This document shows positions 1 through 64,000 of a DNA stretch of 64,000 nt, one piece after another. Origin of the DNA: Albibacillus kandeliae. Lineage in GTDB: Bacteria; Pseudomonadota; Alphaproteobacteria; Rhodobacterales; Rhodobacteraceae. The first letter of the stretch is position 1. Each line of letters opens with the position of its first letter. The position numbers were made by a program, and so were the translations under genes. The stretch spans positions 1,051,650 through 1,115,649 of the forward strand of contig NZ_QEHM01000001.1 of NCBI RefSeq assembly GCF_003116585.1, written 5' to 3'. Below the pieces are notes generated by a model, which saw nothing but the letters and a program-made list of their open reading frames with translations, was not told the DNA's origin and searched no databases.

Positions 1-948
1 CGAGAGCCGCCACAGCAGGTAGGGCGCTCCCAGTATGCCCGTCGTCACCCCGGCAGGCAGCTGTAGTCCCGGCACCGCACCCCGGGCGGCCAGATCGGCC
101 AGAACCAGAACCAGCGCCCCGGCCCCAGCTGCCGAGAGGAGGCGGCCCGCAAGGCTCCTCGCGCCAGTGATGCGTTGCCCCAGCGGCCCGGACATCAGGG
201 CGACAAAGGGCACCGGCCCGGCAACGGCAACCCCGGCGGCCGCCAGCAGAACCCCGGTCGCGGCCAACGTCCAGCGCACCCGTTCGACCCCGATGCCCAG
301 CCCGGCGGCAAGCTCTTCGCCCAGTTCGAGCGCAGACAGCACGCGCACCTGCGCCAGCGCGGCGATCACGAGCACAAGCCCAAGGCCCCAGACCTGCGCC
401 GCATGGGTCCAGTTCCGCGCAGCCAACGACCCCGTCAGCCAGCGCTGCGCCTCCACCGCCTCGGCATGGGGCAAGAGCGTCATCAGGAAAGTCGAGAAGG
501 CGGAGCAGAGAAACCCGATTCCAAGCCCAACAAGGATCAGGGTCAGCGGCGGCGTGGCATGGCCGGGCCGCCAGCTGAGCCCCGCGACCAGCAAGGCTGC
601 AACCGCACCGCCTGCCGCCGCGACCAGAGGCATCGGCGCGCTGAACCCGAAGGCGATTGCCGCGATGATCGCGAGCCCTGCGCCCGAGGTGAAACCCATC
701 ACGTCCGGCGCGGCCAGCGGGTTGCGCAGGACAGTCTGGAACAGCGCCCCGGAAAGCCCCAGCACGGCCCCCGCGCCAAGCCCGGTCAGCACGCGCGGCC
801 CACGGATATTGCCAATGACCATCGCGCCCGGTCCCTGCCCGGTCGTCAGCCCCTCCCAGAGCATCGAGAACGGCATCGACACCTGCCCAAGCAGCAGGGC
901 GGCCAAGGTGGCCCCCAGCAGCAGAACGACGAGCAGAAGTCCCCTCAT
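1..948 (-). CDS. FecCD-family siderophore ABC transporter permease, 3' end cut by the window edge
   Basis: Inner-membrane permease subunit of an iron-siderophore ABC importer. The frame is open from ATG at 948 to base 1 (316 codons), with hydrophobic segments throughout. The last visible residues (GAPYLLWRL) match the usual C-terminal end of FecCD permeases, so only a few residues are missing. Its start overlaps the stop of the upstream permease gene by four bases (ATGA), which indicates translational coupling. Two different FecCD genes in a row point to a heterodimeric channel. The ATPase gene is not in the window and probably lies just beyond base 1. Substrate is not readable from the permease. 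Confidence 0.88.
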   Translation of the reverse strand, partial: MRGLLLVVLLLGATLAALLLGQVSMPFSMLWEGLTTGQGPGAMVIGNIRGPRVLTGLGAGAVLGLSGALFQTVLRNPLAAPDVMGFTSGAGLAIIAAIAFGFSAPMPLVAAAGGAVAALLVAGLSWRPGHATPPLTLILVGLGIGFLCSAFSTFLMTLLPHAEAVEAQRWLTGSLAARNWTHAAQVWGLGLVLVIAALAQVRVLSALELGEELAAGLGIGVERVRWTLAATGVLLAAAGVAVAGPVPFVALMSGPLGQRITGARSLAGRLLSAAGAGALVLVLADLAARGAVPGLQLPAGVTTGILGAPYLLWRLS

Positions 949-1934
949 GCCGCACCTGCCCCGGGCCGCAGTCGCCGCGCGATGACGAGGAAGACCGGAC
1001 CACCCAGCAGCGCGGTCATGATCCCGGCCCGCACCTCCGAGGGGGCCATGACCACCCGCCCGAGCGTATCGGCCAGCAGCAGAACGGTGGCGCCCAGCAT
1101 CGCGGCCATCACCAGCTCCGCCCGCAGGCGGTGCCCGGCGATCATCCGCGCCAGCGGCGGCACCATCAGCCCGAGGAAGGCGATGGGCCCGGCAACCGCG
1201 ACGGCGGCGCCAGTGGTCAGCGTGACGGCGACCAGCGCGCCCGCCTGAACCCGTCCGGGCCGGGTGCCGAGCCCCCGCGACAGCGCGCCGCCAAGTGACA
1301 GCGCCTCGATCCCCGGGGCGAAGAGCAACGCCAGCACGCCACCCAGCCCCGCGACCGCCGCCATTTCCGCCACCGGGCGGGCCACCGCCTGGCTCAGCGA
1401 CCCCGCGACCCAGAACCGGAAGATGTCGAGCGAATCCTGCCGGATCAGCACGATGGCGGTCACCAGCGACAGCAGCAGCGCGTTCAGCGCGGCCCCGGCC
1501 AGAGTCAGGCGGACCGGGCCGACATCGCCCCGCAGGCCACCGCCAAGCGCAAAGACCGCCGCCGCCGCCATCGCCGCGCCGGGGAACGCAAGGAGCGCCA
1601 GTGCCGCCTCGTCCGCGCGGCCCAGCAAGGTGGACCCGACCAGCAGGGCAAAGGCCGCACCCGCGTTCACGCCCAGCAGTCCGGGGTCAGCCAGCGGATT
1701 GCGCGTCACCGATTGCATCAGCACCCCCGCGACCCCGAGGGCCGCCCCGGCGACCAGCCCGGCACAGAGCCGCGGAATGCGGATCGCCATCAGCGTGACA
1801 TGCGCCGGGTTCTGCGGATCATATGCCGTCAGCGCCTGCAGGTAGGCGTCCAGCGACATGTCGCGCACCCCCACGGTCAGCGAGGCCAGCGCGGCCAGCG
1901 CCAGCAGCCCCGCAACGACGATCCATCGCGTCAC
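945..1934 (-). CDS. FecCD-family siderophore ABC transporter permease
   Basis: 329-residue polytopic membrane protein of the BtuC/FecCD family, first of two permease subunits in an iron-siderophore importer. It carries the typical IRIPR segment after TM1 (about residue 50), the GLLGVNAGA stretch near residue 85 and the conserved GPIAFLGLMVPPLAR segment near residue 250 that contacts the ATPase. Start is GTG, overlapping the stop of the binding-protein gene by four bases (GTGA). Length is normal for the family. Neighbours (TonB receptor, binding protein, second permease) support siderophore rather than cobalamin transport, but the ligand is inferred only. Confidence 0.92.
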   Translation of the reverse strand: MTRWIVVAGLLALAALASLTVGVRDMSLDAYLQALTAYDPQNPAHVTLMAIRIPRLCAGLVAGAALGVAGVLMQSVTRNPLADPGLLGVNAGAAFALLVGSTLLGRADEAALALLAFPGAAMAAAAVFALGGGLRGDVGPVRLTLAGAALNALLLSLVTAIVLIRQDSLDIFRFWVAGSLSQAVARPVAEMAAVAGLGGVLALLFAPGIEALSLGGALSRGLGTRPGRVQAGALVAVTLTTGAAVAVAGPIAFLGLMVPPLARMIAGHRLRAELVMAAMLGATVLLLADTLGRVVMAPSEVRAGIMTALLGGPVFLVIARRLRPGAGAA

Positions 1935-2953
1935 CCTGCGAGACCCGCGTCGCGGGCAGAGGGCACGACGGTGGCGGGGTCGCCATCCAGCGCCAGCGCG
2001 AACTCGGGTTCGAACTGTTCCAGCGCAAAGGGCAGCGACAGCACGCTGCCAAAGGACATGGCCCCGCCGAGCAACTCCCCGGCAAAGACCTCGCGCCCCT
2101 CCTGCTGGACCTTCAGCGTCCCGCGCATGGCGAGGTTGGCAATGTCCGGGGCGCGGGCGGCGGACGAGATCCAGACCAGCAGGTCGGCCTCCAGCGGCGT
2201 CAGATCCTCCGGCGAGAGGTTGGTATAGAACCCGTCGATGGCTGGCATTCGGCTCAGCCCCTCGGTCGGCTGGAATCCCAGCATCGACAGGAACCGCGCC
2301 CGCGTGTCCTCCCCCATGAAGGCCCCGGTCTGTCCGCCGTCATGCCACGCGGCCACGGCAGTCTTGCCCTCCCAGTCGGGGTGACGGGCGCGGGCGTCGG
2401 CGAACAGCCCCTCGACCCGGGCCACCAGATCGGCGGCCGTCGCATCCTTGCCAAGCGCGCGGCCGATGGTTTCGACCTCGACCTGCCAGGGGCTGCCGTA
2501 GGTGGTGTATTCGGCTGGCTGCATCAGCACCGGCGCAATCTGCGAGAGCATGGCGTATTCCGCCTCGGATATGCCCGACCCAGTGCCAAGGATCAGATCG
2601 GGCGCGAGGCTCGCCACCGTCTCGATCGAAACTTCACCGCGCATCACGACGGGCTCGGCATCCCCGAGGTAGGGCTGCGCCCAGGGCCAGACGCCATAGG
2701 GATAATCGCCATACCAATAGCGCAGACCCAGCGGCGCGGTGCCAAGCGCCAGCAGTGTGTCCTGCGTGTTGTAGCCAAGCGAGACGACCCGCTCGGCCGG
2801 CTTCTTCAACTCGATCTCGCCATAGACATGGGAAAACCGCAGACCACCCGAGGCCCGCACCGCCGGCGCGGCCAGCGTGGCGGCGGCACCCGCCAGAACG
2901 GCGCGCCGGGTCAGTCCCCTGTGGGTCCGGTTCGTGGGGCGGGCAATGGTCAT
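1931..2953 (-). CDS. Periplasmic iron-siderophore binding protein (FecB/FhuD-like)
   Basis: 340-residue solute-binding protein that delivers a ferric siderophore to the two downstream FecCD permeases. The N-terminus has a twin-arginine type signal (TRRAVLAG) followed by a hydrophobic stretch ending near APAVRA, so export by Tat is likely. The conserved class III binding-protein start RVVSLGYNTQDTLLALG follows at about residue 55, with SIETVASLAPDLILG near residue 110. It lies 66 bp downstream of the TonB receptor gene, with a hairpin in the gap, and overlaps the next permease by four bases. The ligand cannot be assigned from sequence alone. Confidence 0.9.
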   Translation of the reverse strand: MTIARPTNRTHRGLTRRAVLAGAAATLAAPAVRASGGLRFSHVYGEIELKKPAERVVSLGYNTQDTLLALGTAPLGLRYWYGDYPYGVWPWAQPYLGDAEPVVMRGEVSIETVASLAPDLILGTGSGISEAEYAMLSQIAPVLMQPAEYTTYGSPWQVEVETIGRALGKDATAADLVARVEGLFADARARHPDWEGKTAVAAWHDGGQTGAFMGEDTRARFLSMLGFQPTEGLSRMPAIDGFYTNLSPEDLTPLEADLLVWISSAARAPDIANLAMRGTLKVQQEGREVFAGELLGGAMSFGSVLSLPFALEQFEPEFALALDGDPATVVPSARDAGLAG

Positions 2954-2976
2954 TCTCGGGTCTCCCAGATCTTGAA

Positions 2977-3004
2977 GGTCACCCGCCGGGATCGGCGGAT
3001 GACC
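2977..3004 (-). other. Intercistronic hairpin between receptor and binding-protein genes
   Basis: Inverted repeat with 11-base arms (GGTCACCCGCC / GGCGGATGACC, one mismatch) and a six-base loop in the 66-bp gap between the TonB receptor stop and the binding-protein start. There is no T-run after it, so it more likely stabilises or partly attenuates the transcript than ends it. This would let the outer-membrane receptor be made in excess over the ABC parts. Confidence 0.5.
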
Positions 3005-3019
3005 ATTGGTTTCAGAGGT

Positions 3020-5140
3020 TTACCAGGTGTACTTCAACGTCGCGCTCACGGCGCGTCCATCGCCGTAGTAAAGCGAACCGTAGTAGTTCGTGGTGATGTA
3101 GTCCTCGTCCATGAGGTTGGTGACGTTCACCGCCAGGCTGACGTTCTTGGCAAGGTCGTAGCCAAAGGCCGCGTCCACCACGGTGTAGCTCGGCACACTG
3201 ACAGCGTTGGCATCGTCCCCATAGGTCTGGCCCACGTAACGCACACCCAGCCCGAAGGTCATGTCGCCACGGTCGCCCGCACCGGGAACGGTGTAGTCGG
3301 CCCAGATCGAGGCGATGTGCTCGGGCACGCGCGACGGGCGATTGCCCTCGTTGGTGGCGATCCCGTCCTCGACGATCTCGGAGTCCCAGTACGAATAGGC
3401 CACGGTCAGGTTCAGACGGTTGTTGAGCTCCATCTTGCCTTCAAGTTCGAGCCCGCGAACGTTGACCTCGCCGATCTGGCGCTGCTCGGTAGCCGTCACG
3501 TAGGTGTTCACGTTGGTCTGCGACAAGTCAAAGATCGCGGCGGTGAACATCGCGTTCAGATTGTCGGGGCGGTACTTAACGCCCACCTCGTACTGCTGAC
3601 CCTCCTTGGCGTCCGCAGTGATGTCCCACACGTTCGGCTCGAAGGACTCCGAGTAGTTCGCGTAGAGCGACACCTCTTGCGTCGCCTTGTAGGTCAGGCC
3701 GAACCGCTTGGTGAAGGCGTCGAAGTCCCGGCCCGTGGTGGTGTCGGTGCCCGGATAGTAGATATCGACGTCGGCAAAGTCGTAGCGCCCGCCGATGGTC
3801 GCGATCCAGCGGCCAAAGGTCAGCTCTTCCTGCAGGTAGATCGACTTGGTCTCCTGCTCCGGCACCCAGTCGATGTAATCGTAAAGGGTGACGCAGCTGC
3901 GGCCGCAGTAGGCGATGTTGTAGATGTCGATCCCGTCGGCCGTCCCGAACAGCGCCTCTTCATCGACCTTCAGCCAGGTGTACTCCAGACCAAAGAGCGT
4001 CTTGCTGGCGACGTTGCCGAATGTGGTGTCGTACTGGAACTGGTTGTCGATCGCGAACTGTTCGCTGTCGCTGTAGACCGCAAAGGACGACCGGTCGGCG
4101 GTCGCATCCGTGGTCGCCCCATAGACCTGCTCGTAGGTCAGGCTCATCTGGGTATAGCGCGCATTCTGACGGAAGGTCAGGCCATTGCCGAAATCATGGC
4201 GGAACATCCAGCCCGCGCTTTTCTCGATGGTGTCGAAGCGGTTGAAATCCGGCTCGCCCAGGAAGGTGTCGCGGTCGATGCCAGCCCCCTCGGGGAAGCC
4301 CACGCCCGGAACCCCGTCACGCTTGAGGTAGTCGACCGAGAAAGTCAGCTCGGTCGCATCGGTCGGCCGCCAGGTCGCGGCCAGCGCGAGGAAGGCCCGG
4401 TCGTCGTTCGAATAGTCGTAGCTGTAAGCGCCGTCCTGAAGCTTGGTGGTGACGCGATAGCTCCAGTCCGTCCCGATCACGTCACCAAAGTCGGCGCCGA
4501 TCTCGGCGTGGTCCGGACCGACCGTGGTGTAGATCTCGCCAAACTTGTAGCTCTTCGGCGTCTTGGTCACGGCGTTGACCAGACCACCCGGCGCATTCAT
4601 CCCGAAGAGCGAGGAGTTCGACCCCTTCAGCACTTCGACCCGGTCATAGGCATAGGGCTCGCGCCGCCCAAAGGTCCAGCCCTGTCCCCGCACGGGCAGA
4701 CCGTCGCGGTAGGTCCCCATCGACAGCTCGTCAAAGCCGCGGATCCGGAACCCGTCGTAGCGGTCGTCGCTGCCCCATTCGTTCACCATGACGCCCGAGG
4801 TATAGGCAATCACCTGTTCGAGGTTCTGCGCCTTGCGCTTTTCGATCTCCTTGCTGGTCACGACCGAAACGGATCCGGCGGTGTCGAGGATGTCGGTGTC
4901 GGTCTTGCTGCCGCTGGTAGCCTCGGTGGCCACGATGGTTGTGGAGTCGTCGTCTTCCGAACGCACCGTGATCGGTTCAAGCGTCACGGTCGTGCCGGTA
5001 TCCCCCGAAGACTGCGCCAGCGCCAGCGACGGAACGACGAGCGCGGTGCAGGACAGCAGCAGGGTCAGGGCCAGTTTCGATGCAGGTCGCGCCGGTGCCG
5101 CGGCGCCCTCCATCCCACCCCATGCGGATTTGAGAGTCAT
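3020..5140 (-). CDS. TonB-dependent siderophore receptor
   Basis: 706-residue outer-membrane ferric-siderophore receptor. After a signal peptide (hydrophobic stretch to about residue 42, SLALAQ) there is a plug domain: the segment SVSVVTSKEIEKRKAQNLEQVIAYTSGV is split here as SVSVVTSKEIE then NLEQVIAYTSGV, followed by the RIRGF motif near residue 133 and VEVLKGSNSSLFG near residue 170. A long beta-barrel follows and the chain ends LKYTW, with a terminal aromatic residue as required for BAM insertion. It heads the operon for the binding protein and two permeases. It is of the FhuA/FoxA/FpvA siderophore class. Expression is presumably iron-repressed, but I could not identify a clear Fur, Irr or RirA site upstream. 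Confidence 0.93.
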   Translation of the reverse strand: MTLKSAWGGMEGAAAPARPASKLALTLLLSCTALVVPSLALAQSSGDTGTTVTLEPITVRSEDDDSTTIVATEATSGSKTDTDILDTAGSVSVVTSKEIEKRKAQNLEQVIAYTSGVMVNEWGSDDRYDGFRIRGFDELSMGTYRDGLPVRGQGWTFGRREPYAYDRVEVLKGSNSSLFGMNAPGGLVNAVTKTPKSYKFGEIYTTVGPDHAEIGADFGDVIGTDWSYRVTTKLQDGAYSYDYSNDDRAFLALAATWRPTDATELTFSVDYLKRDGVPGVGFPEGAGIDRDTFLGEPDFNRFDTIEKSAGWMFRHDFGNGLTFRQNARYTQMSLTYEQVYGATTDATADRSSFAVYSDSEQFAIDNQFQYDTTFGNVASKTLFGLEYTWLKVDEEALFGTADGIDIYNIAYCGRSCVTLYDYIDWVPEQETKSIYLQEELTFGRWIATIGGRYDFADVDIYYPGTDTTTGRDFDAFTKRFGLTYKATQEVSLYANYSESFEPNVWDITADAKEGQQYEVGVKYRPDNLNAMFTAAIFDLSQTNVNTYVTATEQRQIGEVNVRGLELEGKMELNNRLNLTVAYSYWDSEIVEDGIATNEGNRPSRVPEHIASIWADYTVPGAGDRGDMTFGLGVRYVGQTYGDDANAVSVPSYTVVDAAFGYDLAKNVSLAVNVTNLMDEDYITTNYYGSLYYGDGRAVSATLKYTW

Positions 5141-5450
5141 GATTGGAATTCCAGAGCCAGTGTTGTCGGATCGGCTCGCTGTTCCAGATCAGGACGCCCC
5201 CGCGCCCTGGGAATATTGGCTTGCTGAACGGGGCCTTATCTGACGGAAACGCTAGGGAATTGAAAGAGGCAAGTCACAAACTGTTGAAATTAGGAAAACC
5301 CTCCCTAGCGGAATGGCTCCGGTGCACAGTTTTCGACGCATTTGGGGGGATTACAGTGGGCGTGACGTGGGGTCGGGTTCACAGGTGTGAACTGCCCGGA
5401 CGGCCGGAGGCGCGGCGCGATGCACCACGCCTCTCTGTATTCTAGGGTGT
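5141..5450. other. 310-bp intergenic region, leader of the siderophore operon
   Basis: No gene is seen here. Two notable elements: widely spaced inverted arms CGCTAGGG (5250-5257) and CCCTAGCG (5303-5310), 45 bp apart, in the 5' leader of the TonB receptor gene; and a 16-bp perfect palindrome GTTCACA-GG-TGTGAAC (5377-5392). The first could pair in the leader RNA or be a repressor dyad; the second looks like a protein-binding dyad. Neither matches a consensus I can name. No cobalamin riboswitch motif was found. Confidence 0.4.
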
Positions 5451-6323
5451 TCAGCCGATGGCGCGCAGCCGTTTGAACAGGCTCGACGTGTCCCAACGGC
5501 CGCCGCCAAGCTTCTGGACGTCCTTGTAGAACTGGTCGACGAGCGCGGTCACCGGAAGGCTCGCGCCATTCTCGTCGGCGGTATCGAGGCAGATCCCGAG
5601 GTCCTTGCGCATCCAGTCCACCGCGAAACCATGCTCGAAGTGGTCGTCCAGCATGGTTTCGTAGCGGTTCGCCATCTGCCAGCTGCCAGCCGCGCCCTGG
5701 CTGATCACCTCGACCACCTTCCGCCCGTCCAGTCCGGACTTCTCGGCGAAATGCAGGGCTTCCGACAGCCCCTGCACGAGACCGGCAATGGCGATCTGGT
5801 TGCACATCTTGGTCATCTGGCCCGCGCCGCTGTCGCCCAGACGGCGGCAAATCTTGGAATAGCTGCCGATGATCGGTTCGGCCCGCGCATAGGCGCCTTC
5901 GTCGCCCCCGCACATGACCGAGAGCACGCCGTTCTCGGCGCCCGCCTGCCCGCCCGAGATCGGCGCATCGACAAAGCTGATCTGGCGCGCGTCGGCGGCG
6001 GCATACAGCTCACGCGTCACCCGCGCCGAGACGGTGGTGTGATCGACGAAGACCGCGCCGTTCGACATGCCCGCAAAGGCGCCCTCGTCGCCAAGGCAGA
6101 CGCTGCGCAAATCGTCATCGTTGCCCACGCAGGACATCACGAAATCGGCACCTTTTGCCGCCTCGCGCGGGGTCGACGCCGCCGCGCCGCCATACTCCGC
6201 CACCCACTTTCGGGCCTTGGACTCCGTGCGATTGTAGACGGTCACGTCGTGCCCCGCCTTCTGAAGGTGGCCCGCCATCGGGTAGCCCATGACCCCCAGT
6301 CCCAGAAACGCCAGCTTTGCCAT
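5451..6323 (-). CDS. NAD(P)-dependent 3-hydroxyisobutyrate dehydrogenase-family reductase
   Basis: 290-residue cytosolic beta-hydroxyacid dehydrogenase. The Rossmann motif GLGVMGYPMAGHL begins at residue 8, the substrate-binding signature (DAPISGGQAGAENG) lies near residue 120, and the catalytic-lysine helix GAGQMTKMCNQ near residue 165. This is the family of 3-hydroxyisobutyrate dehydrogenase and tartronate semialdehyde reductase; the exact substrate is not decided by sequence. The start ATG at 6323 is chosen because AAGGGGA stands eight bases upstream; an open frame continues upstream but has no family similarity. It is monocistronic and divergent from the acylase gene. Confidence 0.85.
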   Translation of the reverse strand: MAKLAFLGLGVMGYPMAGHLQKAGHDVTVYNRTESKARKWVAEYGGAAASTPREAAKGADFVMSCVGNDDDLRSVCLGDEGAFAGMSNGAVFVDHTTVSARVTRELYAAADARQISFVDAPISGGQAGAENGVLSVMCGGDEGAYARAEPIIGSYSKICRRLGDSGAGQMTKMCNQIAIAGLVQGLSEALHFAEKSGLDGRKVVEVISQGAAGSWQMANRYETMLDDHFEHGFAVDWMRKDLGICLDTADENGASLPVTALVDQFYKDVQKLGGGRWDTSSLFKRLRAIG

Positions 6324-6421
6324 CAACTTTCCCCTTGGTGCATCTTTCATTAATCTGGGATTCTCACTATCAGGCCACAGCGGCGGGTCAAAGCGTCTGA
6401 CTGCGCGAAACACCGCCGGGA

Positions 6422-6451
6422 CGGGACCAATCGGGACCAACAGGGACAAGA
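6422..6451 (+). repeat. Three tandem 10-bp repeats before the acylase gene
   Basis: Three imperfect decamers (CGGGACCAAT, CGGGACCAAC, AGGGACAAGA) sit head to tail immediately before the acylase start codon at 6454. The third copy supplies the AGGGA ribosome-binding sequence. They lie in the promoter/leader region between two divergent genes. Confidence 0.6.
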
Positions 6452-6453
6452 CT

Positions 6454-8925
6454 ATGGCACGCGCGTTTCGCTGGCTGCTGCGGATTACCGCCGGGCTGAT
6501 CCTTCTCGTCGTACTCGGCATGTGCCTTGTCTACTTCCTCGCCTCCCAGTCGCTGCCCGACTACGACAAGACGCTCGCCGTGCCGGTCATCAGCGCCCCG
6601 GTCGAGATCGTCCGCGACAATTCCGACGTGCCCCATATCTTCGGCAAGAATGACGAGGACGTGTTCTTCGGGCTCGGTTATGCCCACGCACAGGACCGGC
6701 TGTGGCAGATGACCATGCTGCGCCGCACTGCTCAGGGTCGGCTGTCGGAAGTCTTTGGCCAGCGCACCGTTGCCATCGACCGCATTCTGCGGCGGCTCGA
6801 CATCTACCGCCTTGCCCAGCAGTCCGTCGCCTCGCAGGACGCCGAAACCCTCGCCGCGCTCCGGGCCTATTCCGCCGGGGTCAACGCGCGGCTGGAAGAG
6901 ATCAACCAGCGCGCCCTTGGCCGCGGCGCGCCCGAGATGTTCCTGTTCAACGCCCCGGTTGCGCCCTGGCAGCCAGCCGACTCGCTCGCCATCGTCAAGC
7001 TGATGGCGCTGCGCCTGTCCGGTCATCTCCAGAGCGAGGTGCTGCGCGCCCGTGTCTCGCTGATGCTGCCCGACCCGGCGCGGATCTCGGATATCCTGCC
7101 CGACGCACCCGGCAGCGGCATCGCCGCCCTGCCCGAGTACGCCAGCCTGTTCCCCGACCTGCCGCGCTATGCCGAGGGGCACCACATGCCCGACTCGCCG
7201 CTCTCGCCCATCCCGCAGCGCGATCTCGGCGGCGCCTCCAACGCCTGGGCCGCCGCGCCGTCGCGCTCGGCCTCGGGCGGCACGCTGCTGGCCAACGACC
7301 CGCACCTTGGCTTCACCGCGCCCTCCGTCTGGTACCTTGCCCGGCTGGAGCTGCAATCCGGCGGCGTCATCGGCGGTACCATTCCGGGCATGCCCGTCGT
7401 GCTAACCGGACGCAGCGCGCGCCTCGGCTGGGGGCTAACCTCATCCTACCTCGACGACCAGGACCTCTACATCGAGAAACTGAACCCGGATAACCCCGAG
7501 GAATACCTCACGCCGGACGGCTACAAGCGGTTCGAATCCCGCCCCTCGATCATCGAGATCAAGGACGCCCCGCCGATCACCCTCACCCTGCGCTGGACCG
7601 AGAACGGCCCCGTCCTGCCCGGCAGCCAGTTCGACCTCGATGCGATCACGCCGCCGGGGCATGTCGTCTCGCTCGCCTGGACCGCGCTCAGCCCGCGCGA
7701 CACCTCGCTGAGCGCCGCCATCGCGCTGATGCATTCGGGCACCGTCGAAGAGGCGATCAAGGTCTCCGAGGCCTATATCGCGCCATCTCAGAACCTGATG
7801 CTGGCCGATCAGCAGACCATCGCGATGAAGACTATCGGCGCCGTCCCGCGCCGCGATGCACGCCACCAGAGCCAGGGCCGCATGCCCAGCCAGGGCTGGC
7901 GGGCCGAGAACCGCTGGCTGGGCCGGATGCCCTACGAGTCGAACCCCGAGTTCGTCAGCCCCCGCGGCGGCATCCTCGGCAACACCAACAACAAGATGGT
8001 CGACCGCCCCTTCCCTGATCACATCTCGTTCGACTGGGGCGACACCCAGCGGATCAACCGCTGGCAGCGGCTGATGCAGTCGCGTCAGGTTCACACGCGC
8101 GAAAGCTTCATCGAGGCGCAGCTGGACCCCGTCAGCTACACCGCCCGCACCCTGCTGCCCCTGATCGGTGCCGACCTCTGGTTTACCGGCGAAGCCGCGC
8201 CCGATGGCACGCCCCAGCGTCAGCGCCAGATCGCGCTCAAGCTGCTTGCCGAGTGGAACGGCGAGATGAACGAGCACCTGCCCGAGCCGCTGATCTACGC
8301 TGCGTGGCTGCGCGCACTGCAGGACCGCCTGATCCGCGACGAACTCGGGCCCCTTGCCGACCAGTTCACCCATGTGGAGCCGCTATTCATCGAACGGGTG
8401 TTCCGCGACGTGGATGGCGCCAGCGTCTGGTGCGACGTGATCCAGAGCGCGCCCAAGGAGACCTGCACCGACATGGCCCGCCTCGCGCTCGACGATGCGC
8501 TGGTCTGGATCGGCGAACGCTACGGGACCGCACTGGAATCGCTGCGCTGGGGCGACGCCCACCAGGCCACCCATGACCACGAGGTTCTGGGCGACGTGCC
8601 GCTGCTGCGCTACTTCGTGAACATCCGCCAGTCCACCAGCGGCGGCGACAACACGCTCCAGCGCGGGCTGACCAAAGGCACCGGCCCGGACCCCTTCGAG
8701 AACGTGCACGGCGCGGGCTATCGCGGCGTCTACGACTTTGCCGACCCGGACAGTTCGGTCTTCATCATCTCGACCGGCCAGTCCGGGCACTTCCTGTCGC
8801 GCCACTACGACGACATGGCCCAGCTTTGGCGGCGCGGCGAATACATCCCGATGTCGCTGGACGTGGAACTCGCCAAGGCTGCGGCCGTCGGGATCACCCA
8901 CCTCGTGCCGTCGCCCAAGGAGTAG
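6454..8925 (+). CDS. Penicillin acylase-family Ntn hydrolase, membrane-anchored
   Basis: 823-residue precursor of the penicillin G acylase/AHL acylase family, which cleaves amide bonds after autocatalytic splitting into alpha and beta chains. An uncleaved N-terminal membrane helix spans residues 11-30. The alpha-chain signature VEIVRDNSDVPHIFG starts near residue 50 and GYAHAQDRLWQM near residue 75. The predicted nucleophile and new beta-chain N-terminus is Ser262 in GGASNAW, followed by LLANDPHLGF. The conserved late segment FDWGDTQRINR and HGAGYRGVYDF are present. The start at 6454 is supported by AGGGA upstream. Substrate could be an acyl-homoserine lactone, another N-acyl compound or a beta-lactam; sequence alone does not decide. 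Confidence 0.9.
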   Translation: MARAFRWLLRITAGLILLVVLGMCLVYFLASQSLPDYDKTLAVPVISAPVEIVRDNSDVPHIFGKNDEDVFFGLGYAHAQDRLWQMTMLRRTAQGRLSEVFGQRTVAIDRILRRLDIYRLAQQSVASQDAETLAALRAYSAGVNARLEEINQRALGRGAPEMFLFNAPVAPWQPADSLAIVKLMALRLSGHLQSEVLRARVSLMLPDPARISDILPDAPGSGIAALPEYASLFPDLPRYAEGHHMPDSPLSPIPQRDLGGASNAWAAAPSRSASGGTLLANDPHLGFTAPSVWYLARLELQSGGVIGGTIPGMPVVLTGRSARLGWGLTSSYLDDQDLYIEKLNPDNPEEYLTPDGYKRFESRPSIIEIKDAPPITLTLRWTENGPVLPGSQFDLDAITPPGHVVSLAWTALSPRDTSLSAAIALMHSGTVEEAIKVSEAYIAPSQNLMLADQQTIAMKTIGAVPRRDARHQSQGRMPSQGWRAENRWLGRMPYESNPEFVSPRGGILGNTNNKMVDRPFPDHISFDWGDTQRINRWQRLMQSRQVHTRESFIEAQLDPVSYTARTLLPLIGADLWFTGEAAPDGTPQRQRQIALKLLAEWNGEMNEHLPEPLIYAAWLRALQDRLIRDELGPLADQFTHVEPLFIERVFRDVDGASVWCDVIQSAPKETCTDMARLALDDALVWIGERYGTALESLRWGDAHQATHDHEVLGDVPLLRYFVNIRQSTSGGDNTLQRGLTKGTGPDPFENVHGAGYRGVYDFADPDSSVFIISTGQSGHFLSRHYDDMAQLWRRGEYIPMSLDVELAKAAAVGITHLVPSPKE

Positions 8926-8962
8926 ACACCGAGCGCCGGTCCCGCTGGGGACCGCCCACTTT

Positions 8963-9005
8963 AAAAGAATGGCCCGCGCCTTGATCAGGTGCGGGCCATT
9001 CTTTT
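8963..9005. terminator. Bidirectional rho-independent terminator
   Basis: Perfect 15-bp inverted repeat (AAAAGAATGGCCCGC / GCGGGCCATTCTTTT) with a 13-base loop, A-run on one side and T-run on the other. It serves the converging acylase (+) and hflX (-) genes. Confidence 0.9.
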
Positions 9006-9037
9006 GATGGATAAGGTCGGAGACCTCAGACAGGCAC

Positions 9038-10309
9038 CTACAGCGCCTGGAATTGCGCTTCCTGCCGCGGGGTCCAGATCACGACAAGGTCAAACCCGTC
9101 CTCGACCTGCGTCTCGCTGCGCACGAGGTCCTGTTCGAACAGCCAGGCGCGTTTCTTGCCCTCGCTGAAGGCAAGGTGCAGTTCCGCCTCGCGGCGGACG
9201 CCCTGCAACTGGTAGGCTACCTCGGCCAGCAGCCGCTCGACCCCCTCGCCGGTGATCGCCGAGATGGCAAAGATGCCCTCTTCGCGCTCTGCCCGCGCCC
9301 GGCGAGCATCGGCTTCCTCGGGCGGCAACAGGTCGAGCTTGTTCCAGACCTCGAGCTTTGGCCGAGTCTCGTCGACACCGAGCGACGTCAGGATCGCCTC
9401 GACATCCTCCGCCTGCTCGGCGTTGTTCGGATGCGCAACGTCCCGCACGTGGATGATGACATCGGCCTCCAGCACCTCTTCCAGCGTCGCACGGAAGGCG
9501 GCGACCAGCTGGGTCGGCAGGTCCGAGATGAAGCCCACGGTGTCGGACAGGATGATCTCGGGCCCGTCCGGCAGAACCACCCGACGCATGGTCGGGTCGA
9601 GCGTGGCAAAGAGCATGTCCTTGGCCAGCACTTCCGCCCCGGTCAGCCGGTTGAACAGAGTCGACTTGCCGGCGTTGGTGTAGCCCACCAGCGCGACGAT
9701 CGGATAGGGCACCTTGGCGCGCGCCGCGCGGTGCAGCGTGCGCGTCTTGACCACCTTCTCGAGCTGTCGCTTGAGCCGTACGATCTGGGTGTCGATGGCG
9801 CGACGGTCCGCCTCGATCTGGGTTTCACCGGGGCCGCCGACGAAACCGAGCCCGCCCCGCTGACGTTCGAGGTGGGTCCAGGCCCGCACCAGCCGCGTCC
9901 GCTGATAGCTGAGGGCCGCCATCTCGACCTGAAGCACACCCTCCCGGGTCCGCGCGCGTTCCGAGAAGATCTCCAGAATCAGGCCGGTCCGGTCCAGCAG
10001 CTTGACCTTCCACTCGCGTTCGAGGTTGCGTTGCTGCACCGGCGTCACCGGTCCGTCGATCAGGACCAGCTCGACCTCGTTTTCCTTGAACCGCCTGCCG
10101 AGTTCCTCGATCTTGCCCGAACCGAACAGCAATCCGGCCTGCGCCTTGGGCAGGGGAACGATCTCGCCACCGAGGACATCAAGATCCGGCAAAGCCGCGG
10201 CAAGTGCCACGGCTTCGTCCAGCGCGGGGCCCGCCGCGCGGCGATCCTTCTCGGATTTCAGGTCGGGATGCAGCACCCAGGCCCGGGTGCGCGCCCTGTC
10301 ATGTTCCAT
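9038..10309 (-). CDS. hflX: Ribosome-associated GTPase HflX
   Basis: 423-residue GTPase that binds and can split stalled 70S ribosomes under stress. The N-terminal HflX domain includes GGEIVPLPKAQAGLLFGSGKIEEL split around residue 50-70, a coiled segment with GPGETQIEADRR, and the G domain with G1 GYTNAGKST, G3 DTVGF and G4 NKLDL. The start used is ATG at 10309, whose A overlaps the last base of the hfq stop (TGATG), so translation is coupled; a TTG one codon upstream is the alternative. hfq-hflX pairing is the standard proteobacterial arrangement. Confidence 0.96.
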   Translation of the reverse strand: MEHDRARTRAWVLHPDLKSEKDRRAAGPALDEAVALAAALPDLDVLGGEIVPLPKAQAGLLFGSGKIEELGRRFKENEVELVLIDGPVTPVQQRNLEREWKVKLLDRTGLILEIFSERARTREGVLQVEMAALSYQRTRLVRAWTHLERQRGGLGFVGGPGETQIEADRRAIDTQIVRLKRQLEKVVKTRTLHRAARAKVPYPIVALVGYTNAGKSTLFNRLTGAEVLAKDMLFATLDPTMRRVVLPDGPEIILSDTVGFISDLPTQLVAAFRATLEEVLEADVIIHVRDVAHPNNAEQAEDVEAILTSLGVDETRPKLEVWNKLDLLPPEEADARRARAEREEGIFAISAITGEGVERLLAEVAYQLQGVRREAELHLAFSEGKKRAWLFEQDLVRSETQVEDGFDLVVIWTPRQEAQFQAL

Positions 10310-10548
10310 CAAGAAGCGTCTTCGCCCTCATAGAGGCTGATCGGCTGTGCCGGCATGATGGTCGAAATCGCGTGTTTGTAGACAAGCTGCGACTGACCAT
10401 CGCGGCGCAGAAGCACGCAGAAGTTGTCAAACCACGTAATGACGCCTTGCAGCTTCACGCCGTTGATCAAAAAGATTGTGACCGGGACCTTTGTCTTGCG
10501 CACGTGATTCAGGAACGCGTCCTGAAGATTCTGTTTGTCCGAAGCCAT
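10309..10548 (-). CDS. hfq: RNA chaperone Hfq
   Basis: 79-residue Sm-like hexameric RNA chaperone that pairs small RNAs with mRNAs. The Sm1 part ([29 protein letters not shown], shown here only by its ends NLQDAF and NGVKLQG) and the Sm2 motif YKHAIS are intact. It is short, as in alphaproteobacteria, without the long acidic tail of enteric Hfq. The gene starts 133 bp after trkH and probably has its own promoter in that gap. It is translationally coupled to hflX. Confidence 0.98.
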
Positions 10549-10681
10549 ATGTAATTAATCTCGCTTTTGTTCTTGCCACGCGCCGCGTACCAACGCGCCC
10601 CTCCCCTTAAGTATGAGGCTTGGCGTGGGGAGATTCCACCCTAAAAAATCAGCCTCTTAATTCACCGTTTCCGGACCGTGT

Positions 10682-12217
10682 TCAACGCCGCCAGAGATCG
10701 GGGGTGAACAGCGCCACGATGGCCAGCGTTTCCAGCCGCCCAAGGATCATGGCGGCGCAGAGCACGCCCTTGGCCGCATCCCCCAGCTCGGCCAGGTGGA
10801 TCGGGCTCTCGGCCGCGCTCTGAATCAGCGGCCCCGTGGTCGAGAGCGTGGCGATGGACAGCACCAGCGCCTGATCGAACGGCACGCCAAGCCCGGCGAG
10901 GACCACCTGAATCACCGAAAAGGAGAGCGCGAAGAGCATGAAGAACACCCAGGCGATAAAGGCGCCGTCCTTCTGGATCCGCTTGTTGCCGCCCATCGCA
11001 CCGCTGACAGATGAGGGATGTACCAGCCGCTGCATCTCGCGCAGGCCGTTGAGGTAGAGCGCATAGACCCGCAACAGCTTGACCCCGCCTGCGGTGGTGG
11101 CCACCCCGCCGCCCATCAGGGCCAGCCCCATCAGGATCAGCCCCGAGGTGCCAAGCCCCGACCACTGCTGCGCCCCGGCCCAGTCCGCACTCTCGAACCC
11201 GGTCGTGGTGAGATAGCTCATCACCGTGAACATCGCCCCCCAGAACGAGGCCAGCGCCGAGGCCGTGTTCTCGGCCGCGTCGATCTCGTAGGCAGCCAGC
11301 CAGTGCCGCAGGAACAGCAGCAGCGGGAGAATCACCACCAGCAGGATGCCGATGCGGAACTCCGGGTCGCGGTCGAGCTGGCCGTGCCCGCGCAGCACCG
11401 TGTCGCTGGAGAAGGTCAGGCGGGAGAGTGCGAAGAACATGAAGAGGAACAGGATGATCTCGCCCACCACCCCGGCATGGGCGCCCTGCAGGCCACCCAC
11501 CGGCGAAATGCCCGACGTCGCCATGACCGACATCGCGTGGCAGAGCGCGACCAGCGAATCCTCTCCCGCCATCAGCAGCAGCACCCAGACCGCCGCCGTC
11601 AGCCCGACGTAGATCGGCACGAGGGCGACCACCGCCCGTTCCAGTCGCCGCCCCGGATCGGCGCGCAGGATGTCACGGCGGTTCAGCGTACCCTGCCCCG
11701 GCTCGCCCTGCGCCGTCACCTCGAACCCGCCCAGCGACAGCGGCGCGAGGATGGCCGAAGCCGCAACCCACATCAGCAGGCCGCCCAGCCAGCCGACCTC
11801 GGCGCGCCAGAGATGCAGCGACGAGACCAGCCGCCCCGGCTCGTTCCGGAACATGTCGGCGCCGGTCGTGGTGATGGCGCTGACCATGTCGAAGTAGGAG
11901 TTGAGAAAACTGGTGGTCTTCAGCGTGTCGTGGAACGGCAGCGCCAGAAAGGCAGGCAGAACCGCAAAGGTCGCCAGCAGCGACAGCAGCAGGCTGATCG
12001 GCCCGTGGGTCGATGGCCGCCCGCCGATGGCCAGCGCGATCAGCGTGACCGTGATCAGCCCGAGGGTACCGGTGTAGAAGAACGCCCGCGACGCCGGGTG
12101 GTCATCCATCACCACCGCGTGGCTCGCCGGGATGTACATCGCCAGCGACATCACCCCCCAGATCAGGAGGAAGAGCGGCAACCGCATCAGCAGGCCCGGT
12201 GTTTCCTGCCGACGCAT
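10682..12217 (-). CDS. trkH: Trk potassium uptake membrane subunit TrkH
   Basis: 511-residue potassium channel subunit of the TrkAH system. It is strongly hydrophobic with the four-fold M1-P-M2 plan; pore-like segments include ITTTGADMF (near residue 130), MATSGISPVGG (near residue 250) and the TTTGFESADW segment (near residue 340). It starts three bases after the trkA stop, so TrkA and TrkH are made from one transcript and gating by the cytosolic TrkA ring is implied. Family length is about 480-510. Confidence 0.94.
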   Translation of the reverse strand: MRRQETPGLLMRLPLFLLIWGVMSLAMYIPASHAVVMDDHPASRAFFYTGTLGLITVTLIALAIGGRPSTHGPISLLLSLLATFAVLPAFLALPFHDTLKTTSFLNSYFDMVSAITTTGADMFRNEPGRLVSSLHLWRAEVGWLGGLLMWVAASAILAPLSLGGFEVTAQGEPGQGTLNRRDILRADPGRRLERAVVALVPIYVGLTAAVWVLLLMAGEDSLVALCHAMSVMATSGISPVGGLQGAHAGVVGEIILFLFMFFALSRLTFSSDTVLRGHGQLDRDPEFRIGILLVVILPLLLFLRHWLAAYEIDAAENTASALASFWGAMFTVMSYLTTTGFESADWAGAQQWSGLGTSGLILMGLALMGGGVATTAGGVKLLRVYALYLNGLREMQRLVHPSSVSGAMGGNKRIQKDGAFIAWVFFMLFALSFSVIQVVLAGLGVPFDQALVLSIATLSTTGPLIQSAAESPIHLAELGDAAKGVLCAAMILGRLETLAIVALFTPDLWRR

Positions 12218-12220
12218 GGA

Positions 12221-13597
12221 TCAGAAGAAGTCGATCGAGACCTGCAACAGTCTCTCGACCTCGGGCACGTCGTCGGCCATGGCGAAGAGCGCGATCACGT
12301 CTCCCGCCTCGATCCGCAAGGTGCCGACCGGGCGCTTGACCTCGCCGTTCTTCATCACGGCGCCAATCAGCACGCCTTCGGGGAAATCAATGTCGCGCAT
12401 GGTCTGTCCCGCCATGGGCGAGGTCGACATCACTTCGGCCTCGATCACCTCGGCCTCGGCATCGCCGATCGAATAGACCTGCCGCACGCGGCCATGCCGG
12501 ATGTGGCGCAGGATCGAACTCACGGTGGTCGCACGCGGGTTGATGTAGGCGTCGATCCCCAGCGGCTCCATCAGCGGCACCAGCGTCGGATCGTTGATCA
12601 GCGCGATGGCATAGGGGCAGCCCTCGGCCTTGGCGCGGACGGCGGCCAGCATGTTGGTCTTGTCATCGTCGGTCACTGCCAGCATGGCGTCGGCCCGCGA
12701 GATCCCCGCCTCGTTCAGCAGCGCGCTGTCGAGCCCGTCACCGTGCAGCACGATGGTCCGCTCCAGCGCCTCGGCGGCGCGTTCGGCGATAGCGCGGCTG
12801 CGTTCGATCACCTTGGTCCGGGTGCGCCCGTGGCGTTCCTCCAGCGCGCGCGCCACGGTCAGCCCGACGTTGCCGCCACCAACCAGCACCAGACGCTCCT
12901 GCGTCTTCTGGCTCTTGCCGAACACCTCGAGCGTGCGGTTCACGTCATCCACGTGGGCGAAGACATAGCAATGGTCGCCGACGAAAAGCTGGTCGTTCGG
13001 CTCTGGCGCAAACAGCGTTCCCTCGCGCCGGATCCCGACCACGATGGACCGCAGGGTCGAGAACAGGTCGGTCAGCTGGCGCAGCGGCGTGTTGATGATG
13101 GGGCAGTCGTGCTGGATTGTGATCCCCAGAAGCTGCGCCTTGCCGTCCATGAAGGTCTCGGTATCGAAGGCGGCCGGCGCCGAGAGGCGGCGCATGGCGG
13201 CGGCGGCAACCTCGCGCTCGGGGCTGATCACCACGTCGATGGGCAGGTGATCGCGGCGGTAGAGATCCGAGTAGATCGCCGTCAGGTAGGACTGGGCTCG
13301 CAGGCGGGCGATCTTGCGGTTGATCGAGAAGACGGAATGCGCCACCTGGCAGGTCACCATGTTGACCTCGTCAGAGTGGGTGGCAGCGATGATCATGTCC
13401 GCGTCGCGGGCGCCTGCGCGTTCCAACACGTCGGGATAACTGGCAAATCCGGCGATGCCCTGAACGTCCAGCGTATCGGTGGCGCGGCGTACGAGGTCGG
13501 GATTGCTGTCGACGACGGTCACATCGTTCATCTCGCCCGACAGGTGACGCGCAATCTGCCAGCCGACCTGCCCCGCACCACAAATGATGACCTTCAT
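12221..13597 (-). CDS. trkA: Trk potassium transport NAD-binding regulator TrkA
   Basis: 458-residue cytosolic gating protein of Trk channels, built of two RCK repeats. The first Rossmann motif GAGQVGWQIA begins at residue 7 and the acidic end of beta-2 (VVDSN) binds NAD ribose. The second, GGGNVGLTVA, is near residue 242. Each half ends in a TrkA-C domain (IVVGIRREG near 185, GAVMKNGEVKRP near 415). The gene is first in trkA-trkH; the next gene to the right is divergent. In many alphaproteobacteria trkA follows ntrX directly; here about 1.6 kb with two opposite-strand genes separates them. Confidence 0.95.
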   Translation of the reverse strand: MKVIICGAGQVGWQIARHLSGEMNDVTVVDSNPDLVRRATDTLDVQGIAGFASYPDVLERAGARDADMIIAATHSDEVNMVTCQVAHSVFSINRKIARLRAQSYLTAIYSDLYRRDHLPIDVVISPEREVAAAAMRRLSAPAAFDTETFMDGKAQLLGITIQHDCPIINTPLRQLTDLFSTLRSIVVGIRREGTLFAPEPNDQLFVGDHCYVFAHVDDVNRTLEVFGKSQKTQERLVLVGGGNVGLTVARALEERHGRTRTKVIERSRAIAERAAEALERTIVLHGDGLDSALLNEAGISRADAMLAVTDDDKTNMLAAVRAKAEGCPYAIALINDPTLVPLMEPLGIDAYINPRATTVSSILRHIRHGRVRQVYSIGDAEAEVIEAEVMSTSPMAGQTMRDIDFPEGVLIGAVMKNGEVKRPVGTLRIEAGDVIALFAMADDVPEVERLLQVSIDFF

Positions 13598-13714
13598 GCT
13601 CTTATGCTCTCTGGCTCGTTTTCTGGCCGTGCGTGCCGAGCCTTTTGAATGGCAGATGCTCCCGACACGGTCAATTCAATTGTCACCCGCCCCGCCATGC
13701 GGCAGGATGCGCCC

Positions 13715-14194
13715 ATGAAAACCACGTTCAAGATTGCCCTCATGTGCGGCGTGCTCGCCTCCTGCGGGCCCGTGTCGATGTACTACAAACCCGGCGCCAG
13801 CGTCTCGCGTCTGGACACCGACACCACGAACTGCCAGGTCGCGGCGCTCAAGGATGCGCCGGTGGCCAACGAGATCCGGCGCAGCCCGCCGGTCTACTAC
13901 CCCGGCCCCCGGATCTGCCGCCCGGGCGGAAACTGCTATTACCGCCCCGGTTACTGGGATCCGGGCAACATCTACACCGTCGACACCAACAAGCCCCTGC
14001 GCGACAAGGTCACCCAGCAGTGCATGGCGGCCCGCGGCTACCAGCAGGTCAACATCCAGCGCTGTTCCGAAGGCGTGAAGCAATCCGCGCCCGCCGTGCA
14101 GACCACAGTGATGCCGAACCTCACGCAGTCGAGCTGCATCATCCCCTACCAGAGCGGCCAGTGGCAGATCGTGACCCCGGCCAGCGGGGGCTAG
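13715..14194 (+). CDS. Cysteine-rich hypothetical lipoprotein
   Basis: 159-residue predicted lipoprotein. The signal sequence ends in a lipobox LASC with the acylated cysteine at position 17. The mature part is rich in Tyr, Pro and Cys (PPVYYPGP, CYYRPGYWDPG), with several further cysteines that could form disulfides in the periplasm. I do not recognise a functional domain. ATG at 13715 is chosen because it gives a clean signal sequence; an in-frame upstream ATG at 13649 would place 22 polar residues before it. It is divergent from trkA and followed by a hairpin. Confidence 0.8.
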   Translation: MKTTFKIALMCGVLASCGPVSMYYKPGASVSRLDTDTTNCQVAALKDAPVANEIRRSPPVYYPGPRICRPGGNCYYRPGYWDPGNIYTVDTNKPLRDKVTQQCMAARGYQQVNIQRCSEGVKQSAPAVQTTVMPNLTQSSCIIPYQSGQWQIVTPASGG

Positions 14195-14204
14195 AGCGCC
14201 TAAG

Positions 14205-14228
14205 TTGGGGCCATGATCTTGGCCCCAA
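14205..14228 (+). terminator. Hairpin after the lipoprotein gene
   Basis: Perfect 9-bp inverted repeat TTGGGGCCA / TGGCCCCAA with a six-base loop, 10 bp after the lipoprotein stop. No strong T-run follows, so termination may be partial. Confidence 0.55.
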
Positions 14229-14426
14229 GCCCTTCAGAAGAAAACTGAATATCAGCGAAAACCCGTTCGCCTCGCACCGGGTTTTGCCCCTAACTAATTT
14301 GCGTTTCGATAGTTCGCCAATTGGCCCCGGTTAATCCCATCCGCTCGGTTCCGCCTGTCCAATCCAAGCCGCTGGTCGCGACTCAGTTCCTCTCCTAAGG
14401 TTTCGACACCATCTAGGGAGGACGTG

Positions 14427-15113
14427 ATGGGATTTTTTACAGACCACGAAAGATTCAATACAACGAGTACAGTTGCGTCAGATCTCGAAAGACTGGATTT
14501 CAGGTTCAGACACGTCATCGAACGCAACAGGGAACTGATTGAAAACAAGCGCGTTCTGGACATCGCGTCACATGACGGTCGCTTTTCATTTGCCGCCCTG
14601 CGGGGCGCCGGCGCCACATCGGTTGTCGGCATCGAGGCAAGGGACCACCTTGTCAAACATGCCGAAGACACCTTTGCCTTCTACAATGCTGAACCGGGTA
14701 GCTATCGTTTCCTGACCGGCGACGTCTTTGAAAAGCTCGACGAGATCGAACCGAATTCAATAGATACCGCATTGGTCCTTGGATTTCTCTATCACACGGC
14801 GCGCCAATACGAGCTGATTTCCAAACTGTCCAAACTGGGGATCAAATCCCTCATCGTCGACAGCAAGGTTTTGCGAAACGTGGAAAAGCCCTACGTCCTG
14901 CTCGAAATGGAACGCACCCAACAGGACGCGATGATCTGGGACGAGAGCCGCTCTCATGTCCTGTCCTCGGTCCCGTCCGCCGCAGCCCTCGAACTCTATC
15001 TGACCGAGTTCGGCTATCGGGTAACCCACCAGCCACCGGAGGGGGATGTTCCGAAACGCGCGCGCGTCTACCTCAGGAAGGGCCGCGTGACGATGATCGG
15101 CCAGAAGGACTGA
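14427..15113 (+). CDS. Class I SAM-dependent methyltransferase, low GC
   Basis: 228-residue probable methyltransferase. Motif I is recognisable as VLDIASHDGRFSFAAL near residue 42, and the acidic residue after GATSVVGIEA near residue 68 fits the SAM-ribose contact. LTGDVFEKL and ALVLGFLYH follow as motifs II-III. Substrate unknown. ATG at 14427 has AGGGAGG just upstream. Base composition is clearly unlike its neighbours: I count 29 G+C in the 60 bases 14461-14520, while surrounding genes are well above 60 percent. That suggests acquisition by transfer between ntrX and trkA. Such stand-alone proteins often occur in surface-glycan loci, but nothing else of that kind is next to it. Confidence 0.75.
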   Translation: MGFFTDHERFNTTSTVASDLERLDFRFRHVIERNRELIENKRVLDIASHDGRFSFAALRGAGATSVVGIEARDHLVKHAEDTFAFYNAEPGSYRFLTGDVFEKLDEIEPNSIDTALVLGFLYHTARQYELISKLSKLGIKSLIVDSKVLRNVEKPYVLLEMERTQQDAMIWDESRSHVLSSVPSAAALELYLTEFGYRVTHQPPEGDVPKRARVYLRKGRVTMIGQKD

Positions 15114-15128
15114 TCAGGACCATTCTGT

Positions 15129-15196
15129 CCAAGCCGTAACACGGAACGGCTTGGCACTCTTGAATACTGTCTCCCGCGACGGCCCCGGGCCGTCGC
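15129..15196. terminator. Two consecutive hairpins between converging genes
   Basis: First a perfect 9-bp stem CCAAGCCGT / ACGGCTTGG (15129-15154), then a 10-bp stem GCGACGGCCC / GGGCCGTCGC (15176-15196) with practically no loop. They lie between the stops of the methyltransferase (+) and ntrX (-), and probably act as a terminator for one or both. Confidence 0.6.
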
Positions 15197-15200
15197 ACCG

Positions 15201-16616
15201 TCACTCGGCGGCTTCCACTGCGTCCTCGTCCACGTGGGCGATGCGGGTGCCCGACTTGGTCGAGGTCACCACGCCCAGCGACTTGAGCTTGCGGTGCAGG
15301 GCGCTGCGCTCCATCCCGACAAAGGCGGCGGTGCGGCTGATGTTGCCGCCGAACCGGTTGATCTGGGTCAGCAGGTATTCGCGCTCGAATGCTTCCCGCG
15401 CCTCGCGCAGCGGCAGGGTCGCCAGCGCGCCAGACAGGACAACACGGCCCTCCTGCCCGCCCTTTTCTTCCTCGCTCGGCAGTTCGCGCGCCTCGATCGG
15501 ACCGGTGCCCTCGCCAAGGATCAGCACCCGCTCCACGAGGTTCTTCAGCTGGCGCACGTTGCCCGGCCAGGTCATCGTCTGCATCAGCGCGACCGCCTCG
15601 TCCGAGAGTTCGCGGATCGGCAGGCCCTGGGCCGCATTGCACTGCGAGATGAAATGCTCGGCCAGCACGGGGATGTCCTCGCGCCGTTCCTCCAGCGAGG
15701 GCACGCAGATCGGAACCACGTTCAGCCGGTGATAGAGCTCCTGCCGGAACCGCTCGGCGGCGATCTCGGCCTCGAGGTCGCGGTTGGTCGAGGAGATCAC
15801 CCGCAAATCCACCCGCACCTTGTCCGAACCGCCGACCCGCTGGAACTGCTGGTCGACCAGCACCCGGAGGATCTTGGACTGGGTGCCGATCGGCATGTCG
15901 GCGACCTCGTCAAAGTAGATCACCCCGCCATGCGCTTCTTCCAGCAGACCGGATTCGATGCCACGCTCGGGCGTTTCCCGCCCGAACAGCACCTCTTCCA
16001 TCCGCTCCGGCTCCACCCCGGCGCAGTTCACCGTGACAAAGGGGCCGCCCGCGCGGTTGGAATGGGCGTGAATGTAGCGTGCGGCAATCTCCTTACCCGA
16101 ACCAGCCGGGCCGGTCAGCATCACCCGACCGTTGGACTTGGTAACCTTGTCGAGTTGCCCCACGAGGGCGCGGAAGGCCGCGCTCTGCCCGATCATGTCG
16201 GCGCTGGTGACTTCCCGGCGCTTCAGCGAGGCGTTCTCGCGGCGCAGGCGCGAGGTTTCCATCGCGCGGCGGATCACCACCATAAGCTGGTCAATGTTGA
16301 ATGGTTTCTCGATGAAGTCGTAGGCGCCCTGCTTGATGGCGGCCACCGCGATCTCGATGTTGCCGTGGCCCGAGATGATCACCACCGGCACATCCGGGTT
16401 GTCCCGTTTCACCGTCTTGAGGATATCGATCCCGTCCATTCGGCTGTCCTTCAGCCAGATGTCGAGGATCAGCAACGCCGGGGGTTCGGCGTTGATGGCA
16501 TTCATGCATTCGTCGGAATTGCCTGCGAGACGGGTGGCAAAGCCCTCGTCTTCCAGAATGTCAGAGACCAGTTCGCGAATGTCGCGCTCATCGTCCACGA
16601 TTAGAATATCACTCAT
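15201..16616 (-). CDS. ntrX: Nitrogen-regulation response regulator NtrX
   Basis: 471-residue response regulator of the NtrY-NtrX pair. The receiver domain holds the acidic pair D8/D9 and phospho-acceptor D52 (LLILDIW). The AAA+ domain has Walker A GPAGSGKEIAARY near residue 170 and Walker B VIYFDEVAD. The Fis-type helix-turn-helix (GGNISRTAAFVGMERSALHRKL split around residues 425-450) is at the C-terminus. The loop where sigma54 activators carry GAFTGA reads ETPERGIESG, so the motif is absent, as is known for NtrX in several alphaproteobacteria. The start overlaps the ntrY stop by four bases (ATGA). Confidence 0.95.
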   Translation of the reverse strand: MSDILIVDDERDIRELVSDILEDEGFATRLAGNSDECMNAINAEPPALLILDIWLKDSRMDGIDILKTVKRDNPDVPVVIISGHGNIEIAVAAIKQGAYDFIEKPFNIDQLMVVIRRAMETSRLRRENASLKRREVTSADMIGQSAAFRALVGQLDKVTKSNGRVMLTGPAGSGKEIAARYIHAHSNRAGGPFVTVNCAGVEPERMEEVLFGRETPERGIESGLLEEAHGGVIYFDEVADMPIGTQSKILRVLVDQQFQRVGGSDKVRVDLRVISSTNRDLEAEIAAERFRQELYHRLNVVPICVPSLEERREDIPVLAEHFISQCNAAQGLPIRELSDEAVALMQTMTWPGNVRQLKNLVERVLILGEGTGPIEARELPSEEEKGGQEGRVVLSGALATLPLREAREAFEREYLLTQINRFGGNISRTAAFVGMERSALHRKLKSLGVVTSTKSGTRIAHVDEDAVEAAE

Positions 16617-18904
16617 GTCGATCCTGCTTCTTCTTTTGTTTTGCCCGCCGACTTCTTCGGCGCGTCCTGGGTGAATTCGCCCGCTACCGGGCCGGCCGAC
16701 AACCGTATCACGGCCATCGCACCGAAATGCTCTTGTCCTTCAAAGACCGGCGCGTCCTGGAGGCTGAGACTGCCGCCGTGTTCTTCGATGATCTTCTTGA
16801 CGATGGGCAGGCCAAGGCCGGTTCCCTCGTCCCGGGTGGTCACATAGGGCTCGAACAGACGGGCCCTGTCCTCCGGCAGACCAACGCCGTTATCTGCAAT
16901 GGTAATCTCGAATTCGTTGTTGTCCCGCCGCAGCCGGATGCGGATCTCGGGGCGCAGGTTGTCCGGCGCGCCCTTCTCCTTCAGCGTCTGGATCGCCTCG
17001 CCCGCGTTCTTTATCAGGTTGGTCAGCGCCTGGCTCAACATGGTCGCGTCCACATCGGCGGTCATCGGCGCATCGGGCAGGTCGATGGCAAAGTGCACCT
17101 CGGGCTGACCCGACTGCTGCAACAGGGTGGCGTCGCGCACCAGAGTGACGAGGTTCTCGGGCTGGCGGTCCGGCTCGGGCATCCGCGCGAATTTCGAGAA
17201 CTCGTCGACGATCCGCCGCAGATCGCCGGTCTGGCGGATGATGACATCGGTCATCGACTCCAGCCGGTCGCTGTCGTCGCCGACCATCGGTGCGAACTTG
17301 CGCTTGATGCGCTCTGCCGAGAGCTGAATCGGCGTCAGCGGGTTCTTGATCTCGTGGGCAATGCGGCGGGCCACGTCACCCCAGGCCGCCATCCTCTGGG
17401 CACTCACAAGGTCCGACACGTCGTCAAAGGCCACCACGTAACCATCCAGCGACCCATCCTCGTTGCGCCGCGTGGCCATCCGCACCAGCAGGGTCTCCAT
17501 GGTCGAGTTGCGGGTGACCTTCACCTCACCCTGAACCACCTCGCTGCCCTGGCTGCGCAGCGTCTGGTAGAGCGGACCGAATTCAGGGATCGCGACCGCC
17601 AGCGCCAGGCTCTGCTCGTCGCCCGACCAGTCCAGCAGCCGCTCGGCCGAGCGGTTGACGAAGGTCACGCGCCCCTGCGGGTCGAGCCCGACGACCCCCG
17701 AGGTTACCGACGAGAGCACGGAATCGAACAGGCGCCGCCGCCGCTCGATCTGGCGCGTGTTGTCGAGCAGCGTCTCGCGCTGCCCCTTCAACTGACGCGT
17801 CATCTGGTTGAAGTAACGGCCCATCATGCCGATCTCGTCCTCGCTGCCCTGCTCGGGCACCTGCACGTCGAGGTCGCCTGCGCCAACGCGCTGCGCCGCC
17901 ATGATCAGCCGCCCGACGGGGTTCGAAAGCCGCTCGGCGAACCAAAGGCCGAGCCACACCGCGGCGAGGATCAGGATCACGGCAAAGCCGAGGTAGAGCA
18001 GCGCGAATTCAAAGACGACGCGGCCCCGTTCCTTCTCGAGCTGCTGATACAGCCGCGTAGTTTCCTGGGTCTCGTCCAGCAGGTTCAGGATCTCGCCGTC
18101 CACCTCGCGGCTGACATAGAGGAACCGGTCAACATAGGTTTCCAGCGGCACGAGGGCGCGGAACTCGTTGTAATCCCAGTCCTGAATCACCGCAAAGCCC
18201 GTGTCGCGCGCCTCGGCGATCTGTTCGGGCGTGGGGCGCTCGAAGTCAAAAAGATACGAGCGCTCGCCGCGCGCCCGCAATTCACCGGTACCGTCGATGA
18301 TGTAGGATTCGCGCAGCCCGCGCTGGATCTGCGATTGGGTCTGACCTAGCGCCTGCCGCAGTTCGGCGTCGTTGATGAAGAGGTTCGCGCGGTGCCCGTC
18401 GTCAAGGAACCCGGCCAGCGCCTTGGCGTCCTCCTCGAGGTCCGCGCGCTGTTCGTACTCGTAGGCCTCGGCCGCTGCCAGCGACGAGCCCACCACGCGG
18501 CTGACCCGGTCCGAGAACCAGCCTTCGAGGCCGATGTTCACGGTGAGCCCGGCAAAGATCGCGACGAGCACGGTCGGCAACAGCGCGATCAGCGCGAAGA
18601 CGCCGATCAGGCGCAAATGCAGCCGCGACCCGGCTGACTTGGCTCTTCGCGCAGCGATGATCCGGGCCAGTTGGCCCAGCACCAGTGCGGCGACGACCAG
18701 CACATAGACGAGGTCGGCCAGCAGGATGAATCGCAGCCCGAGATTCGACGGACCGCGGTCGAACACGCCAAGCGCAAGGAACGTCGCCAGCGCAAGCACG
18801 GGTCCGAGAACCACCAGCCCGAGCGTGGCCATGTTCTGAGCGCGACGCGTCCGGCGCCAACGATTGAACGCCTGGAAGGGTCGGTTTTGTGACCGGGATA
18901 CCAC
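16613..18904 (-). CDS. ntrY: Membrane histidine kinase NtrY
   Basis: 763-residue sensor kinase partnered with NtrX, linked in alphaproteobacteria to nitrogen and redox control. Three membrane segments lie in the first 120 residues, then a periplasmic part and a fourth helix near residues 300-325. A HAMP segment (SNPVGRLIMAAQRVGAG) leads into a PAS domain (SVTSGVVGLDPQGRVTFVNRSAE region, residues about 395-500). The H box is [13 protein letters not shown], the N box NLIKNAGEA and the G boxes DNGVGLP and GTGLGLPIV. The start is GTG. It is separated from ntrC by 110 bp with strong hairpins, so ntrYX probably has a separate promoter. Confidence 0.95.
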   Translation of the reverse strand: MVSRSQNRPFQAFNRWRRTRRAQNMATLGLVVLGPVLALATFLALGVFDRGPSNLGLRFILLADLVYVLVVAALVLGQLARIIAARRAKSAGSRLHLRLIGVFALIALLPTVLVAIFAGLTVNIGLEGWFSDRVSRVVGSSLAAAEAYEYEQRADLEEDAKALAGFLDDGHRANLFINDAELRQALGQTQSQIQRGLRESYIIDGTGELRARGERSYLFDFERPTPEQIAEARDTGFAVIQDWDYNEFRALVPLETYVDRFLYVSREVDGEILNLLDETQETTRLYQQLEKERGRVVFEFALLYLGFAVILILAAVWLGLWFAERLSNPVGRLIMAAQRVGAGDLDVQVPEQGSEDEIGMMGRYFNQMTRQLKGQRETLLDNTRQIERRRRLFDSVLSSVTSGVVGLDPQGRVTFVNRSAERLLDWSGDEQSLALAVAIPEFGPLYQTLRSQGSEVVQGEVKVTRNSTMETLLVRMATRRNEDGSLDGYVVAFDDVSDLVSAQRMAAWGDVARRIAHEIKNPLTPIQLSAERIKRKFAPMVGDDSDRLESMTDVIIRQTGDLRRIVDEFSKFARMPEPDRQPENLVTLVRDATLLQQSGQPEVHFAIDLPDAPMTADVDATMLSQALTNLIKNAGEAIQTLKEKGAPDNLRPEIRIRLRRDNNEFEITIADNGVGLPEDRARLFEPYVTTRDEGTGLGLPIVKKIIEEHGGSLSLQDAPVFEGQEHFGAMAVIRLSAGPVAGEFTQDAPKKSAGKTKEEAGST

Positions 18905-19014
18905 CCGCTGCCCTCACCTTGATGTGCCGCTTTTGCGGCTTACCGCCAAATGTCGTGGTCGGACCGGTTGTCACGTACAGTGTGAAACCGGTCCGCCACG
19001 CTTCTGTGGCGATT
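18905..19014 (-). promoter_or_regulatory. ntrC-ntrY intercistronic region with stacked hairpins
   Basis: This 110-bp gap holds a perfect 10-bp inverted repeat CGGACCGGTT / AACCGGTCCG (18960-18995), a flanking 5-bp stem GCCAC / GTGGC (18995-19010) and a small GCCGC/GCGGC stem near 18927-18938. On the minus strand they follow the ntrC stop closely. They can end or attenuate dusB-ntrBC transcription before ntrYX. Confidence 0.6.
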
Positions 19015-20382
19015 TTACATCAACTTGCGGCGCCGTGTCACCTGAATATCGAGGTCAGAAATTTTCTTTCGCAGGGTATTGCGGTTGATCCCGAGCAGAT
19101 CGGCACATTTAGCCTGATTCCCGCCGGTTGCCTCGAGTGCGATCTCGATCAGCGGCGCTTCGACCTCCCTGAGGATCCGGGCGTAAAGGCCCGGCGGAGG
19201 AAGCATATTGCCGTGCAGATCGAAGTAGCGGCGCAGGTGACGCTGGACCGAAGCCGCCAGCTTCTCGCCGTCGCCACCACCCAGCACGGGCTCCATTTCG
19301 GGCTGGCTGCCAAGCACCTGCTCGACCTCGACCCGGGTGATCTCGTCGGCCCGGCTGGTCAGCACAAGGCGACGAATCGCGTTTTCCAGCTGACGCACGT
19401 TGCCCGGCCAACTGTAGGCGCGGAACAGTTCTTCGGCCTCTTCCGAGAGCCAGCGCTTGGGCGCGCCCTCCCGCTCCGCGCGGGCCAGAAAGTGCTGGGC
19501 CAGCAGCGGCACGTCGTCGACCCGCTCCCGCAGCGCAGGAACGTGGATCGTCGCCCCGCTCAGACGATAGTAGAGGTCTTGCCGCACGCGGCCCGCCTCC
19601 ATCGCCGAGGTCAGGTTGTTCTGGCTGGTCGCCATAAAGCGCGGCACGTGATCGCCGGGCGCATCCATCATCCGCACGATGCGGGCCTGAATCTCGTCGT
19701 CGATGTCCGCAATCTCGTCGATCAGAACGGTCCCGCCCTTGACCCGGGCCAGCACCCGCGCCGGGCCTTCGAGGTCGCGCAGATCGGCGGCGGTGACTGT
19801 CACGAAAGGCAGCGTACGACGGTCCGAGAAGTCATGAATCGCGCGTGCAATCAACGACTTGCCGGTCCCGCTTTCACCCGAGATCAGCACCGGCAGGTCG
19901 GTATTCATGACCCGCGCCACGAGGCGGTAGAGCGATTGCATCACCTGCGTCCGGCCCACCAGCGGCAGGTCGTCGGGGCGCTCGTTCACCTCCTCGCGCT
20001 TTTCCGACGGGGTGTGCCGCTTGAGCTCCAGCGCACGCGCGGTCCGCTTCATCAGGTCGGGAAGGTCGAAGGGCTTCGGCAGGTAGTCGTAGGCTTCCGC
20101 CTCCGCTGCCTGGATCGCGGTCATGATGGTGTTCTGGGCAGAGATCACGATGACCGGCAGGCCCGGACGGTCCTGGCTGATCTTCGGCAGCATCTCGAGC
20201 CCGTTTCCATCGGGCATCATCACGTCGGAGATCACGACGTCGCCCTTTCCTTCGCCGACCCAGCGCATCAGCGTGGTCAGCGAGCTCGTGGCGTGCACCT
20301 TGCACCCGGCGCGGGTCAGCGCCTGGGTCAGGACCGTACGGATCGTGCGATCGTCGTCGGCGACGAGAACAGTGCCATCCAT
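19015..20382 (-). CDS. ntrC: Nitrogen regulator NtrC of the sigma70-type, without GAFTGA
   Basis: 455-residue response regulator that activates nitrogen-limitation genes after phosphorylation by NtrB. The receiver has D9-D11 and phospho-site D53 ([11 protein letters not shown]). The AAA+ domain has Walker [14 protein letters not shown], Walker [11 protein letters not shown] and the arginine finger region [13 protein letters not shown] Fis helix-turn-helix ([21 protein letters not shown], given in two parts [11 protein letters not shown] and [10 protein letters not shown]) closes the chain. Between Walker A and B the usual loop with ELFGHEKGAFTGA is replaced by a short [17 protein letters not shown], so the sigma54-contact motif is deleted. 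The same trait is documented for Rhodobacter capsulatus NtrC, which works with sigma70 polymerase. Confidence 0.96.
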
Positions 20383-20387
20383 TATCG

Positions 20388-21467
20388 TTACTCCTTGGGT
20401 TTTGCCGCGCGGGGGACTCGCGGCAGGGACAGGCGAAAGACGGTGCGGCCGGGGACCGAGGTCACGGAGATCCAGCCGTCGTGGTCCGAGATGATCTTCG
20501 AGACCAGCGCCAGCCCGAGGCCGGTGCCGTTCTCGCGCCCGGACACGAAGGGATCGAAGATGTCATCCTTGATCTTCTCCGGCAGGCCCGGACCATCGTC
20601 GATGATCTCGACCTGCAGCGGCAACGACTGGCCGGTGCCATCGCTGCGGCGCAGGCGGAAGGAATGCTCGAAGTACGAGTGGATGCGAATGGTTCCGCCT
20701 TTGGGATCAGCAGCTTCCGAGGCGTTCTTGAGAAGGTTCAGAACCACCTGCAACAACTGGTCCGGGTCACCGTAGGCCAGCGGCAGCGAGGGATCGTAAT
20801 CCTCGATGATCTTCATGTGGGCGCCAAAGCCCAGCAGCGCGGACCGGCGCGCGCGGTCCAACACGTCGTGAATGTTCACCGCCTTCTTGTCGGGCGGGCT
20901 GAGATTGCCGAACTGCTCGACCTGTTCCAGCAGCTTCACGATCCGCCGGCTCTCGGCCACGATCAGATCGGTCAATTCCAGATCGTCGGCAGAGAGGTTC
21001 ATCGACAGCAGTTGCGCCGCGCCGGTGATCCCGGCCAGCGGGTTCTTGATCTCATGGGCAAGCATCTCGGCCATGCCGATGGCGGATTGCGCCGCCGATT
21101 TCACCGAATGGCTCTGGGTCATCCGCCCGGCCAGTTCGCGCGGGGTGATCAGCAGGATCATGTGCCCCTCGCGTCCGGCCAGCGGCGCAATCTGCATGGT
21201 GCACTGCAGCGGCGCGCGGTTGACCGAACCCACATCGACATCGTTCACGAACAGCGGCGTGCTGTTCTGGCGCGCCTTCAGAAAGGCTTCCTCGATCGGG
21301 GTATCGACGCTGATCTGTTCCCAGACGGGATGCCCCGAAACAGTCTTGGTCGAGCTGTTGAGAAAGCCTTCACCGGCGGAGTTCACATCGGTGATGTTGT
21401 CGTTCTCGTCGATCAGGAAGGCCGGAACGGGGAGCGAGGCCCAGATGGCGCAATCGTCGTTGCTCAT
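20388..21467 (-). CDS. ntrB: Nitrogen-sensing histidine kinase/phosphatase NtrB
   Basis: 359-residue soluble kinase that phosphorylates or dephosphorylates NtrC under control of PII. A PAS domain occupies about residues 5-115. The H box is [13 protein letters not shown] near residue 140, the N box NLLKNASEA near 250, and the ATP-lid motifs are DDGPGLP and GTGLGLALV. There is no membrane segment. The start overlaps the dusB stop by four bases (ATGA), and ntrC follows after five bases, so dusB-ntrB-ntrC is one operon, as in Rhodobacter (nifR3-ntrBC). Confidence 0.96.
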
Positions 21468-22447
21468 GCTGCAACCTGCCGGGTTTGGGCCAGCGCCTCG
21501 GGCAACAGGCGCAGCACCTCGGCTGCGTCCTTGCGGGTCAGGACAGCGCGGCGCAACTCGGCGCCGGTCCCGGCCTCGTCCATGTACCAGCCCAGGTGCT
21601 TGCGGGCCACGCGCAGGCCCAGATCGTTTCCGTAAAAGCTGAGCATTGCCTCGTAATGTCTTGAAACCATGTCGACAAGATCGTCGCCCTCTGGAACCTC
21701 GGGTGCCGGTGCGTCCCAGATCGCATGGGCGATCGCCGCCAGTTGCCAGGGGCGACCCTGTGCACCGCGTCCGACCATCACGCCATCGGCGCCGGACTGA
21801 TCCAGCGCGCTCTGCGCCGTTCCCGCGTCGACGATATCGCCATTGGCGATCACCGGGACCGAGACCGCATCGCGCACTGCGCGGATGGCGGCCCAGTCGG
21901 CCCGGCCCTTGTAGAACTGGCAGCGGGTGCGCCCGTGGATGGTGACCATGCGGACCCCGGCGGATTCGGCGCGGCGGGCGATGTCCGGGGCATTCAGCAA
22001 GTCGTCGTCCCAGCCCAGCCGGGTCTTGAGCGTGACCGGCACGTCAACCGCCTCCACCACCGCTTCGATCAGCCGAAGCGCGTGGTCGGGCGTCTTCATC
22101 AGCGCCGAACCGGAATAGCCGTTGGTCACCTTCTTCGCGGGGCAGCCCATGTTGATATCAATGATCCGCGCACCGCGATCCGCGACCTGGCGCGCGGCCT
22201 CGGCCATCCAGTGCGCCTCGCGCCCGGCCAGCTGAACCGCCGTGTTCTCCACATCGGCACTCAGTTCGGCGCGCTCACGCGTACCGGGGCGGGCCTGGAC
22301 CATTTCCTGGCTTGCCACCATCTCGCTCACCACGAGTCCGGCCCCGAACCCCATCACGAGATCGCGAAAGGGGCGATCCGTGATTCCGGCCATGGGCGCC
22401 AGAAACACGGGAGGCGTCAGTGTTTTCTCATCGAGTCGGACGGTCAA
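21464..22447 (-). CDS. dusB: tRNA-dihydrouridine synthase B (NifR3)
   Basis: 327-residue FMN enzyme reducing uridine to dihydrouridine in tRNA. Diagnostic segments are APMAGITDRPFR (residue 17), DINMGCPAKKV near residue 97 with the catalytic cysteine, TLKTRLGWDD near 140, HGRTRCQFYKG near 170, and ANGDI / MVGRGAQGRPW. The start is TTG at 22447, with AAGG nine bases upstream; no in-frame ATG lies near. It is the first gene of the ntrBC operon, the historic nifR3 position. Confidence 0.95.
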   Translation of the reverse strand: MTVRLDEKTLTPPVFLAPMAGITDRPFRDLVMGFGAGLVVSEMVASQEMVQARPGTRERAELSADVENTAVQLAGREAHWMAEAARQVADRGARIIDINMGCPAKKVTNGYSGSALMKTPDHALRLIEAVVEAVDVPVTLKTRLGWDDDLLNAPDIARRAESAGVRMVTIHGRTRCQFYKGRADWAAIRAVRDAVSVPVIANGDIVDAGTAQSALDQSGADGVMVGRGAQGRPWQLAAIAHAIWDAPAPEVPEGDDLVDMVSRHYEAMLSFYGNDLGLRVARKHLGWYMDEAGTGAELRRAVLTRKDAAEVLRLLPEALAQTRQVAA

Positions 22448-22660
22448 ATGCCTAAACCTTGTGCATCTGAGGCGGTTCTATCGAAATCGCTGCAACCGCA
22501 CAATGAACCGGGCCGTGAACGCGCGCAGGTTTGAACCACATGCCCAAAAATTAGGCACACCGGCGTGGGCGATTGCGTCATACCGCGTCTCCCCTTAGAC
22601 AGGGTCCGCAAAGGCGCCCGGGGCACCGTAATCCGAAACTTCGCAGGGCATGAACCTTCC

Positions 22661-23797
22661 ATGATCACCGCCGCTCTGATCGTGGCCGCCGGACGCGGCG
22701 AACGCGCCGGGGGCGGACTGGCCAAGCAATGGCGCACCATCGCTGGCCGCCCCCTGCTCGACCACACCATCGCAGCCTTCCGGAATGCCCCCGGCATCGG
22801 ACCAATCGCGGTCGTGCTGCCCGCGGGCGACACCGACGCAGCCAGCCGCTTCGCCTCGGCCGGCCTGATCCTCGCCGAAGGTGGCAGCGACCGCTCATCC
22901 TCCGTCCGCCGGGGTCTGAATGCGCTGGCCGGAGCAACGCCTGACCGTGTTCTGATCCATGACGGCGCCCGCCCCTGCGTGCACCCCGATCTGATCGCCC
23001 GCATCGTGGACGCGCTCGACAGCGCTCCCGGTGCGGCGCCCGCCCTCGCCGTGACCGATGCGCTCTGGACCGGCGACGGCGGCGATGTGACCGGCACCCG
23101 CGACCGCTCCGGTCTCTATGCGGCGCAGACCCCGCAGGGGTTTCACTACGCGGCCATCCGCGCGGCGCATGCCGCCCATCCGGGTGGCGCCGCCGACGAC
23201 GTCGAGGTCGCCCGAGCCGCGGGCATGGCGGTCCGGATCGTCGAGGGCGATCCGGACAATCTGAAGGTAACGCGCCCTGGCGATTTCGCCCGGGCCGAAC
23301 GACTGCTGGGAGGACGAATGTCAGTAAGGCTGGGAAACGGGTTTGACGTGCACCGCTTCGGCGAGGGAGACCACGTGACGCTTTGCGGTGTCGCGGTCCC
23401 CTACGGGCGCGGCCTGCAGGGACACTCCGACGCCGACGTCGGAATGCACGCGGTCACCGACGCGATCTATGGCGCGCTGGCACGCGGCGATATCGGCCAG
23501 CACTTCCCGCCGAGCGACCCGCAGTGGAAAGGCGCGGCCAGCGGTATCTTCCTGCGCCACGCCGTCGCCCTCGCCACCGAGATGGGCTGGCGGATCGGCA
23601 ACGTCGACTGCACCCTGATCTGCGAGGAACCCAAGATCGGGCCCCACGCGGCCGCAATGCGCGCCGCAATGGCCGAGATCATGGGGCTCGACGCCGACCA
23701 GGTCTCGGTCAAGGCGACAACGTCCGAACGGCTCGGCTTCACCGGCCGTGGCGAGGGGATCGCGGCGATGGCCACCGCGACGCTGGTGGCGGCATGA
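22661..23797 (+). CDS. ispDF: Bifunctional IspD/IspF of the MEP isoprenoid pathway
   Basis: 378-residue fusion of 2-C-methyl-D-erythritol 4-phosphate cytidylyltransferase (residues 1-219) and 2-C-methyl-D-erythritol 2,4-cyclodiphosphate synthase (residues 220-378). IspD shows [23 protein letters not shown] and [10 protein letters not shown]. IspF shows GNGFDVHRF (metal ligands Asp and His), GHSDADV and a C-terminal [15 protein letters not shown]. The IspF part keeps its own Met with AGGACGA upstream, a possible internal start. It is divergent from dusB and overlaps pgpA by four bases. The fusion is common in alphaproteobacteria. Confidence 0.96.
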
Positions 23798-24291
23798 ACC
23801 TAGCCCGCGCCATCGGAACCGTCGCCGGAATCGGCTACCTCCGCCCCGCCCCCGGCACCTGGGGATCGCTGGCCGCCCTGCCCCTCACCTGGCTCCTGCA
23901 CGTGGTTGGCGGCTTTCCCCTCGTCCTGACGGCGGCGGCGGCCATCTTCATCCTCGGGGTCTGGGCGACCACTGTGATCACCGAGGGCAGCACCAGCCAC
24001 GATCCCTCCGAGGTCGTGGTGGACGAGGTCGTCGGCCAGATGATCGCGCTGATGGCGCTGTCCTACCCGGCCTGGAACATGGGGATCGAGATCACCCGCC
24101 TCTGGCCCGGCTGGATCGCGGCCTTTGTCCTGTTCCGCCTGTTCGACATCTGGAAACCCGGCCCCGTGGGCTGGGCAGACCGGCGCGAAGACCCGCTCGG
24201 GGTCATGCTGGATGACGTCATCGCAGGTATCTTCGCCGCGCTCGGCGTGATGGTCATGGCAGGGGTCTGGCATGGTGTGATGGGATGGTGA
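23794..24291 (+). CDS. pgpA: Phosphatidylglycerophosphatase A
   Basis: 165-residue membrane enzyme that removes phosphate from phosphatidylglycerol phosphate. Family signatures are [13 protein letters not shown] near residue 14, [11 protein letters not shown] near residue 75 and [17 protein letters not shown] near residue 112 with conserved acidic residues; [10 protein letters not shown] follows. There are three to four membrane helices. The start overlaps the ispDF stop (ATGA), and the stop overlaps cinA by seven bases, so the three genes are one transcript. Confidence 0.94.
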
Positions 24292-24770
24292 ACGTCCCCG
24301 CCCTCCTCGACCGCGCCCGCGCCCTCGGCCTGCGCATCGCCACCGCCGAAAGCTGCACCGGCGGCATGGTCGCCGCGGCGCTGACCGACATTTCCGGCTC
24401 CTCCGACGTGGTGGACCGTGGGTTCGTGACCTATTCGAACGCGGCCAAGCAGGACATGCTGGGCGTCCGCGCGACAACGCTCGAGGCAGTCGGCGCGGTG
24501 TCAGAGGACGTGGCCCGGGAAATGGCCGAGGGCGCGCTTGCCCACTCGGCCGCGCAACTGGCCGTCTCCATCACCGGCATCGCCGGTCCCGGCGGATCCG
24601 AGTTCAAGCCCGAGGGACGCGTCTGTTTCGGACTGGCCGCTGCGGGGCGCGAGACGCTGACGGAAACGGTGGAGTTCGGGGCCCTCGGCCGCAGCCAGGT
24701 GCGCGAAGTGGCGCGCGACCATGCCCTCACCCTGCTGGTTCAGGCGCTAGAGGCTCAGGACGCGCCGTAG
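24285..24770 (+). CDS. CinA-type nicotinamide-nucleotide amidase
   Basis: 161-residue stand-alone CinA C-terminal domain, which deamidates nicotinamide mononucleotide in the NAD salvage cycle (PncC activity). The motif TAESCTGGMVAAALTDISGSS is present from residue 20 (given here by ESCTGG and DISGSS), followed by GFVTYSNAAK and SITGIAGPGG. The ATG at 24285 overlaps the end of pgpA; a GTG one codon later is possible. Its 3' end converges on and overlaps the next gene by 16 bp. Confidence 0.93.
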   Translation: MVNVPALLDRARALGLRIATAESCTGGMVAAALTDISGSSDVVDRGFVTYSNAAKQDMLGVRATTLEAVGAVSEDVAREMAEGALAHSAAQLAVSITGIAGPGGSEFKPEGRVCFGLAAAGRETLTETVEFGALGRSQVREVARDHALTLLVQALEAQDAP

Positions 24771-25204
24771 AGTTCCGCCGCGCGGTTCTCGAAGGCGCGC
24801 ACGATCCGCTGCATCGCCTCGTTGAAGACAAGGCCGATCACCTTCTGCAGGATCGCGTTCTTGAACTCGAAATCCACGTAGAAGGAGACCGCGCAGCCAC
24901 CTTCTGCCTCGGTAAAGCTCCACTGCGACTTGAGATACTTGAACGGCCCGTCCAGGTACTCGGTGTCGATCTTGCGGTCTGCCGGCCAGAGGGTGACGCG
25001 GCTCCCGAACTTCTCGCGGAAGACCTTGAAGCTGATCACCAGGTCGGCCTCCATCACCTCGGACGCGCCCTCGGCATAGCGACGGCGAATCCGCGCGGCG
25101 GCACACCACGGCAGGAACTCGGGATAGCGCGCGACATCGGCGACGAGGTCGTACATCTGCTGGGGAGCGTAAGGCAGGTGGCGGGTTTCGGAGTGGGTCG
25201 GCAT
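24755..25204 (-). CDS. RatA/COQ10-type START-domain protein
   Basis: 149-residue SRPBCC (START-like) protein. Family hallmarks are the start ETRHLPYAPQQMYDLVADV, given by LPYAPQQMYDLV, then YPEFLPWC and the C-terminal helix ENRAAELYG. Homologues bind ubiquinone (COQ10) or act on ribosome assembly (RatA); bacterial function is unsettled. ATG at 25204 is preferred since the 22 residues upstream are not part of the fold. In many relatives this gene sits beside lipA; here lipA is 5 kb away. Confidence 0.87.
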   Translation of the reverse strand: MPTHSETRHLPYAPQQMYDLVADVARYPEFLPWCAAARIRRRYAEGASEVMEADLVISFKVFREKFGSRVTLWPADRKIDTEYLDGPFKYLKSQWSFTEAEGGCAVSFYVDFEFKNAILQKVIGLVFNEAMQRIVRAFENRAAELYGAS

Positions 25205-25270
25205 GAACTCGGGCTGGCTGGTGTTTCGGTCCGCACCCGCGTCTCTCCTATCTTTGTCCCGAAAGATCAA

Positions 25271-25294
25271 GGCGCGGATGCCCGGATCCGCGCC
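25271..25294 (-). terminator. Hairpin terminator after the 25.3-kb gene
   Basis: Perfect 9-bp stem GGCGCGGAT / ATCCGCGCC with a six-base loop. On the minus strand it is followed by TTGATCTTT, so it can end the transcript of the gene whose stop is at 25348. Confidence 0.65.
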
Positions 25295-25347
25295 TCTCCG
25301 CCCCGGGGCGGCGCATTCGGAGGCGGTTCAGGCCCGCCCGTTCACGA

Positions 25348-25779
25348 TCACGTGCGGATATCGACACCCGGCCAGGGCTTGCTGGCCTCGTCGAACGGCC
25401 CGTCCTGCCCCTCGGTCGCGCGCGCCTCGGCTTCCAGCCGTTTCCAGTCCGGCACGAGATCCTCGGGAGATACCGCGTATTTCATCACCATGAACCGTTC
25501 GCCAAAGGTGTCGCTGAGGTCAAAGTCCTGCCAGACCGCGCGGTAGTGCTCGTAGGAGAGCTGTTCCTGCTGCTGGCCCTGATCCTCTCGGTCGCGCTGA
25601 TAGGCCCCGCTGTCCGGGTTGCCGTCCGTGGCCACGCCAGCCCCTTCTCCCCCGCCGGCATCGCCGGTGGCCGCGACCGCGTCAGGGCCTTCCCCGTCCC
25701 CGGTCTCGATCGGCGCGGGGTTGGTCAGCTTGTCTAGGTTCGGGTCCACGATACCCGTTGCGAGCGGGAGCACTGTCAT
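25348..25779 (-). CDS. Hypothetical acidic Gly/Asp-rich protein
   Basis: 143-residue protein without a domain I recognise. The first half is low-complexity and acidic (GDGEGPDAVAATGDAGGGEG), the middle Gln/Asp-rich and probably disordered, the C-terminal 60 residues look folded (YEHYRAVWQDFDLSDTFGERFMV begins near residue 76). There is no signal peptide or membrane segment. Start ATG at 25779 has AGGA upstream; an in-frame GTG 13 codons earlier is less likely. It is separated from the Ser-rich gene by an AT-rich spacer. Function unknown. Confidence 0.6.
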   Translation of the reverse strand: MTVLPLATGIVDPNLDKLTNPAPIETGDGEGPDAVAATGDAGGGEGAGVATDGNPDSGAYQRDREDQGQQQEQLSYEHYRAVWQDFDLSDTFGERFMVMKYAVSPEDLVPDWKRLEAEARATEGQDGPFDEASKPWPGVDIRT

Positions 25780-26117
25780 ATGCGCGTCCTGAGATGCCTG
25801 TATGACCTTTTGTCCCACAGAAAAATGGCAATTTATCAGCAGTTTAACCGCTCGGTGTCAAAACTGCGGCACTGCGACATACCGGTCGGAAATCGAATTA
25901 TTCTGATATTTTACAGAATGTTATGTGGTTATCGCCGGGAGAGCCGGAAAACAAATTGCGGCAAAATCGTGGCAAAAGGCCCCGAGCATGGGCTCCACAC
26001 CGGCTCATCTAAACCGACGTCCCGAAAAGCCCTTTGAATCGAGTGGGATACCGGGACGCTCCCGGGTGGAACAGGGGCCGGGACAGACCCGGCCCCCATT
26101 CGAACAGGCCACCCGGA
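25780..26117 (-). promoter_or_regulatory. AT-rich spacer with terminator of the Ser-rich gene
   Basis: 338 bp with no gene. Bases 25820-25985 are distinctly AT-rich for this genome and likely carry the promoter of the 25.3-kb gene. At 26074-26096 there is a perfect 9-bp stem GGGGCCGGG / CCCGGCCCC with a five-base loop just beyond the stop at 26118, the probable terminator of the Ser-rich gene. Confidence 0.55.
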
Positions 26118-26681
26118 TCAGGCGGCGACGTCCAGCTTGGACGAGCCAGCCGAGGTTCCTGCGCTGAGGATACGCTGCGCCGAGCTGCCGGAGACGGAAA
26201 CGCTCGAGTCCTCGCCGACCTGGCTCAGCACCAGCTGCGAGAGGTAGCGGTTGTTCTCGGCAACGGCAAAGTCGCGCGACCGGTTGGCCGACGAGGCCGT
26301 GCTCGGCGCGCCGCTGTCAGCCTGCGACGCACGGACAAAGCCCGACGCTCCGGCCCCTGCCGCGCTACCCCCGGCATCCACTGGGCCGGTCTCGGAAGAC
26401 GAGTCAGCGACCGCATCCGCGACACTGCCCGACGCCGCGCCCGAATTGCCCGATCCTTCGGACGCCGAGGTCTCCGCGCCGGTGTCCTGACCGGACGACG
26501 ACGCGCCATCGTTCGACGTTTCGGAGCTGCTGGAGGTTTCGGCGATGGTCTCTTGCGAGCTTTCGTCAGCCTGCGCCGCGTTCGAGGAGTTGGCGTTGTC
26601 GCTGGCTGCCGAGCTGGAACTGGAGCCCGAGTTCGAGCCCTGGTACCAGTAGGATCCGCCAAGGGCGGAAATGAGTGACAT
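26118..26681 (-). CDS. Ser/Ala-rich low-complexity hypothetical protein
   Basis: 187-residue protein dominated by Ser, Ala, Gly, Glu and Asp, almost without Lys, probably disordered from residue 15 to 125. The start MSLISALGGSYWYQG and the end (residues about 135-187, with RDFAVAENNRYLSQLVLSQVG beginning there) look structured. No Sec signal or membrane helix is evident. A good ribosome site (AAGGA, seven bases before ATG at 26681) and its own terminator argue that it is a real gene. Function unknown; disordered Ser-rich proteins with ordered ends can be exported, adhesive or scaffold proteins, but nothing proves this. Confidence 0.65.
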   Translation of the reverse strand: MSLISALGGSYWYQGSNSGSSSSSAASDNANSSNAAQADESSQETIAETSSSSETSNDGASSSGQDTGAETSASEGSGNSGAASGSVADAVADSSSETGPVDAGGSAAGAGASGFVRASQADSGAPSTASSANRSRDFAVAENNRYLSQLVLSQVGEDSSVSVSGSSAQRILSAGTSAGSSKLDVAA

Positions 26682-26865
26682 ATTGAGTTCCTTCAGGTTT
26701 TAGGTGAATTCTCTCCTCCGGGCCAAAGATGGCATTTCTGCAGCGCAGAATAGCGAATTTGTGGTCATTTCGAGGTAACTTGCGATAGCATGCACGGCAG
26801 GGTTGCACCGCCCGGGGGAACGCAGGAAATCCTGCGAAATCAGATGGAAAGATCAGAGGAACAGG

Positions 26866-27414
26866 ATGGCTGACAAACCCTACGTGATTGACGAGATGAT
26901 CTCGGCCAAGGCAATCGCCGCGCGGATCGAGGCGCTCTGCCGCGAGATCGTCTCCGAGTTCTCGGATACCGAGAAACTGGTTGTCGTCGGCCTGCTTCGC
27001 GGCAGTTTCGTCTTCATCGCGGACCTCGTGCGCGAGCTCGACCTGCCCATCGAGGTCGACTTCCTCGAAGCCTCCTCCTACGGCAACAGCACCGAGAGCA
27101 GCCGCGAGGTGCGCATCCTGAAAGACCTCCGCAACGCCATCGAAGGGCGCGACGTGCTGGTCGTCGAGGATATCGTCGATACCGGCTACACCCTCAGCCA
27201 CGTGACCAACCTGCTGCGCAGCCGCAAGCCCGCCCGCCTGAAAACCATCGCCCTGCTCGACAAACCCAGCCGCCGCGAGGTCGAATTCCGGGCCGACTGG
27301 ATCGGCTTCGAGATCCCCGACGCCTTTGTCGTCGGCTATGGCATCGACTACGCCCAGCGGAACCGGAACCTGCCCTTCATCGGCAAGGTCCGCTTTACCG
27401 AACCGGCGTCGTAA
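26866..27414 (+). CDS. hpt: Hypoxanthine phosphoribosyltransferase
   Basis: 182-residue purine salvage enzyme that converts hypoxanthine or guanine plus PRPP to IMP or GMP. The PRPP-binding motif [17 protein letters not shown] (residues about 100-116) is intact, as are [21 protein letters not shown] at 40-60 (shown by GLLRGSF), the flexible-loop SSYGNST, and the late [12 protein letters not shown] at 26866 has AGAGGA upstream. The stop region overlaps the convergent LysR gene by 20 bp. Confidence 0.95.
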
Positions 27415-28264
27415 CCGCCTCTCCCACCGAGGACGCCGCGAGGAACTCCCGGATCCGGTCACAGACGATGCGGATACGGGGCACCTGCCGCAGCGCGCCG
27501 TAGGTCGCCACCCAGACCGGCACGCTGGCGGCGGGCATCAGCCCGTCCCGACGCTCCAGCCCGGGGCAGCCGTCGCCCACATAGCCCGGCAGCACGGCCA
27601 GCCCCATCCCCGCCCGCGCCATTTCGCGCAGGACAAGAAAGCTGTCGGCGCCCGCCACGATGTCCTCGGGCGCGACATTGGCGGTGATCCAGCGCGCCGG
27701 GTTCGAGCGCGCCAGCGGCCCGGTCAGGCCAAGCCAGCGATCCTCGACGCCCGGGGCGCTATAGGGATGAAACGAGAAGCGCGTGCAGACCTCGCCGGTC
27801 ATGTCCTCGGGCAGCCGCTCGGCCGGACGCACGGTGATATCCGCCTGAAGCCGGGAGAAATCGAGGTGCCCGTTCGAACTCATCAGGTCGACCCGCAATT
27901 CGGGCGAAAGGCGGTTCAGCTCGGCGATCAGCGGCGGCAGCACCATCTGGCAGAGGGAATCGGTCGAGGCGACTCGCACCACCCCCCGCAACGGGGCCCG
28001 CGCGCCGTGCATCAGGCGCTCGACCACCAGCACGGAATTGGCCACGTCGCGCGCCGCGTCGATCACAGTTGCGCGATCCGGCAGCACCCGGTAGCCGGTC
28101 GCCGTCTTCTCGAACACAGGGCCGCCCTGCTCTTCCTCAAAGGCCGCGACACGCCGCAGAACCGTTGCGTGGTTGACGCCAAGGCGTCGCGCCGCCGCGC
28201 TGACCGAGCCGTCCTCGGCCACCGCCAGCACAAAGCGCAGATTGTCCCAGTTGGAGCTGTGCAA
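27395..28264 (-). CDS. LysR-family transcriptional regulator
   Basis: 289-residue LysR regulator. The winged helix is at the N-terminus ([41 protein letters not shown], of which [20 protein letters not shown] is the HTH), followed by a co-inducer domain. The start chosen is TTG at 28264, because AAGGGG stands nine bases upstream and family members begin directly with NWDNLRF. An ATG at 28288 in the same frame has no ribosome site and lies only six bases from a TATACT box. It is divergent from the cytochrome c' gene and could regulate it. Effector unknown. Confidence 0.88.
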
Positions 28265-28293
28265 GATTGTGGACCCCTTATGCAGCATTACGC

Positions 28294-28323
28294 AGTATAG
28301 GTGTAACCGGGCCCATGTATACT
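28294..28323. promoter_or_regulatory. Back-to-back -10 boxes between LysR and cytochrome genes
   Basis: TATACT reads on the minus strand at 28299-28294 (toward LysR) and TATACT on the plus strand at 28318-28323 (toward the cytochrome c' gene). They are the outer arms of an imperfect dyad, AGTATAGGTG...CATGTATACT, of the size LysR tetramers bind. The regulator would then block or bend both promoters. The -35 boxes are weak. Confidence 0.45.
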
Positions 28324-28362
28324 CGCCCGTGTTTTGACGATCACCCAGGGAGACCCAGATAA

Positions 28363-28833
28363 ATGACGTTGAAAGCCACCCTCATCGCGGGCCTTGCAGC
28401 CGCGTCGGTCATTGCGTCCGCCGGACTTGGACTGGCGCAGGAGGAAAAGAAGAACCCGGTTGTCGAAGCGCGTCAGTCGCTGATGCACCTCTATGCCTTC
28501 AACCTCGGCCTGCTTGGCGGCATGGCCAAGGGCGAGATCGAGTATGACGCCGAGGCCGCCGGGGCCGCCGCGTCGAACCTCGCCGCGCTGGCCGCGACGG
28601 ACCAGACGCGCATCTGGGCCGAGGGCACCGACAACGCGACACTCGGCGACAGCACCGAGGCGCTCCCCGCCATCTGGGAGAACAGCGACGACTTCGCAGC
28701 CAAGCGCACCGCGCTGGTCGAAGCCTCGGCCACCATGGCGGATGCCGCCGGGGGCGGCCTTGAAGGGCTGCGCGGCGCGATGGGCGCGCTCGGCGGTGCA
28801 TGTGGCGGTTGCCACAAGGCCTATCGCAAGTAA
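28363..28833 (+). CDS. Class II cytochrome c (cytochrome c'-like)
   Basis: 156-residue periplasmic cytochrome. A signal peptide ends near AGLGLAQ (residue 26). The single heme motif CGGCHKAYR is at the very C-terminus, and the rest is helical (VVEARQSLMHLYAFNLG), the layout of four-helix-bundle cytochrome c'. Members bind NO or act as electron carriers; the role here is undetermined. It is followed by a rho-independent terminator, so it is probably monocistronic. LysR control is possible from context. Confidence 0.9.
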   Translation: MTLKATLIAGLAAASVIASAGLGLAQEEKKNPVVEARQSLMHLYAFNLGLLGGMAKGEIEYDAEAAGAAASNLAALAATDQTRIWAEGTDNATLGDSTEALPAIWENSDDFAAKRTALVEASATMADAAGGGLEGLRGAMGALGGACGGCHKAYRK

Positions 28834-28850
28834 TCTTGCGTCGTACACAG

Positions 28851-28886
28851 GGGCGATGGCGGTGGTCGTACCGCCTTCGCCCTTTT
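28851..28886 (+). terminator. Rho-independent terminator
   Basis: Stem GGGCGATGGCGG / CCGCCTTCGCCC (one mismatch), eight-base loop, then TTTT. It ends the cytochrome c' transcript and separates it from the diheme cytochrome gene. Confidence 0.85.
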
Positions 28887-28914
28887 CATGTCCGCCAGAC
28901 CCAAGGGCCCAGCC

Positions 28915-29799
28915 ATGCGCAGACTGTTCCGGATCCTCTTCTTCTTGATCGTTGTCGGCGCAGGCGCCTTCTGGGTGCTCTCCCGCCCCGAGACACTACC
29001 TACCGACGCCATGGCCGGGCTGACCGCCGATCCGGGGCACGGCGAAACGGTGTTCTGGGCGGGCGGCTGCGCCTCCTGCCACGCGGCACCGGGGGCCCAG
29101 GGCGACGACAGGCTTGTGCTGGCGGGCGGTTACCGGATCGAGAGCCCCTTCGGCACCTTCGTCGCGCCGAACATCTCGCCCTCCGAGGCCGGGATCGGCA
29201 ACTGGAGCGCCGAAGACCTCGCCAACGCTCTGATCCGTGGTGTTTCGCCCGGTGGCGAGCACTACTACCCGGCCCTGCCCTATACCACCTACGCGCATAT
29301 GACCCTGCAGGACGTGGCCGACCTCAAGGCTTTCATGGACACGCTGCCCGCCTCCGACACCGCCAACCAGCCGCATGAGTTGTCCTTTCCCTTCACCGTG
29401 CGGCGCGGGCTTGGCCTGTGGAAACGGCTCTACCTGACCGAGGATTGGGTGCTGCCCGCCCAGACGCCCGAGATCGAGCGCGGCCGCTACCTCGTCGAAG
29501 CGCTGGGGCACTGCGCCGAATGCCACACGCCGCGCAACCAGTTCGGCGGGCTGGACAAGACCCGCTGGCTGCAGGGCGCGCCGAACCCCTCGGGCAAGGG
29601 CCAGATCCCCGGCATCGCCCCGGGCAAGCTCGACTGGACCGCCGAGGACATCGCCTATTATCTGGAATCCGGTTTCACCCCGGACTTCGACAGCGCGGGC
29701 GGAGAGATGGCCGACGTGGTCTCGAACATGGCCCACCTCACCCCCGAGGACCGCGCGGCAATCGCCATCTACATCAAGGCGGTCCCGGAAGCGAAGTGA
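28915..29799 (+). CDS. Membrane-anchored diheme cytochrome c
   Basis: 294-residue periplasmic electron carrier with an N-terminal anchor helix (FRILFFLIVVGAGAFWVL). Two class I heme sites are present: CASCH near residue 53 and CAECH near residue 197, each followed by a cytochrome c fold; GTFVAPNISPS is typical of cytochrome subunits of alcohol, aldehyde or gluconate dehydrogenases. No dehydrogenase gene is adjacent, so the partner is unknown. ATG at 28915 has AAGGG upstream; an earlier in-frame ATG at 28888 lies inside the terminator tail and has none. Confidence 0.9.
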   Translation: MRRLFRILFFLIVVGAGAFWVLSRPETLPTDAMAGLTADPGHGETVFWAGGCASCHAAPGAQGDDRLVLAGGYRIESPFGTFVAPNISPSEAGIGNWSAEDLANALIRGVSPGGEHYYPALPYTTYAHMTLQDVADLKAFMDTLPASDTANQPHELSFPFTVRRGLGLWKRLYLTEDWVLPAQTPEIERGRYLVEALGHCAECHTPRNQFGGLDKTRWLQGAPNPSGKGQIPGIAPGKLDWTAEDIAYYLESGFTPDFDSAGGEMADVVSNMAHLTPEDRAAIAIYIKAVPEAK

Positions 29800-29840
29800 G
29801 CTTGTTGGGATAGACCGGGGCGGCCTGTGCCGCCCTCGTC

Positions 29841-30005
29841 TCAATCCGTCTTCTTGGCTTCCGCGGCCGCCTTCATGCGGGCGATCAGATCGGCCTTGGG
29901 CGCTGCCTTGCCAAAGGGGTTCTTGTCGGTCCCTTTCGCGTTGTGTTCCTTGTGGCGCGGTGCGCCCTTGGGGCCCTTGGAGCCACCGGATTTGCTGTAG
30001 TCCAT
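29841..30005 (-). CDS. Small basic protein cotranscribed with lipA
   Basis: 54-residue hydrophilic, Lys/Ala/Gly-rich protein starting MDYSKSGGSKGPKG and ending MKAAAEAKKTD. It has a strong ribosome site, AGGAGG seven bases before ATG at 30005, and lies 10 bp after the lipA stop, so it is in the lipA operon. No domain is recognised; similar short proteins are often annotated as hypothetical beside lipA in this family. The N-terminal half is probably disordered and the last 20 residues helical. The name and function are open. Confidence 0.75.
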   Translation of the reverse strand: MDYSKSGGSKGPKGAPRHKEHNAKGTDKNPFGKAAPKADLIARMKAAAEAKKTD

Positions 30006-30015
30006 GCGATCCTCC

Positions 30016-30969
30016 TCAGGCCAGGCCCAGTTTCTTCTGACGGGCGTCCCGCAGGCGGGCGAAGTCGTCGCCCGCGTGGTAGGACGAGCGGGTCAGCGGC
30101 GTGGCCGAGACCATCAGGAACCCCTTGCCATAGGCGGCCTTCTCGTAGGAGGCGAACTCCTCGGGTGTCACGAAGCGATCCACGGCGTGGTGCTTGGGCG
30201 TCGGCTGCAGGTACTGGCCGATGGTCAAAAAGTCGATGTCGGCGGCGCGCATGTCTTCCATCACCTGGATGACCGACTGCCGGTCTTCGCCCAGCCCGAC
30301 CATGATGCCGGACTTGGTGAACATCGACGGGTCCAGTTCCTTGACCCGCTGCAGCAGGCGCAGCGAATGGAAGTAGCGGGCGCCGGGGCGCACCTCCGGG
30401 TAGAGACCCGGCACCGTTTCAAGGTTGTGGTTGAACACGTCCGGGCGCGCCTCCACCACCACTTCCAGCACCGAGGGATCGCAGCGGATGAAGTCCGGGG
30501 TCAGGATCTCGATGGTGGTATCGGGGCTGCGGTGACGGATCGCGCGGATGGTCTGGGCGAAATGGTCCGCGCCGCCGTCCTTGATGTCGTCCCGGTCAAC
30601 CGAGGTGATCACCACGTGGTTCAGCCCCAGCTTTTCGACCGCATGGGCCACGCGGCCCGGCTCGAAAGCGTCCAGCGCCTCGGGCGGCTTGCCGGTGGCG
30701 ATGTTGCAGAAGGTGCAGGCGCGGGTGCAGACCTCGCCCATGATCATCATGGTCGCGTGGCCCTGGCTCCAGCATTCGCCGACGTTGGGACAGCCCGCTT
30801 CCTCGCAGACGGTCACCAGCTTGTTCTCACGCATGATACGCGCGGTGTCGGCATAACCCTTGCCACCGGGCGCCTTGACGCGAATCCACGCTGGCTTCTT
30901 GGGCTGGGCGTTGTCGGGGCGGTGAGCCTTTTCCGGGTGGCGCTGGGCGGGAATCTTTAGATCGCGCAC
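30016..30969 (-). CDS. lipA: Lipoyl synthase
   Basis: 317-residue radical-SAM enzyme that inserts two sulfurs into protein-bound octanoyl groups to form lipoyl cofactor. The auxiliary cluster motif [12 protein letters not shown] is near residue 55 and the radical-SAM motif CTRACTFC near residue 81. [12 protein letters not shown] and [12 protein letters not shown] are typical. The start is GTG at 30969 with AAGGA close upstream. Length is standard. The 54-residue gene follows on the same transcript. Confidence 0.96.
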
Positions 30970-31239
30970 GAGTCCTTGACCTTTGAGCTAAGCCGGGATC
31001 GGCCGGCAGGTTGAGGTGTAACATAACGCTCCGGCGCGGAAAGAGCCAGCCATGCAAACCGGGTATGTCCTGCGCCGGACACCCGCGGCCACAGGCTGGG
31101 TTCCCGGGCCTGTGTGTCCCAGTTCACAGACTTTTGCTCGGCCACCGTTGTTTCATGCTAGGGTGCCCGAAACGACTGGCCCGGCAGACATGGCCAGCAG
31201 CAGCCGCACCCCCGGCAGGCGGAGGAACAGGAGACGGTC

Positions 31240-32133
31240 ATGTCGAAGGTCTGGGAAAAGTTTCAAACCGATTTCAAGAAGATGCAGCCCAAGCTGAAAG
31301 CCATCAAGGTCTCCGAGGGAGAGAAGCTGCGCAAGCAGATCCTCACCGACCTGAAAAAGGCATGGGACCTCGAAGACGCCCTGCGCGAGGCGGTGGAGGC
31401 CGCAAAGACGAATGGGGTCACCGGGTCCAAGCTGGCCGACTTCATGAAGGACGGCGACTTCTCCAAGGCGATGACCGCATGGAAGAAGGCCCTCGCCGAT
31501 CACAAGGGCTCCATCGCCAAGCTCAAGGAATTCCACGCCAAGGCTCGCGACCAGTATGACGAGCTGAAACACGACTGCGACGCCGTCATCAAGGATGTGA
31601 AGAAGGCCAAGCAACCGCCTGCGAACAAGAAGGAAATCGACACCACGATCAAGTCCGCCGAGAAGGAACTGTCGGAACTCGAAAAGGCGCTTTCCGTTTA
31701 TGGCAAGCTGAAGGCGCCCGAGCTGTTCTACGGCGCGCAGGAGGACAGGACGGCCGAGGTGATCCTCAAGAAGGAAGCCAAGAAGTCCGGCGGCGGGGGC
31801 GAACTCCCCAAGGTGCTGGACGACAAGGTGTCGAAGAAGAACCTCAAGCTGGCCGAGAACATCGACAACAAGATCGCCGAGCTCTGCAAGTCGGCCGAGG
31901 ATCAGGCAAAGACCGATCCGCGCAAATCCAAAGCCGCGATGAAACTCGCGGAAAAGGAACTCGCCAAGCTGAAGAAGCTGCACGACAGCTACGCCGAGGC
32001 CGCCAAGAAACAGGCCAAGGAGATCGCCGCCGCGCCCAACAAGAAGGAGTTGGAAAAGGTGATCAAGGCAATCGGCGATCACTACGCCATGTGCGCCGAC
32101 TCGGTGAAACACGTCTCCAAGGAAATCGCCTGA
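31240..32133 (+). CDS. Lysine-rich helical (coiled-coil) protein of unknown function
   Basis: 297-residue, strongly charged, Lys/Glu/Ala-rich protein predicted helical along nearly its whole length, with repeated K-K-A-K patterns (DVKKAKQ, EKELSELEKAL, AEKELAKLKKL). A Gly-rich hinge, KSGGGGELP, near residue 185 separates two helical parts. Only two to three cysteines occur and there is no signal peptide or membrane helix, so a cytosolic location is likely. ATG at 31240 is preceded by GGAGGAACAGGAG. The gene stands alone between lipA and a peroxiredoxin gene. Coiled-coil scaffolds and nucleoid-binding proteins have such composition, but I recognise no family. Confidence 0.7.
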   Translation: MSKVWEKFQTDFKKMQPKLKAIKVSEGEKLRKQILTDLKKAWDLEDALREAVEAAKTNGVTGSKLADFMKDGDFSKAMTAWKKALADHKGSIAKLKEFHAKARDQYDELKHDCDAVIKDVKKAKQPPANKKEIDTTIKSAEKELSELEKALSVYGKLKAPELFYGAQEDRTAEVILKKEAKKSGGGGELPKVLDDKVSKKNLKLAENIDNKIAELCKSAEDQAKTDPRKSKAAMKLAEKELAKLKKLHDSYAEAAKKQAKEIAAAPNKKELEKVIKAIGDHYAMCADSVKHVSKEIA

Positions 32134-32304
32134 CCAAGCTCCGCTTCGTCCGGTTCCGAAGCTGCACAAATTCTTGACAGGACCGGCCCCATTTTCGGGC
32201 AGTCGGACCCCGAATGTCAGTCTCTGGATGCATAGCGGTCTGCCATCGCCCCGGAATGCGCGCCCCCCGCTTGAGCCTCTGACGGAATCGTCTTAGTCAA
32301 AGCC

Positions 32305-32319
32305 GCAATGCAGCATTGC
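32305..32319 (+). promoter_or_regulatory. 15-bp palindrome upstream of the peroxiredoxin gene
   Basis: GCAATGC-A-GCATTGC is a perfect dyad 38 bp before the peroxiredoxin start. GCATTG recurs once more at 32325-32330 area (GGCATTG). The position fits an operator. No match to a named regulator is claimed. Confidence 0.4.
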
Positions 32320-32357
32320 GCTGCGGCATTGTCTGAACGAGACCGAAAGGACCCCCC

Positions 32358-32906
<549 letters not shown>

Positions 32907-32930
32907 CCGGCGAGCCTTCTCAAGACAGCG

Positions 32931-32958
32931 AAAGCCGGGCCCTGCGCCCGGCTTTTTT
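32931..32958 (+). terminator. Rho-independent terminator
   Basis: Perfect 10-bp stem AAAGCCGGGC / GCCCGGCTTT with loop CCTGC and a run of six T. It ends the peroxiredoxin transcript; the convergent gene stops three bases further on. Confidence 0.92.
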
Positions 32959-32960
32959 CG

Positions 32961-34100
32961 TTATCCGATCATGCGGCTCGGGGCCGAGGGGCTCTCGTAG
33001 TGGCGCTGCAGCCGTTGCAGCGCGATGCGCAGCACGATCTTTCCCGATCTGGCCGACCACCCCAGCCGCCGCTCCGCGGTCTCCAACCCCTCCAGAAAGC
33101 AGCAGCATCGCAGCGCGACATCGCTGAGGCCCGGGCCGAGGTCCGACAGAGCCCGCGCCACCCGGTCCCTCGCGCTGGAGGGGCCGTCGAGCACCCCGGA
33201 TTCGGGCCGGTACGGGCCCCGCGCGCCGCCGGTCAGGAACTTGTCCCAGTTCTGCGTCACCCGCGGCCCCATCTGGGCCAGCTCGAAATCCTCCCGCAGA
33301 CGCTCCCCGGCGCGCACCAGCGCGTCCTCGAGAAACGGGCGTCCATCCCTGTCACGCCGCCGCGCCAGCGCCACCAGCGGGCTCTCGGCCATGTTGTAGC
33401 GCACCCGCCGGGGCCTCTCGGTCTCTGGGTCCTGCACCGTCTTGTCGCCCCAGCGCCCCGCGACTGTGTCATAGGGCGCCTGCGCCTCCGCCATCCCGGA
33501 TTCACGCGCACTGCGCTGACGGTTCTCGTCTTCGGCCAGCAGGCGGCTCAGCGCGCTGCGCCCCGATGCGGTGATATAATAGCGACTGATCCGGCCCGGC
33601 GCGCTGCAGGCGATCCAGCCGTTCAGCGACATCGCCTGCGCCGTCTCGGCCTCGACCACTGCGGTCCGGGTGCTCCGCCCCGAAGGGTCATCGCGAACCA
33701 CCACCGCCTTTTCCATGTTCTCGGCCACCGCAAGCACCGCGCCCGCCTCGCACAGGCGGCGCAGCACGCGCAGGGCGTCACGGTTGAAGCTGGTGCAATC
33801 CGGTAGGGTCGCGGCTTGGGAGGATTGTGCTGTCATCTCGGTATCTGTCCTTTGCTCCTGGATGATCTCGGAAGGCTGTCGCACCACGTCGCGCGCCAGC
33901 GCGACCAGGGCCGTGTCGATCAGGGGATCGTCACGACGCGTCTCGACCCGGCGGATCTGGCGCAGCACGGTGGACGCATGGCATCCGGACCGCCGTGCGA
34001 TGTCGCGGATCGCGATCCCGCAGACCGTGTGCAACAGGTAACGCTGTGCCGGATCCGGCACCCAGCCCGGCATCTGCGCCAGGAATGGGTCATGTCTCAT
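32961..34100 (-). CDS. DUF6456 helix-turn-helix protein
   Basis: 379-residue protein. An N-terminal helix-turn-helix is visible (GIAIRDIARRSGCHASTVLRQIRRVE, of which IARRSGCHASTVLRQIR is the core, residues about 33-50). A second helical DNA-binding-like part lies near residues 105-185. The C-terminal third (from RWGDKTVQDPETERPRRVRYN through VALRCCCFLEGLE and RSGKIVLRIALQRLQRHY) is the DUF6456 domain known from Rhodobacterales. Likely a transcriptional regulator; targets unknown. It is divergent from the DUF6477 gene across a promoter with TTAA-type sites. Confidence 0.75.
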   Translation of the reverse strand: MRHDPFLAQMPGWVPDPAQRYLLHTVCGIAIRDIARRSGCHASTVLRQIRRVETRRDDPLIDTALVALARDVVRQPSEIIQEQRTDTEMTAQSSQAATLPDCTSFNRDALRVLRRLCEAGAVLAVAENMEKAVVVRDDPSGRSTRTAVVEAETAQAMSLNGWIACSAPGRISRYYITASGRSALSRLLAEDENRQRSARESGMAEAQAPYDTVAGRWGDKTVQDPETERPRRVRYNMAESPLVALARRRDRDGRPFLEDALVRAGERLREDFELAQMGPRVTQNWDKFLTGGARGPYRPESGVLDGPSSARDRVARALSDLGPGLSDVALRCCCFLEGLETAERRLGWSARSGKIVLRIALQRLQRHYESPSAPSRMIG

Positions 34101-34353
34101 AGTGCGCCCTCGAGTCCCCCGATCCGCCGGCGTCTGGCCCCACCCTGCCCCGGTGTTTGTTCACCTCTTGTTAACCACAACCTAGGGTGGTCGTGGTTAC
34201 CCATTCGTTAACACATAGAATTTGCTGAATGTTACTAACGCGATAATAAACAACGCTTAATCGTGCGAACGCCAAAGCGCCCACATCCGCAACACCGCAA
34301 CAGGTTGATTATAAATCTCGCCACTTCCGTGCATACGAGGAGAGGACGAGCCG
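34101..34353. promoter_or_regulatory. Divergent promoter region with an 11-bp dyad and CtrA-like sites
   Basis: AT-rich for this genome. An imperfect dyad TAACCACAACC - TAGGGT - GGTCGTGGTTA (34172-34199, one mismatch) is flanked by two GTTAAC hexamers (34170-34175 and 34207-34212). TTAC-N7-TTAA at 34197-34211 reads TTAA-N7-GTAA on the other strand, one base off the CtrA consensus TTAA-N7-TTAA. It lies between DUF6456 (-) and DUF6477 (+). CtrA control is a guess from the consensus. Confidence 0.5.
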
Positions 34354-34764
34354 ATGCAGGATCCCTACACAATGCTCGCCGCGACAAGGCGTCCCCGGCT
34401 GCTGATCCGGGCCGCCCGGTTCGGCGCCCGCGATTACAGCCGCAACCGCCACCTGCGCAGGCTGCTGGGCTACGGCACGCTGCCACGGCCCGCCGTGGCG
34501 GTGATGCGGCTCATCGATATCGAGAAAGGTCTGGACGATCTGCGCCGCGACAGGGACGCGGGCTATTCGCTGGTCCGGCACCTGGATGTCCTGATCGCCT
34601 TGATCGGCGAGGCCCGGCTGTTGCAGGCCCATCAGCCTGCCGGGGAGCCCACACCGGCCAGCGATCGGCCGGGTCGGGAAAGGCGGGCCACGGACGCGGT
34701 GGTCCGTGGCCCGTCAGGTCACATGAACGCGTCGGGCATCGAGGCCTTCTTCTCAGCGACATAG
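34354..34764 (+). CDS. DUF6477 family protein with an extended 3' end
   Basis: 136-residue protein whose first 95 residues match the small DUF6477 family of Rhodobacteraceae: YTMLAATRRPRLLIRAARFGARDYSRN at the start (core RRPRLLIRAARFG) and IEKGLDDLRRDRDAGYSLVRHLDVLIALIGEA (core GYSLVRHLDVLIAL). Function unknown; it is short, basic and helical. From about residue 100 the chain becomes low-complexity and the coding sequence runs through the terminator hairpin (34685-34712) and 46 bp into the convergent mttB gene. The original stop may have been lost. Divergent from the DUF6456 gene. Confidence 0.7.
   Translation: MQDPYTMLAATRRPRLLIRAARFGARDYSRNRHLRRLLGYGTLPRPAVAVMRLIDIEKGLDDLRRDRDAGYSLVRHLDVLIALIGEARLLQAHQPAGEPTPASDRPGRERRATDAVVRGPSGHMNASGIEAFFSAT
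34685..34712 (-). terminator. Terminator of the mttB-like gene
   Basis: Perfect 11-bp stem GGGCCACGGAC / GTCCGTGGCCC with a six-base loop, six bases beyond the mttB stop on the minus strand and followed there by GCCTTTCC. It lies inside the DUF6477 coding frame. Confidence 0.7.
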
Positions 34765-36263
34765 GCGTTCAGTGCTTCGGCAATGGCCGGGTCGAGCGCG
34801 GGCTGCTGGTAGGTGTCGAGCATCTGGCGCACCTTGATCGAGGCGAGCGACTGGGTGTCGCGCGCGCCTTCTTCTTCCCATGTCTCGAACGGCTTGTAGT
34901 CCAGCACGTTGGTCCGCCAGAAGGCGGTCTTGAAGTTCTCCTGCGTGTGGGCGCAGCCGAGGTAGTGGCCACCGGGGCCCACTTCGGCGATGGCGCCCAT
35001 CGCCTGATCATCCTCGGTCACGCTGACGCCCTGCGCCAGCTTGTGCAGCACGCCCAGCTGGTCGGCATCCATCACGAATTTCTCGTAGGAGGACACCAGA
35101 CCGCCTTCGAGCCAGCCGCAGGCGTGGAGCATGAAGTTCACCCCGCCCAGCAGCGCGGCGTTCAGCGTATGCGCGCTCTCGTAGGCCGCCTGGGCATCCG
35201 GCAGCTTGGAGCCGCAGAGACCACCGCCCGAACGGAACGGCAGATTCATCCGGCGGGCCAGCTGGCCCGCGCCATAGAGGATCTGGCTGGCCTCGGGCGT
35301 CCCGAAGGTCGGCGCGCCGGAGTTCATGTCGATCGAGGTCACGAAGGCCCCGAAGATGACCGGCGCACCGGCCCGCACCAGTTGGTTGTAGGCGATGCCG
35401 GCCAGCACCTCGGCCAGAACCTGCGTCAGCGTCCCGGCCACCGAGACCGGGGCCATCGCGCCACCCACGATGAAGGGCGACAGGATGCAGGCCTGATTGT
35501 TGCGGGCATAGACTTCCATCGAGCCCATCATCACGTCGTCGAAGGTCATCGGCGAGTTCACGTTGATGAGCGAGGTCATCACCGTGTTCTCCTGCACGAA
35601 GTCCTTGCCGAAGAGAACCTCGCACATCTCGACCGAATCCTGCGCCCGGCTCGGCTCGGTGACGGAGCCCATGAAGGGTTTGTCCGACAGGGTCATGTGC
35701 GCCATCAGCATGTCGAGGTGGCGCTTGTTGACCGGGATGTCTGTGGGTTCGCAAACCGTCCCGCCCGAGTGGTGCAGCCACTTCGACATGTAGCCGAGCT
35801 TCACGAAGTTCCGGAAGTCTTCCATCGTGGCATAGCGGCGGCCACCTGCGGCGTCGCGCACGAAGGGCGGGCCGTAGACCGGGGCGCAGACGAGGGTCTT
35901 GCCGCCGATCACCACCGATTTCTCGGGGTTGCGAGCATGCTGGGTATAGACGGAGGGTGCGGTGGAGCAGAGCTTGCGGGCCAGACCACGCGGAATGCGG
36001 ACGCGCTCGCCCTCGACATCGGCCCCCGCGTCGCGCCACAGCTGCAGCGCGCCCGGGTTGTTCACGAAGTTGACGCCGATCTGCTCCAGCACCGTCTCGG
36101 CGTTGTGCTCGATGATCTCGAGTGCTTCCTCAGTCAGGATCTCGAAGTTCGGGATGTTGCGTTCGATGTACTTCGCGGTCTCGATCACCACGGCCGTGCG
36201 TTCGGCGCGTCGGGCCGCGCCGCCGCCACCCCTTGCCCTGCGCTTCATCTGTGTGTCTGACAT
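34719..36263 (-). CDS. MttB-family corrinoid methyltransferase without pyrrolysine
   Basis: 514-residue member of the trimethylamine methyltransferase (MttB) superfamily, which moves a methyl group from a quaternary or tertiary amine to a corrinoid protein. Recognisable stretches are LEIIEHNAETVLEQIGV near residue 48, SPMTFDDVMMGSMEVYARNNQ (core NSPMTFDDVM) near 240 and GGVNFMLHACGWLEGGL near 390. The frame is complete without any internal amber codon, so it is the non-pyrrolysine type; relatives act on glycine betaine or similar compounds. ATG at 36263 has GGAG upstream. No corrinoid protein or reductive activase is adjacent. Confidence 0.88.
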   Translation of the reverse strand: MSDTQMKRRARGGGGAARRAERTAVVIETAKYIERNIPNFEILTEEALEIIEHNAETVLEQIGVNFVNNPGALQLWRDAGADVEGERVRIPRGLARKLCSTAPSVYTQHARNPEKSVVIGGKTLVCAPVYGPPFVRDAAGGRRYATMEDFRNFVKLGYMSKWLHHSGGTVCEPTDIPVNKRHLDMLMAHMTLSDKPFMGSVTEPSRAQDSVEMCEVLFGKDFVQENTVMTSLINVNSPMTFDDVMMGSMEVYARNNQACILSPFIVGGAMAPVSVAGTLTQVLAEVLAGIAYNQLVRAGAPVIFGAFVTSIDMNSGAPTFGTPEASQILYGAGQLARRMNLPFRSGGGLCGSKLPDAQAAYESAHTLNAALLGGVNFMLHACGWLEGGLVSSYEKFVMDADQLGVLHKLAQGVSVTEDDQAMGAIAEVGPGGHYLGCAHTQENFKTAFWRTNVLDYKPFETWEEEGARDTQSLASIKVRQMLDTYQQPALDPAIAEALNAYVAEKKASMPDAFM

Positions 36264-36472
36264 GGCCGTCGCTCCGAAATGATCAGTCCTTTGGCGTCCT
36301 ATTACCCGATGGCCGCGGGGGCCCGAATGGATTTTGCGTCGCATCCGGGGGAAAAGCGACATGCGCGCGACGGCAAGCGACTCCGCGCCCCTCCCGGACC
36401 GCCTCCGGCCTTAAGGATTCGTTCAACCCTGCCGGTGTAGAGAAGGATCAGACCGACCCCGGAGGGATCCCC

Positions 36473-37267
36473 ATGCACCACCTGTTCCGTTCAGCACTCG
36501 TTGCATCGACGCTCTGCCTTCTCCCCGCGATGGCCCCTGCCGAAACGACCTGCCGTGGCTTCGGCCCCCAGACCCCGCGCGACATCTCTGATGCCACCGG
36601 CTACAACCCGCGCCTGTTCGGCCCGGCCCCTGCGCCGGAACGGCTGAACCTCTGCAACATCCACACCCACACCAATGCCGAGCACAAGGGCCCCGGCTTC
36701 TCGGTCTCCGCCGGTGACGGCGAACACGGCGGCTGGCGATGCGCGGGCTCCGACGCGCTGACGCCCGCCGAGCTCGAGGATCCGACCAACGGGCACGGTG
36801 CGTTTCACGGCGTCAAACCCGGCGACACGATCGAGGTGCACTGGGTCTACACCTCTTGCGACGTGACGCCCGGGCCGGGGCTGGGCTCGTGCCTGTCCTC
36901 GGCCTGCGCCAACCCGCAACTGCGGGTGGAGGCGCAGGTGTTCCTGCTGGTCAACGACCCGACCGCGACTGATTTCTCCGAGTTCACCTATGCCGGGTTG
37001 CAACCCACCGGGGTGCACCAGCCCCGCTCCCTGCCTGCCGGAACCGGAACGCCAGTGGTCTTTGCCGGGTCCACGACCGGCCCCAGCTATACCGAGTCCA
37101 CATGTTCACCCATGCAGGTCACGTGGAGCGTCCGGCCAAGCTGCGCGCGTATGGACATCTCCTCGCTCCACGCATGGGCCGAGAACGGCAACGTCTTCGA
37201 GGAAGACCACAGCCACGGCGTCCGCCAACTCGTGACCGCGCCGGAACTGCTCTCGCCGATCAACTAA
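36473..37267 (+). CDS. Secreted delta-class carbonic anhydrase
   Basis: 264-residue exported protein. The signal peptide ends at APA (residue 23). The mature part carries NLCNIHTHTNAEHKG with candidate zinc ligands H64, H66 and H71, then GDTIEVHWVYTSCDVTPGPGLGSC, given by its ends GDTIEVHW and PGPGLGSC, VFAGSTTGPSY near residue 200 and NVFEEDHSHGVR near 240. This pattern matches the bacterial delta-class carbonic anhydrases, which hydrate CO2 to bicarbonate. Several cysteine pairs fit a periplasmic or secreted enzyme. ATG at 36473 follows GGAGGGATCCCC. It stands alone before guaA. Confidence 0.85.
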   Translation: MHHLFRSALVASTLCLLPAMAPAETTCRGFGPQTPRDISDATGYNPRLFGPAPAPERLNLCNIHTHTNAEHKGPGFSVSAGDGEHGGWRCAGSDALTPAELEDPTNGHGAFHGVKPGDTIEVHWVYTSCDVTPGPGLGSCLSSACANPQLRVEAQVFLLVNDPTATDFSEFTYAGLQPTGVHQPRSLPAGTGTPVVFAGSTTGPSYTESTCSPMQVTWSVRPSCARMDISSLHAWAENGNVFEEDHSHGVRQLVTAPELLSPIN

Positions 37268-37414
37268 CCAAGGCGGCGCTCCGGCGACATCGGCGTTCCA
37301 TGACTGCCCTCACGAGGGCGCGATTACCCGGGCCCACGGGCAGAGCGGGCACTTGACGTGCGCCCGGTTTCAAGAGGACTTGCGCAGAATGCTGTGACGC
37401 CCTAGGAGGCGGAC

Positions 37415-38992
37415 ATGGATCAGACACAGCACGACCGGCTCCTCATTATCGACTTCGGCAGCCAGGTGACGCAGCTCATCGCGCGGCGCCTGCGAGAGCT
37501 GAATGTCTATTGCGAAATCCACCCCTACCAGAACGTCACCGACGCCTTCCTCGCGGAATTCGCGCCCAAGGCCGTGATCTTCTCGGGCGGGCCCGACAGC
37601 GTGACCCGCGAGGGCAGCCCGCGCCCGCCGCAGACCGTCTACGACATGGGCGTGCCGATCCTCGGCATCTGCTATGGCCAGCAGGTCATGATGCAGGACC
37701 TGGGCGGCCGCGTCGAAGGCGGCAAGATCTCGGGCGGTGGCGGCACCGCCGAGTTCGGCCGCGCCTATGTCACCCCCTCGGACGAACGGATCGACCTGCT
37801 GGCCGGGTGGTTCCTTGAAGGCCGCGAACAGGTCTGGATGAGCCACGGCGATCACGTCGCCGCGCTGGCCCCGGGCTTCGAGGTCTATGGCACCTCGCCG
37901 AACGCGCCCTATGCCATCACCGCAGATGTCAGCCGCAACTTCTTTGCCGTCCAGTTCCACCCCGAGGTGCACCACACCCCGAACGGTGCGACGGTCTACG
38001 AGAACTTCATCAAGCTCGCCGGGTTCAAGGGCGACTGGACGATGGCCGCCTACCGCGAAGAGATGATCGAGAAGATCCGCACGCAGGTGGGCGACGCCAA
38101 GGTGATCTGCGCCCTCTCCGGCGGCGTCGACAGCTCGGTCGCCGCCGCGCTGATCCACGAGGCCATCGGCGAGAACCTGACCTGTGTCTTTGTCGACCAC
38201 GGCCTGCTGCGCCTGAACGAGGCCGAGGAAGTCGTGGGCATGTTCCGCGACCACATGAACCTGCGGGTGATCCACGCGCAGGAACAGGACCTGTTCCTCG
38301 GCGAGCTCGAAGGCGTTTCGGACCCCGAGACCAAGCGCAAGATCATCGGCAAGCTGTTCATCGACGTGTTCCAGAAATACGCCGACCAGATCGACGGCGC
38401 GCAATTCCTCGCGCAGGGCACGCTCTATCCCGATGTCATTGAATCGGTAAGCTTTTCAGGCGGTCCCTCGGTCACCATCAAAAGCCACCACAACGTCGGC
38501 GGCCTGCCCGAGAAGATGGGCCTCAAGCTGGTCGAACCACTCCGCGAACTGTTCAAGGACGAAGTCCGCGCGCTGGGTCACGAACTCGGCCTGCCGGCCT
38601 CCTTCATCGGCCGCCACCCCTTCCCGGGGCCGGGCCTCGCCATCCGCTGCCCCGGCGAGATCACCCGCGAAAAGCTCGAGATCCTGCGCAAGGCCGATGC
38701 CGTCTACATCGACCAGATCCGCAAGCACGGTCTTTATGACGAGATCTGGCAGGCCTTCGTGGCGATCCTCCCGGTCCGTACCGTGGGCGTCATGGGCGAC
38801 GGTCGCACCTACGACTATGCCTGCGCCCTGCGCGCGGTGACCTCGGTCGACGGGATGACGGCGGACTACTACCCGTTCAGCCACGAATTCCTCGGCGAGA
38901 CCGCAACGCGGATCATCAACGAGGTGCAGGGCATCAACCGCTGCACCTACGACATCACCTCCAAGCCCCCGGGCACCATCGAGTGGGAATGA
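37415..38992 (+). CDS. guaA: GMP synthase (glutamine-hydrolysing)
   Basis: 525-residue enzyme converting XMP to GMP. The class I glutamine amidotransferase part (residues 1-205) has the nucleophile in GICYGQQ and the His-Glu of QFHPEVHHT. The ATP pyrophosphatase P-loop SGGVDSS is near residue 232. The C-terminal dimerisation domain ends with [18 protein letters not shown]. Length and ending are canonical. AGGAGG lies before ATG at 37415. It is followed by rpiB in the same direction after a hairpin. Confidence 0.98.
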
Positions 38993-39011
38993 GGGCGCGG
39001 CGCACGCGCCC
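38993..39011 (+). terminator. Hairpin after guaA
   Basis: Stem GGGCGCG / CGCGCCC with a five-base loop, starting at the guaA stop. There is no T-run; it may terminate weakly or only separate guaA and rpiB expression. Confidence 0.45.
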
Positions 39012-39047
39012 CTGCCCGCCCCATCCGAACAGCGGAACCACACAGTC

Positions 39048-39497
39048 ATGACAGACAGCAAGCGTATCGTCCTCTCCAGCGACCACGCGGCCATCGACCT
39101 GCGTCAGGCCGTTGCAAGGCACATCGCCGAGCAGGGCTGGGAGGTCGTCGACATCGGTCCGACCACCCCCGAGAGCACCCACTACCCCAAACATGGCGAA
39201 GCCGCCGCGCGGCGCGTGGCCTCCGGTGACTGCGCGCTCGGCATCATCCTCTGCGGCACGGGCCAGGGCATCATGATGGCCGCCAACAAGGTCAAGGGCA
39301 TCCGCTGCGGCGTCTGCTCCGACGCCTTCTCGGCCCGGATGATCCGCCAGCACAACGATGCCAACATGCTGTCGATCGGCGCGCGCGTCGTAGGCGAAGG
39401 GCTTGCTCTCGACATCGTCGACGCGTTCCTGTCGGCAACCTTCGAAGGCGGCCGTCACGGCACCCGCGTCGACATGATCACCGAGATCGAGGGCTGA
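39048..39497 (+). CDS. rpiB: Ribose 5-phosphate isomerase B
   Basis: 149-residue RpiB/LacAB-fold isomerase interconverting ribose 5-phosphate and ribulose 5-phosphate. The catalytic cysteine is in IILCGTGQGIMMAANKVKGIR (core LCGTGQG) near residue 66. SSDHAAIDLR near residue 10 and HNDANMLSIGAR near residue 104 bind the substrate. The signature matches RpiB rather than the allose or galactose 6-phosphate isomerases, though these are hard to separate by eye. Its stop is inside a small hairpin shared with the convergent TRAP permease. Confidence 0.93.
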   Translation: MTDSKRIVLSSDHAAIDLRQAVARHIAEQGWEVVDIGPTTPESTHYPKHGEAAARRVASGDCALGIILCGTGQGIMMAANKVKGIRCGVCSDAFSARMIRQHNDANMLSIGARVVGEGLALDIVDAFLSATFEGGRHGTRVDMITEIEG

Positions 39498-39506
39498 TCG
39501 GCCCTC
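39489..39506. terminator. Small hairpin across two converging stop codons
   Basis: GAGGGC - TGATCG - GCCCTC; the loop contains the rpiB stop and the right arm reaches the TRAP permease stop. Short (6 bp) and without T-run, but placed where a shared terminator would be. Confidence 0.45.
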
Positions 39507-41298
39507 AGATCGCCGCCCAGGCAAAGACACAGACCAGCCCCGCCGCAACCAGCGCCACGCGCATTGGCAGGGCCCGTCGCCCGATCAGCCCGTAGGAAAT
39601 CAGCGCGAGACCCAGCCCGATCCGGGCGAAGGCAAACAGCGCCATGCCCGGGTTCACCGCCAGGTTCAGAACGTTGGGGTTCGCCACCATCCCCAGCGGG
39701 ATGATGTAAAGCCCGATGCCAAGCGACATCGCGGTCCCGGCGACCTTCAGCCAGTTCTCCCCGATCATCCCCGCCGCGATGAAGACCGCGCCGCAGACCG
39801 GCGGCGTGATGGTCGAGAGCAGCGCGAACCAGAAGACAAAAAGATGCGCCTGTAGCGGCGCAAGCCCAAGCTGGGTCAGCGCCGGACCGGCGACCGAGAC
39901 ACAGATCACGTAGGCGGCGGTGGTCGGCACCTCCATGCCCAGCAGCAGACAGGCCAGCGCCGTCAGCAGCAGCGTCGGCCAGATCGTCCCGCCCGAGCCC
40001 GAGAGCAGCAGCGAGGTGATCTTGACCCCCAGCCCGGTGATGCCCAGCACGCCGATGATGATCGAGGCGCAGAGGATGATCGCGGCAATCATCGAGACCT
40101 GCCGCGCCGCGCTCAGCAGCGCAGAGGCAAAGCGGCTGGCCGCCTGCCCGAGGTTCACCTGCAGACTGGCATCCACGAAAAGCAGAAGCGCCCCGGCGAG
40201 GATGGCGAGGCAGGCCGCGTACTGCGGCGTGTAGCCGATCCCGAACATGGCGATCATCAGGACCGAGAAGGGCACGAGGAAGAACATTGAGGTCACGATG
40301 ACATCGCGCCGCGCGGGCCTGTCCTCGTCGCGGATGCCGCGCAGTTCAAAGCGGGTGGCATAGGCGTCGATCCCGATCCACACCGCCCAGAAATACAGGA
40401 TCGCGGGCAGCAGCGCGGCCGCCATGATCTGGGTATAGGGCGTGCCGGTCAGCTCGACCATGACGAAGGCCCCGGCCCCCATCAGCGGTGGCATGATCTG
40501 CCCGCCTGAGGAGGCCACGGCCTCGACCCCGGCCGCCAGCCGCTTGGGATAGCCCAGCCGCGTCATCGCGGGCAGGGTCACGGCGCCGGTCGAAGCCACG
40601 TTGGCGCTGGCAGAGCCAGAGATGGAGCCGAAGAGCGCCGAGGACAGGACCGAGACCTTGGCCGCGCCCCCGGTCAGGCGACCGGCCGCGGCGGCCGCCA
40701 CGTTCATGAACCCCTGCCCGGCCTCGCCCGCGTTCAGCACCGCACCGAAGATCACGAAGATGGCGACAACCCCGACCGAGACGGCGGTCAGCGACCCCCA
40801 GAGCCCGCCCTCGGCAATGGTCAGGGTGCCGAGGAACGAGGCCAGCGGCGTTCCCGCATGGCCGAACTCGCCCGGGATGTATTGCCCGAAGAGCCCATAG
40901 GCCAGCGCGGCCAGCGCCACCATGGGTAGCGGCCATCCAATCGCGCGCCGGGCCGCCTCGACCACGCAGAGCAGCAGGACGATGGCCACCCCGATCTGGA
41001 AATCGCTCTCGAGAAACCCGTACTGGTCGCCCAGCATGTCATGGTTCAGCGCGATCCAAAGCGCCGCGCCGACGCCCAGAACTGTCAGGACAGCGCCGCT
41101 GATCAGGGCCCAGCGGCTGCGGGCGCCAAACAGGAAGATCCAGGGCAGGATCACCGCCATATGCAGCGGACGGCTGACAAGGTTCGGCACCAGACCCCAG
41201 AAGATCAGGCCAAGGTGATAGACCACCAGCAGCGCGGCCAGCGCGATCCAGATACCCTGCCCCAGCCGTCCGCGCGGCAAATCCTGTTCCGGCCCCAT
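39505..41298 (-). CDS. TAXI-type TRAP transporter fused permease (DctQM)
   Basis: 597-residue inner-membrane permease of a TRAP importer in which the small (DctQ, about residues 1-150) and large (DctM) subunits are fused. Sixteen or so membrane helices are visible. DctM signatures include LFGSISGSASANVASTG near residue 230 and GGQIMPPLMGAGAFVM near residue 270, with a second half-repeat GMEVPTTAAYVICVS. It is driven by an ion gradient and takes ligand from the TAXI binding protein encoded upstream. ATG at 41298 is used; a TTG 12 codons earlier falls inside the intercistronic hairpin. Substrate unknown, typically a carboxylate. Confidence 0.92.
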   Translation of the reverse strand: MGPEQDLPRGRLGQGIWIALAALLVVYHLGLIFWGLVPNLVSRPLHMAVILPWIFLFGARSRWALISGAVLTVLGVGAALWIALNHDMLGDQYGFLESDFQIGVAIVLLLCVVEAARRAIGWPLPMVALAALAYGLFGQYIPGEFGHAGTPLASFLGTLTIAEGGLWGSLTAVSVGVVAIFVIFGAVLNAGEAGQGFMNVAAAAAGRLTGGAAKVSVLSSALFGSISGSASANVASTGAVTLPAMTRLGYPKRLAAGVEAVASSGGQIMPPLMGAGAFVMVELTGTPYTQIMAAALLPAILYFWAVWIGIDAYATRFELRGIRDEDRPARRDVIVTSMFFLVPFSVLMIAMFGIGYTPQYAACLAILAGALLLFVDASLQVNLGQAASRFASALLSAARQVSMIAAIILCASIIIGVLGITGLGVKITSLLLSGSGGTIWPTLLLTALACLLLGMEVPTTAAYVICVSVAGPALTQLGLAPLQAHLFVFWFALLSTITPPVCGAVFIAAGMIGENWLKVAGTAMSLGIGLYIIPLGMVANPNVLNLAVNPGMALFAFARIGLGLALISYGLIGRRALPMRVALVAAGLVCVFAWAAI

Positions 41299-41323
41299 GC
41301 CCTGCCTTTCCTTCCAATCGAAT

Positions 41324-41346
41324 AGGCCGGGCAAACTGCCCGGCCT
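41324..41346 (-). other. Intercistronic stem-loop between TRAP binding protein and permease
   Basis: Perfect 10-bp stem AGGCCGGGCA / TGCCCGGCCT with a three-base loop, in the 73-bp gap between the binding-protein stop and the permease start. Such hairpins protect the upstream mRNA and lower permease expression in many binding-protein operons. Confidence 0.65.
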
Positions 41347-41371
41347 CGGTCTTTCTCGGTTTCCCGCTGAC

Positions 41372-42328
41372 TTACTTCTGCGCGTCGGTCAGCGCAAACC
41401 CGGCTTCCTCGTAGTAACGCAGGGCGCCCGGGTGCAGCTTGCCGGTGATGTTCTCCATCAGCGCCGTGTCGACGCCTTTCCACCACGCGGCGGTTTCGCC
41501 CATCCGCGCCTTTTCCTCCCAGAAGGTCTTGGTCAGCGCATAGGCGGTGTCGTCGTCCATCTTGGTGGTCGTGTAGGCCACGACGGGCAGCGAGGTGGTG
41601 ACAAGGTCGCTGTCCTGCCCGGCATAGGTCCCGGCGGGGATCACGAGCCGCGCGCGCTTGGTCTCGGCGACCTGCTCGTCCGTCATCGACAGCAGCGTCA
41701 CGTCCATCGACGCCGCCGCCTCGACCACGTTCGGCGCGGGCCAGCTGCCAGCGGTCACGAACCCGTCGATCTGGCCGTTCTTCATGGCCGGAACCGCGTT
41801 CGAGAGCTCGACATCGGCGATCTTGACCTTGTCGGTCAGGCCGAACAGGCCGAGGTACTTTTCACCCTCGGAGGCACCGAAGCTGCCCTTGCCCAGCAGG
41901 ATGGTCTTGCCGTCCAGCCCCGCAAAATCGGTAACGCCGCTGTCCTTGCTCATGACGAAGTGCATGGTCAGCGAAGGCAGCGGGAACAGCGCGCGGATCT
42001 CGTCAAAGGCCGGGCTGCCCTTGCCCTCGAAGGGACCAGCCGCCTTCTGCGCGGCACTCACCAGCGCGGGCGGCGTGGTAAAGACATAGTCGCCGCCACG
42101 GGCACGAACTTCCATGACGTTCTGCTGGCTGCCCTGGCTCTCCTCGACGGTCACGCTGATGTCGCCGTTGGTGCCCGCCTTCATCGCCTCGGCGATCTCG
42201 ACGCTCATCTGGTAGTAGGACGAGCCGGACTTGGCCGCCTTAAGGGTCACGCGGGTTTCGGCCTGTGCCGGAAAGGCGGCAATGGCAAGCAATCCGGCCG
42301 CCAGCGCGGCCTTGTTCAGTAGCTTCAT
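41372..42328 (-). CDS. TAXI-family TRAP solute-binding protein
   Basis: 318-residue periplasmic receptor of the TRAP importer. A Sec signal (KLLNKAALAAGLLAIAAFPAQA, cleaved after AQA near residue 23) precedes the TAXI fold: AAKSGSSYYQMSVEIAEAM near residue 32 (core SGSSYYQM), QGSQQNVMEVRARGGDYVF near 65 and KTILLGKGSFGASE near 140. ATG at 42328 has GGAGGAG nine bases upstream. It is first in the operon, before the fused permease. Ligands of TAXI proteins include glutamate and other carboxylates; no ligand is assigned here. Confidence 0.92.
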   Translation of the reverse strand: MKLLNKAALAAGLLAIAAFPAQAETRVTLKAAKSGSSYYQMSVEIAEAMKAGTNGDISVTVEESQGSQQNVMEVRARGGDYVFTTPPALVSAAQKAAGPFEGKGSPAFDEIRALFPLPSLTMHFVMSKDSGVTDFAGLDGKTILLGKGSFGASEGEKYLGLFGLTDKVKIADVELSNAVPAMKNGQIDGFVTAGSWPAPNVVEAAASMDVTLLSMTDEQVAETKRARLVIPAGTYAGQDSDLVTTSLPVVAYTTTKMDDDTAYALTKTFWEEKARMGETAAWWKGVDTALMENITGKLHPGALRYYEEAGFALTDAQK

Positions 42329-42725
42329 GGGTAGGGCTCCTCCAGATGGTTGGCAGAGACTAAAACACCCGGTCGGAGGTGGGGTCAAGCAGCCCGGGGC
42401 CCCCAAGTCCGCGCGAGCCATGCGGAAAAAGGCGACACCGTGCATGGCTTTCGCGGCAGTGCCGAGAGCTGGCCGCGCCTGCAGGATCGGATAGCGATTG
42501 CAGGCGAGAGACCACACAACCACCGGGGCACACGAGACGCCGATTTGGACGCGCCCGCAGGCGACGGCGACCACGGGTCATGCGCTCCGAAACTGGCCAG
42601 ATGCACGGCCTCCTCGCGCCCGGGATGCGGCCCTTCCGCCGATTGCCAAACCTTTCTCCGCCCCGCTGTTGCAGTGGCCTCCCCAGCCTCCTATATCTCG
42701 CCAAGCACCAGCTGGATCGACGATC
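42329..42725. promoter_or_regulatory. 397-bp divergent intergenic region
   Basis: No gene found. Near its right end TTGCAG (42669-42674) and TATATC (42692-42697) are spaced by 17 bp and may be the promoter of the ExoD-like gene, with transcription starting about 20 bases before its GTG. The left part must carry the promoter of the TRAP operon, but I see no convincing box. Confidence 0.4.
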
Positions 42726-43337
42726 GTGTACCTCAAGCATCGAAAGCGCCGTTCACTTTCGTTTACCCTGCTGAAAGCCGTCCGGCCTCGCAGCACGTCG
42801 CCCGGCATCCTGATCAACGACCTTCTGCGCGATCTCGGCGAAAAGTCGTTCGGCTGGGCCATGCTGCTGTTTTCCCTGATCAATCTGCTGCCGCTTCCAC
42901 CGGGCACGACGCTGCTCACCGCGCTGCCCCTGATGCTGATCGCCGGTCAGATGGCGCTCGGCTTCGAGCAGCTGCAACTGCCCAAGATGATCGGCCGGCG
43001 CGAGGTCCAGCGCGAGTCGCTGCGGCGCGTGGTTCACAAGATGCGGCCGATCTCGCGCCGGATCGAACGGATCATCCGGCCCCGCATGCCCTGGGTCTTC
43101 TATCCGCGCAACGAGCGGCTGATCGGCCTCTGGCTCCTGCTTGTCGCATTCGCGCTGTTCCTTCCCCTGCCGCTCAGCGGCTGGTTTCCCGCCATCTCGC
43201 TGCTCGTCAGTGGCTTCGGATTGATCGAACGCGACGGACTTGTGCTCGTTATCGGTGCAATCATGGGCGCGGCCTCGATCCTGATCACCCTTCTTGTCGC
43301 GACCACACTTGCCATCGGTGCCGAGGCGGTCATCTAG
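42726..43337 (+). CDS. ExoD-like exopolysaccharide synthesis membrane protein
   Basis: 203-residue inner-membrane protein of the ExoD family, named for exopolysaccharide effects in rhizobia; its biochemical role is unknown. Conserved parts are LRDLGEKSFGWAMLLFSLINLLPLPPGT (core SFGWAMLLFSLINLLPLPPG) near residue 38, LPLMLIAGQMALGF near 68 and LPLSGWFPAISLLVSGFGLIERDG near 150 (core GWFPAISLLVSGFGL). The start is uncertain: GTG at 42726 lies just after a possible promoter but lacks a clear ribosome site, and no ATG is available in frame near the domain start. Confidence 0.75.
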   Translation: MYLKHRKRRSLSFTLLKAVRPRSTSPGILINDLLRDLGEKSFGWAMLLFSLINLLPLPPGTTLLTALPLMLIAGQMALGFEQLQLPKMIGRREVQRESLRRVVHKMRPISRRIERIIRPRMPWVFYPRNERLIGLWLLLVAFALFLPLPLSGWFPAISLLVSGFGLIERDGLVLVIGAIMGAASILITLLVATTLAIGAEAVI

Positions 43338-43365
43338 TCACAGGCACATCTCGGAGCCACCAGGC

Positions 43366-43830
43366 ATGTCCATTTTCCAAACCCTTCCCGGTCGCAGCGT
43401 CCTGCCGGGCCTTCTCACCGTTCTCGCCCTCCTCCCGGCAGGAGCCTCGGCACAGGACCTCGACGACCGTCGCGAGATCAAGTCGCTCGGGCTCTGCCGC
43501 GGCTGCAACCTGGAAAACACCGATCTGTCGCGCAAGCGCCTGATGGGAATCGACTTTCGCGATGCCAACCTGCGCGAGGTCGACTTCCAGAACAGCAACC
43601 TCATGATCGCCATGTTCCAGGATACGACGATCGAGGCCGTCCGCTTCGACAACGCCGACTTGAAGGGCGCAAAGTTCGACGACGCGGTGCTGACCCGCGT
43701 CTCGTTCAACGGCGCCAACCTGACCGGTGCCACCTTCGACGGCGCCCAGTTCAGCGATGTGGACCTCACCGGCGCCACGCTCTGCAACACCCAGTTGCCG
43801 AACGACCAGACCGACAACTCGGGCTGCTGA
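43366..43830 (+). CDS. Exported pentapeptide-repeat protein
   Basis: 154-residue protein with a Sec signal peptide (cleavage after GASAQ, residue 30) and then a run of A(D/N)LXX repeats: NLENTDLSRKRLMGIDFRDANL, given by NLENTDL and DFRDANL, then NADLKGAKFDDAVL, NGANLTGATFDGAQF and DLTGATL. These form a right-handed quadrilateral beta-helix. The opening LGLCRGCNLENTDL with two cysteines and a final Cys suggest disulfides outside the cytoplasm. Function unknown. It is 28 bp after the ExoD-like gene. Confidence 0.85.
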   Translation: MSIFQTLPGRSVLPGLLTVLALLPAGASAQDLDDRREIKSLGLCRGCNLENTDLSRKRLMGIDFRDANLREVDFQNSNLMIAMFQDTTIEAVRFDNADLKGAKFDDAVLTRVSFNGANLTGATFDGAQFSDVDLTGATLCNTQLPNDQTDNSGC

Positions 43831-44110
43831 GGCCCGAGGGCCGGTCCCTCGCATATTCCCGACCATGACCTTCCGCGCGCCCCGGGCGACGCGCGGATTG
43901 ACATTCGCAACGGTTGTGTTGACGATGTCATTGCTACCTATACGTTTTTCCTTAGCCATTTATCGCGCTCCGAATGTTTCCAGGATCGAAGTCCCCGCCG
44001 GGTCACGCCCGGCCCAGCCAGCCCGCTCCGCTTTCAGGACGCGACTCTTCTTTCTGCCCTCGCCGTACCGGTCCCCGGCGCATCCCGGTGCGTTCGAGGA
44101 GATCAGACAC
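43831..44110 (+). other. 280-bp intergenic region before the amidohydrolase gene
   Basis: No gene recognised. It includes TTGACA near 43899 and further AT-rich bases up to 43975 that could hold the promoter of the following amidohydrolase-lipoprotein pair, but no clear -10 at the right spacing was found. Confidence 0.3.
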
Positions 44111-45160
44111 ATGCTGAAACACCTGACCATGTCCCTCGCGCTGGCCGCATTCGCCGCCACGCCAGTTGCAGAAGCCTGCACACGGGTGATCTATCACGGC
44201 CCCGAGGGCCGCATCCTCACCGCGCGGTCGATGGACTGGAGCATGCCGATGCTGTCCAACCTCTGGGTCTTTCCCCGGGGCATGGCGCGCACCGGCGCTG
44301 CTGGCCCCCGGTCGCTGGAATGGACCTCCAAGTACGGCAGCCTGATCGTGTCGGGCTACGACATCTCGACCGTCGATGGCATGAACGAAGCGGGGCTGGT
44401 GGCGAACATGCTCTGGCTCGTCAGCTCGGATTACCCCGAAGACGACGGTGACTCGCCCCAGATGTCGCTCTCGCTCTGGGCCCAGTACTTCATGGACAAT
44501 TACGCCACGGTCGCCGAGGCCATCGCCGATCTCGGGGCCAACCCCTTCCACGTTGTCACCAAGGACGTGCCGGTCCAGCCCGGACGCCTGACCACCGTAC
44601 ACCTCTCGCTCTCCGATGCCTCGGGCGACAGCGCCATCCTCGAATGGATCGGCGGCGAACTGGTGATCCACCACGGGCCCGAATACAACGTGATGACCAA
44701 CGACCCGCCCTATGACGAGCAGCTTGCGCTGGTCGAGTATTGGAAGGGCGTCAACCCGCGCGAGATGATCCCCGGCACCACCCGCGCGCCCGACCGTTTC
44801 GTGCGCGCCAGCACCTACATCGACATGGTGGTGCAATCCTCCGAGCCCCGCGTCGCCGCCGCCGCCGCCTTCAGCGTGATCCGCAATGCCTCGGTACCCT
44901 ACGGCATCACCACGCCTGACGCGCCGAACCTTTCGACAACCCGCTGGCGGGTGGTCGCGGACCAGAAAGACCGGCTGTTCTACGTCGAATCCGCGATTTC
45001 CCCCAACGTGTTCTGGGTCGACATGACCAGGCTCGATTTTTCGGAACAGGCCGGTGTACGCTGGCTCGACCTCGGCGTCGATATGGCCAACATCCATTCC
45101 GGCGAGGTGTCGGACCAGTTTACCGGGGCCACGCCCTTCCAATTTGAACCCTGGGAGTAA
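44111..45160 (+). CDS. Exported choloylglycine hydrolase-family amidohydrolase
   Basis: 349-residue Ntn hydrolase of the penicillin V acylase/bile salt hydrolase family. The signal peptide ends so that C23 (EA-CTRVIY) becomes the N-terminal nucleophile of the mature enzyme. The typical RSMDW (Arg, Asp) follows at about residue 38, MNEAGLVANMLWL near 95 and NDPPYDEQL near 195, the latter with the conserved Asn. The substrate could be any linear N-acyl compound (bile salt, penicillin V, AHL). ATG at 44111. The lipoprotein gene follows after four bases, so the two are cotranscribed. Confidence 0.9.
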   Translation: MLKHLTMSLALAAFAATPVAEACTRVIYHGPEGRILTARSMDWSMPMLSNLWVFPRGMARTGAAGPRSLEWTSKYGSLIVSGYDISTVDGMNEAGLVANMLWLVSSDYPEDDGDSPQMSLSLWAQYFMDNYATVAEAIADLGANPFHVVTKDVPVQPGRLTTVHLSLSDASGDSAILEWIGGELVIHHGPEYNVMTNDPPYDEQLALVEYWKGVNPREMIPGTTRAPDRFVRASTYIDMVVQSSEPRVAAAAAFSVIRNASVPYGITTPDAPNLSTTRWRVVADQKDRLFYVESAISPNVFWVDMTRLDFSEQAGVRWLDLGVDMANIHSGEVSDQFTGATPFQFEPWE

Positions 45161-45164
45161 GAAG

Positions 45165-45449
45165 ATGAGACTGCTGGCAGCAAAGATCGCGACCGTGATC
45201 GGCCTTTCCACCCTGGCGGCCTGCGGCACGCCCAATCCGGACGAGCCGATCAGCGTTCAGCGCAGCGATGCCGATGTCGTCGTGCTGCGCGGCCTGCTCG
45301 ACGCCACCCGCAGCACCCCGCCCGAGCGCTATGATGTCATGGCAGCAGGCGAATGTGGCCGCTACGGCAAGAAGGCAGTCTTTTCCAAGATGGCGCAGCA
45401 CGCCACCTACGCCTTCGACGTCACCTACGCCTGCGTGAACGAGGCCTGA
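45165..45449 (+). CDS. Small lipoprotein cotranscribed with the amidohydrolase
   Basis: 94-residue predicted lipoprotein; lipobox LAAC with acylated C20. The mature part (about 75 residues) is charged and ends with ATYAFDVTYACVNEA. Two more cysteines could form a disulfide. I recognise no domain. Its ribosome site GGGAG overlaps the stop region of the amidohydrolase gene, which suggests coupled translation and a related role in the envelope. The stop abuts that of the convergent zinc-ribbon gene. Confidence 0.75.
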   Translation: MRLLAAKIATVIGLSTLAACGTPNPDEPISVQRSDADVVVLRGLLDATRSTPPERYDVMAAGECGRYGKKAVFSKMAQHATYAFDVTYACVNEA

Positions 45450-45758
45450 TCACTCCTGATCGGGACGCTGCCAGCGGACGTTCCGCCAGACCCGGCGCCG
45501 CACCAGATCGCCGGGTCTCGGCACCACCAGCTTCACGTCCATGAACTCGGCTGTCTGGCAGCGCGAGCAGGCAAAAGGCGCAATGTGCGCGGGTCGCATC
45601 GGGTCGCAGACCTCGATCAGGTCCACCGCCAGGAACACCGACTTGCGCCTGCAGAGGTTGCAGCGCACGGCAATGGCCTGCCCCTCGCGCGCGGCGTCGC
45701 GCAGCGTGTGGAACGGCTTGCCCGGGTGTGCTCGAACTGGCGGAATTCCGACTGGCAT
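45450..45758 (-). CDS. SOS-controlled zinc-ribbon-like hypothetical protein
   Basis: 102-residue basic, Arg-rich protein with two CxxC pairs: CNLC near residue 33 and CSRC near residue 64, the spacing of a small zinc ribbon. It starts MPVGIPPVRAHPG and has no signal or membrane helix; charge and metal site suggest nucleic-acid or protein contact. ATG at 45758 has AAGG upstream. A LexA operator, GTTC-N7-GTTC, lies 20 bp before the start codon, so it should be induced by DNA damage. I know no named function for it. Confidence 0.75.
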   Translation of the reverse strand: MPVGIPPVRAHPGKPFHTLRDAAREGQAIAVRCNLCRRKSVFLAVDLIEVCDPMRPAHIAPFACSRCQTAEFMDVKLVVPRPGDLVRRRVWRNVRWQRPDQE

Positions 45759-45777
45759 GATGCCTTAAGTAACGCGA

Positions 45778-45792
45778 GAACAAATACAGAAC
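45778..45792 (-). promoter_or_regulatory. LexA (SOS) box
   Basis: On the minus strand GTTCTGTATTTGTTC, an exact GTTC-N7-GTTC direct repeat, the operator recognised by alphaproteobacterial LexA (described in Rhodobacter and Rhizobium). It is 20 bp upstream of the zinc-ribbon gene start, where it would cover the promoter. Confidence 0.75.
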
Positions 45793-46052
45793 AATAGGTC
45801 CCGCCGCGGGCGTTCGGGTGGCGGACGCAGGGCAGGTACCTAGTGAAGAGACGCCTTATCACAACCCAAAAGAGAAAAAACAGGCAGCCAAATCCCCGCA
45901 GGGAGAACGGCTCCCTCGCCCCGTCGGCAGAAATGAGCCAAGCGCGGCGACAGCGAAGCCACGGGAACTATTTCTCTTTTTCAATGAGTTGATTTCGTGC
46001 AGGGTGGCGCTAGCTCACAGCCCCAAGTCAAACAGGATGGCAAAAACTGAAC

Positions 46053-46649
46053 ATGAGTGGATACGCAGCACTTCGATCCATTCCGGCAGCGCTCTGCATC
46101 TCAGGGTTGTTGATCACCGGGTTCGCGGCACCGGCCGCCGCAGACGGGGAATTCTTCCAGTTAGACCTCGCACCAGACGCATCCGACGCGGTGGCGGCGA
46201 TCACGCGCGGGAATCTGAACGCCACGCTCGGCTATTCGACCTACGAGAGCGGGTCCGCGGCCAACGCCGCCCTCACCTATTCGCTCCATCTGGGCAACGT
46301 GGCCACCATGAAACTGGGCCCCAGCATCGGCATGAGCTTCGGTGAATCCGGCGACGAGGAAATGCGCGTCGGCGGCAAGCTCGGGCTCGAGAGCTACATC
46401 CCGACCGACTTCGGGCACCTGTTCCTGCTCGGCGAATACAACACCATCGATTCCAACTGGTTCGTCACCGCCCAGACCGGGTTCCGCTCGGGCTTTGGCG
46501 TGGAACTTTCTGCCGGGGGCAGCGACAAGTACGACACCCAGAGCCTCGCGCTCACGCAGAAACTGGGCGGCGGCCCGGTCTCGCTGCGGGCGGGCTACAA
46601 GTTCGTGGCGGAGGAAATGTTCCTGGGCCTTTCCGTCAATACCTTCTGA
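46053..46649 (+). CDS. Outer-membrane beta-barrel-like hypothetical protein
   Basis: 198-residue protein with a Sec signal peptide (FAAPAAADG, cleavage near residue 31). The mature chain shows alternating polar and hydrophobic strands (LNATLGYSTYESG, LGPSIGMSFGESG, FGVELSAGGSDKY) and ends LGLSVNTF with a terminal Phe, as outer-membrane barrels do; eight strands are plausible. No specific family recognised. It lacks a strong ribosome site. The Cache-HAMP gene follows after 11 bp, so the two share a transcript. Confidence 0.7.
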   Translation: MSGYAALRSIPAALCISGLLITGFAAPAAADGEFFQLDLAPDASDAVAAITRGNLNATLGYSTYESGSAANAALTYSLHLGNVATMKLGPSIGMSFGESGDEEMRVGGKLGLESYIPTDFGHLFLLGEYNTIDSNWFVTAQTGFRSGFGVELSAGGSDKYDTQSLALTQKLGGGPVSLRAGYKFVAEEMFLGLSVNTF

Positions 46650-46660
46650 ACAGGTGCAAG

Positions 46661-47776
46661 ATGGCAGACACTCCGGCGCGCGCGACATCGGGTAACCAGC
46701 CGACCCTCACTCAGGCCACCTACGGCTTTGTCCTGCTGACCCTGCTGATCGTGTCCACGATCATGGCCGCGGTGTTTTGGAGCCGCTCAGAGCGATTGAT
46801 CGACGACGCGCTCGACCTTGCGGTGCGGACCCGGACCAATGCCGCCGGGCAGGTCTTTGCCCGCACCCTGCACAAGGAATGGAGCGACCTGCGCTTTCTC
46901 GCCTCAACCCTGAAAACCGACAGCGGCGCAGACCTTCGTGACATGATGTCGGTTCTGCGCAGCGACGGGAACCGCGTCTCGTGGGTCGGCTACGCCGATA
47001 CCGCGGGCACCGTGCTCGAAGCGTCGGACGGGTTGCTTGTCGGCGCCGACGTCAGTGCCCGGCCCTGGTTCCGAAACGGCCTCAAGAGCGGCTTCGCAGG
47101 CGACGTTCACGAGGCCGTCCTGCTGGCGCAGAAACTCCGCCCCGAGGGCGGCGATCCCCTGCGGTTCGTGGACTTCGCGCTGCCCGTCAAGTCGCCCGAG
47201 GGCGACCTGACCGGGGTCCTCGGCATGCATATCGACCTCGCCTGGGTCGAGCGCACGCTGGAAGAGACCGGCAAGATGCTGGGCATCGACCTCTTCCTCA
47301 TCAATCAGGCCGGAGAGGTCATCATGGCCCCCACCGGCAAACTGCCCGGCAGCGACGAACTTCAGTTCCTGCGCGCCGCGCGCGCGGGCACCCAGACCGC
47401 CGGGCGCGAAGTCTGGCCCGATGGCCACGCCTACTTCACCACGCTGGTCCCGAGCGTCACCTACGGCGACCTGCCCTCCTTCGGCTGGCGCCTCGCGGGC
47501 CGCATCGACGCCAGCAGCTTCAATCCCGGCCTCTCCGCCCTGAAGGTGACCGCGCTGATCGCGGGTGTGGCCGGGCTCGTGGTCTTCGCCCTGCTGACCG
47601 CTCTCTTCGTCCAGCTCTTCCTGCGCCCCATCTCGGGCCTCGCCAGTTTCGCCGAACGTCTGGCAAAGGGCGGCGACGATTATCCGCCCGAAGCGCTCAG
47701 CAGCCGCGAGGCCGCCGAACTCTCCAAGGCCCTCAGCCGCATTCAGGCCGAGCGCTCCGTCAGGACCGTGAAGTAA
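46661..47776 (+). CDS. Cache-HAMP membrane sensor without output domain
   Basis: 371-residue membrane protein. TM1 spans about residues 20-40, a periplasmic double-Cache-like region residues 45-285 (SWVGYADTAGTVLEASDGLLVGADVSARPWF; core VGADVSARPWFRNGL), TM2 about 293-316 (VTALIAGVAGLVVFALLTALFVQLFL; core GVAGLVVFALLTALF), then a HAMP linker (RPISGLASFAERLAKGGDDYP). It stops 55 residues later with no GGDEF, kinase or chemoreceptor domain. Its 3' end overlaps the convergent glycan synthase gene by 17 bp. A periplasmic small-molecule sensor acting through a partner is the simplest reading. Confidence 0.8.
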   Translation: MADTPARATSGNQPTLTQATYGFVLLTLLIVSTIMAAVFWSRSERLIDDALDLAVRTRTNAAGQVFARTLHKEWSDLRFLASTLKTDSGADLRDMMSVLRSDGNRVSWVGYADTAGTVLEASDGLLVGADVSARPWFRNGLKSGFAGDVHEAVLLAQKLRPEGGDPLRFVDFALPVKSPEGDLTGVLGMHIDLAWVERTLEETGKMLGIDLFLINQAGEVIMAPTGKLPGSDELQFLRAARAGTQTAGREVWPDGHAYFTTLVPSVTYGDLPSFGWRLAGRIDASSFNPGLSALKVTALIAGVAGLVVFALLTALFVQLFLRPISGLASFAERLAKGGDDYPPEALSSREAAELSKALSRIQAERSVRTVK

Positions 47777-49742
47777 CCGACAGGCGTCGCGCGATGTCGC
47801 GGATCAGCGCCGCGCTCTGCACCCGGACCACGCCCGGCTCGGCTCCATCCGCGTAGAACCGCAGGAACAGCGCCTCGCGCTGTTCCGCATCAGGCAGCAG
47901 TTGCAACCGGTTGCCATCGGTCGTGGACGAGATGACATAGGCCGTCAGCTCACCGGGAACATCGTCGAGCACCAGCGTTCCCCGGGTCTCGATCGGAAAG
48001 ACATTCCCGCGCAGGCGCACCGTGTCCAGCGTCAGCGAGCGCATCCAGAGCGTATGATCGGTGCCTTCGGTCCGGAAAATCACCCGCTCGGGCTTGTCCG
48101 CAACGTGGATCTCGCGCCGTGGCAGCTCGACACAGGCCAGCGAGGTCACCGCCAGCACCACCACGTTGTAGAGCGTCCAGAACAGGATCACCCACTTGCC
48201 GTCCCCGGCGTCGTTAAAGGCGAAACCGTCGAAGACGATACCGATCAGCAGCCCCACGACAGTCAGGACGAAGGCCACCAGAAAGGGCGCCATCAGGCGC
48301 CACTGCACCTGGACCTTGGACCGGTCCCCACCCTTGGCGGTCACCGAGAACGGATGGCCATGCGGCTTGAACAACCCGGTAAAGGCCGCCCGGGTGATCG
48401 GGATCGCCCCCAGCAACTGGCTCACATCGTTCAGGATCGGCACCACCATGCCCCGGCTCAGGTAATTGAGCGTCATGAGGATCCACAGGTAGTAGCAGCC
48501 GAAATAGGTGATGACGTCGGGCAGCCGGGCGTTCACCACCGTGATGTTGCCGTACCAGTAGAGCAGCGGATAGACGATGGCGGCGATGCGGAAGGAAAAC
48601 GTGGTGCACCAGTAGAATACCGAGTCGATGACGCTCCACCGGTCACGCAGGCGCAGGTTGTTGTTGGCCAGCGGGCCAAGGCTCGACCGCGCGATCTGCA
48701 TCAGCCCAAGGCACCAGCGCGCGCGCTGGGTCACGTATTCCTTCAGCCCCTCCGGCGCCAGCCCCTCGGTCAGCGGTTCGTTCAGGTAAACCGTCTTCCA
48801 CCCGCCGTTGCGCAGGACCAGCGTCATCATGAAATCCTCGGTCACGCTCTCGGTGTTGAAGCCACCGACATCGCGCAGCGCGGTCCAGCGACAGATCGAC
48901 GAGGTGCCGCAGCAAAACGCGATGCCCCAGCCATCGCGCGAGGGCTGCATGTAGTCGAAGAAGAACCGCTGCTCGTCCGGGTAGGAACGCACGAGGCCAA
49001 AGTTGTGCTGGATCGGGTCCGGGTTGAAGAAATGCTGCGGCGTCTGGACCAGCCCGACCTCGGGGTCATGGAACAGTGCCAGCGTACGCGAGATGAACCC
49101 GCGGTGCGGCACGAAATCGGCATCCAGAACGGCCACGTAGTCCGGCGGCACCACGTCCTCCGCCAGCCGGTCGAGGGCGTGGTTGATGTTGCCCGCCTTC
49201 TGCCCCTTGTTATCGGGCCGCCGCATGTAGCGCACGTTTTGCTCGGCGCAGAAGTCGCGCAGCCAGTCGCGCCGGCTGTCATCGCAGACGATCACTTCCT
49301 TGTTCTGGTGCCGAAGTGACCGCGCCCCGACGATGGTGCGCTCCAGCACCTCGCGGTCCTCGTTGTAGGTCGCGATCAGGATCGCCACCCGCGGCTCGCC
49401 GCCTTCCCACCAACCAAGGTTCCGGTCCGCCTCCTCGCTGCGCAGCTTGACCCGCGACAGGATGACGAAGGCGCTCATCGAACCGACCAGCGCGGCCATC
49501 TCCAGCGCAAAGAGCGACCAGCTGGCCAGCATGTTGATCGTCAGGCCCGGAGGCGCCAGCGTCTCGGTGGCCCGCCACCAAGCGTAGCGAAACGCCAGAA
49601 GGAAGGCGACGGCGAAGAGAGCCGCGCGGTGCAAGTCCTTGCGCGGGTCCACGACGAATGGCAGCACCAGCGCCACCCCACCGATCGCGATCAGGTGAAC
49701 CGTGCTCGCGCCCAGTTCGCCAAGGTGCGGGAACAGGTCCAT
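47760..49742 (-). CDS. GT2 glycan synthase, cellulose synthase-like, candidate BgsA
   Basis: 660-residue inner-membrane processive glycosyltransferase. The GT2 motifs are all present: D154-D155 (VCDDS), DAD at 207-209, TED at 301-303 and QRARW at 339-343. N-terminal helices (about 20-95) and a block of helices from 370 on form the export channel. The C-terminal part (about 560-660) resembles a degraded PilZ position but lacks a clear RxxxR. Together with the fused-in-operon membrane-fusion protein this matches the mixed-linkage beta-glucan synthase BgsA of Sinorhizobium meliloti, activated by c-di-GMP, better than BcsA, since bcsB, bcsC and bcsZ are missing. Product assignment is inference. 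Confidence 0.85.
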   Translation of the reverse strand: MDLFPHLGELGASTVHLIAIGGVALVLPFVVDPRKDLHRAALFAVAFLLAFRYAWWRATETLAPPGLTINMLASWSLFALEMAALVGSMSAFVILSRVKLRSEEADRNLGWWEGGEPRVAILIATYNEDREVLERTIVGARSLRHQNKEVIVCDDSRRDWLRDFCAEQNVRYMRRPDNKGQKAGNINHALDRLAEDVVPPDYVAVLDADFVPHRGFISRTLALFHDPEVGLVQTPQHFFNPDPIQHNFGLVRSYPDEQRFFFDYMQPSRDGWGIAFCCGTSSICRWTALRDVGGFNTESVTEDFMMTLVLRNGGWKTVYLNEPLTEGLAPEGLKEYVTQRARWCLGLMQIARSSLGPLANNNLRLRDRWSVIDSVFYWCTTFSFRIAAIVYPLLYWYGNITVVNARLPDVITYFGCYYLWILMTLNYLSRGMVVPILNDVSQLLGAIPITRAAFTGLFKPHGHPFSVTAKGGDRSKVQVQWRLMAPFLVAFVLTVVGLLIGIVFDGFAFNDAGDGKWVILFWTLYNVVVLAVTSLACVELPRREIHVADKPERVIFRTEGTDHTLWMRSLTLDTVRLRGNVFPIETRGTLVLDDVPGELTAYVISSTTDGNRLQLLPDAEQREALFLRFYADGAEPGVVRVQSAALIRDIARRLSVTSRS

Positions 49743-50914
49743 CAGTCGAAGACGCTGCGCAGCCAGTCCAGCGGGCGCCGCTCGAAGAACGCCCGCCCGG
49801 TGCGACCGATGGCGCAGGCACTCTCCGAGCCCTGCCCCAGTCCGGGCACGTTCAGCGCCACGTCATAGCGTTCGAGGTGTTTCTGGCTCGGCGCCACCGC
49901 CAGATGCTCATAGACCGTCGCGGCACCGCTGCCCGCCAGCCGCGACACGGTTGCGGGCAACACCTTGGAACTGCCGCTCAGACGAAACTCGGCGTCCTGC
50001 CCGATGGCCAGCGTGTTGTAGATCCGTTCGGTAACCGAGAGGGTCACCATCATCGCGTCGCAGTTGACCAGCCGCAGCACCGGGTCGCCGCGCTGGACCG
50101 TCACGCCATCCGCCTCGAGCACCTCCCAGAACAGCCCGTTGACCGGCGCGGCAAGATCGCCGCCGCTCAGCCCGTTGACCCGCACCCGCTCGCGCGAGAG
50201 ACGACCCGCAAAGGCCGCTTCACGCGCCTTGTCCTCGGCCAGTTCCGCCTCCAGCGTCCCGATCACCTTCGCCAGTTCCGAGGCCTGCTGTTCCGAGTTC
50301 GGAGAGTCGTTGTAGCCGTCACCAAGGAACACACCCTGCTCTGCCGTCCGGAGCGCGATCTCCAGCAATTCCACACGTTCCCGCGCGTGATCCAGCACCA
50401 GCTTGTCGGCATAGGGTTCGCCCGGCAGCCGGTCAGGCTGATCCGCCACCGCTGCCAGCGTCCGCGTGGCCTGCTGCCCCGCGCCGGCCGTGCCGTCCAG
50501 CAGCGCCAGACGGTTTCGCGCATGATCAAGCCGCACCTGCAGCTCCTCCACCCGCGCCGTGTGGAAGGTCTCGGCCTGGGTCAGCAGTTCGTCCCGCAAC
50601 CCCTGCGTCGCGGCAAGGTCCGCCGCCGTCCGCGCCGTCTCGGCCTTGGCGAGGTCGACCTCGAGCAGCAGATCGTCAAGCCGGATGCGATCCACGAGGC
50701 TGTCGGTGACAGAGGCAAGCGTCTCGCTCTTCTGCACATAGGCCCCCAGTTCGCGCTCGGGGAGCGAGAGCGTACCGGCAGTCCCAGATCGGACCGTCAC
50801 GACCGGGGCGTTGACCACCGCGTCCGCGCTCGCCCCCGACATCTGCTCTCCCACAATGATCCAAAGAGCCACGGCGATGATCAACAGACCCGCTACCAAC
50901 CTTCCGATCTTCAT
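49742..50914 (-). CDS. HlyD-type membrane-fusion protein, candidate BgsB
   Basis: 390-residue periplasmic adaptor with an N-terminal membrane helix (LVAGLLIIAVALWIIVG, residues 6-22). A biotinyl-lipoyl-like half (GTAGTLSLPERELGAYVQKSETLASV; core ELGAYVQKSETLA) is followed by a long coiled-coil hairpin (about 75-230) and the second half (APVNGLFWEVLEADGVTVQRGDPVLRLV; core DGVTVQRGDPVLRL). It is like Alg44/BgsB export subunits. ATG at 50914 with GGAAGG upstream; the stop shares one base with the synthase start (TGATG), so the two are coupled. It should guide the nascent polysaccharide across the periplasm. Confidence 0.85.
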   Translation of the reverse strand: MKIGRLVAGLLIIAVALWIIVGEQMSGASADAVVNAPVVTVRSGTAGTLSLPERELGAYVQKSETLASVTDSLVDRIRLDDLLLEVDLAKAETARTAADLAATQGLRDELLTQAETFHTARVEELQVRLDHARNRLALLDGTAGAGQQATRTLAAVADQPDRLPGEPYADKLVLDHARERVELLEIALRTAEQGVFLGDGYNDSPNSEQQASELAKVIGTLEAELAEDKAREAAFAGRLSRERVRVNGLSGGDLAAPVNGLFWEVLEADGVTVQRGDPVLRLVNCDAMMVTLSVTERIYNTLAIGQDAEFRLSGSSKVLPATVSRLAGSGAATVYEHLAVAPSQKHLERYDVALNVPGLGQGSESACAIGRTGRAFFERRPLDWLRSVFD

Positions 50915-51230
50915 CTTCCTTCCAATGCCTTCCGTTTCTGCCGTTCCGACACCTGTTAAAGGTGACTCTCGGATGCACTTTCGTATTGAAATACGGCGAT
51001 TTAAAGATTTTCGGAAACGGTTCAGGGGATCGGCGAACTCTCGCACATCGCGCGCTCCGGCGGCCACGCGAACGGCCGTTCCCGGCATCGGAGATGCCTC
51101 AGAAACCTGCCATTTTCACTGTTCTGAATCTGCGCAATAGTTCAATGCAATAGGACAGGCGCAACGGCGTGTCCTATTTCCTGTCGGTCGCCACATCGGT
51201 GAATGCCACGCCCCCGGTCAGCGATGCCGG
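50915..51230 (-). promoter_or_regulatory. Promoter region of the glycan synthase operon and upstream terminator
   Basis: 316 bp without gene. A 14-bp palindrome CGTATT-GA-AATACG lies at 50982-50995, 68 bp before the fusion-protein start, in an AT-rich stretch, and may be an operator. At 51149-51178 a perfect 9-bp stem AATAGGACA / TGTCCTATT with a 12-base loop is the likely terminator of the TadE/TadG-like operon. Confidence 0.55.
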
Positions 51231-52547
51231 TTATTCGACCATCCGGAAGTAGTCGGCCTGAAGGTTCTCCTCCTGCCCGTTCCCGTTGCAGAACCCCATG
51301 TCCATGTTGCTGGTCCCGCTGATGGTCGCATAGGACACCATCGAGGCGCCCTCGATACCCTCGGCGTTGGCAGCGAACTCGATATCCTTCAACGCGAGGA
51401 TCTGGCTGCCATACATCTGCAGATCGGCCGCCGCGTTGAATCCGCCCTTGGTGATCAGCACCGCCCCGCCGCCCTCCGCACAGGAATCATCCGCACCAAG
51501 CCGCAGGCCGGAAGGCGCGTTGAAAGCCTTCACGTCGAGATTGGTCGAAACCATCCAGACGTCCTCGAGCGCTGCGCCCTGCCCGAACTTGACCTTGCAG
51601 CCGGTGATGATGACGAGGTTCGCATAGGTGCCCGGATCCATCGTCAGGGTTCCGTTGTTCCCGCAGCTGACCGTCGTGATCGAGTTCGGCGTAAAGTCCT
51701 CAGGAACCACCTTGGTCGCGGTAAAGGAGTCAAACAGCGGCGCCACCATGAAGGACGGCAGCCATTCGTCGTCCCCGACCCGCAGCGCCTCGATGATCTC
51801 GTCCATCATGTTCAGGATTCGCAGCCGATAGGTCCCGGTCCGCAGCGCGCCTTCAAGGCCGTTGTTGGTCTCGAAACCCGACTTCGGAATATCGAGATCG
51901 TCGAGGTTGGGCATCGACACCACGCTGCCCGGCTCGAAGGTGTTGTTCGAGTTGAGGCTCACGTAGGTATTGGAATGAATGCAGAAGCCGCTGCCAAAGC
52001 TGTTGTTGCTCTGGATATCCACCACGTCATCTGCCACGAACCCCTCCATGAAGCAGGGCGGACGGTAGGTCGAATAGACCGAGGTACGGCTCAGGTTGAA
52101 GCTGTCCTGCCCGATGATCTTGAGCAGCAGGTTGTTCGACGGGTTCTCGCGCGCCTCGTTCATGTGCGACACGACCTTGACAGCAGAGCGCGAGTTCAAT
52201 GAGGCCGTGAAAACCTGCGCCTCCTTGTCCCAGGTGCCAAAGGTGATGTCCTCGGCGGTAATCGGGCTGCCGAAGCGGACGTTCTCCATGAAGCTTTCCG
52301 CGACCTGCACCGCCACGGCCTTGGCGTCGTCCGAGCTCATCTTCTCGCGCGAGTAGAGCGCCGCGTGGGCCGCGCTGTCGGTCGCCACCTGCAACTGTGT
52401 CAGGTCGGTCTGCGTCTTGTTGAAGTCGATGGCCAGCCCCCCGACGACCAGAAACATCAGGGTGAAGTAGAGCGCCAGGATGGTGCCGGCGCCGTCTTCC
52501 TCGGCCACGAAGGCCTGGCAATGCTTGCGAAGTGCAGTGAGGCTCAT
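51231..52547 (-). CDS. TadG-like pilus-assembly/secreted protein
   Basis: 438-residue protein with the TadG-type N-terminus: a short cytosolic start, EEDGAGTILALYFTLMFLVVGGLAIDFNK (membrane helix core TILALYFTLMFLVVGGLAID, residues 22-41) and DLTQLQVATDSAAHAAL. The remainder is periplasmic; in place of a von Willebrand domain there are beta-rich repeats with many Asn (SNNSFGSG, SNTYVSLNSNNTFEPGSV), as in small beta-helix or adhesin-like folds. Four or more cysteines. The gene follows the TadE-like gene after two bases. A role in Flp/Tad pilus assembly is inferred from the N-terminus; no other tad gene is near. Confidence 0.75.
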   Translation of the reverse strand: MSLTALRKHCQAFVAEEDGAGTILALYFTLMFLVVGGLAIDFNKTQTDLTQLQVATDSAAHAALYSREKMSSDDAKAVAVQVAESFMENVRFGSPITAEDITFGTWDKEAQVFTASLNSRSAVKVVSHMNEARENPSNNLLLKIIGQDSFNLSRTSVYSTYRPPCFMEGFVADDVVDIQSNNSFGSGFCIHSNTYVSLNSNNTFEPGSVVSMPNLDDLDIPKSGFETNNGLEGALRTGTYRLRILNMMDEIIEALRVGDDEWLPSFMVAPLFDSFTATKVVPEDFTPNSITTVSCGNNGTLTMDPGTYANLVIITGCKVKFGQGAALEDVWMVSTNLDVKAFNAPSGLRLGADDSCAEGGGAVLITKGGFNAAADLQMYGSQILALKDIEFAANAEGIEGASMVSYATISGTSNMDMGFCNGNGQEENLQADYFRMVE

Positions 52548-52549
52548 GA

Positions 52550-52984
52550 TCAGAACTCCACGAGCTGTTGAGACCTAACAGTTATGGCAATGTCGCGGAA
52601 CTGATCGCGCATGAAGCTCATGGGCATCAGGTCCACCGCCGGGACATTCAGAACCGTGCTGATGATCCCCCCGTCGAGGGTCGTCGTCACCGCGACGGTG
52701 GTATCCAGGTAGGCAAGGGCATTGGTGATGTAGTTTTCCGTGGCCGTCGTGTCGTCGAGCCGCCCGAGCGAAAAGGCCCGGTTTGCATCCTGCACGATGC
52801 GCAGAAGCTGTGACTCGGTGAAGAAGACCATCGAGATGTTGAAGATCAAGGCCAGGATAATGGCGAAGATCGGCATCCAGATGACGGCTTCGATCGTGAA
52901 GGATCCGTCGTCATCCCGAAGGAAGCGTTCCAGCGATTTGGCCTTGCGTTGGCTTGGCCGTTTCCGGCCTGGCTTATGACGCAC
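52550..52984 (-). CDS. TadE-like pseudopilin-type protein
   Basis: 144-residue protein with a basic, disordered start (HKPGRKRPSQRKAKS), then DDDGSFTIEAVIWMPIFAIILALIFNI (core GSFTIEAVIWMPIFAIILAL), which is the TadE motif with Glu five residues inside the hydrophobic stretch as in prepilin-peptidase substrates. The periplasmic remainder is about 80 residues. The GTG at 52984 is preferred because TAGGG stands eight bases before it; a GTG three codons earlier has none. It forms an operon with the TadG-like gene. Confidence 0.78.
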   Translation of the reverse strand: MRHKPGRKRPSQRKAKSLERFLRDDDGSFTIEAVIWMPIFAIILALIFNISMVFFTESQLLRIVQDANRAFSLGRLDDTTATENYITNALAYLDTTVAVTTTLDGGIISTVLNVPAVDLMPMSFMRDQFRDIAITVRSQQLVEF

Positions 52985-53541
52985 AGTAGTCACCCTACAA
53001 AAATTTTCACGGACACAATGCCGTACGGATAGGGTCTCAAATGTGATCTGATTGCGGCAATCTCGCCCAACTTGGGGAGATTTCGAGGCCGCCGCCCCCG
53101 GCCGCCCGGAAGCCTGCTGACACTCCGAAGCATCCCGGCTTAGGGCTGCCCCCTCTGGCGCGCAGGCTGCAGATCATCCGGGTCGGGATTGGAAAAGGGC
53201 GGCCCGGTCCGTCACAGACAACGCCCGAACCGCCCGAGGTTCAGATGCAGCGAGGGATGGATTGAGCCGCACATGGAACCTTACCCCCTAACTATCTGAG
53301 GAATTGTAACGATTCAACTTAAGGTAGACATTCGGCCGGGCAAATCTTGCATTCCGTGACTTCCTGGCCGTCCATTCAGGCATCGGGTCCAGCCCCCCCT
53401 GAAACGGACTACCCCGGACCCTGTTCCCGCAGAACCCAAGCCTCGTGATTTCAATCGAGCGTCCCTACCCCCGCCCAACGCCCTCGCCTGTTGATCCGAC
53501 CATGCTCCAAGCAAGCAGGCCGGTCTCCCGAGGAATTCGCT
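52985..53541. other. 557-bp region without a recognised gene
   Basis: Short open frames here have no ribosome sites or familiar sequence. The stretch 53270-53335 is AT-richer (CTAACTATCTGAGGAATTG) and may hold a promoter, most likely for the TadE/TadG-like operon or an untranslated RNA. No tRNA, terminator with T-run or repeat was found. Confidence 0.4.
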
Positions 53542-54540
53542 TCAAAAGCCCGAGACTCTTTCGATGACCCAGAAAGCGGCAATGGTTCCTAAGCCGTAAC
53601 TGCTGACCTGCGCCAGCCGGGGCCCATGTCGCGTGATCGCCGGGATGAGTCGGCGCGCCACGAATCCGAGTCCGAGCACAGCCGCGATGAAGGCAAGCTG
53701 CCCCAATTCCACCCCCACGTTGAAGGATAGCAGCGCCAGCGGAACGTCGTCCTGCGGCAGACCGATCTCGTGCAGCGCCCCGGCAAAGCCCAGCCCGTGG
53801 ATCAGCCCGAACCCGAAGGAAACCACCGCCGGGAACCGCTCGGCAACCGGGTCACGCCGCTCGGGCGGTTTCGACAGCTCGTAGGCGAGGAAGACGATCG
53901 ACAGCGCGATCACCACCTCGACCGGGGCCGAGGGCAACCGCAGCCACCCCAGCGTCGCCCCCGCCAACGTGATGCTGTGCGCCAGCGTGAAGGCCGTGAT
54001 CGCCCACAACAGCCGTCTCGGGCTGCGCACCAGCAAGAGCAGCGCAAAGACGAAAAGCAGGTGGTCGACCCCTTCGAGGATATGCGTCACGCCAAGCCAG
54101 ACGTAACTCGTGAACACACCCGCGAGCCCCTGATCTTCCGGGATAGTGAACGCCGGGGTTTCGGCGGTCAGCCGATGGGTCTGCACCACGCCCGGCGCAA
54201 GCTCGTAGCGCACCAGCACATCCGTCCGGGTCCGGGACAACCCCTCGATGGCAAGGTCGCGGCCGGTCAGCCCCTCCGGACAGGTCGCGATAAAGCTGGT
54301 CACCCAGGCGCGGCCATCGAACACCGGGGCCGCTGGCGCGCTGCTCTCGCACTCCTGCGGCAGACGCGGCGCAATGGGCATCGGCCTGCCGCCCACGTCC
54401 GGCATCCGCCAAGTGACGCGCCATCGCGTCTCGTCCATCACCGAGAGCTCGAGGTAACCCGGATCGAGCGCATGGGCAGAACCCGCCACGGGCATCAGGA
54501 CCGTCAACAGCAGGACGATGAACGCCGCAAGCCGCCTCAC
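53542..54540 (-). CDS. HupE/UreJ-family membrane protein
   Basis: 332-residue protein. A signal peptide (VLMPVAGSAHA) precedes a periplasmic domain of about 130 residues; then six membrane helices of the HupE/UreJ_2 type start with SYVWLGVTHILEGVDHLLFV (residue about 147), containing His and Asp, and continue with FTLAHSITLAGA and FGLIHGLGFAGAL. HupE/UreJ proteins are linked to nickel or other metal transport, but there is no hydrogenase or urease here, so the metal role is uncertain. The start is GTG, overlapping the PPIase stop by four bases. Confidence 0.85.
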   Translation of the reverse strand: MRRLAAFIVLLLTVLMPVAGSAHALDPGYLELSVMDETRWRVTWRMPDVGGRPMPIAPRLPQECESSAPAAPVFDGRAWVTSFIATCPEGLTGRDLAIEGLSRTRTDVLVRYELAPGVVQTHRLTAETPAFTIPEDQGLAGVFTSYVWLGVTHILEGVDHLLFVFALLLLVRSPRRLLWAITAFTLAHSITLAGATLGWLRLPSAPVEVVIALSIVFLAYELSKPPERRDPVAERFPAVVSFGFGLIHGLGFAGALHEIGLPQDDVPLALLSFNVGVELGQLAFIAAVLGLGFVARRLIPAITRHGPRLAQVSSYGLGTIAAFWVIERVSGF

Positions 54541-55376
54541 GGCCGGGTCTCCGCCGCGCCGGGCAGTTCCAGCCGATAGCGCTTCATCAGCTCGCCGGTG
54601 AACGTCTCCCTCATCTGGCGCGCCTGGTCGGACCGCCAGTCGGCCAGGACCCGGTCTCGCACCATCTCGAACGGCGGCAGATCGCTGTCACTGCGGGTGT
54701 CCAGCCGCACCAGATGCACGCCAAAGGTGCTCTCCAGCGGCCCCGCCCATGTCCTGAGCGGCAACGCCCCGGCAGCCGTGCCGAAGCCCGCACCAAAGAC
54801 CCGGTCCACCGCGGGCGCGGCCATATCGTCGATCCGGGGCGGAAGCTGCGTTGCGCGGCCCATCGCGCCGGGGTCGGCCCCCTGCTCAAGGTTGGCAAGC
54901 AGGGTCTTTGCCTCGTCCGGCGACGTGCCACCGGGCAACAGCACCTGCGCAAAGCTCAGGCGGGCCGGGCGCGCATACCGCTCGGCATTCTCGGCATAAT
55001 AGGCCCGCAGGGTGTCCTCGTCCGGCTCCCGCGCCGCGGCTGGCGCCTCGGCGAGGAATTCCATCTTGGCCCGCAGCCGGTTCCGGATCATCGCATCACC
55101 CTGATCGAGCCCGAGCGCCCGCGCCTCCCGCACCATCGCTTCTTCCACGGCCCAGTCCCGCACCAGGCTGCGCGCCTCCTCTGCCGTCGGCGCTCTCCCC
55201 CAGGCGGCGAGGAAACCATCCGCCAGCCGGTCCGCCTCGGCGTCGGTCAGCCGGATCACGTCCTCCCCCGGTCCGTCGTCCATCGGAGGGTTCTTCAGGC
55301 TGTAGACCCCAAAGACGAGGCCCCCCAGCAGGAAGAAATGTAGCAGCGGCGACCGCAGGAACGCCGGAATTGTCAT
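54537..55376 (-). CDS. Membrane-anchored parvulin-type peptidyl-prolyl isomerase
   Basis: 279-residue protein with one N-terminal helix (LLHFFLLGGLVFGVYSL) and a periplasmic remainder. A SurA-like helical part (EADRLADGFLAAWGRAPTAEEARSLVRDWAVEE; core GRAPTAEEARSLV) is followed by a PpiC-type domain (RLSFAQVLLPGG near residue 150 to STFGVHLVRLD near 235). It should help fold exported proteins. ATG at 55376 has GGGAGGAG upstream. It ends in a GTGA overlap with the HupE-like gene, forming a single operon with it. Confidence 0.85.
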   Translation of the reverse strand: MTIPAFLRSPLLHFFLLGGLVFGVYSLKNPPMDDGPGEDVIRLTDAEADRLADGFLAAWGRAPTAEEARSLVRDWAVEEAMVREARALGLDQGDAMIRNRLRAKMEFLAEAPAAAREPDEDTLRAYYAENAERYARPARLSFAQVLLPGGTSPDEAKTLLANLEQGADPGAMGRATQLPPRIDDMAAPAVDRVFGAGFGTAAGALPLRTWAGPLESTFGVHLVRLDTRSDSDLPPFEMVRDRVLADWRSDQARQMRETFTGELMKRYRLELPGAAETRP

Positions 55377-55389
55377 GCCTGCTCCTCCC

Positions 55390-55797
55390 TCAAACCGTCG
55401 ACCGCAGGCTCTCGGCCACCCGCGCAAGGCGTGCACCCGCATCCTGCGCCAGTTCCGCGATCTCCGGCACGGCTCCAAGGTCGCCCATCGCCATCATCTG
55501 CCCGGCATCGACCAGCCGCACCAGAGTGCCGGACGCCGCCTCCTCGACGGTGACGTTGCACGGCAGCAGCAGCCCGACGTCGGGCCGCGCACTCACCGCA
55601 CGATACGCGAGGCCCGGATTGCAGGCCCCGAGGATGGTATAGCGCCGAAAGCTTTTCCCGATCTTCTCGGCAAAGGCCTTGTCCAGATCAATCCGGGAGA
55701 TGACCCCGAACTCCTCCTGCGCAAGCGCCTTGGTCACGAGGTCGACCGCCTGATCGAAGGGGCGGTCGAGCGTGACGCTGGTTCCAAAGTCTGCCAC
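55390..55797 (-). CDS. DUF302 domain protein
   Basis: 135-residue cytosolic protein made almost wholly of a DUF302 domain: TLDRPFDQAVDLVTKALAQEEFGVISRIDL at the start (core QEEFGVISRIDL) and ACNPGLAYRAVSARPDVGLLLPCNVTVEE (core LLLPCNVTV) in the middle, the Cys of LPCNV being conserved in the family. Function is not established; the domain often occurs with thiol or metal proteins. The start is GTG, four bases after the DUF3604 stop. It belongs to the same operon as the PPIase and HupE-like genes. Confidence 0.85.
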   Translation of the reverse strand: MADFGTSVTLDRPFDQAVDLVTKALAQEEFGVISRIDLDKAFAEKIGKSFRRYTILGACNPGLAYRAVSARPDVGLLLPCNVTVEEAASGTLVRLVDAGQMMAMGDLGAVPEIAELAQDAGARLARVAESLRSTV

Positions 55798-55800
55798 GGA

Positions 55801-57720
55801 TCACTCCCCGGAAGAGTACCAGATCGGCGAGGTATAGGCCCGCTCGGTGACCTTCATCGGGACGTCGTCGGTAAAGGCCGCATCCTCGAAATAGGCCGCG
55901 TCATAGGCAGTCCAGCGCGGCGTGGGGATTTCGATGACCCGCGCGTAATAGAAGGCATCCAATGCCGGATCGAAATCGGGATCGGTCCAGACCGCGATCA
56001 GCTCGGGCGCGCCGATGGTATTGGTCCAAGTCGCCTTGGCCACATCGACCGTATCCCCCACCGAGGGCAGCTTGCCGTCGTCTCCCGGCGTCCGGTCACC
56101 GGACCAGACGACGTCGTAGATCTTCTCCTGCATCTCTCCGGCGGCATCGACCCAGCCCTTGATGATCTGGATGCGGTCGAGGTTCCCCGACAGCGGGTCC
56201 TTGATGGCCGCCACGAGGAAGCTCGGAGCCGCCGCGCCCTCCGGCGCCGGCGGCATGTCAGCCCCCATCGGAACGCCCTTGCCGTATCCGACGGGCCCCG
56301 GGTTACGCCCCTGCGCATCCTCCTCGACAAACTCCCAGCCGCCAAAGAACCGCACGCCGATCCGCGTGCCGGTGGTCCCGTAGACCTCCTTGCGCTTCAT
56401 CGCGTCCCATATCGCGGCGCGGGTGTTCTCGGCAGCCCAGACGGCCGTCAGACCCGAGGCGCCAAGCTGCCAGTCCTTTATCGTGCGGCCATCAAAGTCG
56501 AAGGCGTTCCCGGTCGACCGCTCAGGGCTTGGCTCGCTGGCCGGGAACTTGCCGAAAAAGTTGTTCTCCTCGGTCGAGGAGATGCCCGTATGCGCGTCGG
56601 TCGACCCGAGCAGGCCGAACTTGAAGGGGTTGGTGCCGAACTCGTCTTCCAGCTTCAGCCCGCGCTTCAGCGCCTCCCGGGCATACTCGAACTCGATCAT
56701 CCCGGGTTCCTTGGGCACCACGTTCAGGTTGCCCTTGTCCCAGATCTCGAAGTTGGCGAACTCGTCAGCCGGGGCAAGGCTCGGGTGCTGTTCCGAAGTG
56801 CCCTTGCCCTGCGTCACCTCGTAGAGCGGCTCCCACCGGGCCCGGGTCTCGGCCCATTGCGCGTCGATGGGGTTGCCGTCCGGGGTCTCGGTCGCGAACA
56901 TCAGCCCGTTCGAGAGGTTCCCGTTGTGCGGGATCGCCAGCAGGCGACCGCCCGTCTTCTCCTCGTAGGACGCCATCCAGTCCCACAGCTCGCGCGGTAG
57001 CTCGGTGTCGAACGTGGTAAGCGGACGGACCATGTCGGCCTTGTCCTTGCCGTCCCGGTAGATGACGTTGCGGTGCAGGTTGTTGCCACCCCCATAGTTC
57101 GACGTCCATTCGTAGCCGATCAGCGCCGTGAAGATCCCGGGCTGGTTATGGCCCTCCACGATCTCGGTCATCTTCTGCCACATGTCCATCTGCGTGGTCT
57201 GGTCGGTCATCGCAGGCGGAATCTTCCCCTCGCCTTGCAGCGTGATCATTTCCATGACCACCGCCGTCGCCGCCGCGCCCCCCTTGCGCATCTCGTCGTG
57301 CCAGCGCTTCAGCGTCGGGTCCGACATGAACGCGGGATCGCCCTCGTAGATGCTAGCCACGACCCCGAGCGCGTCGGAGTGATCGGCGACCACCATCCAG
57401 TCATAGGGCCGCGACAGCCGCACCGGCTGCCCCGTGCTCGAAGTGATCTCGCCGCCCTTGGCATATTGAAGGGCCTCGTCAGGACCGACCCGCGTGCCGC
57501 CGCCAAAGGCGTCGGGCGACCAAGACGTGTGCAAATGCTGCTCTCCCCACAGCGGCAGGCTCGGATAGCTTCGGCCCGCATAAGGGGAATAGCCCGGCTG
57601 GTTGAAGAACCGCTCGATCCTCTCGGGTGTAAGCGTCCCGGAATCCGTCGTCACCTGTGCGAGAACGGGCGATGCGGAAAAGGTGATGGCAAAAGCGATG
57701 GAAACGATATGGCGAGACAT
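55801..57720 (-). CDS. DUF3604 family exported protein
   Basis: 639-residue protein with a signal peptide (VSIAFAITFSASPVLAQV). The DUF3604 fold resembles PHP metal phosphoesterases: LWGEQHLHTSWSPDAF near residue 57 (His-x-His), MVVADHSDALGV near 108 (Asp-His), GYEWTSNYGGGNNLHRN near 200, IPHNGNLSNG near 260 and GLLGSTDAHTGISS near 370 (Asp-x-His). These would bind two or three metals. Substrate unknown. ATG at 57720 is used because AAAGG stands eight bases upstream; an ATG five codons earlier is possible. It is the first gene of the four-gene operon. Confidence 0.88.
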   Translation of the reverse strand: MSRHIVSIAFAITFSASPVLAQVTTDSGTLTPERIERFFNQPGYSPYAGRSYPSLPLWGEQHLHTSWSPDAFGGGTRVGPDEALQYAKGGEITSSTGQPVRLSRPYDWMVVADHSDALGVVASIYEGDPAFMSDPTLKRWHDEMRKGGAAATAVVMEMITLQGEGKIPPAMTDQTTQMDMWQKMTEIVEGHNQPGIFTALIGYEWTSNYGGGNNLHRNVIYRDGKDKADMVRPLTTFDTELPRELWDWMASYEEKTGGRLLAIPHNGNLSNGLMFATETPDGNPIDAQWAETRARWEPLYEVTQGKGTSEQHPSLAPADEFANFEIWDKGNLNVVPKEPGMIEFEYAREALKRGLKLEDEFGTNPFKFGLLGSTDAHTGISSTEENNFFGKFPASEPSPERSTGNAFDFDGRTIKDWQLGASGLTAVWAAENTRAAIWDAMKRKEVYGTTGTRIGVRFFGGWEFVEEDAQGRNPGPVGYGKGVPMGADMPPAPEGAAAPSFLVAAIKDPLSGNLDRIQIIKGWVDAAGEMQEKIYDVVWSGDRTPGDDGKLPSVGDTVDVAKATWTNTIGAPELIAVWTDPDFDPALDAFYYARVIEIPTPRWTAYDAAYFEDAAFTDDVPMKVTERAYTSPIWYSSGE

Positions 57721-59049
57721 GGAAATACCTTTCATCTCAAGCTAAGTCCGCGAACCCGGTACGCGCCAAAAAACCTGCCCCGGATGTGGGGCGACTCAAA
57801 ATATCTACCTGCGGATGAGTTCAGAAGACCCCTTTCCACCCATCGCGATCAACACTTTCTTTCCGGCGCGTTCCTGTCGGCCGCTTGTTGCCGCTCGCTT
57901 TGCAGGGGGTCCGTGCCCCATGCTCCGCAACCAAAACCCGAAAAATCACAATGTTTTAACCGATACTTAACTTTTGAATTTGCCAGCCGCCCAGAATCAG
58001 GGTTTCGTGGCCCCGGATTTGATTGAGACATTTAGCTTCGGCGACACCGGCCATTCTTTTCACGGCCAGACACCGTCGCGGGATCTGTGCGAAAGCACCC
58101 AGCCCTCCGATCAGATCACATCTCGCCACCTGCACTGTCAGGTGACGCACCAGTTCCGGCTCGTTGCCGGCGCCCCGCCCCTGACCATGTCGATCCCAAA
58201 TCAAAAGGTTGGGGGCGGGAGATCCTGCCCGACACCGCTTGGCTCCAACCGTCCGGGACTGTCCTTGGCGTCAAAAGTTTACGTAGGGTTAATTTCTTGT
58301 GGACAGCCGTCCCGAAAAGCATATGCTCAATTCCCGGAGGAGCGTCCCAGGCATTAAGAGTCGCATTGAACAAGTCGGGAGAATGTCCCTTCTCTCATCC
58401 TTTTCCTTACGTTTTCATTTCAACTGATCTTTTACTGGTACGAACTTTCGGAAGGCCCCCGTTGCTGTCATCCCAGTCCACCGGGGGCCTTTCCTATGTG
58501 TACAGATTGGCCTTGGCCCGCAATCTGCATCCCCATCCGGGCTCACGTAAACCTGCCCTGCCCCCTGCGCTGGCCCGTCCCCTGAGCAGGAGCTGAAGCG
58601 CATGAAACATCCGGCGAAGAAGCATCTCCGCTAACGCCTCTTCGGTCTCTCAACTCGAAGAGCAGCCGGGCTTCAAATCGCAACGCCGACGCACATCACC
58701 GCCGCTCCCAAACCCAATGCATCGGCGGCGGGGCCGACATTTCGCGCCTACCGGCTGTGCCGAATTGCTTCGCCCTGCAATGTGCGGCCCGGACGGTCAT
58801 GGGTGGCACCCGGGCCGCTGCGGACGTGTGGTCGGCAGGGGGTTGTCGAAACACGTACACCCGCAAGGCTCAACGGTCGGCCCGATCCTCCGGTTCCGCC
58901 TCCCACGCGTCGTCATCCCGACCCCGGCGGCTTTCCGCCCCAGCCAACCCCAAAATGAACGCCGCTCGGCACGCTACCGACCACTATTCCTCAGCCAAGC
59001 ACCTTGCGCGACGCAAGACCGGACAGCAACCAGTCCCCGACCTCAAGGA
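57721..59049. other. 1.3-kb gene-poor region with a possible small RNA
   Basis: No protein gene could be supported. A hairpin terminator lies at 58452-58491. About 70 bp before it a 14-codon frame (58383-58427) follows GGGAGA, and at 58602-58634 an 11-codon frame follows AGGAG; both are too short to claim. The region 58270-58440 is AT-rich, with possible promoter elements, and could encode an sRNA ending at the hairpin. The rest (58640-59049) shows nothing I can name. Confidence 0.4.
58452..58491 (+). terminator. Orphan rho-independent-type hairpin
   Basis: Perfect 10-bp stem AAGGCCCCCG / CGGGGGCCTT with a 20-base loop, ending TTTCC. No gene ends upstream on either strand within several hundred bases, so it may end a non-coding transcript. 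Confidence 0.6.
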
Positions 59050-59421
59050 TCAGTTCTTCCTGAGCAGAGCCTTTTCGATGAGAGACGGAAGCTCCATAAA
59101 GTCCACTGGCTTCGGGATGACCTTCAGGGCCCCAAGCTTCAGGAGGCAATTCTTCATGCCGTCATCATCCAGCGCAGTCAGAAAGATCGAGGGCGTGGTC
59201 TCGAAGCCAGCCTTGCGCCGTATCTTGAGGAGCGCCTCCGCGCCCGTCATCCCGGGCATGTTGTAGTCCAGCAGCAGCAGGTCCGGGTCGTATACCTCGA
59301 CAGCCGCAATCGCGCTGGGGCCGTCACTGCACTGCAGCAGTTCGAACCCTCCGATCTCCACGAGCGACAGGTTTACCAGTTCCCGGATGAATTCATCATC
59401 TTCAGCATGAAGTATGCGCAT
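59050..59421 (-). CDS. Single-domain response regulator
   Basis: 123-residue CheY-like receiver without output domain. Key residues are D8/D9 (HAEDDEF), phospho-site D52 (LLLLDYNMPGMTG), T82 (FLTAL) and K104 (IPKPVDF). It would be phosphorylated by a kinase encoded elsewhere. ATG at 59421 begins exactly at the beta-1 strand; a longer frame upstream is not part of the fold. It stands alone with no kinase nearby. Confidence 0.9.
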   Translation of the reverse strand: MRILHAEDDEFIRELVNLSLVEIGGFELLQCSDGPSAIAAVEVYDPDLLLLDYNMPGMTGAEALLKIRRKAGFETTPSIFLTALDDDGMKNCLLKLGALKVIPKPVDFMELPSLIEKALLRKN

Positions 59422-59730
59422 CGGCCAAGTTCCGTCTCTTGCTTCCTTACATCCTCCCCACATCACGGCGAACACGTACCGAACCGATTGGTTCCCCTTG
59501 GGTGCAGCCCCCGGTTTCCAACTGATGCAGCGGAGCCACACAGAGGCGCAGACCTCCGCCAGAAGACCGCAAGCGCGCCCCTGCACCCCTCAAACGCCGC
59601 GCGCCGCAGCGTTCTTCTTGACCGGATCAAAGAACTGGCAATTGCTGCTTTTTACATCTATCTTTGCAGATCGCCCGCCAGAACATGAACAGCCAAGGGC
59701 GGCTAAGAGCAGCTTGGAACTCGCAGGACC
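59422..59730. other. 309-bp divergent intergenic region
   Basis: Between the response regulator (-) and the membrane protein (+). No gene seen. The stretch 59636-59672 is AT-rich and may hold the promoter of the membrane-protein gene (TTGCTGCTTTTTACATC is included), but spacing to a -10 is unclear. Confidence 0.3.
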
Positions 59731-60417
59731 ATGAGCAACCGTCACAACCCCGACCTGTCCGATGTATCCGCCTACATCGGAACCTACCTCGCCGTCGCAG
59801 CCTGCGTCATCGGCATCGACTGGCTGACGCTCCCGGAAGGTGCATCCCTCGCCAGAGAAGGTGGCGGCATTGAGTTGATATCCATGCTGGGCTACGTCGT
59901 GGCCATGGCGTCCTATCTTTGGACGGCATGGGTGCCGCTCTGGTCGGTGCCCGCCGTGCTGCTGTTCATGGCCGCCCGCGAACTGGATCTGGACAAGGCG
60001 TTCACCAGCGAGGGAATTCTCAGCACCAAGGTCATCCTGCATGACACCTCGCTCTGGGAAAAGCTCCTCGCCCTGGGGCTCTGGGCGCTCCTTGTCGCGA
60101 CGCTGGTGTCACTCGTCCGCCAACGTGGCCTGCCGCTCCTGCGCGACCTCCGGCGGGGCGAGCCCTGGGCGCTGGCCTTTACCGCCGGCTTCGTGGTGGC
60201 GGGCGCGAGCAAGTCGATCGACGGCCTCGCGCGCAAGCTGGCGCCCCTCGGCATCGAGATCACCGAAGCCACCAGCCAGGGGCTTGTCACCGTGGAAGAA
60301 ACCATGGAAATGCTGATCCCGGTGTTCTTTATCCTTGCGGCCCTGCTGCGCGCCCGCGCCCACGCCTTCCGCTTCTTCGCCCAACGCCCCCAGGCAGCGG
60401 AAAGCTCCCACGCCTGA
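59731..60417 (+). CDS. Hypothetical integral membrane protein
   Basis: 228-residue protein with five to six predicted membrane helices (for example VSAYIGTYLAVAACVIGIDWL, core YIGTYLAVAACVIG, near residue 12; WEKLLALGLWALLVATLVSLV near 105; WALAFTAGFVVAGAS near 145; MLIPVFFILAALLRARA near 195). No family recognised. It has a GCAGGACC sequence before ATG at 59731 and is followed by a hairpin. It is monocistronic. Confidence 0.7.
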   Translation: MSNRHNPDLSDVSAYIGTYLAVAACVIGIDWLTLPEGASLAREGGGIELISMLGYVVAMASYLWTAWVPLWSVPAVLLFMAARELDLDKAFTSEGILSTKVILHDTSLWEKLLALGLWALLVATLVSLVRQRGLPLLRDLRRGEPWALAFTAGFVVAGASKSIDGLARKLAPLGIEITEATSQGLVTVEETMEMLIPVFFILAALLRARAHAFRFFAQRPQAAESSHA

Positions 60418-60427
60418 ATCACGCGAT

Positions 60428-60471
60428 CAATGTCCGAAAACGGCCTTTGGCCACAGAGTTCTCGGACATTG
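60428..60471 (+). terminator. Long-loop hairpin after the membrane-protein gene
   Basis: Perfect 10-bp stem CAATGTCCGA / TCGGACATTG with a 24-base loop that itself contains GGCC-TTT-GGCC-like bases. It starts 11 bp after the stop of the membrane-protein gene. No T-run. Confidence 0.5.
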
Positions 60472-60543
60472 CCTCCGGACGAGACCATCCTCCCAAAGGC
60501 GAATGTCTCGCTGTCACTTCACTGCGTTGATGGGAAATCGAGG

Positions 60544-60629
60544 TGGTACCCAAGGTCGGACTCGAACCGACATGACCTCACGGCCGGGGGATTTTGAATC
60601 CCCTGCGTCTACCATTCCGCCACTTGGGC
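60544..60629 (-). tRNA. tRNA-Leu (anticodon CAA)
   Basis: Read on the minus strand it begins GCCCAAG and ends CTTGGGT-A-CCA, with the CCA encoded. The D arm is GCGGAATGGTAGACGC, the anticodon stem GGGGA / TCCCC frames loop TTCAAAA with anticodon CAA, a long class II variable arm follows (GGCCGTGAGGTC), and the T arm is GTCGG-TTCGAGT-CCGAC. All stems pair, the first pair being G-U. No integrase or att repeat was found beside it. Confidence 0.96.
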
Positions 60630-60774
60630 CTCAAACCTGATCTAGCGAAGCCCTTTCCCAAGGTCCAGCGGGATTTCGCACCTTGCCGCGGCGGCGGGCA
60701 GTTGACCCCGCGCGCGGCGCATGATCTTCCCTGTCGGGGTCCGGTCCTCCCCTCCGGCCGCAACGGATGTCGCA

Positions 60775-61353
60775 ATGCTGAAACGCCTCTACGACCGCAC
60801 CATGGCCCTGGCCGACCATCCCCACGCCCTCTGGTGGCTGGCGCTGGTCGCCTTCGTCGAGAGCTCGGTCTTCCCGATCCCGCCCGACGTCCTGATGATC
60901 CCGATGATCCTCGCCCGGCCCTCGCGCGCCTGGCTCATCGCGCTGGTGGCGCTGGTGGCCTCGGTGCTCGGCGGGCTCCTCGGCTATGCCATCGGCGCCT
61001 TCGCCTTCGACAGCATCGGCCAGCCGATCCTCTCCTCCCTCGGCAAGGCCGACGCGATGGAGGCGTTCAACAGCAAGTTCAACGACTTCGGCTTCTGGGC
61101 CGTGCTGGTCGCGGGGATCACCCCCTTCCCCTACAAGGTGATCACCATCATGTCGGGCTGGACCGGCATGCCGCTGCTGACCTTCGTCGCCACCTCGATC
61201 CTCGCCCGGGCGCTGCGCTTCTTCGTGGTCGCGGCGCTCCTGCGCGCCTTCGGCGCACCAATTCGTGATTTCATCGAGCGCCGCCTTGGCCTCATGTTCA
61301 CCCTGTTTGTCGCCCTCCTCATCGGGGGCTTCGTCATCGTAAAGTACCTATGA
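60775..61353 (+). CDS. DedA/YqaA-family membrane protein
   Basis: 192-residue inner-membrane protein of the SNARE-associated/DedA (VTT) superfamily, members of which are thought to flip lipids or polyprenyl phosphate. Conserved parts are FVESSVFPIPPDVLMIPM near residue 26 (acidic residue and double proline), VASVLGGLLGYAIG near 62 and AGITPFPYKVITIMSGW near 113. ATG at 60775 is used; the frame is open 18 codons further upstream without a ribosome site. The stop overlaps dsbB by four bases (ATGA). Confidence 0.88.
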   Translation: MLKRLYDRTMALADHPHALWWLALVAFVESSVFPIPPDVLMIPMILARPSRAWLIALVALVASVLGGLLGYAIGAFAFDSIGQPILSSLGKADAMEAFNSKFNDFGFWAVLVAGITPFPYKVITIMSGWTGMPLLTFVATSILARALRFFVVAALLRAFGAPIRDFIERRLGLMFTLFVALLIGGFVIVKYL

Positions 61354-61808
61354 CCCGCAAGACCCTCTCGCTGATCGCCGCCGCCGGCTCCGCTGCGATG
61401 CTGCTCGGCGCCTTCGCCTTTCAGTACATCGGCGGCCTCGCCCCCTGTCACCTCTGCCTGCTCCAGCGCTGGCCGCACGCCGCGGCCATCCTGATCGGCC
61501 TGCTTGCGCTGGTCTTCCCCGGCGCCGCCCTGCCGCTGCTTGGCGCGCTCGCGGCGCTCACCACCGCCGGGATCGGCGCCTATCACACCGGGGTCGAGCG
61601 CGGCTGGTGGGAAGGCCCGACCACCTGCACCTCCTCCTCCGTCGGCGGCCTCAGCTCCGACCAGCTCTTCGACCAGATCATGAACGCCCCGATGATCCGC
61701 TGCGACGAGGTCGCCTGGTCGATGATGGGCCTCTCCATGGCCAGCTGGAACATGATCGCCTCGCTGGTCCTCGCCGCCATCTGGATCGCCGCCGCCCGCC
61801 GCGCCTGA
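61350..61808 (+). CDS. Disulfide bond formation protein DsbB-like
   Basis: 152-residue four-helix membrane protein that reoxidises periplasmic DsbA using quinone. The first redox pair is in LAPCHLCLLQRWPH near residue 33 (CxxC). The second periplasmic loop has cysteines at TTCTSSS and MIRCDEVAW. Length is usual for DsbB/DsbI. The start overlaps the DedA-like stop by four bases, so the two are coupled. No dsbA nearby. Confidence 0.9.
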   Translation: MTRKTLSLIAAAGSAAMLLGAFAFQYIGGLAPCHLCLLQRWPHAAAILIGLLALVFPGAALPLLGALAALTTAGIGAYHTGVERGWWEGPTTCTSSSVGGLSSDQLFDQIMNAPMIRCDEVAWSMMGLSMASWNMIASLVLAAIWIAAARRA

Positions 61809-61889
61809 CCGCCCCCGCCTTCTTTGGGTTCCCAAATATCCCGGGGGTGAATTGGCCCGCAGGGCCAAGAGGGGGCAGCGCCCCCTCCC
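61809..61889. terminator. Double hairpin, possible dispersed intergenic element
   Basis: Two perfect stems in tandem: TTGGCCC-GCA-GGGCCAA (61852-61868) and AGGGGGC-AGC-GCCCCCT (61870-61886), preceded by CCCAAATATCCCGGGGG (61831-61847). They lie between the converging stops of dsbB and the Lrp gene and are a likely bidirectional terminator. From memory, very similar segments are scattered between genes in Rhodobacteraceae; this one has no second copy in the window. Confidence 0.65.
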
Positions 61890-62354
61890 TCACGACCCGC
61901 CCGAACGCCGTGTGGCCAGCAGCAGGCTGGTCTCGCTGGTCGCCACGCCCTCCAGCATCCGGATCCGGTTCAGCACCCGATCGAGCCCCTCCAGCGTCTC
62001 GGTGCCCAGTTCCGCAATCAGGTCCCAACGCCCGTTGGTCGAATGCACCGATCGCACCTCGGTCATCCCCGAGAGCTGGCGGATCACCCGGTCGGCGCCG
62101 CGCCCCTCGATCCCGATCATCATCAGCCCCCGCACCGGGTCGCGCAGCGCGTCCTGTTTCAGCACCACGGTAAAACCGAGGATGTCGCCACGGGCCTCCA
62201 TCCGCTCGATCCGGCTGCGCACCGTAGTCCGCGAGAGATTGAGCTCCAGCGCAAGGTCCGAGAGCGAGGCGCGCGCGTCGCGGCGCAGCGCGGCCAGAAG
62301 GCGTTCGTCCGTTTTGTCCAATCCAGATATCCATATCGAAGGAAACCAGCCCAT
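61890..62354 (-). CDS. Lrp/AsnC-family regulator, probably of arginine catabolism
   Basis: 154-residue regulator. The helix-turn-helix starts at LDKTDERLLAALRRDARASLSDLALELNLSRTTVRSRIERME (core LNLSRTTVRSRIERM), followed by the RAM effector domain (GFTVVLKQDALRDPVRGLMMIGIEG; WDLIAELGTETLEGLDRVL). It is divergent from arginase and ornithine cyclodeaminase, as ArocR is in Agrobacterium and Brucella, so control of them in response to arginine or ornithine is likely. ATG at 62354 has a weak ribosome site; a TTG at the LDKT position is the alternative. Confidence 0.88.
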   Translation of the reverse strand: MGWFPSIWISGLDKTDERLLAALRRDARASLSDLALELNLSRTTVRSRIERMEARGDILGFTVVLKQDALRDPVRGLMMIGIEGRGADRVIRQLSGMTEVRSVHSTNGRWDLIAELGTETLEGLDRVLNRIRMLEGVATSETSLLLATRRSGGS

Positions 62355-62429
62355 TCTGGTCAAATAGACGGGTGGATGGCAACGCAATTCGGGGGATACT
62401 TGGCGCAAATCCCGCGCCCAGGAGCTTTC

Positions 62430-63356
62430 ATGACCCAGACCACCTGCCTGCTCATCGGCTGTCCCGTGGACAGCGGCAAACGCCGTCCCGGGTGCCTGAT
62501 GGGCCCCGATGCCTATCGCACCGCCGGCCTCGCAGAAGAGCTGGCCACGCTCGGCCATGCGGTCGAGGACCTCGGCAATCTCTCGCCCGACCCGCACCAG
62601 CCCGACACCGGCGACGGGCGTCTGTTCAAGCCCAATCTGACGGCAGCCTGGACCGAGAGCCTGACGCGCGCCGCCATCGAGGCAATGCCGCGCGGGCTGC
62701 CGATCTTCCTTGGCGGCGACCATGCGCTCTCGCTCGGCACCGTCGCGGGCGCCGCCGCCCATGCGGCCAGCGTGGGGCGTCCGCTCTTCGTGCTCTGGCT
62801 CGACGCGCACAGCGACATCCACACGCCCGATACCACCGAGACCGGCCACCTGCACGGCACGCCCATCGCCTATGTCACCGGCCGGCCCGGGTTCGAGGCC
62901 TTTCCGCCGGTCCCGCATCCGGTGGCCGAGGAGAACGTCTGCTACATCGGCCTCCGCTCGGTGGACCCCGCCGAGCGAAAGCTGCTCGAACAGTCCCGGA
63001 TCCATCGCTACGACATGCGCCAGATCGACGAGCACGGTATCGCCCGCCCCCTCGCCGGGTTCCTCGACAAGGTCGCCGCCGCCGGGGGCATGCTGCATGT
63101 CTCCCTCGACGTCGACTTCCTCGACCCTTCCGTCGCCCCGGCGGTGGGCACAACTGTCCCCGGCGGTGCCACCTTCCGCGAGGCGCATCTGGTGATGGAG
63201 ATGATCTCGGACAGCGGGCTGCTCACCTCGCTCGACCTCGTCGAGCTGAACCCCTTCCTCGACGAGCGTGGCCGGACCGCGCAGGTCATGGTCGACCTCG
63301 CCGCCTCCGCCCTCGGGCGCCGGGTCTTCGACCGACCCACCACGACCCATTACTGA
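62430..63356 (+). CDS. rocF: Arginase
   Basis: 308-residue manganese enzyme that splits arginine into ornithine and urea. The metal ligands are in GGDHALSLGT near residue 92, WLDAHSDIHTP near 120 and SLDVDFLDPSVAPAVGT near 230. The ureohydrolase ends with ELNPFLDERGRTAQVMVDL (core ELNPFLDERG). The arginase-type start GCPVDSGKRRPGCLMGP is present. ATG at 62430 has AGGAG upstream. Ornithine cyclodeaminase follows after 11 bp. Confidence 0.94.
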   Translation: MTQTTCLLIGCPVDSGKRRPGCLMGPDAYRTAGLAEELATLGHAVEDLGNLSPDPHQPDTGDGRLFKPNLTAAWTESLTRAAIEAMPRGLPIFLGGDHALSLGTVAGAAAHAASVGRPLFVLWLDAHSDIHTPDTTETGHLHGTPIAYVTGRPGFEAFPPVPHPVAEENVCYIGLRSVDPAERKLLEQSRIHRYDMRQIDEHGIARPLAGFLDKVAAAGGMLHVSLDVDFLDPSVAPAVGTTVPGGATFREAHLVMEMISDSGLLTSLDLVELNPFLDERGRTAQVMVDLAASALGRRVFDRPTTTHY

Positions 63357-63367
63357 CGGAGCCCCCG

Positions 63368-64000
63368 ATGACCCAATCGCACCCTTCCGACAAGGCGCTG
63401 GTGCCCTTCGTCTCGGTCGAGCACATGATGCGCCTGATCCACCACATCGGGGTGGAACCCATGCTCAAGGGCCTCGCCGACTACATCGAGGCGGACTTCA
63501 AGCGCTGGGAGCTGTTCGACAAGACCCCGCGCATCGCCTCGCATTCCGCCGAGGGCGTGATTGAACTGATGCCGACCTCGGATGGCGAGGTCTACGGTTT
63601 CAAGTATGTGAACGGCCACCCCAAGAACACCCGCGAGGGGCTGCAGACCGTCACCGCCTTCGGGCTGCTGGCCGATGTGGCGACGGGTTATCCCGTCCTG
63701 CTGTCGGAAATGACCATCCTCACCGCGATGCGCACAGCGGCGACCTCTGCGCTGGTGGCCCGCCACCTCGCTCCCAAGGGCGCGCGCTGCATGGCGATGA
63801 TCGGCAACGGCGCGCAGAGCGAGTTTCAGGCGCTCGCGATGAAGGCGGTCTGCGGCATCGACACGCTCCGCCTCTACGACATCGACGCCGACGCGACGGC
63901 GAAATGCGCCGGCAACCTGACCGGGCTGGGATTTGACATCACCGCCTGCAACAGCCCGGAGGACGCGATCCTCGGGGCCCAGATCGTCACCACCTGCACT
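63368..64000 (+). CDS. Ornithine cyclodeaminase, 3' end cut by the window edge
   Basis: 211 codons visible, open to the last base. It should convert ornithine to proline and ammonia with bound NAD. Family segments are FVSVEHMMRLIHHIG near residue 14, YGFKYVNGHPKNT near 75, LLSEMTILTAMRTAATSALVARHLAP (core MTILTAMRTAATSA) near 115 and the NAD-binding MIGNGAQSEFQ near 145. ATG at 63368 has CGGAG six bases upstream. With arginase it turns arginine into proline. The full gene is normally about 350 codons. Confidence 0.92.
   Translation, partial: MTQSHPSDKALVPFVSVEHMMRLIHHIGVEPMLKGLADYIEADFKRWELFDKTPRIASHSAEGVIELMPTSDGEVYGFKYVNGHPKNTREGLQTVTAFGLLADVATGYPVLLSEMTILTAMRTAATSALVARHLAPKGARCMAMIGNGAQSEFQALAMKAVCGIDTLRLYDIDADATAKCAGNLTGLGFDITACNSPEDAILGAQIVTTCT

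Follow-up and report, generated by a model that had tools for sequence, protein, structure and literature searches.

The LexA repressor of Alphaproteobacteria recognizes the direct repeat GTTC-N7-GTTC (PMC3323433, PMC12700426), and this operator or its regulon is treated in four reports (PMC12700426, PMC3323433, PMC6473078, PMC1839093), while a fifth concerns another uncharacterised SOS gene of Caulobacter (PMC13384398). In excerpts of these five papers no mention of the gene described here was noticed. The SRAP proteins (HMCES/YedK, PF02586), whose family name links them to the SOS response, are enzymes whose Cys2 becomes covalently crosslinked to abasic sites of single-stranded DNA (PMC9436759). 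An excerpt of that paper treats the resolution of SRAP-DNA crosslinks in mammalian cells as an open question and names no bacterial partner protein of SRAP. A near precedent for our gene comes from neighbourhoods containing SRAP (DUF159) and Ku, in which Aravind et al. (2013, PMC3765255) also describe two uncharacterised domains that are Zn-chelating and Zn-ribbon-like.

No paper in the literature searched brought LexA, SOS, zinc ribbon and Alphaproteobacteria together, and an entry in the main regulon comparison for this class, that of Erill et al. (2004), is possible. The combination of “SOS response-associated peptidase” with zinc ribbon yielded no paper, and that of DUF159 with Zn-ribbon yielded PMC3765255 only. 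The original prediction knew of no SOS gene of this type that has a name, and this holds in the libraries and literature searched, with the domains described in the excerpt of PMC3765255 as the nearest approach.

The stretch of DNA analysed here (the window, 64 kb) carries such a gene on its minus strand, with the following features.

45789 to 45794, minus strand: predicted -35 element TTGTTC, which shares bases with the first half-site of the operator (inferred from comparison with four Phaeobacter copies)
45778 to 45792, minus strand: LexA-type operator GTTCTGTATTTGTTC, an exact direct repeat GTTC-N7-GTTC (motif; kept in relatives)
45766 to 45771, minus strand: predicted -10 element TACTTA, separated by 17 bp from the -35 element and by 7 nt from the ATG (inferred from the same comparison)
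45450 to 45758, minus strand: coding sequence of a basic zinc-ribbon protein of 102 aa, with its ATG at 45758 (open reading frame, relatives and alignment; no Pfam match over cut-off and no NCBIfam match)
45651 to 45662, minus strand: first zinc knuckle CNLC (Cys33, Cys36), zinc predicted (motif and alignment)
45558 to 45569, minus strand: second zinc knuckle CSRC (Cys64, Cys67), zinc predicted (motif and alignment)

An exact repeat just before the gene had been claimed for this locus, and the sequence agrees, with 19 nt between the end of the box and the ATG. Read against the Phaeobacter copies, the gene would have a promoter consisting of TTGTTC, 17 bp, TACTTA, 7 nt and the ATG, and a near-leaderless mRNA is predicted; a consensus scan found no sigma-70 site at this promoter.

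The description of the product as an Arg-rich protein of 102 residues with CNLC and CSRC pairs was likewise borne out by the analysis of the reading frame: it contains 15 Arg, has a net charge of +8 and a pI of 10.28, and has cysteines at positions 33, 36, 51, 64 and 67. Besides one copy that is 99% identical, six more relatives match at 47-62% identity over 68-96%, and to judge from these the frame is a real gene. Among the relatives, P0002 and P0003 match best, being 61% and 56% identical over 94% and 96%. The usual C-terminal end of the family (LTVRRPV...WxWR) is absent from the window protein, where this region is diverged and shortened. The frame is open, all four motif cysteines and the Arg pair are kept, and the box is intact.

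No curated zinc-ribbon family exceeded its cut-off for the window protein. PF13717 scored 10.6 bits against a cut-off of 30.3, so the protein is placed under no named zinc-ribbon family. An AlphaFold model has a mean pLDDT of 81, with residues 21-80 averaging above 90. In our judgment a zinc-ribbon fold is very probable. Since neither a significant fold match nor a PDB sequence match was found for this protein, the nucleic-acid binding that we predict for it is read from charge and motif only.

The bare operator motif carries little information by itself. Two copies of GTTCN7GTTC fall in the window, where 1.82 would be expected, and the genome of 5.48 Mb has 151, compared with 63 matches for a reversed control pattern. 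With the count in the window at chance level, and at these genome-wide numbers, a single box is no proof, and its conservation in relatives becomes the decisive evidence. The second bare box in the window, GTTCGGTACGTGTTC at 59470-59484 on the minus strand, lies some 48 bp ahead of the likely ATG (near 59421) of a gene for a CheY-like single-domain response regulator. It has a GC-rich spacer, does not fit the stricter pattern introduced below, and may be a chance match.

A stricter pattern, GTTCNNNNWNTGTTC, chosen after the window box had been seen, has 11 sites in the genome against one control match. A box scoring trained on known boxes and applied to the 34 sites of a single contig placed the window box seventh. 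The genome encodes LexA and RecA, and both genes are boxed (GTTCTACGCATGTTC before lexA and GTTCGCCTCTTGTTC before recA), with boxes that lie outside the stricter pattern. Genes beside GTTCNNNNWNTGTTC sites include uvrA, a Y-family polymerase-like gene that we read as imuB, pdeM, mmcB, the window gene, and genes for a PA0069-type radical SAM protein, an MT-A70 protein and a SocA-type antitoxin; in the last two cases (L068 and L030) the boxes precede an MT-A70 methyltransferase-like gene and the antitoxin gene. The locus resembles the described alphaproteobacterial regulon in having an exact operator over a predicted promoter, in a genome where lexA, recA, uvrA and others are boxed. It differs in that a zinc-ribbon gene of this family goes unmentioned in the excerpts of PMC3323433 and PMC12700426.

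At E 0.001, two profile searches returned 126 and 145 relatives. In all, 177 different proteins were compared, and none of the best 120 from each search has a precomputed Pfam domain. The four-Cys motif is present in 172 of the 177, and net charge is positive in every one of the 157 relatives of up to 130 aa. Cys33, Cys36, Asp46, Cys64, Cys67, Arg87, Arg88 and Trp91 are among the invariant or nearly invariant positions in an alignment of 76 sequences. Family members reside on a Paracoccus phage, on viral contigs and on plasmids, and several copies correspond to no annotated gene in their records (the gene table for the plasmids is incomplete). A scan of genome contigs with the single protein gave no match. 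The same query against 195 relatives found its own gene and two weak matches (L032 and L033), which were judged spurious: they are partial, with E 4e-4, and L033 lies by eye inside an ABC-transporter-like frame.

Four of 12 members weakly match PHROG 6417, described as a translational regulator, with a best E of 0.015. This group is one that we take to be Com of phage Mu. Zinc-finger regulators of the Com type resemble our family in being small, in having two CxxC pairs and in their association with mobile elements; on the other side stands the weakness of the PHROG match.

For the comparison of upstream regions, relatives were gathered by protein similarity alone, with the box ignored. They came from plasmids (43 records at E 0.01), one phage, viral contigs (7 loci), species genomes (10 loci) and 394 genomes of a set at family level, in which the gene is present in eight, the window's own genome and a truncated remnant included. 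Thirty of the 43 plasmid records belong to one species; five records were opened for the cluster set, and eight plasmid loci, two of them near-identical (L137 and L138), were added later. Clustering of 29 loci at 85% identity gave 20 non-redundant clusters, from which the truncated remnant (L064), which has no box, was left out. L040 duplicates the plasmid of L034, and L031, L063 and L065 correspond to the window itself. Start codons in the box count were set by us, and those of L047 and L048 are not real. Null expectations, here and for the sister loci below, are from first-order Markov simulations.

Whether the LexA box is conserved before orthologues was the check proposed with the original prediction. 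An exact box lies within 150 bp upstream in 17 of the 20 non-redundant clusters, against a null of 0.0044 per locus. By batch, exact boxes were found at all six of the first loci, at 14 of 17, and at five of six further strong matches, the sixth having one mismatch. The clusters that lack an exact box are L045, L047 and L060, the last differing by one mismatch. At the eight plasmid loci added later, the box is at the start codon in three, 242-350 bp before the match in three, and absent from two.

In the 17 boxed clusters the distance from the box to the start codon, as set by us, is 4-25 bp, and in eight of them the box ends 4-6 nt before the ATG, which makes near-leaderless transcripts likely. 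At the protein level, 13 of the 177 relatives begin with Met-Phe, as expected if a start is called inside a box ending ATGTTC. When the 17 clusters are anchored on the box, the half-sites necessarily score 2 bits, the T that precedes each of them reaches 1.3-1.5 bits, and most other flanking columns carry little information. The four Phaeobacter copies share invariant half-sites and a TTT spanning the point where the second half-site begins, and vary at four spacer positions and over most of the upstream flank. That LexA controls the family is very probable in our judgment, and as well supported as sequence alone allows.

A gene for an SRAP protein of the HMCES/YedK type, with a start resembling M/V-C-N-L-Y, lies within about 300 bp in 15 of the 20 clusters. 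In eight it follows directly downstream, at 5 bp or less (L035, L037, L053, L057, L058, L059, L060 and L062); elsewhere it is upstream on the same strand (L043, L048 and L049), convergent (L044, L047 and L052) or divergent across a shared box (L061). No SRAP-like gene was found within the available flanks of L034, L036, L045 and L051. All seven neighbours that were scanned match Pfam SRAP (PF02586), the neighbour in L061 matches an SRAP query at E 5e-87, and that in L037 is annotated as SRAP in its record; the remaining six of the 15 are assigned by their N-terminal motif only. Among the eight plasmid loci added later, SRAP lies within about 320 bp downstream in five (L139-L143; L141 by record annotation). 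These neighbours, at roughly 200-230 aa, are Cys2 crosslinking enzymes by family (excerpt of PMC9436759), unlike the zinc ribbon, which has no Cys2 start.

On plasmid pR132502 of Rhizobium leguminosarum (L136, 2188-2824), the family gene overlaps an ORF of 106 aa, the box stands before that ORF, and ligD is nearby. The Zn-ribbon-like domains of PMC3765255 are similar to our family in standing next to SRAP, and the ligD beside this rhizobial member adds to the likeness. They differ in that a LexA box and lone copies go unmentioned in the excerpt of that paper, with which our family was compared by description only.

The window copy has no SRAP neighbour, there being no SRAP-like start anywhere in the 64 kb, and the window gene is therefore a member of the protein family and not of the zinc-ribbon-SRAP gene pair. 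Its genome yielded no SRAP of the MCNLY type at E 1e-30; it has two SRAP genes on other contigs, with no box in the 300 bp before either. At L110 (C25:388180-388764 of the same genome), the SRAP-family product starts MPGRVF and has no catalytic Cys2. The converse association is weak, as two of 25 SRAP matches of the MCNLY type in the 394 genomes adjoin a family gene, so SRAP genes of this type are usually not beside the zinc ribbon. At L113 and L133, a LexA-type box is followed by a different small ORF and then by SRAP; the first gene of such boxed SRAP operons seems exchangeable.

A search at the level of the class gave five weak matches of a CWCNRCGHNA type, and all five are boxed. This sister family, found across many families of Alphaproteobacteria, is present in 56 of 385 class genomes at E 0.001, the weakest of which may be other zinc ribbons, and was absent from the window's genome in its own search at E 0.001. 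At 20 of the 30 best-matching loci a box lies within 220 bp, in one orientation or the other, where 0.14 would be expected; the reversed control occurs at none. By hhalign, the window family and the sister family match with a probability of 96.6% and E 5.8e-10 over 60 columns, a profile comparison that joins them as distant relatives. A convincing SRAP neighbour was found at none of 29 sister loci checked; at L099 a protein of 127 aa matches the search motif and is not SRAP-like in look. By eye, the sister loci lie amid ordinary-looking chromosomal genes, and several (among L079-L108) are near a gene whose product starts MADIFxEIDEELKxDRxxxLWxRYGKYV. The SOS assignment of the window gene now stands on firmer ground than when first proposed, with SRAP near most clusters, though not near the window copy, and with the sister family boxed at two-thirds of loci.

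We favour, with moderate confidence, the reading that these genes form a LexA-controlled, accessory and often mobile zinc-ribbon family whose products would bind nucleic acid and work with SRAP on abasic sites. The role of the product is read from its company, namely an SOS operator in most members and SRAP near most. LexA would repress the gene and DNA damage would switch it on. Since the predicted -35 element and the spacer lie under the operator, bound LexA would block RNA polymerase directly until RecA-driven cleavage of LexA allowed the near-leaderless mRNA to be made. In relatives with SRAP directly downstream, the SRAP gene would be on the same mRNA. The zinc-ribbon protein may bind nucleic acid and act with SRAP at abasic sites in single-stranded DNA. 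Any SRAP partner in the window's genome would act in trans, both SRAP genes found there being unboxed and on other contigs. A DNA-damage role is probable, and a partnership with SRAP in the family stands at about even chances. For the window copy, which stands alone with an altered C-terminus, such a partnership is doubtful.

A different function for the same LexA-controlled product has to be considered. It could be a Mu Com-like regulator of mobile-element genes that binds mRNA or a promoter upon damage, with SRAP as a passenger of the same elements. The phage, viral and plasmid members and the PHROG 6417 matches suit this proposal, and zinc fingers of such size can in general bind RNA. However, those matches are weak and may reflect just a common CxxC spacing, the window copy and the sister loci lie amid ordinary-looking chromosomal genes, with the sister family spread over many families, and the direct coupling to SRAP in eight clusters points to DNA repair; we regard such a regulator as unlikely. 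That the product is induced in the SOS response to inhibit growth or cell division, resembling SidA or SulA by its effect and not in sequence, is highly improbable: small SOS-induced proteins are sometimes such inhibitors, and relatives reside on plasmids and phages, but a strongly basic protein with a conserved four-Cys motif and an SRAP neighbourhood is not what this proposal leads one to expect.

Two further alternatives bear on the window locus itself. Its copy could be a decaying orphan in which operator and frame persist with little activity, given that it has neither SRAP beside it nor the canonical C-terminus, that the gene is rare in the family set and that a truncated remnant is known elsewhere. 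Against this, the preserved frame, cysteines, Arg pair and box, together with the identity to P0002 and P0003 over nearly the whole length, make decay rather improbable. A box that matches by chance, with the gene outside LexA control, would agree with the frequency of the bare motif in the window, but is hardly credible in view of boxes at the same place in most clusters and of the conservation footprint in the Phaeobacter copies.

The preferred reading of a LexA-controlled family that works with SRAP has a bolder and more tentative extension. The two families may form one unnamed superfamily of zinc ribbons under LexA control that extends across the Alphaproteobacteria, with a chromosomal branch (CWCNRC) and a mobile branch on phages, plasmids and islands that travels with SRAP. 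The mobile zinc ribbon could then be a dedicated accessory factor, bringing SRAP to abasic sites of single-stranded DNA or removing it from them, and the pair a portable SOS cassette for abasic-site tolerance. The zinc-ribbon gene, small and repeatedly found immediately ahead of SRAP, with one LexA box for both, is a direct candidate for an SRAP partner. Because several copies are unannotated, DNA-damage studies of Rhodobacterales and rhizobia could overlook it. If our reading is true, the SOS regulon of an entire bacterial class would gain a new gene family.
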